Of a stretch of 45,563 bases of DNA, positions 1 to 45,563 are shown in pieces (position 1 is the first letter of the stretch; every line of letters starts with the position of its first letter). This DNA is from Myxococcota bacterium (lineage in GTDB: Bacteria; Myxococcota_A; UBA9160; PR03): assembly GCA_030066475.1 (NCBI GenBank), contig JASJBO010000003.1, positions 1-45,563 on the forward strand, read 5' to 3'. Both the position numbers and the translations under genes were made by a program. The notes under the pieces are model-generated. The model saw nothing but the letters and a program-made list of their open reading frames with translations, had not been told where the DNA came from and did no database searches.

Positions 1-48
1 GCGCTACGGCGAGGTTTCGCAACGCAGAGCTCGGGCCGAAGGCGCGTG

Positions 49-80
49 CCAGGCGACGGGAGGGTTCTTCAACGGGCTGC
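49..80. repeat. R1 dispersed repeat, copy A (32 bp)
   Basis: This 32-bp block is identical to 42366-42397, about 42 kb away. It contains the core GGGTTCTTCAACGGGCTG. In this copy the end of the block forms a perfect 7-bp hairpin with the bases that follow: CGGGCTG (73-79), loop CCAA, CAGCCCG (84-90). No coding sequence explains it. The other copy lies across the stop codon of a gene on the minus strand, so this is probably a mobile or structured intergenic element rather than chance. Its family is not recognised with certainty. Confidence 0.75.
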
Positions 81-97
81 CAACAGCCCGCGAGGCC

Positions 98-154
98 GGG
101 ACGTTCCACGCGTAGCTTGCGCAGATCCTGCGCAAGCTACGCAACGAACGTCCC
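98..154. repeat. 57-nt nested palindrome (REP/MITE-like)
   Basis: Two nested inverted repeats are visible. The outer arms are GGGACGTT (98-105) and AACGTCCC (147-154). The inner arms are CGTAGCTTGCGCAG (111-124) and CTGCGCAAGCTACG (128-141), around a 3-nt ATC loop. Symmetric 5-nt internal loops (106-110 and 142-146) separate the two stems. There is no T-run after it, so it does not look like a classic intrinsic terminator. It lies directly after R1 copy A and upstream of the sulfatase-like gene. It may be a short palindromic mobile element or an extended terminator or processing hairpin. Confidence 0.7.
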
Positions 155-223
155 CGGGCGCATCGGCGCGCGACTTGTGGCGCCCCACGCCTTCGGTCAC
201 GATGAGGGGCTTCGCCGCGTGCG

Positions 224-2017
224 ATGCGGCGGTTTGGAGCGATGTTCGGCGGGTTCTTCATCGATCCGGCGCGACCGGCGGCGGCTGGCGGCGTCCAGGC
301 GCGGCGGCCGCTCCTGGCATTCGCCTGCTTCACGGCCGCGCTGGCCGGCTGGCTCCTGTGGGTCGAGGGCGGCGACGTCTTCGAGTCCGTGCGCTTCCAG
401 ATCCGTCGCCGCGATGCGGCCGACCCCGCGATCCGGGCCGCGCTCACGGCCGCCGCCTACGGGCTGGGCGTGCTGGGGCTCGCGCTCTGCTGCCGCCACG
501 CGGCGGCGCCGGTGCGCGGGCTCGCCTGGGCGCTCGTGTTCCTGGCCACCGCCAACCTGCTCGGCTGGCAGGGCGTGAACGGCACGGGCTTCTCCCTGCA
601 CGAGGCGACCCTGGTGTGGCGCGAGATGGACTACGCCGGGGAGGCGCTGGCCTTCTTCTTCGGCCGCTACGCCCTCGGGGTGGCCTTTGCCGCCGCCGCG
701 ACGACCATCCTGGCGCTGGCCGCGAGCCGCTGGGTCCCCCGGGTCCGCCCGTGGTGGGTCTGCGCGCTCCCGGTGCCAGCCTTCCTCCTGGCCCAGTGGA
801 TCCACACCACGAGCTTCGCGAAGATCGACGAGTTCCCCGCACCCTACCGGGTCCCCATCTTGCTGGCGTACGCGTGGGGCGGCGATCGGCTGCCGTACTA
901 CGGCCCGCGCGAGGCGCCGTACCTCGAGCCGGCCGGCGAGCCCGCCGCCGACCACATCGTCTTCATCGTCGACGAGAGCGTCAGCGGCGACCTGCTCGGG
1001 ATCAACGGTGGGCCGGCCGAGACGACACCGTTCCTGGCCTCCCTCTCCGATCGCGTGGCGAACTACGGAGTCGCTTCGGCCATCTCGAATCTCAGCTCGA
1101 CGACCAACCTCCTGCTGATGTCGGGGCTGCGGGCCGACGAGCTGCCCGATCCCGAGGGGCGCAGCCTGCGCATGCCGAGCCTGTTCGCCTACATGGATGG
1201 GGCCGGTTTCTCGACCTTCTACCTGGATGCGCAGACCTACGGACCGCCCAGCAACTTCGTGACGCGCTTCGACCTCGACGCGCTCGACGGGTTCCTGCAG
1301 ATCATCCCGCTCGAGGTCGGGGCCGCACGTCACGAGATCGACCATCGGATCATCGACCATCTCGAGCGCACCGTCGCCGACCACCCGCGTTCGTTCAGCT
1401 ACGTGCTCAAGGCCGGCGCCCACATCCACTATGAGGGGCGCTATCCGGAGTCGGCGCGCGTCTTCCGCCCCACGCTCGCGGAGGGCGAGCTGGATCGGCT
1501 CGACTTCTCGGGTGCCGATCGCGAGCGGACCCTGAACAGCTATCTGAACGCGATGCGCTGGACCGTGGACGGGTTCTGGAGCGAGCTGCTGCCGCGGCTG
1601 GAGGCGACCGGGCGTGACGTCCTGGTGGTGTACACGTCGGACCACGGCCAGAGCATCCTCGAGCCCTCACCCGGAACGGGACGGCCGGAGCAGCTCTCGC
1701 ACAACACGCGCGTGGACCCGCCGGTGTTCCAGGCGATGGTGCCGATCTTCCTGGTGGCAGCCGGCGAACACGCGCCCGGATGGCTCGCGGGCCGGTCGCG
1801 TCACACCGCCGCGCTCGAGGGCCGGGTGAGCCAGTTCGCCCTGTTCCCGACGCTGCTGGTCGCGGCCGGCTACGACCCCGCGGCGGTCGCAGCGCGCTAC
1901 GGCAGCACGCTTTTCGATCCGGCAGTGGGCGACGGCGACCGACACTTCGTCTCCGGCGACCACTTCGGCCGTCGCGACTTCCACTGGAATCCCTACCGCC
2001 CGACCGAGCGCCCCTGA
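224..2017 (+). CDS. Membrane-anchored sulfatase/phosphoethanolamine-transferase-like enzyme
   Basis: The N-terminal 200 residues hold about five hydrophobic segments (for example LLAFACFTAALAGWLLWV). A periplasmic alkaline-phosphatase-superfamily domain follows. Visible landmarks are HIVFIVDES (metal-binding acidic residue), a TT pair in SSTTNLLLMSG where EptA-type enzymes have the nucleophile Thr, and TSDHGQS plus LSHNTR (metal-binding D/H residues) near the C-terminus. The architecture matches EptA/LPS phosphoethanolamine transferases and lipoteichoic-acid-synthase-like sulfatases, so a role in decorating envelope glycans or lipids is likely. The exact substrate cannot be read. Start is uncertain: ATG 224 or in-frame ATG 242; neither has a well-spaced ribosome site. 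Its 3' end overlaps the convergent gene by 25 bp. Confidence 0.82.
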   Translation: MRRFGAMFGGFFIDPARPAAAGGVQARRPLLAFACFTAALAGWLLWVEGGDVFESVRFQIRRRDAADPAIRAALTAAAYGLGVLGLALCCRHAAAPVRGLAWALVFLATANLLGWQGVNGTGFSLHEATLVWREMDYAGEALAFFFGRYALGVAFAAAATTILALAASRWVPRVRPWWVCALPVPAFLLAQWIHTTSFAKIDEFPAPYRVPILLAYAWGGDRLPYYGPREAPYLEPAGEPAADHIVFIVDESVSGDLLGINGGPAETTPFLASLSDRVANYGVASAISNLSSTTNLLLMSGLRADELPDPEGRSLRMPSLFAYMDGAGFSTFYLDAQTYGPPSNFVTRFDLDALDGFLQIIPLEVGAARHEIDHRIIDHLERTVADHPRSFSYVLKAGAHIHYEGRYPESARVFRPTLAEGELDRLDFSGADRERTLNSYLNAMRWTVDGFWSELLPRLEATGRDVLVVYTSDHGQSILEPSPGTGRPEQLSHNTRVDPPVFQAMVPIFLVAAGEHAPGWLAGRSRHTAALEGRVSQFALFPTLLVAAGYDPAAVAARYGSTLFDPAVGDGDRHFVSGDHFGRRDFHWNPYRPTERP

Positions 2018-3264
2018 TCCGGATCGGCCGTGCGCTCCGCCGGCGCGCGGAACATCGAGAGGTCGAGCATGCCGCGCGACTGGAAGTACCAGAGCGCGAT
2101 GATCACGGGCATCAGGTACTTCTCCCAGGCCAGCTGGGTCTTGGTCATCAGGATGGCGTTCACTGCGACGAGGCAGGACGCGAGGTCGATCCGTCGCCCG
2201 AAGCGGACCACGGCGAGGGCCGCGAGCAGCCAGTAGAAGACGACGCGCAGGAGCGCGAAGACCGGACCCTCGGGCAGCAGCGCCCGCGTCACGCGGTCGA
2301 GCGCGCCCTGCGGCCAGGACTCGAACAGCGGCGGAGACAGCACGAACAGAAGTGCGAGGACACCGAGCAACAGGGCGGTGCGGCCGTCCGCGAGCTCCCG
2401 CCAGCGGATCCGTCGCTGGAACAGCACGACCTCCGGCACCACGAAGTAGGCCCCGAGGCAGGTCAGGAAGTAGAGCGCGTAGGAGACCATGAACTGGCTG
2501 GCGTCGAGCATCGGCGCCGGGTACTGCGGCAGCCACGCATCCATGCCGGCACGCGGCGCCAGACCGCCGAAGAACGCGAACCAGCCCAGCAGGCTCGCTG
2601 CCGCCAGGCCCGACGAGAGTGCCGGGACCCAGCGCTCCCGCTCTCCGCTGGCGAAGCGCAGCAGCTCCCATCCCGCGAGCGCGGCCGGGATGGCCACCAT
2701 GTACTGCCGCATCGAGATGGCGAGGACGAAGACCAGGACGGCCGAGGCCAGATGGCCCCGTTGGTGCAGGATGAGCGCCGCGATCGCCAGGAAGGCAGCG
2801 GGCACGTCCGTGTACAGGTGCACACTGAGCGCCAGGAAGTAGGGGTACACGAGCAGACCGGCGCCCGAGCGCAGGCTGCGCCCGTCGACTCCCCAGCGCC
2901 GGAACACCAGGAAGCAGACGATCGACAACGAGAGCAGCACGTTGAGCGCTCGTCCCGCGTAGAGGGCGTTCCCGAACAGGCGATCGAGCTGCCCCCAGCC
3001 CACGAACGCCAGCGGCGTGATGAGCTCGGGGTAGTCCCGCAGCCGCTCGATCGTCGGCGGGAACTCGCCGAACCAGCGGGCGGTCTCGAGGAAGTGGATC
3101 TCGTCCTTGACGGCCGGGAAGCGCAGCCCCTGTGCGAAGACGAAGGTCGCCGCGTATACCGCGAGGAGCGCCGCGAGCGTGAGCGCGACTTGCCTCCGGG
3201 GCGGCAGGCGGCGCAGGGCCAGGGGAATGGCGCGCCAGGACCTCGCCGCGTTCGTCCCGTTCAA
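1993..3264 (-). CDS. GT-C type polytopic membrane glycosyltransferase (ALG10/PMT-like)
   Basis: A 423-residue protein with about ten hydrophobic segments. It begins with a basic stretch and one membrane span, then an acidic loop motif (VKDEIHFLETARWF) where GT-C transferases place catalytic acids. YTDVPAAFLAIAAL and later spans recall ALG10/DIE2 or dolichyl-phosphate-mannose-type transferases. It is expected to transfer a sugar from a polyprenyl-phosphate donor on the periplasmic side. It converges with the sulfatase-like gene, and both point to envelope modification. The TTG start at 3264 is favoured by GGGAGA just upstream; a TAGGAT box lies about 60 nt further upstream (3328-3333). Family assignment is moderate, the membrane topology is clear. 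Confidence 0.7.
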   Translation of the reverse strand: MNGTNAARSWRAIPLALRRLPPRRQVALTLAALLAVYAATFVFAQGLRFPAVKDEIHFLETARWFGEFPPTIERLRDYPELITPLAFVGWGQLDRLFGNALYAGRALNVLLSLSIVCFLVFRRWGVDGRSLRSGAGLLVYPYFLALSVHLYTDVPAAFLAIAALILHQRGHLASAVLVFVLAISMRQYMVAIPAALAGWELLRFASGERERWVPALSSGLAAASLLGWFAFFGGLAPRAGMDAWLPQYPAPMLDASQFMVSYALYFLTCLGAYFVVPEVVLFQRRIRWRELADGRTALLLGVLALLFVLSPPLFESWPQGALDRVTRALLPEGPVFALLRVVFYWLLAALAVVRFGRRIDLASCLVAVNAILMTKTQLAWEKYLMPVIIALWYFQSRGMLDLSMFRAPAERTADPDQGRSVGR

Positions 3265-3442
3265 GGCTCTCCCTGTCGCAGCAGCGTCCCGGGCGGGCTC
3301 GCGACGGCCCGAGCCGGCGGGGCCCGGATCCTACCACGCTGCCGCGCCCCGCGGTCCGACCCGAGGCGCTACCCGGCGCGGGTCACTCCTCGGCCTTGCT
3401 GCGAGGATCGTGACCCCACGGGGAACGCTGCCCTCCTCGCTC

Positions 3443-4102
3443 TCAGCCTCCAATGCCCCCGGCGTTCCCGCTGACGGCGGTGGCCTGGTTGAGGTAGCGG
3501 TGGAAGGGGTCGCGGCCGGGGTCGTCCTGCCACTCGTACTCGGTGAGGACGGCGACCTGGTCGGCCCGGGCGCGGCCGTAGAGACGCGCGATCACGGCCA
3601 GCGCCATGTCGGTCCCGGCGGAGACCCCGGAGGACGTGACGAAGGGGCCATCCTCCACCCAGCGCGCCTCCTCGGCCCAGTCGACGGCGTCGCTCTGGCT
3701 CGTGGCCAGCGAGAAGAACACCTTGTTCGAGGTGGCGCGCCGGCCGTCGAGCAGTCCGGCGCGCGCGAGGATCGCCGAGCCCGAGCAGACCGACATGGTC
3801 ACCTCGGCGTCGCCCGCCCGCTTGCGCAGGAACTCGTGGAGCGCGCCGTTCTCGAGCTGCGAGAGCGTGCCGATCCCGCCCGGCAGCAGGATCAGGTCGA
3901 GCTCCGGGCAATCGTCGAAGTCGAACTGCGCCAGCGTCTGCGGCCCCGGCGTGCTGCGCACCGGCCCCTTCTGCTCGGCCACCGTCACGATCTCGATCTC
4001 CTCGGGCAGACAGCCGAACATCTCGAGCGGACCGTAGAGATCGAGCAGCTCGAAGTTCTCGTACAGCACGGCCCCGAGCCGTCGGCGTCGCGGATCACTC
4101 AT
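3443..4102 (-). CDS. DJ-1/PfpI family protein (GlxA/isocyanide-hydratase-like)
   Basis: A 219-residue protein that is a complete DJ-1/PfpI domain. The nucleophile elbow MSVCSGSAILARAGLL places the reactive Cys at residue 106, as is usual for this family. LLPGGIG and TSSGVSAGTDMALAVI are also typical, the latter resembling isocyanide hydratases and the N-terminal domain of GlxA-type regulators. No AraC DNA-binding domain follows, so it is a stand-alone enzyme or chaperone. AAAGGAGCCCCC precedes ATG 4102, a good ribosome site. The substrate is unknown; hydratase, glyoxalase-III-like and deglycase activities all occur in the superfamily. Confidence 0.87.
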   Translation of the reverse strand: MSDPRRRRLGAVLYENFELLDLYGPLEMFGCLPEEIEIVTVAEQKGPVRSTPGPQTLAQFDFDDCPELDLILLPGGIGTLSQLENGALHEFLRKRAGDAEVTMSVCSGSAILARAGLLDGRRATSNKVFFSLATSQSDAVDWAEEARWVEDGPFVTSSGVSAGTDMALAVIARLYGRARADQVAVLTEYEWQDDPGRDPFHRYLNQATAVSGNAGGIGG

Positions 4103-4189
4103 GGGGGCTCCTTTCGCGGGGGAAGGGGGGCGAGTCAGGCGCCCGGAGCATCGCGCGCCCGCTCCGATCGCGCCCGGGGCTCGCGCGGG

Positions 4190-5929
4190 TCAGTCGCCGA
4201 ACAGGTCTCCGAGTCCCTTCCGCAGCAGCTCGCGCGCCGCGTCCTCCGGCTCCTGCTGCGCGGGCGTCCCGTCCGCCGGCGGCTGCTTCGACTCGCCGAG
4301 CACGTCGTCGAGCAGCTTGCCGACCGCCTGTCGCGAGGCGGCCTTCGCGATGTGCGAGACGTCCGGCACGGCCTGGATGTCCGGCGCGGTCCCCTGGAGC
4401 TTCACCGGGAACGCGACCCGCCCCTCGGCGTCGCGCAGGTAGCGCATCGGCTCGGCCGCGTCGGTGAGGTCCTCGCTGAGCGGCTCCGAGAGCGTGAGCA
4501 CCGTCTTCATGCGCAGCTCGTTGTCGAGCGAGTAGCGGCCGTCTCCGGCGAACGCGTAGTCGCGCGCCGCCAGCCGGAAGTCGCGGATCGTGGCCCAGCC
4601 GTCGCGCAGGTCGAGCTTCGTGTCCATGTTCTCGAAGACCGTGTCGCCCACGCCGAAGACCTCGGGGTGCTTCCGGCGGAGCGACGCCGGAAGCAGTTCC
4701 GAGAGCCCGGGCACTCCGGTGATGCCCTGCAGCGCGGTCTCGACCAGATTCACGTCCTTCAGGGTGCCGTCGACGAGCTGGACGCTGCCCTTGCCGCGCA
4801 GGCTCGGCTTGATCCGCTCCCACTCGGTGCCCGACCCGGTCAGGGCGAGGTCGCCGCCCAGCTCGCCCCGGAACGCGTCGGCGTACTCGGCCGACTGGCT
4901 CGCGACGATCTGCTCGATGCGCATCGACGAGAGCTTCGAGCGCACGTCGAAGCGCGGCCGCTCCGGCTTGCGCATGTCGTAGCTGCCCGCGACCTCCAGC
5001 TCGCCGTCGAAGGCCCCCACGCGCAGCGCCTCGAGCTCCGCTACCTCGTTCGCGAACTCGAACTCGATGCTCAGGTCCCGGTACGCGGCACCCGCCAGCG
5101 TTCCGCGCGGCGAGCGCAGCGTGGCCTTCACCAGCGGTCCGGCCTGCGGCAGCGACAGATCGCCCGCGATCTCCAGCTCGCGCAGCACGTCGGGCGGGGC
5201 CCCCGCCGCGCCCGGGGCCAGCTCGAGCGCGGACGAGGTCAGCCGGAACCCGGCCTTCGGATTCGCCAGGTCGGTGACCGTTCCCTCGATGCGCACGTTG
5301 GGCTGGCTCGCGCCGAGCACCGCGGCGTCGAGCGTGAAGTCGATCGGTCCGGTCGGGCTCACGTTCGAGGCGCGGAAGTCGAGCTGCTCGATCGCGCGCT
5401 CGACCGGCGGCTCCACGCTGCGGTCGACGTAGCGCAACGTGCCGTTGCTGATGTCGACGGTGGCGACCACGAAGGCCGGGAGGCCGGCCTCGGCGTCGGT
5501 CGGCTCGGGCTCGGCGGGCTCCGCGTCCGCTTCGGCCGCGCCGCCCAGGCTCGCCGTGCTGAGTCCGCTCGACGTCTGGATCACCGTGATGGAGGGCGAG
5601 CGCAGCACGGCGCGGTCCACCACGATCTCGCCGCGCAGGGCCGGCCCGAGCGCCACCCGCAGGTCGATCGCGCCGGCCGTGACGAAGGGCTCCTTCGAGA
5701 AGGCCGGGTCGTCGTCGATGCGCAGGTCCGCGACGCGCACGGCGAGCCCGCCCCACAGCGAGATCCCGACCTCGCCGAAGCCCACCCCCCGGCCGAGCGC
5801 CGTCTGCGCCTGCTCGGCGACCCAGTCGCGGTTGTCGTTCACGTAGGACTCGAGGTTGGCGACCACCAGGGCGACCGCGCCGGCCGCCACCAGCACCAGG
5901 ACCCCGAGCACGATCAGCAGCTTGCGCAC
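4190..5929 (-). CDS. AsmA family protein
   Basis: A 579-residue protein with one N-terminal membrane anchor (KLLIVLGVLVLVAAGAVALVV) followed by a long, beta-rich periplasmic region. Features typical of AsmA are the early 'ALGRGVGFGEVGISLWGG' and 'LRVADLRIDDDP'-type strands and a C-terminal region with DLRDGWATIRDFRL and PVKLQGTAPDIQ. The family is linked to outer-membrane lipid transport and biogenesis. I chose GTG 5929 because GGGAGGA sits 5-6 nt upstream and because the anchor starts right there; longer in-frame versions have no such site. A TACATT box (5959-5964, minus strand) gives a leader of about 25 nt. The C-terminal 40 residues are Gln/Pro/Glu-rich. Confidence 0.85.
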   Translation of the reverse strand: MRKLLIVLGVLVLVAAGAVALVVANLESYVNDNRDWVAEQAQTALGRGVGFGEVGISLWGGLAVRVADLRIDDDPAFSKEPFVTAGAIDLRVALGPALRGEIVVDRAVLRSPSITVIQTSSGLSTASLGGAAEADAEPAEPEPTDAEAGLPAFVVATVDISNGTLRYVDRSVEPPVERAIEQLDFRASNVSPTGPIDFTLDAAVLGASQPNVRIEGTVTDLANPKAGFRLTSSALELAPGAAGAPPDVLRELEIAGDLSLPQAGPLVKATLRSPRGTLAGAAYRDLSIEFEFANEVAELEALRVGAFDGELEVAGSYDMRKPERPRFDVRSKLSSMRIEQIVASQSAEYADAFRGELGGDLALTGSGTEWERIKPSLRGKGSVQLVDGTLKDVNLVETALQGITGVPGLSELLPASLRRKHPEVFGVGDTVFENMDTKLDLRDGWATIRDFRLAARDYAFAGDGRYSLDNELRMKTVLTLSEPLSEDLTDAAEPMRYLRDAEGRVAFPVKLQGTAPDIQAVPDVSHIAKAASRQAVGKLLDDVLGESKQPPADGTPAQQEPEDAARELLRKGLGDLFGD

Positions 5930-6026
5930 GCGATTCCTCCCATCGCCCCGAGCCCTGAAATGTAACGGACGCCTCCCCCCGCGCGCCGGGCCGCTCGATG
6001 CCACGTGGCGCGGCGTGGCGCTCGAG

Positions 6027-6032
6027 TACCCT
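6027..6032 (+). promoter_or_regulatory. -10-like TACCCT box, leaderless-type
   Basis: TACCCT ends 6 nt before ATG 6039 and there is no Shine-Dalgarno sequence in between. A transcript would start at or next to the A of the ATG. It is one of six such arrangements in this window. Confidence 0.5.
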
Positions 6033-6038
6033 CCCGGC

Positions 6039-7616
6039 ATGGCGGCCGATCTCGGCGGTGCGTACCGCGGTCTCCGACCCTTCTTCGGCGACCTCCACAA
6101 CCACTGCGACATCAGCTACGGCCGCGGGAGTCTCGACGAGGCCTACCGGAACGCCCGCCTCCAGCTCGACTTCGCGAGCGTGACCGGGCACGCGCACTGG
6201 CCGGACATGCCGCCGCGCGAGGGCCGGCTGGTCTATCTGGTCGACTACCACCAGCGCGGCTTCGACCACCTGGCGGAGGTCTGGGACGAGGTGCAGGCGC
6301 GCACCGAGCACTTCCACGAGGACGGGCGCTTCGTGACGTTCCTCTCGTTCGAGTGGCACAGCATGCGCCACGGCGACTACTGCATCTACTACGACGGCTC
6401 GCACGGCGAGATCGTGCGGGCGGCCGACATCGCGGCCATGCGCCGCGCGCTCGCCGAGGCCCGGCGCCGGGGCGGCCGTGCGATGATGATTCCGCACCAC
6501 ATCTGCTACGTGCCCGGCTTTCGCGGCATCCACTGGCCCGACTTCGACGCGCGCTTCTCGCCGCTGGTGGAGATCGTGTCGATGCACGGCTGCGCCGAGA
6601 GCGACGACGGCCCGCGCCCCTACCTGCACTCGATGGGCCCGCGCGACGGGCGCGGCTCGCTGCTCGCCGGGCTCGCCGCCGGGCACCGCTTCGGCGTGAT
6701 CGGCTCCACCGATCACCACGCGGCCCACCCCGGCAGTCACGACCACGGGCGACTCGGCGTCTGGGCTCCCGCTCTCGGTCGCGACGCGATCTGGCGCGCG
6801 CTCGAGGCGCGTCGCACCTGGGCGCTGACGGGCGACCGCATCGAGCTGGCCTTCGCGCTCAACGGGGCGCCGATGGGCGCGGAGATCGCGGCGACGCCCG
6901 AGCGCCGCATCGAGGCCGCGGTGCGCGCGGGCGGGGCCATCGACTACGTCGAGGTGGTGAAGAACGGTCGCTCGTGGGCCCGGCGCGACGCGGTCGGGCT
7001 GCCCCGCGAAGCAGGGCCGCGCTTTCGCGGCCGCGTCGCCCTCGCGGTCGGCTGGGGCGAGCCCGGCGAGCCCTGCGACTGGCGAGTCCGTCTGGGCGTG
7101 CGCGGCGGTCGCCTGCTGAGCGTGGAGCCGCGGCTACGCGCCGACGAGCAGGCCGAAGCGCGGGTGGGCTTCGACGGCGCCTACCACTTCTCGCACTGGC
7201 GCCGCGAGGGCGAGCACGAGGTCGCGCTCGAGACGCGCACCTGGAAGAACCCCACCACCCGCACCGACACCACCCAGAAGATCGCGATCGAGCTCGAGGG
7301 AGACGGCGAGACCCGCGTGGTCGCGCAGGTGAACGGGCGCCGGGTCGAGCACTCGCTGGCGGAGCTGCGCGGGGGACCGCGCGCCGGCTTCCTCGACGGG
7401 TTCGTGTCGCAGGCCTGGCAGCTCTCGCGCGCGGTGCCCGAGGCGGAGTACGCCTGGCGCTGCGAGTGGCACGACCGGGACGAGGGGGCCGGGCCCGACG
7501 TCTACTACCTCCGCGTGCGCCAGAAGAGCGACCAGTGGGCCTGGTCCTCGCCCGTCTTCGTGGGAGGCGAGCCCTCCGAGCGTGCTAGCGTCGCTGCGGA
7601 CGCAAGGGAGGAATGA
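6039..7616 (+). CDS. PHP-type/DUF3604-like metal-dependent hydrolase
   Basis: A 525-residue protein. The N-terminal half has PHP-like metal-ligand motifs: FFGDLHNHCDISYG, VTGHAHW, FEWHS, MIPHHICYVPG and the late STDHHAAHPGSHDHGR. These resemble the DUF3604 group of PHP phosphoesterase-like proteins. The C-terminal half is beta-rich (ALNGAPMGAEI, VEVVKNGRSW, YYLRVRQKSDQWAWSSPVFV), also typical of DUF3604-type proteins, where it may bind ligand. No signal peptide is seen, so it is probably cytoplasmic. Start ATG 6039 directly precedes the conserved region and has the TACCCT box 6 nt upstream. The stop overlaps the next gene's possible start (ATGA), so the two are co-transcribed. The substrate is unknown. 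Confidence 0.75.
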   Translation: MAADLGGAYRGLRPFFGDLHNHCDISYGRGSLDEAYRNARLQLDFASVTGHAHWPDMPPREGRLVYLVDYHQRGFDHLAEVWDEVQARTEHFHEDGRFVTFLSFEWHSMRHGDYCIYYDGSHGEIVRAADIAAMRRALAEARRRGGRAMMIPHHICYVPGFRGIHWPDFDARFSPLVEIVSMHGCAESDDGPRPYLHSMGPRDGRGSLLAGLAAGHRFGVIGSTDHHAAHPGSHDHGRLGVWAPALGRDAIWRALEARRTWALTGDRIELAFALNGAPMGAEIAATPERRIEAAVRAGGAIDYVEVVKNGRSWARRDAVGLPREAGPRFRGRVALAVGWGEPGEPCDWRVRLGVRGGRLLSVEPRLRADEQAEARVGFDGAYHFSHWRREGEHEVALETRTWKNPTTRTDTTQKIAIELEGDGETRVVAQVNGRRVEHSLAELRGGPRAGFLDGFVSQAWQLSRAVPEAEYAWRCEWHDRDEGAGPDVYYLRVRQKSDQWAWSSPVFVGGEPSERASVAADAREE

Positions 7617-7618
7617 CG

Positions 7619-8020
7619 ATGCAAGGTGGCTGCTACTGCGGTGCCCTGCGCTACGAGGCCGGCGGCGACGCGATGTTCCAGGGCCAGTGTCACTGCCGGG
7701 AGTGCCAGTACGCCTCGGGCGGGAACCCGAACGTGATCATGGCCATGCCGGAGGCGAGCTTCGCCTACACGAAGGGGGCGCCCAAGGAGTTCCGCCGCAA
7801 CGACCTCGAGAACCCCGTGACCCGCGAGTTCTGCCCCGAGTGCGGCACGCAGATCCTGTCCCGGGCGCCGTCCGTTCCCGGCGCCGTCATCCTCAAGGTC
7901 GGGACGCTCGACGACCCGAGCGTCTTCACCCCGCAGATGGCGATCTTCACGGTGGACAAGCAGAGCTTCCACCACGTGCCCGAGGGCATGCCCAGCTTCG
8001 AACGCACGCCCGGAGGCTGA
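7619..8020 (+). CDS. GFA/CENP-V family zinc protein
   Basis: A short zinc protein of the glutathione-dependent formaldehyde-activating (GFA) family. The zinc ligands are clear: GGCYCGALRYE, QCHCRECQYASGG and CPECGTQI. Family members are often annotated as S-hydroxymethylglutathione synthases, but their activity is mostly untested. ATG 7619 (MQGGCYCG) is preferred because GGGAGGA ends about 8 nt upstream. The in-frame ATG 7613 overlaps the previous stop codon as ATGA but stands almost on top of the ribosome site. It is the second gene of a pair with the PHP protein, but I see no clear functional link. Confidence 0.88.
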   Translation: MQGGCYCGALRYEAGGDAMFQGQCHCRECQYASGGNPNVIMAMPEASFAYTKGAPKEFRRNDLENPVTREFCPECGTQILSRAPSVPGAVILKVGTLDDPSVFTPQMAIFTVDKQSFHHVPEGMPSFERTPGG

Positions 8021-8034
8021 GAGGCCGACCCGCC

Positions 8035-9030
8035 CTAGGTCTCTGCCAGGTACGCGCCGATCTCCTCGAGCGCCTGGTCGTAGCCGACGCGCGGCGCCCA
8101 GCCGAGCTCCTCGCGGATGCGCGTGGTGTCGAAGCGGTTGTCCGAGCCCACCAGGTTGAGCATCTCGAGCGGCGGGATCGCGGCGTCGCGCGGGCCCACC
8201 AGCGCGGGCGGGTCCTCGTTGGCGCGCGCGGCCTCGAGCAGCGGCTCGCGCGGCACCGTCCCGGGCCCCGCCACGCCCTGGAGGCGCGCCAGGTCGTCCA
8301 TGTACTGCCGCCAGGTCACGTCGAGTCCGTCGCAGACGTTGTAGGTGCGGCCGATCGCCGCGTCGCTGGCGGCCACCCGCATCAGCGCGTCGACCAGATT
8401 GTCGACGTGCACCAGGCCGGCATTGCCGCTGCCGTCGCCCAGGACCGCGATCGCACCGGCCCGGATCGCCTCGCCCAGCAGGTCGACCCAGGGTCGGCTC
8501 CCCACGCCGTACACGTTGGCGGGGCGCACGATCGACACCGCCAGCCCGTCGCGCTCGTGGGCCTCGAGCGCCAGGTCCTCCTGCGCCTGCTTGGCGCGCC
8601 CGTAGGGGCCCTGGTAGGCGCCGCGTTCGGAGTCCTCGCGGCACACGTCGCGCTGGATGCGGTCGCCGTAGGCGCAGATCGAGGTGGTGACGACGACGCG
8701 CGCCCGCGCGGCCGCGGCCGCCGCGTACACGTTCCGGCTGCCCTCGGCGGTCACCGCCCAGTGCGCCGCGTAGTCGTCGCCGGCCTCGGCGACGAGCGCG
8801 GCCAGGTGGAACACGGTGCCGGTGCCGCGCACGGCCTCGCGCACCGCCTCCGGGTCGCGGACGTCCCCGCGCTCGATCCGGACCCGATCGCCCCAGTCGC
8901 CCGGCGCCGCCTCGTCCGGGAGCAGCAGCGCGCGCGTCTCGACGCCGTCGGCCAGCAGGCGGGCGACGACGCGACGCCCGATGAAGCCGCCAGCCCCCGT
9001 GACCAGGGCCGGCGCGCGCACTCCACTCAT
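8035..9030 (-). CDS. NAD-dependent epimerase/dehydratase (extended SDR)
   Basis: A 331-residue extended short-chain dehydrogenase. The NAD-binding loop is VTGAGGFIGRRVV near the N-terminus, followed by a conserved Asp (GDVRD). The catalytic Ser/Tyr-Lys set reads TSICAYGDR and YGRAKQAQE. RPANVYGVGSRPW and YNVCDG are typical of sugar-nucleotide epimerases and related reductases. It acts on a nucleotide sugar or a similar hydroxy compound with NAD(P); which one cannot be told. Its ATG overlaps the stop codon of the GH2 gene upstream (ATGA), so the two are translationally coupled and may act on the same carbohydrate. Confidence 0.88.
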   Translation of the reverse strand: MSGVRAPALVTGAGGFIGRRVVARLLADGVETRALLLPDEAAPGDWGDRVRIERGDVRDPEAVREAVRGTGTVFHLAALVAEAGDDYAAHWAVTAEGSRNVYAAAAAARARVVVTTSICAYGDRIQRDVCREDSERGAYQGPYGRAKQAQEDLALEAHERDGLAVSIVRPANVYGVGSRPWVDLLGEAIRAGAIAVLGDGSGNAGLVHVDNLVDALMRVAASDAAIGRTYNVCDGLDVTWRQYMDDLARLQGVAGPGTVPREPLLEAARANEDPPALVGPRDAAIPPLEMLNLVGSDNRFDTTRIREELGWAPRVGYDQALEEIGAYLAET

Positions 9031-10844
9031 CGCTTCCCTCCGAAGATCTCGCGCAGCCGCTCGAGCGGGAGCTTCGGCTCGCGGTCGAACCCGAGCAGCC
9101 CGTTCTGCTCCTGCTGCACGTCGGTGAGCTGGGTCCAGACGAAGCCGGCCAGCCGGTCGCAGGCGCCCACCGCCTGCATCACGTCGCGCAGGCGCTGCTC
9201 GAACGCCGCCTCGTCCGCCGGCAGGTCGCCGTACGAGAAGAGCTGGGCCGAACGCTCGCCGCCGGCCGGCACGAAGCCGACGCCGCCGCACTCGGTCAGC
9301 AGGATCGGGAGGCCCGAGGGGTCGGCGCCCGGCAGCGCGGCCCGGCGCCGGCCCAGCAGGTGGCCGGCCGGCAGCACGTCGCCCTGCGGGTCGGCGGCCA
9401 GTGCCGCGATGCGGCCGGCCAGGTCGGCGTCCGCTCCCGGCTCGCCCTCGTACACGTGCAGCGTGAACAGATCGCCGGCCGCGTACTCCCAGCCGTCGTT
9501 GCCCACCACCGGACGCGACGGGTCGAGCGCGCGCGTGAGCGCCGCCACGCCCTCCACCAGCGCCCGCTGCTCGGGGCGCTCGGCCTGTCGCCACACCCCC
9601 CACGACTCGTTGAACGGCACCCACGCGATCACGCTCGCGTGGCTGCGGTCGCGGCGCACCAGGGCCATCCACTGGGTCACCAGGTCGCCCACCAGCTCGC
9701 CGGTGAAGTCGCGCCCGCTCGGCATCTCGGCCCACACCAGCAGCCCCAGCCGGTCGGCCCAGTAGAGCCAGCGCGGGTCCTCGGCCTTCTGGTGCTTGCG
9801 CGCGCAGTTGAAGCCGAGCGCGCGCGTCAGCTCCACGTCGCGGCGCAGGTCCGCGTCGGTCGCGGCCGCGTACCAGCCGCCCGGGAAGTAGCCCTGGTCG
9901 AGCACGCCGCGCAGGTAGAGCGGCTCGCCGTTGAGCAGCAGGGCGCCGTCGCGCACCGCGATCTCGCGCAGGCCCACCGGCTGGGTGACGGCGTCGACCT
10001 CGCGCTCGCCGTCGAGCAGGCGCACGCGCAGCTCGTACAGGAACGGGTCGTCGGGCGACCAGGCGCGCGGCGTCGGGACCGCGAGCACCAGCGAGGCCTC
10101 CAGGCGCCCCAGGGCCTCTCGGCGCTCCCGGGCCACCACCTCGTCGTCGCGCGCCAGCGCACACTCCAGCGCGCCCGGCCACGGCTCCGAGAACGACACG
10201 TTCACGCGCAGCTCGGCGCGCGCGCCCTGCCACTGCGTCCAGACCTCGTCGCACGAGACCTCGGGCAGGGGCTCGAGCCAGACCGTCTGCCACACGCCGG
10301 TGACGGCGTCGTAGTCGACCGGGGTGCGCGCCGCGCCCGCCGCCTGCTTGCCGCGCGGGCGGGTCCAGGTGGGCGGGTCGGCCACGCGCAGCACCATCTC
10401 GTTGCGGCCCGGGCGCAGCGCCGGGCCCACCGCGCAGGCGATCGGGTCGTAGCCGCCGCGGTGCGCGCCCACCTGGCGGCCGTTCACGAAGACCTGCGTC
10501 TCGTAGTCGCTGGCCCCGATGCGCAGCATCGTGCGCGCACCGGCGCCGGCCGGATCCCAGTCGAGCTCGCGCCGGTACCAGACCACCGGCGCGGGCTCGC
10601 GGTCGGCGGCGCCCGAGAGCTCGGACTCGAGCGGGTAGGGCACCACCACGCGCCGCTCGAGGGGGCGGCCGCGCTCCCAGCCCTCGGCGAGGCCGCGGTC
10701 GTCCGGGTCGTCCCCGAGCTGCCAGGTTCCGTTCAGGTTGGTCCAGTCCGGCCGCACCAGCTGCGGGCGCGGATACTCGGGCCTCGGCACGGCGGGGGGA
10801 CCAGCGGCCACCGGGCTGGTGGACTTCGTTCGGCTTCGCCTCAC
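9027..10844 (-). CDS. Glycoside hydrolase family 2 protein
   Basis: A 605-residue GH2-type enzyme. The N-terminal sugar-binding beta domain includes LNGTWQL, VPYPLES, WYRRELDW and VFVNGRQVGAHRGGYDP. An immunoglobulin-like domain and a TIM barrel follow. The barrel carries the acid/base in AWVPFNESWG (near residue 411) and the nucleophile in LLTECGGVG (near 519), with GFNCARKHQKAEDP upstream. No signal peptide is visible, so it is cytoplasmic or uses another route. Beta-galactosidase, glucuronidase and mannosidase specificities are possible. The GTG start at 10844 lies inside repeat R2 copy 1, which also supplies GGAGG 9 nt upstream; later in-frame GTG codons are alternatives. Coupled to the epimerase. 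Confidence 0.85.
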   Translation of the reverse strand: MRRSRTKSTSPVAAGPPAVPRPEYPRPQLVRPDWTNLNGTWQLGDDPDDRGLAEGWERGRPLERRVVVPYPLESELSGAADREPAPVVWYRRELDWDPAGAGARTMLRIGASDYETQVFVNGRQVGAHRGGYDPIACAVGPALRPGRNEMVLRVADPPTWTRPRGKQAAGAARTPVDYDAVTGVWQTVWLEPLPEVSCDEVWTQWQGARAELRVNVSFSEPWPGALECALARDDEVVARERREALGRLEASLVLAVPTPRAWSPDDPFLYELRVRLLDGEREVDAVTQPVGLREIAVRDGALLLNGEPLYLRGVLDQGYFPGGWYAAATDADLRRDVELTRALGFNCARKHQKAEDPRWLYWADRLGLLVWAEMPSGRDFTGELVGDLVTQWMALVRRDRSHASVIAWVPFNESWGVWRQAERPEQRALVEGVAALTRALDPSRPVVGNDGWEYAAGDLFTLHVYEGEPGADADLAGRIAALAADPQGDVLPAGHLLGRRRAALPGADPSGLPILLTECGGVGFVPAGGERSAQLFSYGDLPADEAAFEQRLRDVMQAVGACDRLAGFVWTQLTDVQQEQNGLLGFDREPKLPLERLREIFGGKR

Positions 10845-10896
10845 TGCGCGCGCCCTCCGGGCGCTTGCGACGGGCTTCCGCCCAGCACGCTCCTAG
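10822..10896 (-). repeat. R2 3'-end repeat, copy 1
   Basis: Read on the minus strand, the element begins at the TAG stop of the DUF6632-like gene and ends inside the GH2 start region. A 35-nt block (10822-10856) is identical to 12722-12756, and a 12-nt block at the other end (GCACGCTCCTAG, plus strand) is identical too. The middle differs in sequence and length. The conserved part contains GGCGAAGCC, which can form a short hairpin. In this copy it also supplies the apparent ribosome site and GTG start of the GH2 gene. Confidence 0.85.
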
Positions 10897-11321
10897 CCGT
10901 TCGCGGCCGCATCGGGCGGCCTCGGGGCGCGTCGCGCCAGCCGCCGCGGGTGGTACACGGTCAGCAGTGCGGCCACGGCGAACAGCAGCGGCACGTCCGC
11001 CACCAGGTGGGTCAGCTCGCCCTCCATGGCGAAGGCGTCGTAGGTCATCACCCCGCCGTGCAGGATGCTCGACAGGATGGTGAAGTCGATCAGGATCGCG
11101 TGCCGGAGCGGGTCGCGGGCGGCGAAGATCAGGCAGACGCCGAGCGCCATGTAGATCGCGATGATCATGCGCTCGTAGGCGGGGTGTCCGTGGGGATGTC
11201 CCCAGCGGAAGCCCGCGGGCCAGAGGTCGAAGGCGAACGGCAGCCCCCCGATCAGCGCCACGCCGAGCACGACCAGGCAGAGGGACAGCCGCCGCATGGC
11301 GGTCGCGGAATCCGCAGGCAC
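10893..11321 (-). CDS. DUF6632-like small integral membrane protein
   Basis: A 142-residue protein with four hydrophobic segments: LSLCLVVLGVALIGGLPFAF, MIIAIYMALGVCLIFAA, HAILIDFTILSSILHGGVM and LVADVPLLFAVAALLTVY. The pattern (an aromatic periplasmic loop with FRWGHPHGH, then YERMIIAIYMALG, then a His-bearing span) matches my memory of DUF6632. Function is unknown. GTG 11321 is preferred to ATG 11297 because GGAGGAG stands 8 nt before it. A TATCAT box on the minus strand (11351-11356) overlaps the -10 box of the divergent glutathione peroxidase gene. Its stop codon begins repeat R2 copy 1. Confidence 0.65.
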   Translation of the reverse strand: MPADSATAMRRLSLCLVVLGVALIGGLPFAFDLWPAGFRWGHPHGHPAYERMIIAIYMALGVCLIFAARDPLRHAILIDFTILSSILHGGVMTYDAFAMEGELTHLVADVPLLFAVAALLTVYHPRRLARRAPRPPDAAANG

Positions 11322-11350
11322 GACTCGGGCTCCTCCGACCGGTTCGGTTC

Positions 11351-11360
11351 ATGATATCGT
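11351..11360. promoter_or_regulatory. Overlapping divergent -10 boxes around GATATC
   Basis: ATGATATCGT holds TATCGT on the plus strand (11355-11360, toward the glutathione peroxidase) and TATCAT on the minus strand (toward the DUF6632-like gene). The palindrome GATATC is shared. No convincing -35 box is seen on either side. The two promoters can hardly be used at the same moment. Confidence 0.5.
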
Positions 11361-11384
11361 GGGTGCGAGCACGGGAGGAACTCC

Positions 11385-11873
11385 ATGTCCGGCTTCCACG
11401 ACCTCGAGATGACCTCGATCACCGGCGAGACGGTGGCCTTCTCCGGCTACCGCGGGCAGCTCTGCCTGGTGGTGAACCTGGCCAGCCGCTGAGGCCTCAC
11501 GCCCCAGTACGCAGGTCTGCGTACCCTTCACGAGAGCCACCGCAGCCGGGGCTTCCAGGTCCTCGGCTTCCCCTGCAACCAGTTCGGCGCCCAGGAGCCC
11601 GGCAGCGACGCCGAGATCCTCGAGTTCGCCCGCTCCAAGTACGGCGTGGACTTCCCGATGTTCTCCAAGATCGAGGTCAACGGCGACGGCGCCTGCGAGC
11701 TCTACCGGCTGCTCAAGGCCGGCCATCCGGACGAGGACGGCAACGAGGACATCTCCTGGAACTTCACCAAGTTCCTGGTCGACGGCTCCGGGGCGGTGGT
11801 CGCCCGCTTCGGCCCGGCCACGACGCCCGAGGAGATCGAGCCGCACCTGGCCGAGCACCTGGGAGGGGGATGA
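11385..11873 (+). CDS. Selenocysteine-containing glutathione peroxidase (UGA recoded)
   Basis: Read through one in-frame TGA (11490-11492), this is a complete 162-residue glutathione peroxidase. The catalytic strand reads VVNLASRUGLTPQY, so the UGA falls exactly at the Sec/Cys site (residue 36). The rest of the tetrad is present: Gln70 in GAQEPG, Trp125 and Asn126 in SWNFTKFLVD. FPCNQF and FPMFSKIEVNG are also conserved. It reduces peroxides with thiols; length fits BtuE-like bacterial enzymes. Start ATG 11385 has GGGAGG six nt upstream. A SECIS-like hairpin follows the UGA. No other in-frame stop occurs. Without recoding, only a short N-terminal peptide and a 75-residue C-terminal ORF appear. 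The next gene overlaps by ATGA. A TGC-to-TGA sequencing error is the alternative. Confidence 0.88.
11490..11492 (+). other. Selenocysteine UGA codon
   Basis: An in-frame TGA at codon 36 of the glutathione peroxidase, flanked by NLASR and GLTPQY. This is the position of catalytic Sec or Cys throughout the family. Reading frame and homology continue unbroken on both sides. Confidence 0.87.
11507..11524 (+). promoter_or_regulatory. Bacterial SECIS-like hairpin
   Basis: Arms GTACGCAG (11507-11514) and CTGCGTAC (11517-11524) pair perfectly; a realistic fold has a 7-bp stem with the tetraloop GGTC. The apex GCAGGTCTGC is the same as the apex of the E. coli fdhF SECIS as I remember it. The loop lies about 22 nt after the UGA, inside the range for bacterial SelB-dependent recoding. 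The bulged U of the fdhF element is not evident here. Confidence 0.8.
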
Positions 11874-12700
11874 GGGTCCGCGGCGTCGATCTCGCCCTGC
11901 GCGACACCGGCTCGGGCACGCCGTTCCTCTGGGGCCACGGGCTGCTCGGAAGCATGGAGCAGGAGGACGACGCGGCGCTGTTCGACTTCGGCGAGATGGC
12001 GGCTGGACGGCGCCTGCTCCGCTTCGACGCGCGCGGGCACGGCCGCTCGGAGGCGACCCTCGCCCCCGACGACTATCGCTGGCCGAGCCTCGCCCGCGAC
12101 CTGCTGGGCCTCGCCGACGCCCTCGGGCTCGACCGCGCCGTGCTCGGAGGGGTCTCGATGGGCGCTGCGACCGCGCTCCACGCCGCGCTCGCGGCCTCCG
12201 GGCGGGCCGCGGCGCTCGTGCTGGCCGGACCGCCCACCGCGTGGAGCACCCGCCCGCGCCAGGCGCGTCTCTACCGCGTCTCGGCGGGGATGGTGGGGGC
12301 GCTCGGTCTCGCGCCCTTTCGCGGCCTGGCCGGCCTGGCCGGCCTGGGCGCCTCGAACCCGACGCTCGCCGCGATGCAGCGCTCGGTGATGCGGTCCCTG
12401 CGTCGCGCCGATGCGCGCGCCGTCGAGGCCGCCCTGCGCGGCGCCGCCCGGTCCGATCTGCCGGACCCGGAGCGGCTGCGCCGACTCGAGGTGCCCGCGC
12501 TGATCCTGGCCTGGAGCGGCGACCGCACCCATCCCGTCTCGACGGCGGAGCGCCTGGCGGAGCTGTTGCCCGACGCCGCGCTCCACGTGGCTCGCGATGC
12601 CGCCGAGCTGGGACGCTGGGCGACGCTCGTGCAGCGCTTCCTGGCAGAGCGCGCTCCGGCCGACCCGGACGATCTGGCATGCGGGGCCCGCGGGGGCTGA
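11870..12700 (+). CDS. Alpha/beta hydrolase
   Basis: A 276-residue alpha/beta hydrolase. Landmarks are WGHGLLGS (oxyanion region), FDARGHGRSE, the nucleophile elbow GGVSMGAATALHAAL, and the acid region LILAWSGDRTHPVS. The usual catalytic His near the C-terminus is not obvious; HVARDAAELGRW is the nearest candidate. Esterases, thioesterases and haloperoxidase-like enzymes share this fold, so the substrate cannot be named. Its ATG overlaps the glutathione peroxidase stop (ATGA), which implies translational coupling. Expression would then depend on ribosomes passing the UGA upstream, so it may respond to selenium supply. Confidence 0.85.
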   Translation: MRVRGVDLALRDTGSGTPFLWGHGLLGSMEQEDDAALFDFGEMAAGRRLLRFDARGHGRSEATLAPDDYRWPSLARDLLGLADALGLDRAVLGGVSMGAATALHAALAASGRAAALVLAGPPTAWSTRPRQARLYRVSAGMVGALGLAPFRGLAGLAGLGASNPTLAAMQRSVMRSLRRADARAVEAALRGAARSDLPDPERLRRLEVPALILAWSGDRTHPVSTAERLAELLPDAALHVARDAAELGRWATLVQRFLAERAPADPDDLACGARGG

Positions 12701-12721
12701 CGCGCGCCGCGCTAGCTGTCT

Positions 12722-12787
12722 GACTTCGTTCGGCTTCGCCTCACTGCGCGCGCCCTTCGGGGGGGCTTCTGCCGCGCACGCTCCTAG
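12722..12787 (-). repeat. R2 3'-end repeat, copy 2
   Basis: The second copy of the repeat seen at 10822-10896. The 35-nt block 12722-12756 and the distal GCACGCTCCTAG block are identical. The middle is 9 nt shorter and different. As in copy 1, the TAG stop of a minus-strand gene (here the wax ester synthase) is the first codon of the element. Here it fills the space between two convergent genes. Confidence 0.85.
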
Positions 12788-14205
12788 GCGAGCGCTTCGA
12801 GCTCGGCCAGCTGCTGCTCGAACAGCTCGGCGATCCGGTGCGGGTCGGGAATCGCCTCGGGGTCGGTGTCGATCCCGATGTTCATCGTGCCGGCGTACGA
12901 GAGCAGCGCCATCACCAGCGGCGTGCCCTCGACCACACTCGCGAAGGGGTACACCGCCTCGACGGCGGCGCCGGCCATGTAGCGCCGTTCGGGGGAGCCG
13001 GGCACGTTGGTGCAGCTCACGTTCACCTGTCCCACGGCCTGGCGCGCCAGCCAGCGGAACGCCCCTCCGGGCAGCGCGGTCAGCGCCTCGACGAAGAGCG
13101 GGCCCGCCGCGCCGCGCTGGTCCTCCTTGGCGGCGCGCGTCTGCTCCTGGATGCGCTGCAGGCGGCGCGCCGCCGAGCGCTCGTCCAGCGGGAGCCACAC
13201 GTTGAACATGCCGACGCGGTTGCCCATCGTGTCGCGGTCGCCGCGGCCGCGCAGGTTCATCGGGACCATGCACTTGAGCGACTCGAGCCGGTGTCCGCGC
13301 TTGCGGTAGTAGGCCCCGAGTGCGCCGGCCAGTGCCGCGAGCACCACGTCGTTGATGGTGGCGCCGAGCGGCGCCTTGAGCTTGCGCAGCCGCTCGATCG
13401 GGACGTCGAGCACGTCGAAGCGGCGCGAGATGCCGGCGCTGTCCACCGAGAGCGGATCGCGCACCGCCGGCTGGAGCGCGTCGGCGACCATCGCGCGCAC
13501 CCCGCGCCAGGTGCGGCCGGCGTCCTCGAGCGCCTCGGCCGGGCGCCGCAGCGCCTCGAGCGCGCCGTCCACGCCGCGGCGCGCCAGCGCCAGGGCGTCG
13601 CGTGCGTTGTCGCGCGTCAGCCGCGTGAGCTGCTCGCCCACGCCGGGCAGCGGCGCGGGCTTCGCCCGCCGCATGCGCCGCGGGGCCTCGTCGCGCGCGG
13701 CCTGGGTGATCGCGTGCAGGATCGCCAGCGAGCCCACCCCGTCCACCATCGAGTGGTGCATCTTGAACAGGTAGGCGCTGCGGCCGCCCTCGAGGCCCTC
13801 GATCCAGGTGGCCTCCCACATCGGACGCTCGCGGTCGAACGGCGTGGCGAACAGGGTCGCCGCCAGGTCGAGCAGGTGGCGCCAGTCGCCGGGCGGCGCC
13901 AGCGAGACGTGGCGCAGGTGGTAGCGGCGGTCGAAGTGGGGGTCGTCGACCCACTCGGGCAGGCCCAGGTGCAGGGGCACGTCCAGCACGCGCTGCCGGA
14001 GTCTCGGGACCAGGGCGATGGCGCGGTCGAGTGCCACGTCGAGTCGCGCGGGGTCGGGCGTGCCGTCGAGCACGTAGAGGCCGGCGATGGTCGCGCGGAA
14101 CTGCGGGAGCGCCTCCTCCGCGTACCAGAAGAGGGCGTCCGAGGGCGCCATGCGGGGCGCCAGCTCGAGCGGGCGGGGCTTCGGGGTGCGAGATCGTCCT
14201 GCCAT
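12784..14205 (-). CDS. Wax ester synthase/diacylglycerol acyltransferase (WS/DGAT)
   Basis: A 473-residue WS/DGAT. The catalytic motif HHSMVDGVG (HHxxxDG) lies near residue 149. MAPSDALFWYAEE opens the conserved part, and PLGATINDVVLAALAGAL, MVPMNLRG and VNVSCTNVPGSP are typical later blocks. It joins acyl-CoA to a long-chain alcohol or diacylglycerol, forming storage wax or triacylglycerol at the membrane. Start ATG 14205 is chosen over the longer ORF because an AGGAG lies about 11 nt upstream and because the longer start sits inside a predicted -35 box. Promoter: TTGACG (14275-14280), 17 nt, TACTCC (14252-14257). Its TAG stop begins repeat R2 copy 2. Confidence 0.9.
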   Translation of the reverse strand: MAGRSRTPKPRPLELAPRMAPSDALFWYAEEALPQFRATIAGLYVLDGTPDPARLDVALDRAIALVPRLRQRVLDVPLHLGLPEWVDDPHFDRRYHLRHVSLAPPGDWRHLLDLAATLFATPFDRERPMWEATWIEGLEGGRSAYLFKMHHSMVDGVGSLAILHAITQAARDEAPRRMRRAKPAPLPGVGEQLTRLTRDNARDALALARRGVDGALEALRRPAEALEDAGRTWRGVRAMVADALQPAVRDPLSVDSAGISRRFDVLDVPIERLRKLKAPLGATINDVVLAALAGALGAYYRKRGHRLESLKCMVPMNLRGRGDRDTMGNRVGMFNVWLPLDERSAARRLQRIQEQTRAAKEDQRGAAGPLFVEALTALPGGAFRWLARQAVGQVNVSCTNVPGSPERRYMAGAAVEAVYPFASVVEGTPLVMALLSYAGTMNIGIDTDPEAIPDPHRIAELFEQQLAELEALA

Positions 14206-14251
14206 GGGGGGCCGCTCTCCTCTCGGGGCTCCCCGGGCGCGCCTGGCTTTG

Positions 14252-14280
14252 GGAGTAAGACAAGCCCCCGGCCGCGTCAA
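14252..14280 (-). promoter_or_regulatory. Sigma70-type promoter of the WS/DGAT gene
   Basis: On the minus strand, TTGACG (14275-14280) and TACTCC (14252-14257) are separated by exactly 17 nt, and lie about 50 nt before ATG 14205. This supports the shorter start of that gene. Confidence 0.5.
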
Positions 14281-14323
14281 CGGCCGCTCGCTGCGGGTGG
14301 GGTTGCTGCGCGGAGGCCCGCCG

Positions 14324-14938
14324 CTAACGGCGGCAGCGACGCTGGGCGATCCAGATGCCGCAGGCGAACAGCAGGGCGGCGGACGGTTCGGGCGTCGCCG
14401 GCAAGGAGCCCGGCGCCGAGAACGTCAGTGTCTCGGTCGCGATGAAGCTCAGGTCGCGCACGTCTTCCAGGCTGCGGATCTCGCCGAGCCCGCCGAACCC
14501 GCCGTTCAACGTCAGCAGCCTCGCGCTGGTCGGCGTGCTGCCCAGGGTCACCGCGAACTGCGCCGAGGACTCCCCGCTGCGCAGGTCGATCAGCGTGCCC
14601 GCCACCGAGTCGAGCGCCGGGAAGTCGACGATCCCGAGCGGCAGGATGCGGTCGGGATCGGAGAGGACCTCGACGCCGAGCACCTCGGCGTCGTCGAACA
14701 CGATCGCCGCCAGGTCGAGCACGCGCGGAACCGTCTGGAGGGTGAAGGTGAGGACGTTGTCGATGGTGTCGCCGCTGTCGAGCGTGATCGAGATCTCGCC
14801 GCCGAGCACGCTCCGCACCGAGGCGGGGTCGGGATCCATGGTGATCGGGCCCGCGCTCGCGGTGGTTGCCAGCAACATGCCGCCCAGCAGGGCGAGGCCG
14901 ATCGCAAGGTCGCGGGTCCGCGAGTGCAGCAGCATCAT
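14324..14938 (-). CDS. PEP-CTERM domain secreted protein
   Basis: A 204-residue exported protein. A signal peptide (IGLALLGGMLLATTASAGP) is followed by a beta-rich domain of about 140 residues. The C-terminus is a PEP-CTERM sorting signal: PEPSAALLFACGIW as motif plus membrane span, then the basic tail QRRCRR. Such proteins are cut and anchored or released by an exosortase, usually in exopolysaccharide-producing bacteria. No exosortase lies in this window. The extracellular function is unknown. ATG 14938 or the adjacent ATG 14935 is the start, with GAGGAG 4-7 nt upstream. Confidence 0.8.
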   Translation of the reverse strand: MMLLHSRTRDLAIGLALLGGMLLATTASAGPITMDPDPASVRSVLGGEISITLDSGDTIDNVLTFTLQTVPRVLDLAAIVFDDAEVLGVEVLSDPDRILPLGIVDFPALDSVAGTLIDLRSGESSAQFAVTLGSTPTSARLLTLNGGFGGLGEIRSLEDVRDLSFIATETLTFSAPGSLPATPEPSAALLFACGIWIAQRRCRR

Positions 14939-15119
14939 CGGTCTCCTCAACGGTTGGCAGTACCCGGGCATGAGAACACAGAACTGCGAGTCAGGGAAGC
15001 GGAAATCCTCTCGTTCGGGGGGGAATCGAGCCCGGTCGATCCCCGAGGGGGGCTGGCCGCAGCGCGGCGCCCGGGACCCCCGAGCGCTGCGAGGGCACCG
15101 GGCGGCGGGCCGCGGGCGG

Positions 15120-16355
15120 CTAGAAGCCGACGATGAAGCTCACGCTCGTGGTGCCGCTGCCGCCGATGTTGAGCGTCTGGAAGGTCTTCGCGCCCTCGAC
15201 CTGGTAGTCGCCGGCGGTGCCCGTCACCTGCTTGTAGGCGTCGAGCAGCTGGCGCACGCCGGTGGCGCCCACCGGGTGGCCGGCACCGATCAGCCCGCCG
15301 CTCGGGTTGATCGGGTGCTTGCCGTCGATCTCGAGCCAGCCCTCTTCGACGGCCTTCCAGCTCTCGCCCGGCGCGGTGATCCCGAAGTGGTCGATCGCCA
15401 TGTACTCCGAGGTCGTGAAGCAGTCGTGGGTCTCGATGCCGTCGATCCCGTTCACGTCCTCGATGCCGGCGCGCTGCATCGCCGCCGTGACGGTGCTGCG
15501 CACGTGGGGCAGGACGTACTGGTGGCTGGCGCTCTCGGCGATCTTGTCGGCGAAGCGCAGCCGCGCCGTGTTGTGGCCCCAGCCCTTGATGCGCGGGATG
15601 TCCTCGAGCTTCCTGCCCATGCCGCGCGCCCACTTCTCGGCGTAGTCGCGCGACGCCAGGAACACGCACACGGCGCCGTCGGTCACCTGCGAGCAGTCCG
15701 CGATGCGGATGCGACCGCCGACCGCCGGGTTGTCGTCGGTGCGGCAGAGCGCGTGCTCCTTGTTCATGTACCAGGTCCGCGTCTGGGCGTTCGGGTTGAG
15801 CTTGGCGTTGTCGTAGTTGAGGCGGCTGATCTCGGCGAGGTGCTCGTCCTTCAGGCCGTAGCGGCGGTCGTACTCGTCGCCGAGCCGGCCGAACAGCTTC
15901 GGGAACGGGAACTCGATGCCGTCGGCCTCCTGCTCGTACCAGGCCGCGGTGCCCAGGTAGGCGCCGCCCTCGGAGGCCGACACCGTCTTCATCTGCTCGA
16001 TGCCCACCACCGCCTGCAGGTCGTAGCGGCCGGCCTCGATCTCCGCCGAGGCGGCGAGCAGCGCGATGCTGCCGGAGGCGCAGGCGGCCTCGTGGCGGCC
16101 GGTCGGGAGCCCGCTGAACGAGGGGTGCGCCTCGGTGAAGAAGGCGCCCAGGTGGCCCTGCATGCAGTAGAGCTCGGCGGCGAAGTTGCCGACGTGGGCG
16201 CTCTCGACCTCCTCCGGCGCGATGTCGCAGGCCTGGAGCGCGCCCAGCACGCCCTCGCGCATCAGCGCCGAGAAGTGCTTGCGCTCCTTCGTCCAGTTGC
16301 GTGCGAAGTCGGTCTGGTAGCCACCGAGGACGTAGACTTCCGATCCAGCTGCCAT
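15120..16355 (-). CDS. Thiolase family protein (SCP2-like acyl-CoA acetyltransferase)
   Basis: A 411-residue thiolase. The nucleophile is Cys92 in [12 protein letters not shown]. Other landmarks are [13 protein letters not shown] (HDCF motif of SCP2-type thiolases) and the [14 protein letters not shown]is loop. The C-terminal second Cys of classical thiolases is replaced ([10 protein letters not shown]), which is usual in SCP2-type members where HDCF carries the second Cys. It would cleave 3-ketoacyl-CoA, plausibly with branched or steroid-like chains. It follows the 3-hydroxyacyl-CoA dehydrogenase after 35 bp on the same strand, so the two form a beta-oxidation pair. Confidence 0.9.
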
Positions 16356-16390
16356 TGGGGGGATCCTCCTGAACGGTTCGGGGCGCGGCC

Positions 16391-17740
16391 TCAGCCCGCG
16401 ACGAAGAAGCGTCCGACGTTGATGAGCGGATGGTTGAAGAAGCGCTTCGGCTCGCCGCTGCGGGCGGCCTCCTCGAGCACCGGGGGCACCGGCACGCTGG
16501 CCTTGTCGATCATCTCGATCGCCGCGGCCGCGCCGCCCATGGTGTCGACCAGCACGCCCGGCGGCGCCCAGTTGAAGCCCATGCCCATGATGCAGTCGAT
16601 GCCCTCGATGGTCTCGGTGACCTCGCCGACGCGGTGGAACGCGTAGCTGATGTACCCGGCGATCACCTTGCGTGCGACCGCAGCCTCGTGCCCCTCGGCG
16701 CCCAGGAAGATCTGCATGCCCTCCTGGTAGCGTCCCTCGGCGTACAGGCTCGACACGTCGTCGATGTAGCCGAGATCGGGCAGCACGACCTCGGCAGCCG
16801 GCTGGTAGTCGCCGCTGGCCGGGTCGAGCACGTGCTGCTTCTTGTCGTCGTCGCGATAGAAGAAGCCGCGCCCGGTCTTGTTGCCGAGCACACCGCGCTC
16901 CATCAGGTGGTTCATGTAGGCCGGGAGCTTGTTGGTCGCGTGGGCCTCGTCGTGGGTGTTCTCGTAGACGTTGTCCACGATCGCGCGGTGGATGTCCCAG
17001 CCCACCAGGTCGATGGTGGCGAGCGGAGTCATGGCGCGGCCCGTGTACGGCCCGATCAGGCGGTCGACCAGCACCGGGCCCATCGACTCGGCGAGCTGGG
17101 CCGCCTCGTTCAGCACCTTGAAGCCGATGCGGTTGCCCGCGAACGCCGGGGTGTCGGCGGTGCGGATCATCTCCCGTCCCAGCCGCACGCGGCCGAACGT
17201 CTCGATGAAGTCGACCACTTCGGGGTCGGTCTCGCTGCCCGCGATCAGCTCGGTGCCGACGATCACGTTGGGCGGGTTGAAGACGTGCAGGCCCAGGAAG
17301 TGGCGGCGGAACGACTCGCTGCGCCCCTCGCACAGCGCGTTGACCGAGAGCCCCGAGGTCACGGTCGCGACGATCGAGTCGTCGCGGCGGAACTTCTCGA
17401 TCCTGTCGAACATGTCGCGCTTGACCGCGAAGTCCTCGGTGAGGGCTTCGAAGATCAGGTCCGCGCTGCCGACGGCAGCCTCGAGATCGTGCTCGTAGTC
17501 GCCGACGCGTGCGCGCGAGGCGACGGTGGGCGACCGCACCTGCCGGATCGCGGCGCCCAGGCCCTCCTCGGCCTTCGTCTTGGTGCGCGCCAGCAGGGTC
17601 ACTTCGGGGACGGCCTGGGTGAACAGGGCCGCACTGCCGTAGCCCATGGTGCCGTTGGCGCCGAGCACGACGACCTTCTCGATCGGCCGGCTCGCCAGCA
17701 GGCGCCGGGCCTCGGCGGCGGTTCGGGGGGTATTGCTCAT
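16391..17740 (-). CDS. 3-hydroxyacyl-CoA dehydrogenase
   Basis: A 449-residue enzyme. The NAD-binding fold starts with [18 protein letters not shown]; the glycine loop is GANGTMG rather than the common GAGx[19 protein letters not shown] and ATVTSGLSV match the dehydrogenase N-domain. [10 protein letters not shown] and [20 protein letters not shown] contain the conserved His and Asn regions. The C-terminal domain includes [10 protein letters not shown]. It oxidises 3-hydroxyacyl-CoA to 3-ketoacyl-CoA, feeding the thiolase downstream. ATG 17740 has AAGGA six nt upstream. A leader of about 100 nt contains the tandem CCAGTGTG repeat and a 6-bp hairpin. Confidence 0.88.
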
Positions 17741-17775
17741 GGAATCCTTCTCGGCTCGCCGTTCGGATGGGGCCC

Positions 17776-17816
17776 CGACCGCTCGGTCGGGCGCGACCGT
17801 CCAGTGTGCCAGTGTG
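17776..17816 (-). promoter_or_regulatory. Leader of the HAD-thiolase operon: hairpin and tandem octamer
   Basis: CGACCG-CT-CGGTCG (17776-17789) is a perfect 6-bp hairpin. CCAGTGTG occurs twice head to tail at 17801-17808 and 17809-17816. Both lie within 80 nt upstream of the dehydrogenase start. The octamer pair could be a regulator site; no regulator gene is adjacent. Confidence 0.3.
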
Positions 17817-18021
17817 GACGCGATTACACAAGTCCCTAGGAAACCTGAGGATTCTGGCCTCCCCGTGTGCGGCCGGACGATCTCCCACGGCTTGGGGGCC
17901 TGGGCCCGCGTCGGGCGGCGCGCAGCAGCCCCAGCAGGGCCACCGGCTCGGCGCCCGGCCCCCCTCAGCCAGCCCCGCATGCCCGCGCCCTCCCCGGTGT
18001 CGCGCTCGCTCCGCCCGTGTC

Positions 18022-18366
18022 TCACGAACCGGCGGCTGCGACCCGTCTCTCCGACGCGGGGTGCGGGGTCTCGCGCCGGCCTCCGGTCCCGCGCTGCCCG
18101 GCGGGAGGGCGGGGTCGCCGGGTCGGTCGCCCGCAATTCTGACCGGTCATTTCGAACGACGACCCCGAGGGGCGGGCCGAGACGATCAGGAGCAGGACGG
18201 CGAGGGTGCTGCCCCCCCAGACAGCGGCGACCCAGAACGGACCGAGGAGCGCCCAGACGGCGGCGATCAGCGCGATGCTGACCAGCAGCGGCCAGATCAG
18301 GCTGACCGGATCGAGGATGGCTCGTTGGGCCGGGGCGCGCGGCACCACGGTCGCGAGACGGAGCAA
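18022..18366 (-). CDS. Possible small two-span membrane protein
   Basis: A 114-codon ORF whose first half encodes two convincing hydrophobic segments ([20 protein letters not shown] and [18 protein letters not shown]). The second half is Arg/Pro-rich and looks like random high-GC translation. The start at 18366 is TTG without a clear ribosome site. It may be a genuine small membrane protein or the remains of a larger one; no family is recognised. Confidence 0.35.
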
Positions 18367-18460
18367 GCTGCGTGCCGATCCCCGCGCCTTGACGGCCGTT
18401 CCCCGCCATGCTCAATGGGTCCCTGGCGTCCATCGCTCGATCCGGATCGGAGGGAGGAGC

Positions 18461-18538
18461 ATGAGTGAACGAGACCGACGGACCCTGGTCGCCCACGGCG
18501 CGTTCCGCGGAGCGCGCGCAGCCGTGGACGCGGAGTAG
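18461..18538 (+). CDS. 25-codon ORF with very strong ribosome site
   Basis: ATG 18461 is preceded by GGAGGGAGGAGC, one of the best Shine-Dalgarno sequences in the window. The ORF (MSERDRRTLV...) stops with TAG three nt before the ATG of the alpha/beta hydrolase. The hydrolase has only a weak site of its own. It could be a leader peptide for translational coupling, or the start of an eroded gene. Confidence 0.35.
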   Translation: MSERDRRTLVAHGAFRGARAAVDAE

Positions 18539-18541
18539 GGC

Positions 18542-19417
18542 ATGGCCAGCCACGACGTGGGCGGCGTCCGGATCGAGGTGGAGGAGCGCGGGGCCCCCAA
18601 CGCGCCCGCCATGCTGCTGATCCGCGGCCTCTCGACGCAGCTGATCCACTGGCCGGAGCGCTTCCTGCAGCTGCTGGTCGACGCGGGCCTCCGCGTGGTC
18701 TGCTTCGACAACCGCGACGCCGGGCTGTCGCAGAAGTTCGCGGCGGCCGGCGTGCCCGACATCGGGGCCGTGATCGCCGGCACGGCGGCGCCTCCCTATA
18801 CGCTCACCGACATGGCGCGCGACGCGGTGGGGGTGCTCGACGCGCTGGGGATCGAGCGGGCGCACGTGGCGGGCATCTCGCTGGGCGGCATGGTCGCGCA
18901 GCACGTGGCGTTCTCGTTCGGCGCGCGCTGCCGCTCGGCGGCCTCGATCATGTCCACGTCGGGCGCGCCCGGGCTCCCGCCGGCCACGCCCGAGGCGATG
19001 GCGGCGCTCACCTCGCAGCCGGCCGATCCGACTGACCGCGAGTGCGTCGTGACGCACAACATGCGCACCCAGCGCGTGATCGAGAGCCCCGCGTACCCGC
19101 CCACGGAGGCGGAGCTGCGCCGCTACTTCGAGCGCGGCTACGACCGCTGCTACTGCCCGGAGGGCACTGCGCGCCAGATGGCGGCGGCGCTCGCCGACGG
19201 CAGCCGCGCCGAGCGCCTGGCGGGCGTCGCGGTCCCGACGCTGGTGCTGCACGGTGCCGACGACCCGCTGATCCACCCGGCCTGTGGCGAGGACACGGCG
19301 CAGCGCGTGCCCGGGGCGAAGCTCGTGGTCGTGCCCGGCATGGGCCACGACGTCACCGACGCCAACGCCCCGATCCTGGCGCGCCACCTGATCGAGCACG
19401 CGCGCGCGGCGGGGTGA
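18542..19417 (+). CDS. Alpha/beta hydrolase
   Basis: A 291-residue alpha/beta hydrolase. The oxyanion region is IRGLSTQLIHWPE, followed by CFDNRDAGLSQK and the nucleophile elbow GISLGGMVAQHVA. The acid is in LHGADDPLIHP and the His in VPGMGHDVTD, so the catalytic triad is complete. DNRDAGLS and the overall pattern resemble the family that includes aclacinomycin methylesterase-like and other ester hydrolases. The substrate is unknown. It ends 4 bp from the stop codon of the convergent oxidoreductase gene. Confidence 0.88.
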   Translation: MASHDVGGVRIEVEERGAPNAPAMLLIRGLSTQLIHWPERFLQLLVDAGLRVVCFDNRDAGLSQKFAAAGVPDIGAVIAGTAAPPYTLTDMARDAVGVLDALGIERAHVAGISLGGMVAQHVAFSFGARCRSAASIMSTSGAPGLPPATPEAMAALTSQPADPTDRECVVTHNMRTQRVIESPAYPPTEAELRRYFERGYDRCYCPEGTARQMAAALADGSRAERLAGVAVPTLVLHGADDPLIHPACGEDTAQRVPGAKLVVVPGMGHDVTDANAPILARHLIEHARAAG

Positions 19418-19421
19418 GCGC

Positions 19422-20495
19422 TCAGCCCGCCGGGTTCGCCGCCAGGTGGTCGAAGCGTCCGGCGGGGCGGCGCTTGCGGTAGGCCGACACGATCGGCTCG
19501 AGCTCGGCGGGGCTGGCGCCGTGCAGGATCACGCCGTCGGCGCCGAGCGCGAACTGGCCCTCGATCTTCTCGACGCAGCGTTCGGGGCTGCCGGTGGCGG
19601 CAGAGGCCAGCCATCCCTCGGGGATCAGCCCGGCGAGGTGCTCGAGCTGCTCGGTCGTGGCCGTGTCGTCGAAGGCGCCGCGGAAGCCCGCCACGAGCGG
19701 GTCCGTGCGGAAGCGCTCCAGCGCGGCGGGGTCCCAGCGGTTGGTCTCCACCATCAGGTCGCCGTAGGCCTGCAGGTAGGTCGCCATGCGGCCGACGGTC
19801 TTCTTGAGCCGCACGGGCTCGGGCAGGTGGTCGCCGATCGTGGCGAAGCACGACCAGACGCGGACCCGGGCCGGGTCGCGCCCCGCCTGCTCGGCGGCGC
19901 GCTTCACGTCGCCCACGCAGCGCTCGAGCGTCTCGTCGGTGAAGAAGGTGTGGAGCACCACGGCGTCGAAGACGCGGCCGCCGAGCGCGAGCGAGTTCGG
20001 CCCGAAGGCGGTGAAGGTCATCGGGATGTGCTCGTCCACGCCGCTCATGGCGAGCAGCGGGTAGCGCCCGGCCGGACCGTCGTGCCCCACCACGGGCTTG
20101 CCGCGCCAGATGCGCCGCATCATCCCCACGAAGTCCTCGATCTGGGCGGTCTTGATGCGCGGGATGCCGAAGGCGTCGAACATCACCGGGATGCCGCGGC
20201 CCAGGCCGAGCGAGAAGCGGCCGCCCGTCAGGCGGTGCATGGTCATGGCGTAGGCCGCCGTGACCATCGGATGGCGGGTGTTGTGGTTGGTGGCGGCGGT
20301 CGCGATCCCGATCTCGCTCGAGACGGCCCCGGCCGCGCCCGAGAGGGTCGCTGCCTCCTTCACGTTGAAGCGCTCGGAGATGAAGGCGGCGCCGAGGCCC
20401 AGCGCCTCGCCCTGGCGCACCTCCTCGATCAGGTCGCGCGGGGAGCGGGCGGCGCCCGCCAGCGTGTAGAAGGCCAGCTCGTTCATGCGGGTCAT
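19422..20495 (-). CDS. TIGR03857-type LLM class F420-dependent oxidoreductase
   Basis: A 357-residue luciferase-like TIM-barrel protein. The blocks GLGAAFISERFNVKEAATL, ATAATNHNTRHPMVTA, TMHRLTGGRFSLGLGRG and VVLHTFFTDETLERCV match the TIGR03857 group, which is predicted to use cofactor F420. The reaction is not established for the group. ATG 20495 overlaps the stop codon of the kinase-like gene upstream (ATGA), so it is the third gene of the acyl-CoA dehydrogenase operon. This makes a role in processing the same acyl substrate likely. F420 use implies that F420 biosynthesis genes exist elsewhere in the genome. Confidence 0.87.
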   Translation of the reverse strand: MTRMNELAFYTLAGAARSPRDLIEEVRQGEALGLGAAFISERFNVKEAATLSGAAGAVSSEIGIATAATNHNTRHPMVTAAYAMTMHRLTGGRFSLGLGRGIPVMFDAFGIPRIKTAQIEDFVGMMRRIWRGKPVVGHDGPAGRYPLLAMSGVDEHIPMTFTAFGPNSLALGGRVFDAVVLHTFFTDETLERCVGDVKRAAEQAGRDPARVRVWSCFATIGDHLPEPVRLKKTVGRMATYLQAYGDLMVETNRWDPAALERFRTDPLVAGFRGAFDDTATTEQLEHLAGLIPEGWLASAATGSPERCVEKIEGQFALGADGVILHGASPAELEPIVSAYRKRRPAGRFDHLAANPAG

Positions 20496-21916
20496 CGCGT
20501 CGTCCCCGTCTCCACCGCGTGCCGGAAGCCCGAGTAGCGCGGCTGGTCGATCGCCACCTGGTTCACCACGGCCTCGCGCAGGGTCTCGGCCAGGCCCGGC
20601 CGGTCGAGCGGCATCGAGCCGTCGCGCAGCTCGTGCACCAGGCGCCAGCGCAGCGTCTCGAGCTCGTCCTGCGCTCCGTAGAGCGCGCGCAGGCGCTCGC
20701 GCTCCCGCGCGCGCAGCGGCGGGCCCAGCTCGAGCTCGCGCGCGACCACGTCGAGCGCGTTGGCCGCGACGCGCGCCATGAAGTGGGTGCGGCCGCGCGT
20801 CGCCTGCATCACGTCGCCGCGCAGGAAGTCGCGCACGGCGCCCAGCAGCTCGTCGGCGCGCGGCATGTCGATGCCGCGGTCGCCGGGGTCGGCCGCCAGC
20901 AGCTCGACCGGCCCCGGGATCAGCAGGTTCACGCAGTCGACCTGGCACTCGGACGAGCGCCGGCCGATGGCGGGCCGCTCGACGGTCTGGTCGGGGCCGT
21001 GACGGTAGTGCTCGGCCATCGAGAGGCAGCCGATCGCCCACCAGAACGAGCCGAACACCTCCCAGAAGCGCACGTGCTCGGGATCGACCCGCACGCCCGA
21101 CACCGCCTCGTAGCCGCGGAACAGGTCCTCGCGCTCGCCGAAGCCGCCCACCGGGAGGTCGCGGTGGCCGAAGCGCCACGAGTTGGTGCACAGCCAGCCG
21201 AGGTCGCGCATCGGGTCGCCCCGATGCGCGAGCTCCCAGTCGAGCACGGCGTTGATGCCGTCAGCCGTGAGCATGAAGTTGCCGGTGCGGAAGTCGTTGT
21301 GCACGAGCGTGGTGCGGGGCGCCTGCGGCAGGTGGTCGAGCAGCCAGCGCGCGGTGTAGTCGATCATGGGCTGCGGCGTCGGGTAGGCGCGGTAGCGCTC
21401 CCAGGTCTGGCGCACGAAGGTCTCGGGCGTGACGGTCGCCAGCCGATCGGCGAGCCCGCTCGCGTCGAGGTCGATCGCGTGGATGCGCGCCAGGATCTCG
21501 CCGCACTGGCGCGCCAGCCCGGGCCGCACCGCCTCGAACTCGGGGGCGCGCACCACGCGCGCGCCGAGCGCCTCGCCCTCGAGCCACTCCATCACGAAGC
21601 CCTCGCCCAGCCCGTCGCCGGGCTCGAGCACGGCCACCACCTCCGGCTCCGGCACGCCCGCGTCGCGGGCGGCGCGCATCAGCAGGGCCTCGGTGGCGAG
21701 CCCGGGGCCGCCGTGCTCCTGCGTGCCCACGCCGCCCGGCGCGCGCCGCAGGGCGAACTGCCGCTCGCCGTCGCGCGTCGCGGCGACGATCCGGTAGGTC
21801 TCCTGGCTCGCGCCGCCCGAGAGCCGCTCGGCCGCGCGCAGCGCCTCGAAGCCCGCGACGTGCTTCGCGAGCACCGCCGCGAGCGCCGCCTCGAAGGCGT
21901 CGCGCGCCTCGCCCAC
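20492..21916 (-). CDS. Aminoglycoside-phosphotransferase-like kinase (ACAD10/11- or LvaA-type)
   Basis: A 474-residue kinase-fold protein. Landmarks are RLSGGASQETYRI, the catalytic loop LVHNDFRTGN (near residue 206) and the metal site VLDWELAHRGDP. It belongs to the phosphotransferase group that accompanies acyl-CoA dehydrogenases, as in the human ACAD10/11 fusions and Pseudomonas LvaA, which phosphorylate 4-hydroxyacyl-CoA. A C-terminal extension of about 130 residues follows the kinase domain. Start GTG 21916 lies 2 nt after the dehydrogenase stop, with GGAG about 10 nt upstream. The tight coupling to an acyl-CoA dehydrogenase supports an acyl-CoA or hydroxy-acid substrate, not antibiotic resistance. 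Confidence 0.85.
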   Translation of the reverse strand: MGEARDAFEAALAAVLAKHVAGFEALRAAERLSGGASQETYRIVAATRDGERQFALRRAPGGVGTQEHGGPGLATEALLMRAARDAGVPEPEVVAVLEPGDGLGEGFVMEWLEGEALGARVVRAPEFEAVRPGLARQCGEILARIHAIDLDASGLADRLATVTPETFVRQTWERYRAYPTPQPMIDYTARWLLDHLPQAPRTTLVHNDFRTGNFMLTADGINAVLDWELAHRGDPMRDLGWLCTNSWRFGHRDLPVGGFGEREDLFRGYEAVSGVRVDPEHVRFWEVFGSFWWAIGCLSMAEHYRHGPDQTVERPAIGRRSSECQVDCVNLLIPGPVELLAADPGDRGIDMPRADELLGAVRDFLRGDVMQATRGRTHFMARVAANALDVVARELELGPPLRARERERLRALYGAQDELETLRWRLVHELRDGSMPLDRPGLAETLREAVVNQVAIDQPRYSGFRHAVETGTTR

Positions 21917-21918
21917 GT

Positions 21919-23190
21919 TCAGGACTCCGCGACGCCCTTCGGGGCGCGCTGCTTCATGAAGCCGAACAGGTAGCCGGCCACGCGCCGCATCTGGATCTCC
22001 TCGGCGCCCTCGGTGATCCGGTAGCGGCGGTGGTGGCGGTAGATGTGCTCGAACGGCTTGTGGCGCGAGTAGCCGAGCCCGCCGTGCACCTGCATGGCGC
22101 GGTCGGCCGCCTCGCAGCAGAGCCGGTTCGACCAGTAGTTGCACATCGACACCTTGTCCGAGACCGAGAAGGCCCCGTACTGGTCCATCGACCACGCGGT
22201 CTTGTGGATCAGCGCGCGCAGCATCTCGCACTGCGTCTGTAGCTCGACCAGCGGGAACTGGATCGCCTGGTTCGTGGCCAGCGGCTTTCCGAACGGCGCG
22301 CGCTCCCTCGCGTAGGCCACCGACTGGTCGATGCAGTACTGCGCGGCGCCGAGGCTCGAGGCGGCCTGGCGGATGCGGTTCTCGTTGAAGAAGTGCTGCA
22401 CCACCTGCAGGCCGCGCCCCTCGCCGCCGAAGACGGCGCCGTCGGGCACGCGCACGCCGCGCAGGGTCACGTGGGCGTGGTCGGTCGGCATGTTGAAGGT
22501 CCACAGGTACTCCTCGACCCGGAAGCCGGGCGCGTCGGTCGGCACCAGGAAGGCGGTGATGCCGTGGCCGTCGCCCGCCGCGCCGCTGGTGCGCGCGAAG
22601 ATCAGGTCGGTCGAGGCGGTGTGGACGCCGGTGTTCCAGGTCTTCTCGCCGTCGATCACCCAGTCGTCGCCGTCGCGAACCGCGCGGGTCTCCATGTGGG
22701 TCGCGTCCGAGCCGTGCGCGGGCTCGGTGATGCCGAACGCGAAGCCGCGCCGGCCCTCGGCGAGGGCGTCGATCCACTCGGCCTGCTGCGCCTCGCTGCC
22801 GTACTCGAGCATCAGCAGCAGGCCCACGTTGTTGCCCACGATCGAGTGCTCGTTCTGGAGGTCGTTGTGCAGGCCCAGGCCGCGACGCGCCAGGTGCTCG
22901 CGGATGATCGCCATGCCGAGGTTGGTGCCGTCGCGCCCGCCGTATTCCTTCGGGAACGGGTAGCGGTAGTGGCCCGCGGCGTCGGCGCGCCGGCGCGCCT
23001 CGGCCAGCAGCGCCTCCCACTCGCGGTTGGGCAGCCCGCCGCGCTCCCAGTCGGTGCGCGCGTCCTCGCGGCGGTGGTCGAAGAAGCGGAGGTTGTCGTC
23101 CTGCCGCTCCAGCGGCTCGATCTCGCGCTCGATGAAGGCGTCGAGCTCGGCCAGGTAGCGGCGGAGCTCCTCGGGGATCTCGAAGTCCAT
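21919..23190 (-). CDS. Acyl-CoA dehydrogenase
   Basis: A 423-residue flavoprotein of the acyl-CoA dehydrogenase family. Blocks visible in order: YPFPKEYGGRDGTN, FAFGITEPAHGSDATHM, VIDGEKTWNTG, ERAPFGKPLATNQAIQFPL, AMQVHGGLGYSRHKPFEHIYRHHRRYRITEGAEEIQ. The Glu in ITEGAEEIQ is at the canonical catalytic-base position. It would introduce an alpha,beta double bond into an acyl-CoA. It heads an operon with the kinase-like and TIGR03857 genes. ATG 23190 has no ribosome site, but TACCGT lies 7 nt upstream, suggesting a leaderless mRNA. The whole promoter fits in the 19-bp gap after the RND permease gene. Confidence 0.93.
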   Translation of the reverse strand: MDFEIPEELRRYLAELDAFIEREIEPLERQDDNLRFFDHRREDARTDWERGGLPNREWEALLAEARRRADAAGHYRYPFPKEYGGRDGTNLGMAIIREHLARRGLGLHNDLQNEHSIVGNNVGLLLMLEYGSEAQQAEWIDALAEGRRGFAFGITEPAHGSDATHMETRAVRDGDDWVIDGEKTWNTGVHTASTDLIFARTSGAAGDGHGITAFLVPTDAPGFRVEEYLWTFNMPTDHAHVTLRGVRVPDGAVFGGEGRGLQVVQHFFNENRIRQAASSLGAAQYCIDQSVAYARERAPFGKPLATNQAIQFPLVELQTQCEMLRALIHKTAWSMDQYGAFSVSDKVSMCNYWSNRLCCEAADRAMQVHGGLGYSRHKPFEHIYRHHRRYRITEGAEEIQMRRVAGYLFGFMKQRAPKGVAES

Positions 23191-23197
23191 GGAGGGG

Positions 23198-23203
23198 ACG
23201 GTA
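23198..23203 (-). promoter_or_regulatory. -10-like TACCGT box, leaderless-type
   Basis: On the minus strand TACCGT ends 7 nt before ATG 23190. The spacer CCCCTCC is not a ribosome site. The box lies between the stop codon of the permease gene and the dehydrogenase start. Confidence 0.5.
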
Positions 23204-23209
23204 CCCCAG

Positions 23210-26200
23210 CTACCGGCCGCCGCGGACGGGCTCCGGCAGCGGGGCGGGAGCGCGCGAGCGCCCCAGCCAGGCTCCCACGTCGTCGAGCAGGAGCGACGAG
23301 GCGGGGACCAGGAACAGGGTGATGAAGCTCGCGAACACCACCCCGAAGGCGATCGACACCGCCATCGGGATCATGAAGCGCGCCTGCATGCTGGTCTCGA
23401 GCATCAGCGGGGTGAGGCCGGCGAAGGTGGTGAGCGAGGTGAGCAGGATGGCGCGGAAGCGCGACACGGCGGCCTCGGTCACCGCGTGCTCGACGTCGGC
23501 GCCCTCGGCGCGCCGCTGGTTGGCCGCGTCGACCAGCACCAGGCTGGCGTTCACGACGACGCCCGACAGCGCCACCAGGCCGAGGATCGAGTACATCGTG
23601 AAGTCGAGTCCGAGCAGGACGTGCCCCCACGCGGCGCCGACCAGCCCGAACGGGATCGCGCTCATGATCACCAGCGGCTGGACGTAGGAGCGCAGCGGCA
23701 CCGCCAGCAGGGTGAAGATCACGAGCAGGGCGACCGCGTAGCCCCTGCCCATCGCGCTCAGGAAGTCGCGCTGCTCGGCCTGCTCTCCCTCGAACGAGTA
23801 CTGGACGCCGTGGTAGGACGCGAGCGCGCGCTCGAGCGCGCCGCGCTTCAGGTCGGCCACGATCTGGTTCGCGTTGGCGACGGCGATGTCCACATCGGCC
23901 GTCACCGAGACGACGCGGCGGCGGTCGACGTGTCGGATCGTCGAGAAGCCGGTGCCGAGCCGGGCGCGCGCGACGCTCGCGAACGGCACCTCGCCGCCGT
24001 CGGCGCTGCGGATCCGGACCTGCTCGACGTCCTCGAGCGCGCGGCGCTGCGCGGCCGGGTAGCGCACCATCACCTTCACCTCGTCGCGGCCACGCTGAAC
24101 GCTCTGGGCCTCCTCGCCGTAGAAGCCCTGGCGGAGCTGGCGCGCCAGGTCTGCCATGGTGATGCCGAGCGCCTCGCCGGCCGGCAGGATCTGGTACTCG
24201 AGCTCCTGCTTGCCGCCGCGGAACGAGTCGGTGATGTCGAACACGCCCGGATAGCCGGCCAGAAGCTGCTTCACGGCGGCCGCGCCGGCGCGCAGGCGGC
24301 CCAGCTCGGGCCCGCTCAGCTCGATCTCGATCGGCGCGCCGGAGGTCACGAGCGACGACTGGAACACGAGCTCGACCGCCCCCGGGATCGCGCCGACCCG
24401 CTCGCGCCAGCGGCTCGCCAGCTCGGCGACCTCGACGTCGCGCTGCTTGAAGCTCACCACCTCCACCTGCACCTCGCCCTCGTTGCCGGCCGAGAGGTGG
24501 CCGCCGCCGAGGCCCGGTGCAGGGCCCTCGAAGTCCCGGCTCGGCTGCTCGCCGACGATGGCGAGCACGTGGGTGAAGACGCTGGGCGCGTCGGGCGGGG
24601 TGGTGGCGTCGACCTCGGCGCGGACCGCCAGCGCGGCGTCCTCGAGCCCGTCGATGGCGGCCGCGGTCACGTGGGCCGGCGTGCCCTGCGCCATCGTCAG
24701 GCGGGCCGAGATCACGTCGGCCTCGACGGGCGTGATGAACAGGAAGCGCAGCCAGCCGCCCGCGAGCACGCCGACGGTCACCAGCAGGAGGCCCAGCGCG
24801 ATCGCCACCGTCAGCAGCCGCCACTCGAGCGCCCGGCGCAGCAGCGGCCGGTAGCCGCGCTCGATCAAGTCCTCCAGCGCCGCGGCGATCCGGTCCTGCA
24901 TCGTGCGCCAGCCGCGCGAGATCGGGTTGCTCGGCGCTGCGTCGAGCGGCGCGCTGCCGTGGCCCAGGTGCGCCGGGAGGATCCACATCGCCTCGAGCAC
25001 CGAGAACACCAGGCAGGCGATCACCACCAGCGGCACCGCCCGGCTCATGCGTCCCATCGGGCCGGGCAGCGCCAGCAGCGGCGTGAACGCCGCCACGGTG
25101 GTGAGCACCCCGAAGATCACCGGGACCACGATGGTCTGCGCCCCGAGGATCGCCCCGCGCAGCTTCTCGCCGGTGCGCTGCTGCCAGGTGTGGGTGTTCT
25201 CGCCGACCACGATGGCGTCGTCCACCACGATGCCGAGCACCACGATGAAGCCGACCAGCGAGACGAAGTTGATCGTGACGTCGAGGCTCGGCAGCAGGGT
25301 GATCGCGCCCAGGAACGAGAGCGGGATGCCCAGGCTCACCCAGAAGGCGAGCCGCAGGCGCAGGAACAGCGCCAGGATCGCCACCACCAGCACGAAGCCG
25401 CCACGCGCGTTGCGCAGCATGGTGTCGAGCCGGTCGCGCAGGATCTGCGAGTCGTCCTGCCAGATCGTGAGCGCGATCCCGGCCGGCAGGCGCGCCTGCG
25501 CCTCCGCGACGTAGACGTGGACGGCCTCGGCGATGGCGAGCGACTTCTGGTCGCCCGAGCGGGACACCTCGACCAGCAGGGACGGCACCCCGTCGAAGCG
25601 GGCCGACTGGTCGCTCTCCGCGAACCCGTCGATCACCGTGGCGACGTCGCCGAGGGTGAGCCGCGTGCCGTCGCGCCGCGACACCAGCGAGATCGCCTCG
25701 AAATCGCGGTGGTCGTAGGCCTGCCCCTTGGCGCGCAGCAGGATCTCGCCGCCCTCGGTCTTGACGGTGCCACCCGGCAGGTCGAGCGACGACTGGCGCA
25801 CGGCGCGCGTCACGTCGTCGAAGCTCAGCCCGAACTGGCGCAGCGCGGCCTCCGACACCTCGATCGAGATCTCGTAGGGGCGGTCCAGCCGCAGCTCGGC
25901 GTCGGTGACGCCGGGCAGCGCCACGATCTCGTCGCGCACCTGCTGCGCCACGCGCTTGAGCGTCCACCCGTCCACGTCGCCCGCCACGGCGAGGTTGAGC
26001 ACCCGGTTGCGGATCTCGAGCTGCTGGACGGTGGGCTCCTCGGCGTCCTCCGGGAAGGTGTCGATCCGGTCGACCGCGGCGCGGACGTCGTCGAGCCGGT
26101 GCCGCACGTCCTCGCCCGCCAGCAGCTCCGCCGTCACGGTGGCGAGACCCTCGGCGGACACCGAGCGGACCCGCTTGATCCCGGCCAGCCCGTGGATCTC

Positions 26201-26410
26201 CTCCTCCACGCGGTTGGTGATCGACTTCTCCACCTCCTCGGGCGAGGCGCCCGGGTAGGCCACCGACACGGTGATCGTGTCGAGCTCGATGTCCGGAATG
26301 AACTCCTGGGTGAGGGTGGGCAGCGTCAGGAGTCCGGCCAGCACGATGACCAGCAGCACCAGGTTGGCGGCGACGTGGTTCTCGGCGAACCACGCGATCG
26401 AGCGGTTCAC
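23210..26410 (-). CDS. RND efflux transporter permease (HAE1/AcrB type)
   Basis: A 1066-residue inner-membrane proton-driven exporter subunit, full length for the family. The N-terminus shows VAANLVLLVIVLAGL, then the first periplasmic loop (VSVAYPGASPEEVEKSI). The central membrane block contains GIVVDDAIVVGENTH with the paired Asp residues that relay protons. GPMGRMSRAVPLVV and the C-terminal ALSGVVVNASLVLVDAANQRR and ILLTSLTTFAGLTPLM are also typical. It forms a complex with the adaptor encoded upstream; no outer-membrane factor gene is nearby. GTG 26410 overlaps the adaptor stop codon (GTGA). Expression is probably controlled by the TetR operator at 27707-27728. Confidence 0.94.
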   Translation of the reverse strand: MNRSIAWFAENHVAANLVLLVIVLAGLLTLPTLTQEFIPDIELDTITVSVAYPGASPEEVEKSITNRVEEEIHGLAGIKRVRSVSAEGLATVTAELLAGEDVRHRLDDVRAAVDRIDTFPEDAEEPTVQQLEIRNRVLNLAVAGDVDGWTLKRVAQQVRDEIVALPGVTDAELRLDRPYEISIEVSEAALRQFGLSFDDVTRAVRQSSLDLPGGTVKTEGGEILLRAKGQAYDHRDFEAISLVSRRDGTRLTLGDVATVIDGFAESDQSARFDGVPSLLVEVSRSGDQKSLAIAEAVHVYVAEAQARLPAGIALTIWQDDSQILRDRLDTMLRNARGGFVLVVAILALFLRLRLAFWVSLGIPLSFLGAITLLPSLDVTINFVSLVGFIVVLGIVVDDAIVVGENTHTWQQRTGEKLRGAILGAQTIVVPVIFGVLTTVAAFTPLLALPGPMGRMSRAVPLVVIACLVFSVLEAMWILPAHLGHGSAPLDAAPSNPISRGWRTMQDRIAAALEDLIERGYRPLLRRALEWRLLTVAIALGLLLVTVGVLAGGWLRFLFITPVEADVISARLTMAQGTPAHVTAAAIDGLEDAALAVRAEVDATTPPDAPSVFTHVLAIVGEQPSRDFEGPAPGLGGGHLSAGNEGEVQVEVVSFKQRDVEVAELASRWRERVGAIPGAVELVFQSSLVTSGAPIEIELSGPELGRLRAGAAAVKQLLAGYPGVFDITDSFRGGKQELEYQILPAGEALGITMADLARQLRQGFYGEEAQSVQRGRDEVKVMVRYPAAQRRALEDVEQVRIRSADGGEVPFASVARARLGTGFSTIRHVDRRRVVSVTADVDIAVANANQIVADLKRGALERALASYHGVQYSFEGEQAEQRDFLSAMGRGYAVALLVIFTLLAVPLRSYVQPLVIMSAIPFGLVGAAWGHVLLGLDFTMYSILGLVALSGVVVNASLVLVDAANQRRAEGADVEHAVTEAAVSRFRAILLTSLTTFAGLTPLMLETSMQARFMIPMAVSIAFGVVFASFITLFLVPASSLLLDDVGAWLGRSRAPAPLPEPVRGGR

Positions 26411-27666
26411 GAGGCGGTGTCGCCGGAGGCGTCGGCGACCGTCTCGCGGTCGGCGGCCGTGGGCGCCGCCTCGATGCTGCGCACCCGCATGCCGTCGGTC
26501 GCGATCTCGAGCGGCGAGACCACCACGCGCTCGTCGGCGTCGAGGCCCGCCCGCACCCAGGCGCGCTCGCGGTCGGTGCGCACGACCTCGACGCGCCGCA
26601 CGCGGAGGCGCTCCTCGGCGTCCACCACCAGCACCTCGTCGCGGCGGCGCAGCGCCGTGCGCGGCAGCTCGAACACGTCGTCGACGCGCCGACCGCGGAT
26701 CGAGGCCTCGACGAACAGGCCGATCTCGAGCGGCGGCTGCTCGGGATCCTCGCTGCGCCCGTACGGGTCGTCGACGCGCGCGACCACGTGCAGCATGCGG
26801 CTCTGTGGATCGAGCGCGCCCTCGACCCGCACCAGCCGCCCGCGCCAGGTGCGCTCGGCGCCGGCGAAGCGGGCGGACAGCAGCACCTCGGGGCCCTCGA
26901 ACATCGGCGCGTCGGGCGCCACCTCGGCGTCTTCGGCCGGGGGCCCCGGACGTGTCTCGCGAAAGCCGAGCGGCAGCTCGAGATGCGCGAGGTCCGCGTC
27001 GGTGATCGGGAGACGCACCTCGGCGTAGTCCACCGAGAACACGCGCGCGACGGGCTGGCCGCGGGTCACGAACTGGCCGACCCCGATGTGGCGCTCGCGC
27101 ACGCGGCCCACGAACGGCGCCACGATCCGGGTGCGCTCCAGGTCGAGCTCGGCGCGCGCCAGGGCCGAGCGGGCCTCGCGCACGTTCGCCTCGGCCGTGG
27201 CCTGCGCGTGCTCGGCCTCGTCGAGCCGGGCCTCGCTGGCTGCGCCCGAGCGGCGCATCGACCGCTGCCGCGCGAGGGTGGCCGCGGCCAGCTTCTCGTC
27301 GGCGAGCGCCCGCGCCAGCGCGGCACCGGCCCGTTCGAGCGCCACCTCGTAGTCGCGCGCCTCGATGCGCGCCAGCACGTCGCCCGCCTCGAAGAACCCG
27401 CCGGCGGCGGAGCGGGGCGAGACCCAGACGATGCGCCCGGCGACCTCCGTGACCAGATCGCTCTCCGTGCGCGGGGCGACCTCGCCCTGCGCCGATACCC
27501 ACAGCTGCACCGGGCCGCGCGCGGTGCGCACCACCTCGACGGGCGGGACGGGGAGCTGAGGCCGGTTCGACTCCGGCGACGGGCGCACCGCGACGAGCGC
27601 GACCATCACGGCGCTGGCCGCGGTCACGACCACGAGAGGCAGCACGACCTTCGGGCTGGTCTTCAA
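26407..27666 (-). CDS. RND efflux periplasmic adaptor (membrane fusion protein)
   Basis: A periplasmic adaptor of 419 residues from TTG 27666, or 436 from ATG 27717. It has an N-terminal membrane anchor (VVLPLVVVTAASAVMVALVAV), a barrel-sandwich half-motif (GRIVWVSPRSAAGGFFEAGDVLARIEARDYEV), a coiled-coil hairpin rich in Ala/Arg/Glu (residues about 100-170) and the second half-motif IVAPFVGRVRERHIGVGQFVTRGQP. A C-terminal domain follows. I prefer TTG 27666 because a TTGACT-N17-GATACT promoter lies between the two candidate starts: a transcript from it cannot include ATG 27717. The upstream ATG also lies inside the TetR operator. Coupled to the permease by GTGA overlap. Confidence 0.88.
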   Translation of the reverse strand: MKTSPKVVLPLVVVTAASAVMVALVAVRPSPESNRPQLPVPPVEVVRTARGPVQLWVSAQGEVAPRTESDLVTEVAGRIVWVSPRSAAGGFFEAGDVLARIEARDYEVALERAGAALARALADEKLAAATLARQRSMRRSGAASEARLDEAEHAQATAEANVREARSALARAELDLERTRIVAPFVGRVRERHIGVGQFVTRGQPVARVFSVDYAEVRLPITDADLAHLELPLGFRETRPGPPAEDAEVAPDAPMFEGPEVLLSARFAGAERTWRGRLVRVEGALDPQSRMLHVVARVDDPYGRSEDPEQPPLEIGLFVEASIRGRRVDDVFELPRTALRRRDEVLVVDAEERLRVRRVEVVRTDRERAWVRAGLDADERVVVSPLEIATDGMRVRSIEAAPTAADRETVADASGDTAS

Positions 27667-27695
27667 ATCCGAGCACTTCCGCGGGCGCAGGCCGG

Positions 27696-27724
27696 AGTAT
27701 CGGAATCTCGTTGACATCAGTCAA
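27696..27724 (-). promoter_or_regulatory. Sigma70-type promoter of the RND operon
   Basis: On the minus strand TTGACT (27719-27724) and GATACT (27696-27701) are separated by 17 nt. It is the best promoter match in the window. Its -35 box is one arm of the TetR-type palindrome. Confidence 0.65.
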
Positions 27725-27728
27725 TGAG
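27707..27728. promoter_or_regulatory. TetR-type operator palindrome
   Basis: A core of TTGAC (27711-27715), N4, GTCAA (27720-27724) is extended to 9-bp arms with a single mismatch (CTCGTTGAC and GTCAATGAG). It lies between divergent tetR-like and RND adaptor genes and covers both -35 boxes. Binding would repress both directions, as for many TetR/AcrR regulators of pumps. Confidence 0.7.
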
Positions 27729-27740
27729 TTCGGCTAATTC
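27711..27740 (+). promoter_or_regulatory. Promoter of the tetR-like gene
   Basis: TTGACA (27711-27716), 18-nt spacer, TAATTC (27735-27740). The -35 box is within the palindrome, which allows autorepression. A transcript would start near 27747, after the most upstream candidate ATG (27724). Confidence 0.5.
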
Positions 27741-27747
27741 CCATCCA

Positions 27748-28392
27748 ATGCCGCGCGCGGCCATCCAGCGCCAGGGGCAGATGCCCCCCCAGGGGTCTCC
27801 GCGGCGCTCCCAGCGGGAGCGCCAGCGGGCCGAGACCCGGGAGCGGATCTTCGCGGCGGCCCTGGACGAGTTTCGGCGGGTCGGCGCCGCGGCTGCAGAG
27901 ATCCCGCGCATCGCGGCGGCGGCCGGCGTGGTGCGGGGCACGGTCTACTACCACTTCCCTACCAAGGACGACGTCCTGCGCGAGCTGAGCCAGCGCGTGC
28001 AGCGGCAGGTGGCCGGGTCGCTGCGCGAGCTGCGCGCGGCCGAGGCGCCGATCGCCGAGGTGCTCGCCCGGCTTGCCGCGCGCACGCACGAGATCGCGGC
28101 GGAGCTGGGCGAGGTGCACCTGCTGGGCGACCTGATGGCGCTCCACGTGCGCGCTCCGATCGCGCCCGAGCCCGAGGACGAGGGCTCTCCGCTCGAGGAG
28201 GAGCTAACGCTCCAGCTCGGCGCGGCGATCCGCCGCGGCGAGGTGCCCGCCGACCACGCACCCGAGGCGCTGGCCCGGCTCGTGCTCAACAGCCTGTTCG
28301 GGCTGATGGCGGGGTCCCGCGCCGGGGAGAGCGACCGGGCGAGCGATCTCGATCTGATGGTCGACGTCTTCGCGCGCGCGCTGCGCGCCTAG
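27748..28392 (+). CDS. TetR/AcrR family transcriptional regulator
   Basis: A regulator of 214 residues from ATG 27748. The N-terminal helix-turn-helix is clear: RERIFAAALDEFRRVG, then IPRIAAAAGVVRGTVYYHFPTKDDVLREL. The C-terminal ligand domain is helical and acidic in part (PEPEDEGSPLEEE). It is divergent from the RND pump genes and very probably binds the palindrome at 27707-27728 to repress the pump and itself. The longest ORF starts at ATG 27724, inside the palindrome and ahead of the predicted transcription start; ATG 27748 (near-leaderless) or ATG 27781 (AGGGG just upstream) is more likely. Ligand unknown. Confidence 0.88.
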   Translation: MPRAAIQRQGQMPPQGSPRRSQRERQRAETRERIFAAALDEFRRVGAAAAEIPRIAAAAGVVRGTVYYHFPTKDDVLRELSQRVQRQVAGSLRELRAAEAPIAEVLARLAARTHEIAAELGEVHLLGDLMALHVRAPIAPEPEDEGSPLEEELTLQLGAAIRRGEVPADHAPEALARLVLNSLFGLMAGSRAGESDRASDLDLMVDVFARALRA

Positions 28393-28447
28393 CGACAGCG
28401 TCGGGCGCGGCGTGCCGTCGCCGGATCGGGTGGTGGAGTCCTCGGTG

Positions 28448-30940
28448 TCACGGTGCCGGGGCCCGCGCGCGGCGCGTGTACAGCTCGGCGGCCAGCCAGG
28501 AGGCGAGCACGCCGGCCGCGATGCAGCCCCAGGTCCAGGGCTCGATCCACTCGAGGCCGAGCAGGCGCCGCAGCGCCGGCGTCCACAGCAGCAGCGGCTG
28601 GGCCAGCACGCTCCCGATCACGATGGCGTCGAGCGTCGGGTTGCGCAGCGGAGCCATCGTGAGCTGGCGCGACGGGTACACGAACGCGAGCTGGGCGAGC
28701 GTCTCGTAGAGGAACACGGCCGTGCGGGTCGCGACCGCCGTCAGGCCCAGCTTCGGGAGCCCCGCCAGCAGGCCCAGCCCCACGCCCGCCTTGACCGCGC
28801 CGGTGAGCAGCACGAAGCGCAGGGCGGGGCGGTCGAGCAGCGCCGCGTCCCGCGGGCGCGGCGCGCGCTCCATCACGCCCGGCGTGCGGTCGAGGCCCAC
28901 GGCCAGCGCCGGCGGGCCATCGGCGATGATGTTGACCCACAGGAGCTGGGCCGCCGTGAGCGGCACCAGCAGCACGCCGGCCGCATCGCGCCAGTCGAAC
29001 ACCGCCGCGCCCAGCGCGCCGATCGACACCAGCAGCACCAGCGCCACGTTGGTCGAGAACAGGAAGCGGATGAAGGTCTGGATGTTCTCGTAGATGTTGC
29101 GGCCCTCGTCGATGGCCGCGACGATCGTCGCGAAGTTGTCGTCGAGCAGGACGAGGTCGGCGACCTCGCGGCTCACGTCGCTGCCGCGCTGGCCCATCGC
29201 GACGCCCACGTCCGCGCGCTTCAGCGCGGGCGCGTCGTTCACGCCATCGCCGGTCATGGCCACCACTTCGCCGCGCTGCTCGAGCGCCTCCACCAGCTCG
29301 AGCTTGTGCTCGGGCGTCACGCGCGCGAACACGTTGGTCGAGGCGACCAGCTCGCTGCGCGCCTCGGCATCGAGGCGGTCGAACTCGTCGCCCGTCACGA
29401 CGCGGTCGCCCTCGATCCCGATCTGCCGCGCCACCGCGCCCGCCGTCGCCGGGTGGTCGCCCGTGACCATCAGCACGCGGACGCCGGCCGCCACCGCGCC
29501 GCGCACCGCGTCGGGGACCTCCGCGCGCGGCGGGTCCCAGAACAGCACCAGTCCGAGCCAGGCCAGCTCCGACTCGGCGTCGCCCGGGCGCCACGCCAGT
29601 CCCAGCACGCGGTGGCCCTGCCCGGCGCCCGCCAGCGCCCGCTCCGCCCAGGCGCGCCGCTCGGCCTCGGGCAGGTCGGCGCGCTCCAGCAGCACCTCGG
29701 GTGCCCCCTTGAAGTAGCTGATCGTCTCACCGTCCTCGCGCACGGTGGCGCGCATGAACTTCCAGGCGCTGTCGAAGGCGCGGGTGCTCTGGCGCGGGCA
29801 GCGCAGGTGCAGTGCGATCGGGTCGACGCCCTGCTCGCGCGCGTAGTCGAACAGCCCGGTCTCGAGCGGGTCGCCCGCGCCGGTCTCGGGCTCGGCGTCG
29901 CTCGCCAGCACCATCGCGCGCAGCGCCCGCGGCGTGTCGGGCGTGTCGATCGCGCGCACCAGCATGCGGTTCTCGGTCAGCGTCCCGGTCTTGTCGGTGG
30001 CGATCACCGTCACCGAGCCCAGCGCCTCGACGGCCGCGAGCTTGCGCACGACGGCGCGGCGCCGCGACATGCGCTCGACGCCGAGCGCCAGCGTCAGGGC
30101 CAGGACGGCGGGCAGGCCCTCGGGCACCGCTGCCACCGCCAGCGCCACCGCCCAGATGAACGCATCGTCGAGGCGGCCCCAGCCCTCGGCCCAGACGCTG
30201 CCGGCCACGAGCAGCACCGCGAGTGCCATCACCCAGCGCGCCACCTGGCTCCCGAACACGTCGAGGCGCTGCTCGAGTGGCGTGCGGTCGGCGCGCACGC
30301 GCCCCAGCGCGCCCGCGATCCGCCCCATCGAGCTGGCCGGCCCCGTGTCGGTGACCCCGGCGTAGGCGCTGCCGCGCACCACGAGCGTGCCGGAGAAGAT
30401 GGCGTCCTCCACGCCCTTCTCGACGGGCACCGACTCGCCCGTGAGCAGCGACTCGTCCACCAGCAGTCCCGTCTCGTCCAGGACCCGCGCGTCGGCCGGG
30501 ATCCGGCCACCGGCCGCGACGCGGACGGCGTCGCCCGGGACCAGCTCGCGACTGGGGAGGCGGACCAGCCTCCCGTCGCGGAGCACCTGCGTGCGCGGCG
30601 CCTCGAGCTCGCGCAGTCGCGCCAGCGCGTCCTCGGCGCGGTACTCCTGCCAGACGCCGAGGAACGCGTTGAGGGCGAGGATGGCGCCGATCGCGATCGA
30701 CTCGAACGGGACGCCGCGCGTTTCTTCGAGCAGCCAGATGGCCAGGTCGACCGCCAGCGCGAACAGCAGCACGTAGATGAGCGCGCTCCGCAGCTGCCGC
30801 ACGACGCGGCGCCACAGCGCGGGGGGCGGCGTCTCCGGCAGCTCGTTCGGTCCGACCTGCCGGAGGCGACGCTGCGCCTCGGCGCTCGAGAGGCCGCGCG
30901 CGCTCGCACTCGGTTCGGCAGGCGAGTGGGGTCGTTCCAT
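28448..30940 (-). CDS. P2-type cation-transporting ATPase (Ca2+/Mn2+ SPCA/PMR1-like)
   Basis: An 830-residue P-type ATPase. In order: N-terminal region, TM1-2 ([19 protein letters not shown]), actuator TGES motif ([11 protein letters not shown]), TM4 [19 protein letters not shown], phosphorylation site DKTGTLTEN (Asp316), hinge [26 protein letters not shown]5-6 [12 protein letters not shown] and [20 protein letters not shown] and the Asn/Asp of TM6 are the Ca2+ site II ligands. The TM5 Glu of two-site pumps such as SERCA is replaced (TNVAL), as in single-site PMR1/SPCA pumps. It should export Ca2+ or Mn2+. No ribosome site precedes ATG 30940 clearly. It converges with the tetR-like gene and is probably not part of the RND operon. 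Confidence 0.9.
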
Positions 30941-30962
30941 CGGCGCTCGAGCCGCGCGCGCG

Positions 30963-31343
30963 TCAGTCCGTGGCGCTGGGGCTTCCGAGCTCGAGGTCGA
31001 GCGACTTGACGCCGTCGCCCTCGGGCACCGTGGCCGGCTCCTCGACGGAGAGCTCGAGCTCCTGTCTCGCATCGCCCGCGCCCGTGCGGCGCTGTACCGG
31101 GTCGAGCCGCGGCGCGCTCGGCCGCCCCCACGAGGCCGGACACTTGGGCCCGTCGCAGACGAAGCGTCCCGTCCTCACGGACGAACGCGGGCGGTGCGCC
31201 GGGCGCTTGCCCGCTGCCGTCGCCTTGCGCTTGTGCTTGTAGCCACCGCCGCCGACGGCGCCGGCCTCCGGCGCGGGACCACCCACCCCGACCAGGAGGG
31301 CGGCTGCGAGGATCGCGATCGTGGTCGCGCGGACGCGGCGCAT
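30963..31343 (-). CDS. Small secreted hypothetical protein
   Basis: A 126-residue protein with a clear signal peptide (MRRVRATTIAILAAALLVGVGG, cut around AGA). The mature part starts with a Gly/Lys-rich stretch (GGGGYKHKRKATAAGKR), has a pair of Cys residues (FVCDGPKCPASWG) that may form a disulfide, and ends with an acidic tail. I do not recognise a family. A TATCCT box lies about 20 nt before ATG 31343, with GGAGCCGGGAG between. It ends 22 bp before the ATPase start and could be co-transcribed with it. Confidence 0.6.
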   Translation of the reverse strand: MRRVRATTIAILAAALLVGVGGPAPEAGAVGGGGYKHKRKATAAGKRPAHRPRSSVRTGRFVCDGPKCPASWGRPSAPRLDPVQRRTGAGDARQELELSVEEPATVPEGDGVKSLDLELGSPSATD

Positions 31344-31483
31344 GGCTGGCTGCTCCCGGCTCCAGGATATCGCGCGCGCCAGCCCGCGGTCACCCCGCGG
31401 CTCGCCGCGTCCCTCGTCCCCGGTGGCGCGCCGCCACTGGCGTGCCACCATGGTTGCCCACTCGAGACCCCGGAGGAGACGGC

Positions 31484-31765
31484 ATGCCCAGCGTCGTGGC
31501 CACGCTCAAGGTGAAGGAAGACATGATCGACGAGGCGAAGGCGTTCCTGACGCGGCTCGCCAAGGACACGCTGGAGAAGGAGCCCGGCACGCTGGCCTAT
31601 ACCGTCCACCAGCGCAAGGACGACGCCGCGACCTTCGTGTTCTACGAGAAGTACGAGAGCGATGCCGCCCTGGCCGAGCACAGCGAGAACCTGAAGGCGG
31701 TGGGCGGCGACTTCGTGAAGATCCTGGCCGGCGCCCCGGAGATCGTGTTCCTGGACGAGCTCTGA
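31484..31765 (+). CDS. Antibiotic biosynthesis monooxygenase (ABM) family protein
   Basis: A 93-residue ferredoxin-like ABM-fold protein. MPSVVATLKVKEDMIDEAKAF, EPGTLAYTVHQRKDD and FVFYEKYESDAALAEHSE are the hallmark strands and helices. Family members act as quinol monooxygenases or heme oxygenases; specificity cannot be told. CGGAGGAGACGGC precedes ATG 31484, an excellent ribosome site. Its stop lies 4 bp from the stop codon of the convergent aminotransferase gene. Confidence 0.88.
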   Translation: MPSVVATLKVKEDMIDEAKAFLTRLAKDTLEKEPGTLAYTVHQRKDDAATFVFYEKYESDAALAEHSENLKAVGGDFVKILAGAPEIVFLDEL

Positions 31766-31769
31766 GCCC

Positions 31770-32933
31770 TCACAGGAACGCCAGCACCCGCTCGGCGTCC
31801 TCCCGTGAATTGAAGTAGTGCGCGCTGCCCCAGAGCGCGCCCTCGCGTGCGCCGATCACGATGCGCTCGCGGAGCATGCGCGCCGCGAGCGCTTCGGCAT
31901 CCACACCCGCGGGCGGCTCGAGCAGCAGCACGCCCGACCAGGCGTCGCCGCCGCGCGGGCTGCGCGGCCGCCCACCGGCCGCGCGGAAGCCCTCGCAGAG
32001 CCGGTCGGTCACGGCCTTGATCCGGGCGGCGATCGGCGCCGCCCCAACCCGCGCGTGGAGCTCGAGGCTGGCCCCGAGCGCAGCGATGCCGAGCGCGTTG
32101 CGCGAGCCCTCCTCGACGCGCCGCGCGGCGTCGAGCGGACACACCCGGTAGGGGTCGCCGCGCGCGTGCAGGGTCTCCGCGTCGCGCATGCCCGTGACGC
32201 CGAGGTGCGTCGGCAGCAGCTCGCCGAGCCGCTCGCGCCGGACGTAGAGCACCCCCGTGCCCGACACGCCGAGCAGCCACTTGTGTGCCCCGGCAGCCAG
32301 GAAGTCGACGCCGGCCGACCGCACGTCGATCGGCAGCGCGCCGAGGCCCTGGATGCCGTCGACGACGAAGAGCACACCGGCCGGCCCGAGCACCCGGCCG
32401 ATCGCCGCCAGGTCGGCACGCGCGCCGGTGTCGTAGCGCACCCACGAGAGCGCGACGGCGCGGGTCGCGGGGCGCAGCTCGGCGGCCACCCGCTCGGCCG
32501 TGATGCAGCCGTGCGCGTCGGGCTCGGCCACGCGCACGCGCAGCCCGCGATGGGCCGCGCCCTGGAACGCGTGCACCACGCTGCGGTACTCGCCGGCGAA
32601 GGTCAGCAGCTCGTCGCCCGGCCGCCAGTCGACGAGGTCGGCCACCAGGCACAGCCCCTCGCCGGTGTTGCGCACGAAGGCGATCTCGTCGGCGCCGGCG
32701 CCGACCAGCGCCGCGACCTGGGCGCGCACGGTCTCGACCCCCGCGTCGAGACGCATCGCGCCGCCGAAGCCCTCGCGCAGCAGGTCGACCGACGCGCGCA
32801 GGCGCTCGCGCGTGGGCTCCGGCAGCAGCGCCTGGCCGTTCGTCGCGAGGTAGGTGGTGCGCTCGAGCTCCGGGAACAGGCGGCGCGCCTCGTCCGGCGA
32901 GAGCGCGCCGGCGGCGGGCTCAGCTCCGGCCAA
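31770..32933 (-). CDS. Class V aminotransferase (PLP enzyme)
   Basis: A 387-residue fold-type I PLP enzyme of the class V/cysteine desulfurase-like group. YLATNGQALLP opens the conserved core; ALSWVRYDTGARADL, FVVDGIQGLGALPIDV (PLP-pyridine Asp) and the Schiff-base Lys218 in AAGAHKWLLG follow. SRNALGIAALGASLEL is also typical. No active-site Cys of desulfurases is obvious, so a transaminase, kynureninase-like or isopenicillin-N-epimerase-like role is more likely. The TTG start at 32933 overlaps the alcohol dehydrogenase stop by 14 nt, implying one operon. Confidence 0.85.
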   Translation of the reverse strand: MAGAEPAAGALSPDEARRLFPELERTTYLATNGQALLPEPTRERLRASVDLLREGFGGAMRLDAGVETVRAQVAALVGAGADEIAFVRNTGEGLCLVADLVDWRPGDELLTFAGEYRSVVHAFQGAAHRGLRVRVAEPDAHGCITAERVAAELRPATRAVALSWVRYDTGARADLAAIGRVLGPAGVLFVVDGIQGLGALPIDVRSAGVDFLAAGAHKWLLGVSGTGVLYVRRERLGELLPTHLGVTGMRDAETLHARGDPYRVCPLDAARRVEEGSRNALGIAALGASLELHARVGAAPIAARIKAVTDRLCEGFRAAGGRPRSPRGGDAWSGVLLLEPPAGVDAEALAARMLRERIVIGAREGALWGSAHYFNSREDAERVLAFL

Positions 32934-33972
32934 GCTCCACCACCACCTTGATCTCGTCGGCCCCGGCCGCGAGCTCGGGCAGCATCGTCGGCACTGCCTC
33001 GATGTCGATCCGACGGGTCACGAGCGCCGCCCCGTCCACGCGGCCCGCGCTCACCAGCTCCAGCGCGGCGCGCAGGTCGTCGCGCGAGCAGCCGATGCTG
33101 GTGCGGATCGTCAGCTCCTTCACCAGCCAGGCGACGGGTCGCACCTCGACGGGGTCGAGGCACACGCCCATCAGCACGCAGGTCCCGCCGGGCCGCGTCC
33201 AGCGGAACGCCGACTGGATCGTCTCCGGCAGGCCCGCCGCCTCGACGACCAGGTCGGCGCCGTGCGGGAACGCAGCCCGCAGCTCGCTGCGCACGTCCTC
33301 CTCGGACGGGTGCAGCACCCGCTCGGCGCCGAGCGCTGCCGCCGCCGCGCGCCGGCGCTCGCGCGCCTCCACCACCCACACGCGCTCGACCCCGCGCCGT
33401 CGTGCGGCGATCAGACACGACAGGCCGATCGGTCCCGCGCCGATCACCACCGCGCTGCGCGCCTCGCCGACCTCGGGGAACGCCAGGCAGCGCAGCCCGT
33501 TGGCGAGCGGCTCGCAGAAGGCGATCGCCGCCGGATCGCAGGGCGCGTCGCTGCGCAGGAAGTTGGCGGCCGGCGCCACCAGGAACTCGCTGAAGCCGCC
33601 CTGATCGCTGCTGCCCAGGCCCTGCTCGTGCTGACAGTAGTGCGCGAGGCCGGCGCGGCAGCGCTCGCACTGGCCGCACGGAACGCCCGCGCTCACCGCC
33701 CCGAGGTCGCCGGGCGCCAGGCCCGCCACGCCCTCGCCCAGGGCCGCCACCTCGCCGGCGATCTCGTGGCCCAGGACCACGCCGGTGCCGAAGATGCCGT
33801 CCTTCCAGGCGTGCAGGTCGGAGCCGCAGATGCCGGTGGCGCGCACCCGCACCAGCACCTCGCCCGGGCCCGGCGCGGGGACGGGGCGCTCCTCGACCCG
33901 CAGCGCCTCCGGGGCGCTCAGCACGACGGCCCGCATTCGGTCGGGCAGGGGAGAAGGGCTCTGCTGCGCCAT
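32920..33972 (-). CDS. Zinc-dependent alcohol dehydrogenase (MDR family)
   Basis: A 350-residue medium-chain dehydrogenase. The catalytic zinc ligands start with Cys49 in ATGICGSDLHAW and GHEIAGEV. The four-Cys structural zinc lobe is VPCGQCERCRAGLAHYCQ. The nucleotide fold is VVIGAGPIGLSCLIAARRRG, probably for NAD. It resembles sorbitol, threonine and butanediol dehydrogenases. ATG 33972 has no ribosome site, but TACCGT is 8 nt upstream, suggesting leaderless translation; ATG 33936 (MRAVVLS) is an alternative. It is the first gene of the pair with the aminotransferase: oxidation of an alcohol then transamination is a plausible sequence, but is inference. Confidence 0.9.
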   Translation of the reverse strand: MAQQSPSPLPDRMRAVVLSAPEALRVEERPVPAPGPGEVLVRVRATGICGSDLHAWKDGIFGTGVVLGHEIAGEVAALGEGVAGLAPGDLGAVSAGVPCGQCERCRAGLAHYCQHEQGLGSSDQGGFSEFLVAPAANFLRSDAPCDPAAIAFCEPLANGLRCLAFPEVGEARSAVVIGAGPIGLSCLIAARRRGVERVWVVEARERRRAAAAALGAERVLHPSEEDVRSELRAAFPHGADLVVEAAGLPETIQSAFRWTRPGGTCVLMGVCLDPVEVRPVAWLVKELTIRTSIGCSRDDLRAALELVSAGRVDGAALVTRRIDIEAVPTMLPELAAGADEIKVVVELGRS

Positions 33973-33980
33973 CGCGGGCG

Positions 33981-33986
33981 ACGGTA
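33981..33986 (-). promoter_or_regulatory. -10-like TACCGT box, leaderless-type
   Basis: On the minus strand TACCGT ends 8 nt before ATG 33972; the spacer CGCCCGCG is not a ribosome site. Confidence 0.45.
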
Positions 33987-34063
33987 GCACCGCGCCGGCC
34001 GGCTTCGGATAGGGTCTGGGCGGAGGCGCTCGACAGACGCAGCGCGCATGCTTCTCTCCGGGG

Positions 34064-34666
34064 ATGAGGATCCATGACTTCGCCCCCGCCCCCAATCCCA
34101 CCAAGCTGCGCGTCTATCTGAACGAGAAGGGCATCGAGGTGCCGCGCGTGATGGTGAACCTGCTCCAGGGCGAGCAGAACCAGCCGGACTTCCTCGCGCT
34201 CAATCCGCTCGGCGGCGTGCCGGTGCTCGAGCTCGACGACGGCACCTGCATCGCGGAGTCGCTCGCCATCATCGAGTACTTCGAGGAGCTCCAGTCCGAG
34301 CCGCCCCTGATCGGGCGTGAGCCGCTCGAGCGGGCCCGCGTCCGATCGCTCGAGCGCAGCATCGACATCGGCGTGTTGATGCGCACGGCCCGCATCGTCC
34401 ACGCCAAGAAGTCGCCGCTGCCCGGCGTCGCGCCCGATCCGGCGCTGGTGGAGCGCGAGCTGCCGCGTCTGGTCGGGATCCTGCGCTACGTCGACGAGCG
34501 GATCGGGAGTCAGCCGTTCGTGGCGGGCCCCGCCGTGACGATCGCCGACTGCACGCTGTTCGCGGGCCTGCGCTTCGGCGAGCTCGCTGGTCTCTCGATC
34601 GATCCGGCCTGCGAGAACGTGCGTCGCTGGTACGAGCGCTTCGCGGAGCGTCCGAGCGCGCAGTAG
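34064..34666 (+). CDS. Glutathione S-transferase family protein
   Basis: A 200-residue GST. The thioredoxin-like N-domain contains PNPTKLRVYLNEKGIEV, NPLGGVPVLELDDG (cis-Pro) and CIAESLAIIEYFEE (glutathione-binding Glu-Ser). The all-helical C-domain has FVAGPAVTIADCTLFAGLRF (N-capping box). It would conjugate or reduce electrophiles with glutathione, in keeping with the glutathione peroxidase and GFA proteins in the window. A TAGGGT box lies about 50 nt upstream (34010-34015). Start ATG 34064 has only a weak GGGG upstream. Confidence 0.9.
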   Translation: MRIHDFAPAPNPTKLRVYLNEKGIEVPRVMVNLLQGEQNQPDFLALNPLGGVPVLELDDGTCIAESLAIIEYFEELQSEPPLIGREPLERARVRSLERSIDIGVLMRTARIVHAKKSPLPGVAPDPALVERELPRLVGILRYVDERIGSQPFVAGPAVTIADCTLFAGLRFGELAGLSIDPACENVRRWYERFAERPSAQ

Positions 34667-34697
34667 CGTCGCCGCCGCCCGACGCGCCCCCCGTCCG

Positions 34698-35684
34698 TTA
34701 CTGGCGCGTCGCGTCGCGCTGAGCCGGAAACAGCCGGTCGATGAGCGGCTCGGCGCCCAGCACGCGCCGCGTGAGCCAGCGGCCCCAGCGCGCGCGCCGC
34801 GCCTCGGCGCGCGGCGGGGGCGCCGTGGGGGCGCTCCAGTCGAGCGCCTCGATCCGCCCCAGCAGGTCGTGCTCGACGCAGCCCTCCAGCGAGAACACGT
34901 AGACCTCGCGCGTGTGGGCCGCCGCGTCGCGCAGATCCTCCGAGAGCCGCTCCCAGCTCAGGAAGCGCCGCCGCGCGTCGGGATTGCTCGCGTTCACCCC
35001 GCCGCCGGTCACGCCGAGCGCGATGCACGGCGCGTCGGCGAAGTAGGCGCGCACGCCCGCCCGGCCCAGGTAGCTCGAGTACAGCATGTACACCTCGGCA
35101 TCGACCGCGACGTCCACGAGCCCGAGCGAGCGGCGCAGCAGCGTGCTGCCGGCCGCGCGCTCGTCGAGCAGGTGGGGGAAGTGGTAGGCCTCCACCGAGC
35201 GGCCGCTGGCGCGGATCTCCTGCACCAGCGCGGCGTAGTCGCGCTCGGCGCGCGCGACCTGCGCGGCGCTGCGCCGCCGCCGCAGCATGCCGAGGAAGGC
35301 GCGCCGGCGGTCGCGGATCGCCCCCTCCGACTCCTCGCGCGGGAACTCCACGTCGAGCCCGACCCGGTGCAGGCGCAGGCCCTCGCGCTCGGCCCAGCTC
35401 CGGGTGGCGCGCCAGCGCTCGCGCGCGCGCGCCGCGTTGTCGGCGTTGAGCCAGTAGCCGTCGGCCACGTCGAGCAGCAGCCAGGCGGTGACCGGCACGC
35501 CGCGCGCCTCGAGTCGCCGCACCAGTGCGGCGCGGCGCGCGGACAGGTCGAGCAGCCCCATCGACAGCGCGCGTCCGCCGGTCGCGAGGAAGCGCTCGAG
35601 GTCGGGCCGCTCGAACAGCGCGACCAGCGGCGCTTCGGCGAGCTCCACGAAGAACGTGAGATTCGGACCTTCGCTTCCCGTCAC
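34698..35684 (-). CDS. Hypothetical protein, possible TIM-barrel fold
   Basis: A protein of 328 residues from GTG 35684, or 341 from TTG 35723. I recognise no family. It lacks a signal peptide and membrane spans. The sequence alternates beta-like and helical blocks with acidic motifs at strand ends: FFVELAEAPLVALFE, VPVTAWLLLDVADGYWLNADN, LRLHRVGLDVEFPREE, VEAYHFPHLLDE, VDAEVYMLYSSYLG, VYVFSLEGC. That pattern fits a TIM-barrel hydrolase, perhaps acting on carbohydrate, but this is only inference. The C-terminal 40 residues are Arg-rich. Stop is TAA, rare in this GC-rich window. Confidence 0.6.
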   Translation of the reverse strand: MTGSEGPNLTFFVELAEAPLVALFERPDLERFLATGGRALSMGLLDLSARRAALVRRLEARGVPVTAWLLLDVADGYWLNADNAARARERWRATRSWAEREGLRLHRVGLDVEFPREESEGAIRDRRRAFLGMLRRRRSAAQVARAERDYAALVQEIRASGRSVEAYHFPHLLDERAAGSTLLRRSLGLVDVAVDAEVYMLYSSYLGRAGVRAYFADAPCIALGVTGGGVNASNPDARRRFLSWERLSEDLRDAAAHTREVYVFSLEGCVEHDLLGRIEALDWSAPTAPPPRAEARRARWGRWLTRRVLGAEPLIDRLFPAQRDATRQ

Positions 35685-35749
35685 GAGGTGCAATACTAGG
35701 TCGAACCCGAGAGCCGAAGTCAAGCGCGAGGCGCACCGAGGAGCCCCCC

Positions 35750-37000
35750 ATGCCGATGAACGTCCAGCCGATTCCGGGCGTCTCCGACCGCATCAACCAG
35801 ATCCGCATGCTCACGGCCGAGATCGTGAACCGCGAGATCCTGCCCAACGAGAACACGCTCTGGAACTGGCGCCACGGCAGCAAGGTGGCGGAGAGCGATC
35901 GCGAGCGGGCCCGCGAGCTGCGCCACGACATCCAGAACAAGGTGAAGCAGGCGGGGCTGTGGGCGCCGCACCTGCCCGAGGAGTACGGCGGCTGCGGGCT
36001 CGGCTTCCTCGAGCACGCCTACATGAACGAGGTGCTCGCCTACGCGGTCGGCGCCGCCTCGCTGTTCGGCGTGGTCGCGCCCAACTCGGGCAACCAGAAG
36101 ATCCTGGTCAAGTACGGCACCGAGGAGCAGAAGCAGAAGTGGCTGGTCCCGCTCACCGAGGGGAAGATGGAGTCGGGCTTCTCGATGACCGAGCCCGACA
36201 ACGCCGGCTCCGACCCGCGCTCGATCAAGACCACTGCGCGCCGCGACGGCGACCACTGGGTCATCAACGGCCACAAGTGGTTCACCTCGAACGGCCTGCG
36301 CGCCGACTTCCTGATCGTCATGTGCCGCACCGACGACCCGGACGGGCCCGCCGAGGCCAACGGCAAGATGACGCAGATCATCGTGCCCACCGAGACGCCC
36401 GGCGTGAACATCGTGCGCGGCATCGAGGTGTGGGGCCGGCGCAGCGACCACGTCGAGGTGATCTACGAGGACGTGCGGGTGCCCGTCGAGAACCAGCTCG
36501 GCCGCACCGGTTCGGGCCACCAGGCCGCCCAGGACCGCCTCGGCGCCGGTCGCGTCTACCACTGCATGAACTCGGTCGGCCAGATGTGGCGCGCCTTCGA
36601 CCTGATGGTGGAGCGCGCCAACACCCGCGAGGTGCACGGCGGCCTGCTGCGCGACAAGCAGTTCGTGCAGGGCTTCATCGCGGACTCGTACATCGACATC
36701 CAGGCCGCGCGCCTCATGACCATCCACTGCGCCGAGCGCATGGATGCCGGCGGCGACGCCCGCACCGAGATCTCGGCCATCAAGATCTTCGTGCCCGAGG
36801 CCTACACCCGCGTCGTCGACCGCGCGATCCAGGTGTGGGGCGCCGCAGGCGTGTCGGGCGACCTGCCGCTGGCCGGCATGTACCAGGGGGCCCGCACCCT
36901 GCGCCTCGCCGACGGTCCCGACGAGGTCCACAAGATCCTGATCGCCAAGAACGTCCTCAAGCAGTACGGTGCCGGCGGCTCCTGGGACTTCGGCAACTGA
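35750..37000 (+). CDS. Acyl-CoA dehydrogenase (ACAD10/11-like)
   Basis: A 416-residue acyl-CoA dehydrogenase. Blocks visible: APHLPEEYGGCGLGF, SGFSMTEPDNAGSDPRSIKT, VINGHKWFTSNG, EVWGRRSDHVEVIYEDVRV and IQVWGAAGVSGDLPLA. Near the C-terminus RLADGPDEVHKI replaces the usual YEGTxxIQ block, so Asp stands where the catalytic Glu is normally found. This DGPDEVH signature is shared with ACAD10/11-type enzymes, which act on hydroxy- or phospho-acyl-CoA, as far as I know. GAGGAG lies 7 nt before ATG 35750. The SDR gene follows after 11 bp. Confidence 0.92.
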   Translation: MPMNVQPIPGVSDRINQIRMLTAEIVNREILPNENTLWNWRHGSKVAESDRERARELRHDIQNKVKQAGLWAPHLPEEYGGCGLGFLEHAYMNEVLAYAVGAASLFGVVAPNSGNQKILVKYGTEEQKQKWLVPLTEGKMESGFSMTEPDNAGSDPRSIKTTARRDGDHWVINGHKWFTSNGLRADFLIVMCRTDDPDGPAEANGKMTQIIVPTETPGVNIVRGIEVWGRRSDHVEVIYEDVRVPVENQLGRTGSGHQAAQDRLGAGRVYHCMNSVGQMWRAFDLMVERANTREVHGGLLRDKQFVQGFIADSYIDIQAARLMTIHCAERMDAGGDARTEISAIKIFVPEAYTRVVDRAIQVWGAAGVSGDLPLAGMYQGARTLRLADGPDEVHKILIAKNVLKQYGAGGSWDFGN

Positions 37001-37011
37001 GGAGACGCGCC

Positions 37012-37836
37012 ATGGCCGATCGGCTGGCGGGCAAGCGAGCGCTGATCACCGGGGCCGGCGCCGGACTGGGCGCGCAGATGGCGCGCCGCTTCCGCGAGGA
37101 GGGTGCCGAGGTCGTCGTGAACGACCTGCGCCTCGAGGCCGCCGAGGCGGTGGCGAAGGAGGTGGGTGGCACCGCCATCGCGGCCGACGTCGCCGACTCC
37201 GCCGCGGTGGCCGACATGTTCGCGCGCGTCGCGCGCGACTTCGGCCGGCTCGACGTGCTGGTCAACAACGCCGGCTTCGGGTTCGACGGAGACGAGGCCG
37301 ACCTGGAGCGCTTCAACCAGGTGCCGGCACAGCAGGCCGCCGAGACGATGGCCGGCGGCCCGATCCGCACCCACTTCGATCTCACCGTGGGGCTCTCGGA
37401 CGAGAAGTGGCAGCGCATGATCGACGTCCACCTGAGCGGGACGTTCTACTGCTGCCGCGAAGCGCTCAAGCTGATGAACCAGCAGGACTCGGGCGTCATC
37501 CTCAACATGGGATCCATCATGGGCACCGCGGGCGGCGCGGGCTCCGTCCACTACTGCGCCGCCAAGGCCGGCATCCTGGGCCTCACCCGCTCGCTGGCGC
37601 GCGAGGTCGTGACCCGCAACATCCGCGTCAACGCGCTCGCGCCTGGCTTCGTCGACACCGACCTCACCGCGCCGATCCAGGCCGCGCGTCCGCTGATCGA
37701 GGCCGCCACGCCGATGGGCCGCTTCGGCGACGTCGACGACATCGCCTGGGCCGCCGTCTACCTGGCCAGCGACGAGGCGAAGTTCGTCACCGGACAGGTG
37801 CTGTCGCCCAACGGCGGCTACCACATGAGCCAGTAG
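37012..37836 (+). CDS. Short-chain dehydrogenase/reductase (SDR)
   Basis: A 274-residue classical SDR. It has the nucleotide loop TGAGAGLGAQMA, NNAG, catalytic Ser in NMGSIMG, and YCAAKAG (Tyr-Lys). An insertion of about 30 residues (after NNAGFGFDGDEADLE, up to FDLTVGLSDEKW) separates NNAG from the next helix; similar insertions occur in some actinobacterial and proteobacterial SDRs of acyl-CoA or steroid pathways. It most likely oxidises a hydroxyacyl-CoA or hydroxysteroid produced after the dehydrogenase encoded upstream. GGAGACGCGCC precedes ATG 37012. Confidence 0.92.
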   Translation: MADRLAGKRALITGAGAGLGAQMARRFREEGAEVVVNDLRLEAAEAVAKEVGGTAIAADVADSAAVADMFARVARDFGRLDVLVNNAGFGFDGDEADLERFNQVPAQQAAETMAGGPIRTHFDLTVGLSDEKWQRMIDVHLSGTFYCCREALKLMNQQDSGVILNMGSIMGTAGGAGSVHYCAAKAGILGLTRSLAREVVTRNIRVNALAPGFVDTDLTAPIQAARPLIEAATPMGRFGDVDDIAWAAVYLASDEAKFVTGQVLSPNGGYHMSQ

Positions 37837-37857
37837 CCGGCCCGGAAGCGCCGGCCG

Positions 37858-38529
37858 CTACCAGCCGTCCACGTGGAGCGCGAGCTCGAGGTCGCGACCG
37901 CGCGCCGGCTTGAAGTCGGTGCCGCGCGTGAAGGCGACCGGGGTGAGCCCGCACTGCATCACCTCGGCATAGGGCACGCCCAGCAGCTCGGCGATCTCGG
38001 CCTCGTGCAGCAGGTGCAGCGTCGTCCACGCCGTGCCGAGTCCGCGCGCGCGTGCGGCCAGCATGAAGCTCCAGAACGCCGGCAGGATCGAGCCGTACAC
38101 GCTGGCCCGCCCCAGGTCGCCCATCGGCCCCTCGACGGGCGGCATGCGGCCCTCGATGCACGGGATCACCAGGTACGGCGCGCGGTGCAGGTTGGCGGCC
38201 AGGGCCTCGGCCGACCCCACGACGCCGCGCATCGTCGCCACGTCGTCGCCCTGCGCCTGCTCGGCCAGCGCGTGCGCCGACACCGGCATGCTGCGGTAGC
38301 CCTCGAAGGCCCCGCGGTAGAGCTCCGCGATGCGCTCGCGCTTCGCCGGGTCGCCCACGACCAGGAAGTGCCAGCCCCGGGCGTTCGAGCCGCTCGGCGC
38401 CTGGAGCGCGATCGAGACGCACTCCCGCACCAGCTCGAGCGGAACCGGCCGGTCGAAGTCGAGGCGCCGCCGCACGGCGCGCGTGGTGGTGAGCAGCTCG
38501 TCGGGAGACAGGTCGAGAGTGGCAGGCAT
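37858..38529 (-). CDS. Nitroreductase family protein
   Basis: A 223-residue FMN-dependent nitroreductase-fold enzyme. The FMN contacts are in the opening TTRAVRRRLDFDRPVP, the QAPSGSNARGWHF block, and GLGTAWTTLHLLHE. It reduces nitro groups, quinones or enones with NAD(P)H; natural substrates are usually unknown. It is divergent from the MBL-fold gene across 40 bp. No ribosome site precedes ATG 38529, but TAGACT lies 6 nt upstream. Confidence 0.9.
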   Translation of the reverse strand: MPATLDLSPDELLTTTRAVRRRLDFDRPVPLELVRECVSIALQAPSGSNARGWHFLVVGDPAKRERIAELYRGAFEGYRSMPVSAHALAEQAQGDDVATMRGVVGSAEALAANLHRAPYLVIPCIEGRMPPVEGPMGDLGRASVYGSILPAFWSFMLAARARGLGTAWTTLHLLHEAEIAELLGVPYAEVMQCGLTPVAFTRGTDFKPARGRDLELALHVDGW

Positions 38530-38535
38530 GCCGGC

Positions 38536-38541
38536 AGTCTA
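38536..38541 (-). promoter_or_regulatory. -10-like TAGACT box, leaderless-type
   Basis: On the minus strand TAGACT ends 6 nt before ATG 38529 of the nitroreductase gene. The spacer GCCGGC is not a ribosome site. Confidence 0.5.
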
Positions 38542-38557
38542 GCGCCGAGGCCTGGAG

Positions 38558-38563
38558 TAGAAT
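38558..38563 (+). promoter_or_regulatory. -10-like TAGAAT box, leaderless-type
   Basis: TAGAAT ends 6 nt before ATG 38570 of the MBL-fold gene. A GGAG lies 5' of the box but would be outside the transcript. Confidence 0.55.
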
Positions 38564-38569
38564 GCCCCG

Positions 38570-39463
38570 ATGCCCACGACCCTCGACTGGTACGGCTGCG
38601 CCACCTTCCGCCTGCGCACGGCCGGCCTCACGATCTTCCTCGACGCCTACATCGACCGCATCGAGCGCGCCGCCGGTCCCGGCCTGCGGGCCGACGACGT
38701 CGACGCGGCCGACTGGATCGTGGTGGGCCACTCGCACTTCGACCACCTCTACGGCGCCGAGCGCATCGCGCGCAACACGGGCGCGCGCATCATCGGCAGC
38801 TACGAGACGGTGCGCGTGATGGAGGCGCAGGGCGTCCCGCTCGATCGGATGATCTGCGTGGCCGGCGGCGAGACGGTGGAGCTGGGCGCCGGGGTCACGG
38901 TGTCGGCGTTCCCGAGCCAGCACTCGTGTGTGTGGTCGCACGGCCAGATGAGCCCGGCCGACGAGGTCTGCATCGGCGACCTGGGCGTCACCTGGCAGGG
39001 CCGCCGCGAGCGCTTCCTCGAGCTCGTCCGCTACTTCGGCACGCTGCCCGAGGACGCGCGGGAGCACCTGGTCGCGAGCCAGCAGGGCGACCGCGGCGAC
39101 GGCGGCGCGCTGGTCTACCTGTTCGAGACGCCGGACGGCTCGCTCTTCTACCAGGACACCTCGGGCCACTGGTCGGGCATCCTGCGCGACCTGCGCCCCG
39201 ACGTCGCGATCCTGGCCGCGGCGGGCCGCGGCAACGTCGACGGCGAGCCGATCCAGGGCTCGCTGGCCCGCTTCGTGGCCCGCCAGGCCGACCTGCTGCG
39301 CCCGCGCACCGTCGTGCTCTCGCACCACGACGACTGGCTGCCGGGCTTCTCGATCGACACCGACACCAAGCCGATCCGCGAGGAGCTGGCGCGGGTGGTG
39401 CCGGGCGCGAAGCTGCTGGAGCTCGGCTACGTGGACGGGACGGAGATCCTGCCGGCACGCTAG
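38570..39463 (+). CDS. MBL-fold metallohydrolase (UlaG-like)
   Basis: A 297-residue metallo-beta-lactamase-fold protein. WYGCATFRLRTAGLTIFLDAY is the UlaG-like N-terminal block. The metal site is VGHSHFDHLYGAE (HxHxDH), with SQHS, YQDTSGHWSG and LSHHDDWLPG supplying later ligands. UlaG-like members hydrolyse lactones or phosphodiesters; the substrate here is unknown. It is divergent from the nitroreductase gene and appears to be translated from a leaderless transcript. Confidence 0.88.
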   Translation: MPTTLDWYGCATFRLRTAGLTIFLDAYIDRIERAAGPGLRADDVDAADWIVVGHSHFDHLYGAERIARNTGARIIGSYETVRVMEAQGVPLDRMICVAGGETVELGAGVTVSAFPSQHSCVWSHGQMSPADEVCIGDLGVTWQGRRERFLELVRYFGTLPEDAREHLVASQQGDRGDGGALVYLFETPDGSLFYQDTSGHWSGILRDLRPDVAILAAAGRGNVDGEPIQGSLARFVARQADLLRPRTVVLSHHDDWLPGFSIDTDTKPIREELARVVPGAKLLELGYVDGTEILPAR

Positions 39464-39601
39464 CCGGAGCGGGGCCGCGCTCGCTGCAGCTCTGCCCGCG
39501 GCCGCGCGCGAGCGCCAGGCAGAGCCGGCGGAGCTGGGCGGTCCGGACCAGCCGCGCGGCCACTGCACGCGGTGACATGTCAGCCGTCGCCATCGTCTCC
39601 C
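39464..39601 (-). other. Short gap with possible small ORF after the acyl-CoA synthetase
   Basis: The synthetase stop TGA is followed on the minus strand by GGGAGACG and ATG 39593, a good start context. The ORF begins MATADMSPRAVAARLVRTAQ, helical and basic, but then runs antisense into the MBL gene with no stop at a sensible place. It may be a small real gene with a frameshift, or chance. No family is recognised. Confidence 0.25.
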
Positions 39602-41116
39602 TCAGCGTCCGGCGCGGAGCTGGTGCTTCTGCACCTTGCCGAGCGCGTTGCGCGGCAGGCGCTCCACGAAGTGGACCCGGCGCGGGCGCTTGTAGGGGGC
39701 CAGCCGGTCTGCCAGGAACGCGTCGAGCGCATCGGCCTCGGTGCCGGGGCTCGCTACGACGAAGGCCGTCACGAGCTCACCCCACTCCTCGGACGGCGTG
39801 CCGACCACGGCGGCGTCCTCCACGGCGGGATGCGCGCGCAGCGCGTCCTCCACCTCGCGCGGGTAGACGTTGTAGCCACCGCTGATCACGAGCTCCTTCG
39901 CGCGCCCGCGGATCCGGACGTAGCCGGCCTCGTCGAGCTCGCCGAGGTCGCCGGTGCGGAACCAGCCGTCGGCGGTGAAGGCCTCGGCGTTGGCGTCGGC
40001 CCGCTCCCAGTAACCGGCGAAGACGTTCGCACCGCGCACCTGGATCTCGGCGGGCTCGCCCGCGAGCCGCACCTCGACCCCCGGTAGCGGCAGCCCGACC
40101 GTGCCCGGCCGGCGCTCGCCGTCGTGCGGGTTCGACACCAGCATGGCGGTCTCGGTCATGCCGTAGCGCTCGAGGATGCGCTGGCCCGTCGCGCGCGCGA
40201 AGCGCTCGTGCAGCGCGGCCGGGAGCGGCGCCGAGCCCGACACGCACAGCCGCAGGCGCGCCAGCGTCCGCACGCGGTCGGCGTCCATCAGGCGGTGGTA
40301 CATGGTGGGCACCCCGAAGAAGAGGGTGCCGGCGTGCGCCTCGATCGCGTCGAAGACCGCGTCGGGCTCGAAGCGCGAGAGCAGCACGGCCGAGGCGCCG
40401 GCCAGCAACGTCCCGTGCAGGCCCACGCCGAGGCCGTGCATGTGGAAGAGCGGCAGCGCCAGCACCAGCCGGTCGCGCTCGCTCCAGCGCCAGGCGAGGC
40501 GCAGCGCCTCGCTGCTCGCCAGCAGGTTCGCGTGGCTGAGGACGGCGCCCTTGGGACGCCCCGTCGTGCCCGAGGTGTAGCCGATCAGCGCGGGAGCCTC
40601 GGGCGGCGCGGCGTCGAGTGGCGGGGCGTCCGCATCGGCGAGCGCCAGCTCCGGCGCCACGACCAGGCAGCTCGGATCGGCCGCGCGGATCCAGCCGCCG
40701 CGCTCGGGATCGTCCACCAGCGCAGCGCGCGGTCGCGCGTCGCGCACCACGTGCTCGACCTCGCCGGCGCGGTAGGCCGTGTTGGTCGGCACCACGACCA
40801 GACCGAGCCGCAGCGCGGCGACGTAGGCGATCACGAACGCGGGCGAGCTGGCGGCCGAGAAGACCACGCGATCGCCCGCTCGCAGGCCGGCGCCTGCGAG
40901 CCGGCCCGCCAGGCGCCGCGAGGTCTGCTCGAGCGTGCCGTAGTCGAGCGCCACGCCCGCCGCGATCAGCGCCGGGCGCCCGGGCGAGCGGCTCCAGTGC
41001 CGGCCCCAGGCGCGCGGCAGCGTGCCGCAGCCTCCGGCCGTTGCATCGTAGGTCGCGCCCGCCGGCAGGTGCGCGTCGGCGCCCGGGACGCTCGCGCCGT
41101 TCGCGCGCTCGGCCAT
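39602..41116 (-). CDS. AMP-dependent acyl-CoA synthetase/ligase
   Basis: A 504-residue ANL-superfamily adenylating enzyme. The P-loop-like motif IGYTSGTTGRPKGAVLSH lies near residues 178-195. LERYGMTETAML, GWFRTGDLGELDEAGYV, GRAKELVISGGYNVYPREVE and the final PRNALGKVQKHQL (catalytic Lys) complete the set of ANL motifs. It activates a fatty, aryl or steroid-like acid to acyl-CoA with ATP; malonyl-CoA synthetases are close relatives. GAGG lies about 8 nt before ATG 41116 and a TACCCT box about 28 nt before it. It would feed the acyl-CoA dehydrogenases in this window. Confidence 0.92.
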   Translation of the reverse strand: MAERANGASVPGADAHLPAGATYDATAGGCGTLPRAWGRHWSRSPGRPALIAAGVALDYGTLEQTSRRLAGRLAGAGLRAGDRVVFSAASSPAFVIAYVAALRLGLVVVPTNTAYRAGEVEHVVRDARPRAALVDDPERGGWIRAADPSCLVVAPELALADADAPPLDAAPPEAPALIGYTSGTTGRPKGAVLSHANLLASSEALRLAWRWSERDRLVLALPLFHMHGLGVGLHGTLLAGASAVLLSRFEPDAVFDAIEAHAGTLFFGVPTMYHRLMDADRVRTLARLRLCVSGSAPLPAALHERFARATGQRILERYGMTETAMLVSNPHDGERRPGTVGLPLPGVEVRLAGEPAEIQVRGANVFAGYWERADANAEAFTADGWFRTGDLGELDEAGYVRIRGRAKELVISGGYNVYPREVEDALRAHPAVEDAAVVGTPSEEWGELVTAFVVASPGTEADALDAFLADRLAPYKRPRRVHFVERLPRNALGKVQKHQLRAGR

Positions 41117-41208
41117 CGGTGGTCCTCGGTGAATCGTCCCCAGGGTACCGAGGTCGCGCGGCCCGGGTATGCTCCCTGCTACGGCCCCGAGGCAGTGAGG
41201 ACAAGTCC

Positions 41209-41548
41209 TTGAAGTTCGGCCTGTTTCACGAGCATCGGCAACCCGGACGATCTGTGCCGGCACCTGCGCGCCTTCGAGGGGGCCGGTGTCGACCAGGTGA
41301 TCTTCCTGCAGCAGGCCGGCCGCAACCGCCACGACCACATCTGCGACGCGCTCGAGCTGTTCGCGGTCGAGGTGCTGGAGGAGTTCCGCGAGAAGGAGGC
41401 CGACCGCGAGGCGCGCAAGCGCGAGGAGCTGCGTCCCTACGTGGAGGCCGCGCTCGCTCGCAAGCAGCTCATGCAGCCGCTCGCCGACGACGAGATCCCC
41501 GTCGTTCGCGCCTCGGTGAAGCGTGCGCAGGTCGGGGGCCGGGTCTGA
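41209..41548 (+). pseudogene. Luciferase-like (LLM) oxidoreductase with large internal deletion
   Basis: TTG 41209 opens an N-terminus typical of LLM flavin-dependent oxidoreductases (LKFGLFHEH). Within nine codons the frame is lost. From about 41231, in the next frame, a typical LLM C-terminus runs to TGA 41548: SIGNPDDLCRHLRAF, GAGVDQVIFLQQAGRNRHDH, then CDALELFAVEVLEEF and a charged tail. Complete family members are about 350-400 residues, so some 250-300 central codons are missing at one junction near 41230. No enzyme can be made. It could be a real deletion or an assembly join. GAGG lies 7-9 nt before the TTG. Confidence 0.75.
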
Positions 41549-41550
41549 GG

Positions 41551-42339
41551 GTGCGGCTCCTGTCCGCTCTCGCGCCGTGTCGCCGGGCGGGGCTCTTGAT
41601 TCCACTCTGGATCGGGCTGGGCGCCTGTTCGGCCGCCACCTCGGCCGACTGGCGCTGCGACGACAACGTCGAGATCGCCCTGGACGAGCTCCTCGTCTCG
41701 AACAACGTCTGGAACAAGGGCGCGGTGCGTGACTACGAGCAGTGCATCGCGGCTCGCCCGGGCCCGATCCGCTGGAAGTGGCGCTGGCCCGGCGGTGATC
41801 TCATGCCCGAGGCCTACCCCGAGATCGTCTTCGGGCACCATCCCTGGCGCGACGCATCGACCACCCCTCGCCTCCCGGTCCGCGTCCGGGAGGTCGACGA
41901 GCTCACTGTCGACTACAGCGTCTCCGTGGACGGCGACGGCATCTTCAACCTGGCATTCCAGCTCTGGCTCGTCGACCGCCTGCCGCCGACTCCCGAAGCC
42001 GCCCGGGCGGAGCTGATGGTCTGGGTCGTGAATCGCGGGATGACGCCTGCCGGCGAGTGGACCGGAGAGCTGGCTGCCGGCTCCGCGCGCTTCGACGTCT
42101 TCGAGTCGGACCGCGAGCACCTCGACCGTGGCGTCCCACGGCGCTGGCGCCTCGTCACGCTGGTCGCCACCGAGCCTCGACCGGTGGGCGCTCTCCGCCT
42201 GGGGGACCTCCTGCGCACGCTGACCGCACAAGGGAGGCTGAAGCCGGAGCACTGGATCGCGAACCTGGACCTCGGAACCGAGGTCGTGGCCGGGAGCGGG
42301 CGGGCCGAGATCCGCCGTTACGACGTCGAGGTTCGCTGA
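41551..42339 (+). CDS. GH12-like lipoprotein (putative endoglucanase)
   Basis: A 262-residue exported protein. The signal sequence ends in a lipobox (IGLGAC), so it should be a lipoprotein. The rest resembles glycoside hydrolase family 12: NNVWNKG near the N-terminus, YPEIVFGHHPW, VDYSV, FNLAFQLWLVD, AELMVWVVNR with the putative nucleophile Glu, and a late LGTEVVAGSG with the putative acid/base Glu. GH12 enzymes cut beta-1,4-glucan or xyloglucan. The jelly-roll order of motifs is right and both acids are present, but identity is low by eye. GTG 41551 starts 2 nt after the stop codon of the LLM pseudogene. Confidence 0.72.
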   Translation: MRLLSALAPCRRAGLLIPLWIGLGACSAATSADWRCDDNVEIALDELLVSNNVWNKGAVRDYEQCIAARPGPIRWKWRWPGGDLMPEAYPEIVFGHHPWRDASTTPRLPVRVREVDELTVDYSVSVDGDGIFNLAFQLWLVDRLPPTPEAARAELMVWVVNRGMTPAGEWTGELAAGSARFDVFESDREHLDRGVPRRWRLVTLVATEPRPVGALRLGDLLRTLTAQGRLKPEHWIANLDLGTEVVAGSGRAEIRRYDVEVR

Positions 42340-42365
42340 GCCCCGGCTCTCCCCGACGCCGCGCC

Positions 42366-42397
42366 CCAGGCGACGGGAGGGTTCTTCAACGGGCTGC
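42366..42397. repeat. R1 dispersed repeat, copy B (32 bp)
   Basis: Identical to 49-80. Here the end of the block pairs with following bases that differ from copy A: GGGCT (42391-42395), loop GCT, AGCCC (42399-42403). The TAG stop of the minus-strand VOC gene lies within this hairpin. It fills most of the 57-bp gap between convergent genes. Confidence 0.75.
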
Positions 42398-42798
42398 TAG
42401 CCCACCCGCTGCGCGAAGTACCAGTGGTGGCCCTCCGGGTCCTCGGCCCCGTAGCGGCGGTCGCCGTAGGGCTGATCCGCCGGCTCTTCCAGGATCGTCG
42501 CGCCGGCCTCCCGCGTGCGCGCGAAGTGCGCGTCGACGTCGTCCACGTAGACGTACAGGCTCTGGGTCTGCTGGCCCAGGTTCTTCGGGTTCCGGTAGTC
42601 CGGCCCGGGACACCCCATCATCACGACGCCTTCGGCGCACGACATCTCGGCGTGCACGATGGCGCCGTCGGGCCCGGTCATGCGCTGCCGCTCCTCGAGG
42701 CCGAATGCGCGCGCCAGCCAGTCGAGCGCACCCGCCACGTCCTCGTAGTACAGGTAGGGGCTGATGCGGGGCATGTTCTCCGGGGGATTCGCGGGCAT
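42397..42798 (-). CDS. VOC family protein (glyoxalase/bleomycin-resistance fold)
   Basis: A 133-residue vicinal-oxygen-chelate protein. ISPYLYYEDVAGALDWLARAFG is the classic N-terminal half, and LYVYVDDVDAHFARTREAGA plus YGDRRYGAEDPEGHHWYFAQ the C-terminal half. Glu/His residues in the usual metal positions (VHAEM, DPEGHHW) are present. Members include isomerases, dioxygenases and binding proteins, so function is open. AAGGAG lies 8 nt before ATG 42798 and TATGGT about 30 nt before it. The stop codon lies in repeat R1 copy B. Confidence 0.9.
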   Translation of the reverse strand: MPANPPENMPRISPYLYYEDVAGALDWLARAFGLEERQRMTGPDGAIVHAEMSCAEGVVMMGCPGPDYRNPKNLGQQTQSLYVYVDDVDAHFARTREAGATILEEPADQPYGDRRYGAEDPEGHHWYFAQRVG

Positions 42799-42972
42799 TC
42801 GGCTCTCCTTGCTGGGATCTCCACCATACCAGCAGCAGGAAGCGCCACGGCGATTCCGCCGACGAGCTCGCCGATGCTGCCGAGGTCCTGCAGGCCGATG
42901 GCCGGGCCTCCTGAGCGCCTTGTTGAGAGCCGATCGCGGGCCCATACTACCCCGCCCGGAGGCGGAGCAGCC

Positions 42973-43464
42973 ATGGGCGAGATCGACGGCTACCTGGAGA
43001 AGAACCAGACCTACGCGGCGGAGTTCCACGAGGGAGACCTGGGCGCGCCCCCGGCGTCGCACGTGGCCATCGTCGCCTGCATGGACGCCCGGCTCGAGAC
43101 GGGGGCGCTGCTGGGACTCCACGCAGGGGACGCCCACGTGATCCGCAACGCCGGTGGGGTGGTCACCGACGACGTGATCCGCTCGCTGATGATCTCCCAG
43201 CGCCTGCTCGGGACCCGCGAGATCATGCTGATCCACCACACCGACTGCGGGATGCAGTCCTTCACCGACGCCGAGCTGAAGGAGCAGATCGAGCAGGAGA
43301 CGGGGATCCGGCCGTCCTTCTCGATCGAGACGTTCCCCGACCTCGAGGCCGACGTGCGCCAGTCGATGGCGCGCATCCACGCCAGCCCGTTCGTGAGGCA
43401 CAAGGACGCGGTGCGCGGCTTCGTCTACGAGGTCGAGACCGGGCGCCTGCGCGAGGTGAAGTAG
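42973..43464 (+). CDS. Beta-carbonic anhydrase
   Basis: A 163-residue beta-class carbonic anhydrase, short as in the Rv1284-like subgroup. Zinc ligands are Cys36 (IVACMDARLE), His89 and Cys92 (LIHHTDCGM); the Asp38-Arg40 dyad is intact. HVIRNAGGVVTDDVIRSL is the conserved active-site helix. It interconverts CO2 and bicarbonate. Start ATG 42973 has GGAGGCGGAGC just upstream. Its TAG stop is directly adjacent to the convergent cupin stop codon, with no base between. Confidence 0.93.
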   Translation: MGEIDGYLEKNQTYAAEFHEGDLGAPPASHVAIVACMDARLETGALLGLHAGDAHVIRNAGGVVTDDVIRSLMISQRLLGTREIMLIHHTDCGMQSFTDAELKEQIEQETGIRPSFSIETFPDLEADVRQSMARIHASPFVRHKDAVRGFVYEVETGRLREVK

Positions 43465-43839
43465 TCAGATCTCCTCGGGGGCGTCGACCGTCCGCTCGTT
43501 CCGCACGTTGCCGGTGTTCCGCGTCGAGGCCGGCTCGAACAGCAGCACGTGCACCTCGCCGTGGGCGACCGGCCTGTGCTCGACGCCGCGGGGCACGATG
43601 AAGAGCTCTCCCGCCTCGAGCTCGACGATCCGATCGCGCAGGTGGATGGCGAGCGCTCCCCGAAGGACCAGGAACAGCTCGTCCTCGTCGCGGTGATGGT
43701 GCCAGACGAACTCGCCCTCGAGCTTGGCGAGCTTGACGTGCTGTCCGTTCAGCGCACCCACGATGCGCGGGCTCCAGCGCTCGTCGAACTGCGCGAGCTT
43801 CTCGGCGAGGTTCACCTTCCCGGTCACGACGCGACTCAC
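43465..43839 (-). CDS. Cupin domain protein
   Basis: A 124-residue single-domain cupin. WHHHRDEDELFLVLRGAL is the first cupin motif (three His and Glu metal ligands), and ELFIVPRGVEHRPVAHGE the second. It probably binds a divalent metal; sugar isomerases, dioxygenases and storage-like proteins share the fold. GTG 43839 is chosen because GGGAGG lies 5-6 nt upstream; GTG 43827 is a later alternative. The 220 bp upstream (43840-44060) hold no convincing gene, apart from a TACCGT box on this strand near 43970. Confidence 0.82.
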   Translation of the reverse strand: MSRVVTGKVNLAEKLAQFDERWSPRIVGALNGQHVKLAKLEGEFVWHHHRDEDELFLVLRGALAIHLRDRIVELEAGELFIVPRGVEHRPVAHGEVHVLLFEPASTRNTGNVRNERTVDAPEEI

Positions 43840-44060
43840 GCGGCCCTCCCTGGTGGAGACGGGCGACCCCCGCGGCGGCCGCATCGGGCAGCGCGCCGCC
43901 GAACAGGACCGCGCCGGCGCAGAAGTGCGCGAGCCGGGCCAGCTCGGTCCGCCGGACGCCACGTCCGGAACGGTACCGCGCCTGGACGAGGCGGCGACGG
44001 CCTCGCGTACACTCCGATCCATGCCACTCGCGGTTCGGCGCCGGCTCTGACGACCGGTAC

Positions 44061-45230
44061 TCACGTGCGGCGGATCGGCCGCTTCTCTCGCGCCAGGCGC
44101 TCGAGCAGGCCGACCGCATGGCGGGCGCCCGGCAGGGCCTCGATCTCGTGTCGCAGCGTCTCGGCATGGCGCCGGTAGGACGGGTCGTCCAGGACTGCAG
44201 CCGTGGCTGCCCGCACCTCCTCCGGCGTGAGGCTGATCGCGTCGAGCTCTCGCGCGACGCCGAGCGCGACGCAGCGTCTCGCGTTGCCGGGCTGATCGGC
44301 TCCGATCGGGACCAGGACCGAGGGCAGGCCGTGCGCCAGCGCTCCGATCACGCTGCCCGATCCGCCGTGCGAGACGACCAGCTCGCAGTGGGGCAGCACG
44401 GCCGACTGCGGCACGAAGGTCTCGACCCGGACGTGGGACGGCTGCGGGCCGAGCTCGCGTGGATCCAGGTCGGGTCCGACGGTCGCGATCACGTCGACGG
44501 GAAGCTCGCGCAGCCCGGCGAGCACGCGAGCGAACAGGTCACCGGACTCGAGGGGGAACACGGTTCCGAGCGTGAAGTAGACGAGCGGTCTGCCCGTTCG
44601 CGCGGGTGTCCACGACGCGAAGCGACCGCCGGCCGCTGCCGCCGCCTCGGGACGGAAGGCGTGCGCCGTCGGCGGCAGCGGGTCGGCGGGATCGCGGTAG
44701 CCGGGCGGGGCGGGCGAGAGGACGAGATAGCGGCTCGGCATCTCGAGGTCCGGATCGGGTGCGAGGCCGAGCTCCGCACGGAGCTCCTCGAGGGGCGGAC
44801 CGACGACCTCCGCACGCACGAAGCCACCGGCGGCGATGACGAGTACGGTCGCGAACGGCAGCCCCAGGCACTCCGCCGCGAGCGCGGCGCCGAAGTCCGT
44901 CTCGTCCCGAACCACGACGTCCGGCTCCCAGGACTCGCACAGCGAGACGATCCGCGGGGCGCGGTGGCGCGCCGCGCGCCGGGCGAAGCGCTCGCGCAGG
45001 TCGCGCTCTTCGCGTTCGCGGTCGAGAGGCCGAAGCGGGGTCCGGCGGGGCGCCGGGCTTGCCTGGCTTCCGACCGCGAGCGCGTCGAAGCCGGCCGTCG
45101 CGACGGCTTCGGCCATCGACGGCGGGCACGCGAAGGCGACGCGATGGCCGGCCTCCGACGCGGCGCGGGCGAGTGGCACCAGCGGCTCGAAGTGCCCGAT
45201 CCCGCCGACGAACGTGAAGAGCAGTCGCAC
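44061..45230 (-). CDS. UGT/MGT-type glycosyltransferase (GT1, GT-B fold)
   Basis: A 389-residue GT-B glycosyltransferase. The N-domain starts LLFTFVGGIGHFEPLVPLARA, the acceptor-side signature of macrolide and flavonoid glycosyltransferases. In the C-domain YFTLGTVFP and VSHGGSGSVIGALAHGLPSVLVPIGADQ form the nucleotide-sugar-binding motif. It would glycosylate a small hydrophobic molecule with a UDP- or TDP-sugar, perhaps a lipid, sterol or polyketide. No other secondary-metabolite gene is beside it. The GTG start at 45230 has no ribosome site; 118 bp separate it from the divergent hydrolase. Confidence 0.9.
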   Translation of the reverse strand: MRLLFTFVGGIGHFEPLVPLARAASEAGHRVAFACPPSMAEAVATAGFDALAVGSQASPAPRRTPLRPLDREREERDLRERFARRAARHRAPRIVSLCESWEPDVVVRDETDFGAALAAECLGLPFATVLVIAAGGFVRAEVVGPPLEELRAELGLAPDPDLEMPSRYLVLSPAPPGYRDPADPLPPTAHAFRPEAAAAAGGRFASWTPARTGRPLVYFTLGTVFPLESGDLFARVLAGLRELPVDVIATVGPDLDPRELGPQPSHVRVETFVPQSAVLPHCELVVSHGGSGSVIGALAHGLPSVLVPIGADQPGNARRCVALGVARELDAISLTPEEVRAATAAVLDDPSYRRHAETLRHEIEALPGARHAVGLLERLAREKRPIRRT

Positions 45231-45335
45231 GCGTGTCCGATCGCCTGGGCGTTTCCGGTGGTCGTCCCGGCGCCAGGCGCCGCGCCCGTCCGACGCGCGC
45301 GAACCCTACCGCTGCCAGCGGTGCGACGCCCGGGC

Positions 45336-45341
45336 TACCGT
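45336..45341 (+). promoter_or_regulatory. -10-like TACCGT box, leaderless-type
   Basis: TACCGT ends 7 nt before ATG 45349; the spacer GTGCGCG is not a ribosome site. Confidence 0.45.
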
Positions 45342-45348
45342 GTGCGCG

Positions 45349-45563
45349 ATGACGGCGGTGTTCGTCCACGGCGCACCGGTCACGCCGGAGGTCTGGCGCC
45401 TCCTGCGGGAGCGCCTGCCCGGCGTGCCCAGCGCGGCCCCGAACCTGCCGGGCTTCGGCACCCCGCTCCCCGGCGGCTTCGAGCCGACGATGACTCGCTT
45501 CGCCGAGTGGCGGGCCGCCCCGGGGTGGGGGCTCCGCGGGCCGGGGGGTGGGGGGGGGGCGGG
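45349..45563 (+). CDS. Alpha/beta hydrolase, truncated by the window end
   Basis: Only the N-terminal part is present: MTAVFVHGAPVTPEVWRLL (oxyanion strand and loop) and PNLPGFGTPLPGGFEPTMTRFAEW. This matches the start of small alpha/beta hydrolases such as epoxide-hydrolase-like enzymes. After about 45512 the translation turns into Gly/Arg/Pro-only sequence because the DNA becomes a run of G, so the true reading probably ends there. The catalytic residues are not in the window. Confidence 0.7.
   Translation, partial: MTAVFVHGAPVTPEVWRLLRERLPGVPSAAPNLPGFGTPLPGGFEPTMTRFAEWRAAPGWGLRGPGGGGGA

Follow-up and report, generated by a model that had tools for sequence, protein, structure and literature searches.

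Glutathione peroxidases that use selenocysteine (Sec-GPx) are a known kind of bacterial protein, in print since 2005, and the gene described here adds one to them. Five bacterial Sec-GPx sequences, with a UxxT motif, were reported in the Sargasso Sea selenoproteome (PMC1088965), the GOS selenoproteome held 40 Sec-GPx and 3,287 Cys homologues (PMC2398784), and bacterial Sec-GPx are listed in reviews (PMC13188914, PMC9312934). By their published descriptions, the Sargasso Sea and GOS proteins (PMC1088965, PMC2398784) are like ours in having Sec, an in-frame SECIS downstream of the UGA, and Cys homologues. In eukaryotes the SECIS is described as lying in the 3' UTR (PMC13188914), whereas the element reported here is inside the coding region. 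The gene lies in what we call the window, that is, the whole stretch of DNA analyzed, a complete contig of 45,563 nucleotides.

The catalytic tetrad of glutathione peroxidases is Sec/Cys-Gln-Trp-Asn. GPX4 carries it as a Sec-Gln-Trp-Asn site and works without a resolving Cys, and 2-Cys GPx such as yeast HYR1 use thioredoxin as reductant. On the + strand of the window, a frame at 11385..11873 belongs to this family. It starts with the ATG at 11385, just downstream of a likely ribosome-binding site read from the sequence (GGGAGGA, 11373..11379, +), and is interrupted by a single in-frame TGA at 11490..11492 (+), codon 36, after which 126 codons stay open up to the terminal TGA at 11871-11873. 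Read through, the frame yields 162 residues including Sec36 (MSGFHDLEMTS...LASR-U-GLTPQYAGLRTLHES...WNFTKFLVDG...), with the catalytic context LASR-U-GLTPQY around codon 36. Residues 4-111 match Pfam GSHPx (PF00255; E = 4.2e-39, 132.9 bits against a cut-off of 27), the TGA falling within the match. Relatives with solved structures are GPx and GPX4 proteins, including vertebrate GPX4 (PDB 2obi and others), of the same family by sequence, and HYR1 (PDB 3cmi; E = 1.4e-40). The catalytic residues of the window protein are U36, Q70, W125 and N126, and the last three are kept in all 45 TGA rows of the alignment described below.

Gene calling under table 11 returns only two open reading frames here, of 35 amino acids (11385-11492) and 75 amino acids (11646-11873), so that a common antioxidant enzyme is missed because the UGA is taken as a stop. 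The initial annotation had pointed to this 75-residue fragment, to the 126 residues of frame and homology beyond the TGA, and to the placement of that TGA exactly at the Sec/Cys position of an otherwise intact GPx; the calls, the open codons, the Pfam match and the codon alignment, in which the TGA falls on the catalytic Cys codon of Cys homologues, agree with it on each point. Its central proposal, a hidden Sec-GPx, is supported by the TGA that homologues have at this codon, by a conserved and covarying hairpin, by Sec machinery in most of the genomes of those homologues, and by the loss of Cys82. We are highly confident that the gene is a selenoprotein glutathione peroxidase (GPX4-like) in which UGA36 is decoded as selenocysteine. 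From sequence comparison we infer that Sec is inserted, that the enzyme is active, what its reductant is, and that the host genome carries the machinery.

A scan of genome contigs found at least 590 GPx stretches, of which the best 80 were kept for codon comparison. Among these 80, the codon aligned to the window TGA was TGA in 25, TGC in 42, TGT in 13 and TGG in none. The TGA loci crowd the top of the best 80, occupying 25 of the first 26 places in tblastn order; the exception, L014, has TGT. Adding 19 further TGA loci and the window gave 45 TGA genes, spread over three phyla as judged by title or group, to set against 58 Cys genes, of which three are viral. L134, a 46th TGA gene that stands outside the 45 counted, agrees with them, with seven hairpin pairs.

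These counts bear on the proposal that the gene is a Cys GPx turned pseudogene, or misread, by a nonsense change from TGC or TGT to TGA. The change would take a single base, and close Cys homologues do exist (P0002-P0012, 67-73% identity), so an enzyme with Cys is workable in the same clade. However, 45 other genes share both the TGA at this codon and the hairpin after it, which makes a sequencing error very unlikely, and the codons after the TGA retain a coding-type GC3 of 0.95 along with the Gln, Trp and Asn that all 45 TGA rows share. We rate this explanation as highly improbable.

A second rival is that UGA is read as tryptophan, through a code change (table 4) or a suppressor tRNA. In its favour, 24 of the 120 protein matches listed have W at the Sec position (P0013, P0016, P0027 and others), while four start just after it. 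These W residues are probably products of table-4 gene calls. Against a tryptophan reading, TGA is the terminal stop of the GPx gene itself and of 11 of the 18 window genes checked, so there is no general code change; TGG was absent from the aligned codon in the best 80 of at least 590 loci; in the class linked to the window below, Sec machinery is widespread; and, as is well established, Trp cannot perform peroxidase chemistry. We give this reading next to no credence.

With the codon read as Sec, the W calls and the truncated matches suggest that Sec genes are being obscured in protein databases by table-4 calls and by truncation. A literature search on selenoproteins in Acidimicrob-, or on selenocysteine or glutathione peroxidase in Myxococc-, judged by titles and the beginnings of abstracts and with most subscription papers outside its reach, returned nothing on the subject. 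Within that scope, the gene shows a missed antioxidant enzyme in environmental lineages on whose selenium use little turned up in the literature.

Downstream of the internal TGA stands the perfect 7-bp stem GTACGCA-GGTC-TGCGTAC (11507..11524, +), a SECIS-like hairpin. The initial annotation was right about the stem and its GGTC apex; the distance it gave, about 22 nt after the UGA, is corrected to 14 nt for the start of the stem and 21 nt for the apical loop. Its statement that the apex equals that of the E. coli fdhF SECIS also holds, as fdhF does contain GCAGGTCTGC. The two elements serve different proteins and differ in spacing, the GGTC loop lying 18 nt from the UGA in fdhF and 21 nt in the window, and the fdhF SECIS has a bulged U that the window hairpin lacks. 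Folded alone, GUACGCA-GGUC-UGCGUAC has an energy of -8.5 kcal/mol. A published bSECIS model asks for a loop of 3-9 nt, a stem of 4-16 bp, a G in the first two loop positions, a minimum free energy of at most -7.5, and a distance of 16-37 nt from the UGA (PMC13188914). The window hairpin fits this model with a 4-nt loop opening on GG, a 7-bp stem, a distance of 21 nt and the energy of the isolated stem-loop.

By itself, the hairpin is weak evidence for recoding. The DNA of the window is 73% G+C, and 67 of its 628 TGAs are followed by a model stem of 7 bp or longer; in a context of 48-57 nt the folding energy is unexceptional (z of -0.92 and -0.90, against -3.55 for the stem alone). On these two grounds, hairpin energy was dropped as proof of a SECIS. 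An Rfam scan of the window gave nothing at the gathering threshold. When the segment was shuffled synonymously, 256 of 20,000 shuffles reached 7 bp and 14 of 20,000 reproduced the exact same stem. The hairpin segment holds four codons that are rare among their synonyms in 18 window genes (GCA, GGT and CGT at 4% each, CTT at 1%).

Comparison across homologues is more telling. A hairpin stands at the same place in every TGA gene, with 7 bp in 40 of the 45 and 6 bp in the other 5, whereas the 58 Cys homologues form 1 to 6 pairs there and none reaches 7 bp. Across the 44 distinct segments, 98.4% of stem cells are paired, and none of 500 shuffles came as high on cells paired or on the covariation score. 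Two stem pairs show compensatory changes (C-G to U-A and G-C to A-U); three others never vary and are uninformative on covariation. Sliding the structure by -2 gave a covariation score of 0.115 against 0.109 for the structure itself, but the slid version pairs only 72.4% of cells. Codon 46 lies in the 3' arm; all 45 TGA genes have CGT, TGT or CAT there, and 57 of the 58 Cys genes have GAG, GAA, CAG or CAA, L014 with TGT being the exception, so the amino acid at this position is apparently imposed by the hairpin. As judged from these alignments, hairpin conservation in TGA relative to Cys homologues exceeds chance.

Two variants of the element were observed. In L004, L008, L011, L013 and L015, titled Gammaproteobacteria or Pseudomonadales, the alternative apex GCC-GGGT-TGC replaces GCA-GGTC-TGC. 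In L014 (2262-2729), a gene with TGT that falls within the Sec clade, the GGTC letters are kept and the stem is broken, and codon 46 is TGT as in some SECIS elements. The L014 genome still carries tRNA-Sec and SelB, and the gene likely represents a Sec-to-Cys change with a decaying SECIS.

Position 82 separates the enzymes further. HYR1 has a Cys there (EIAQFCQ), which we take to be the resolving cysteine, and so do all 57 outgroup Cys rows. The window protein lacks it, as do all 45 TGA rows and all 24 W rows, where the residue is A or V, and it is absent from 70 of the 92 near Cys matches. In a quick tree of 173 rows and 146 columns, built with codons 36-48 removed and with W rows taken as TGA, one clade (SH-aLRT 97) holds all 69 Sec-labelled rows (45 TGA, 24 W) together with 47 Cys rows, and the 57 other Cys rows stand apart. 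The Sec/Cys label changes 18 times on this tree, with at least six changes forced by well-supported branches and 75 of 170 branches left open. The distribution suggests that Cys82 was likely lost with the arrival of Sec and that the later Cys enzymes descended from Sec ancestors, a proposed direction of change.

In the absence of Cys82, the TGA enzymes probably have a GPX4-like working mode, and the reductant with which the window enzyme acts on hydroperoxides is, as for GPX4, probably a small thiol such as glutathione. SelB and tRNA-Sec would decode the UGA at codon 36 as selenocysteine, directed by the in-frame hairpin with its GGUC loop 21 nt downstream, and the terminal UGA would end translation in the ordinary way. 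The mature active site would then join Sec36 to Gln70, Trp125 and Asn126. Since there is no resolving Cys, the expected catalytic cycle would run from Sec-OH through Se-S-thiol back to Sec with the small thiol.

On a broader scale, we lean modestly toward the view that these genes form a GPX4-like Sec-GPx subfamily of bacteria that lost Cys82 in moving to Sec, has undergone many Sec/Cys swaps since, keeps a single SECIS, nearly unchanged between phyla except for its two apex forms, and is widely absent from protein databases or present there in corrupted form. Its range would take in the Myxococcota-linked class discussed below, Acidimicrobiales and other Actinomycetota, and Pseudomonadales and other Pseudomonadota. 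If so, Cys enzymes that lack Cys82 would be what remains of ancestors that used Sec. With its many exchanges between Sec and Cys, and with the resolving cysteine as a clear marker, the clade could serve to test the advantage of Sec over Cys in natural sister enzymes.

The lineage of the window was approached through two of its other genes. With E ≤ 1e-100 as the threshold, 5 of the 377 genomes that share a phylum with G002 (a MAG with the title 'Myxococcales bacterium DT_71') matched the wax synthase, the best match having 62% identity in G399; in the phylum that includes the Pseudomonadales genome G001, the wax synthase matched 0 of 398, an empty answer that carries little weight. Because of the wax synthase matches, the class of G399 was chosen for further comparison. 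Its 90 genomes include G002, all five wax synthase genomes, and G065, the genome of L065, which is titled Proteobacteria. In an independent test, the acyl-CoA dehydrogenase at 35750-37000 matched 28 of 282 phylum genomes at E ≤ 1e-120, all 28 of them in the G399 class, at up to 89% identity (with the six best candidates per genome scored). This dehydrogenase is a good marker of the host lineage, in one Myxococcota-linked class.

Essentially full-length GPx with an internal TGA, at 63-75% identity, occur in 34 of the 90 class genomes, and in the 21 of these for which DNA was fetched the internal TGA was confirmed as the catalytic codon. The initial annotation considered bacterial Sec-GPx known but uncommon; known they are, and within this clade the Sec form is common. 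All 34 genomes have SelA, 31 have SelB, 29 tRNA-Sec and 27 SelD, and every one combines SelA with SelB and/or tRNA-Sec. SelA, SelB, SelC and SelD are all present in G355 and G332, two genomes with a TGA-GPx. tRNA-Sec is absent in five of the 34, SelB in three and SelD in seven, perhaps from incomplete assemblies.

Over the whole class (n = 90), SelA was found in 84 genomes, SelB in 69, SelD in 75, and tRNA-Sec over the cut-off in 76, although 6 of these 76 tRNA-Sec matches, with scores of just 48-52 bits, may belong to other tRNAs. The 56 genomes outside the TGA-GPx set have SelA in 50, SelB in 38 and tRNA-Sec over the cut-off in 47. The class thus uses Sec generally, and the machinery does not track TGA-GPx within it. 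SelD in the class (e.g., L137) mostly comes in two kinds: frames, mostly of about 360-460 residues, with an internal TGA, probably Sec-SelD, and frames, mostly of about 750-850 residues, that have no internal TGA and in which SelD is perhaps joined to a second domain. Among the 28 window genes scanned there were no sel genes.

Weak tRNA-Sec matches also turn up in controls, where 5 of 14 genomes pass the cut-off, so weight is given to strong scores alone. tRNA-Sec scored 60 bits or more in 23 of the 26 genomes that contain L001-L025 and L072; these are 22 of the 25 TGA genomes among them and the genome of L014, the TGA-locus genomes without it being G002, G019 and G025. Among Cys-GPx genomes (50 of 54, under stricter filters), 16 of 50 pass the cut-off and 13 reach 60 bits. 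SelB exceeded its cut-off in 25 of the same 26 genomes and 24 of the 25 TGA genomes, absent only from G025, the SelB search covering these 26 genomes and those of the G399 class.

A phage origin of the gene was considered and discarded. The scan of viral contigs gave four relatives, the three distinct ones all with TGT, and no exact match in viral contigs to the TGA-plus-hairpin pattern in its first apex form, the only form searched. A read-through screen of the window gave three candidates, at 11490, 27557 and 43694; the one at 27557 overlaps called genes and the one at 43694 lies over a minus-strand ORF, and both were rejected as further hidden Sec genes.

Immediately downstream of the GPx is an alpha/beta hydrolase (11870..12700, +; Abhydrolase_1, 1.2e-18), whose ATG at 11870 overlaps the GPx stop (ATGA). 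Since ribosomes terminating at UGA36 would not reach the hydrolase start, a Sec-GPx could be made while the recoding served mainly as a selenium-dependent switch for this gene. No hydrolase match was found in the GPx loci of relatives at the cut-offs used (E of 1e-20 and 1e-8), so such a switch would be local at best, and we consider it unlikely as the main role of the recoding. A translational coupling of the hydrolase to full-length GPx synthesis and Sec insertion is possibly at work in this locus, as a local speculation, beside the preferred reading of the gene as a Sec-GPx. Synteny with relatives' loci is in general slight and consists mostly of distant family matches. The exception is L134 (G386), where two genes about 5-8 kb from the TGA-GPx loosely recall the surroundings of the GPx in the window: one is luciferase-like, with 63% identity to window 19422-21191, and the other is an acyl-CoA dehydrogenase with 40% identity to that at 35750-37000.
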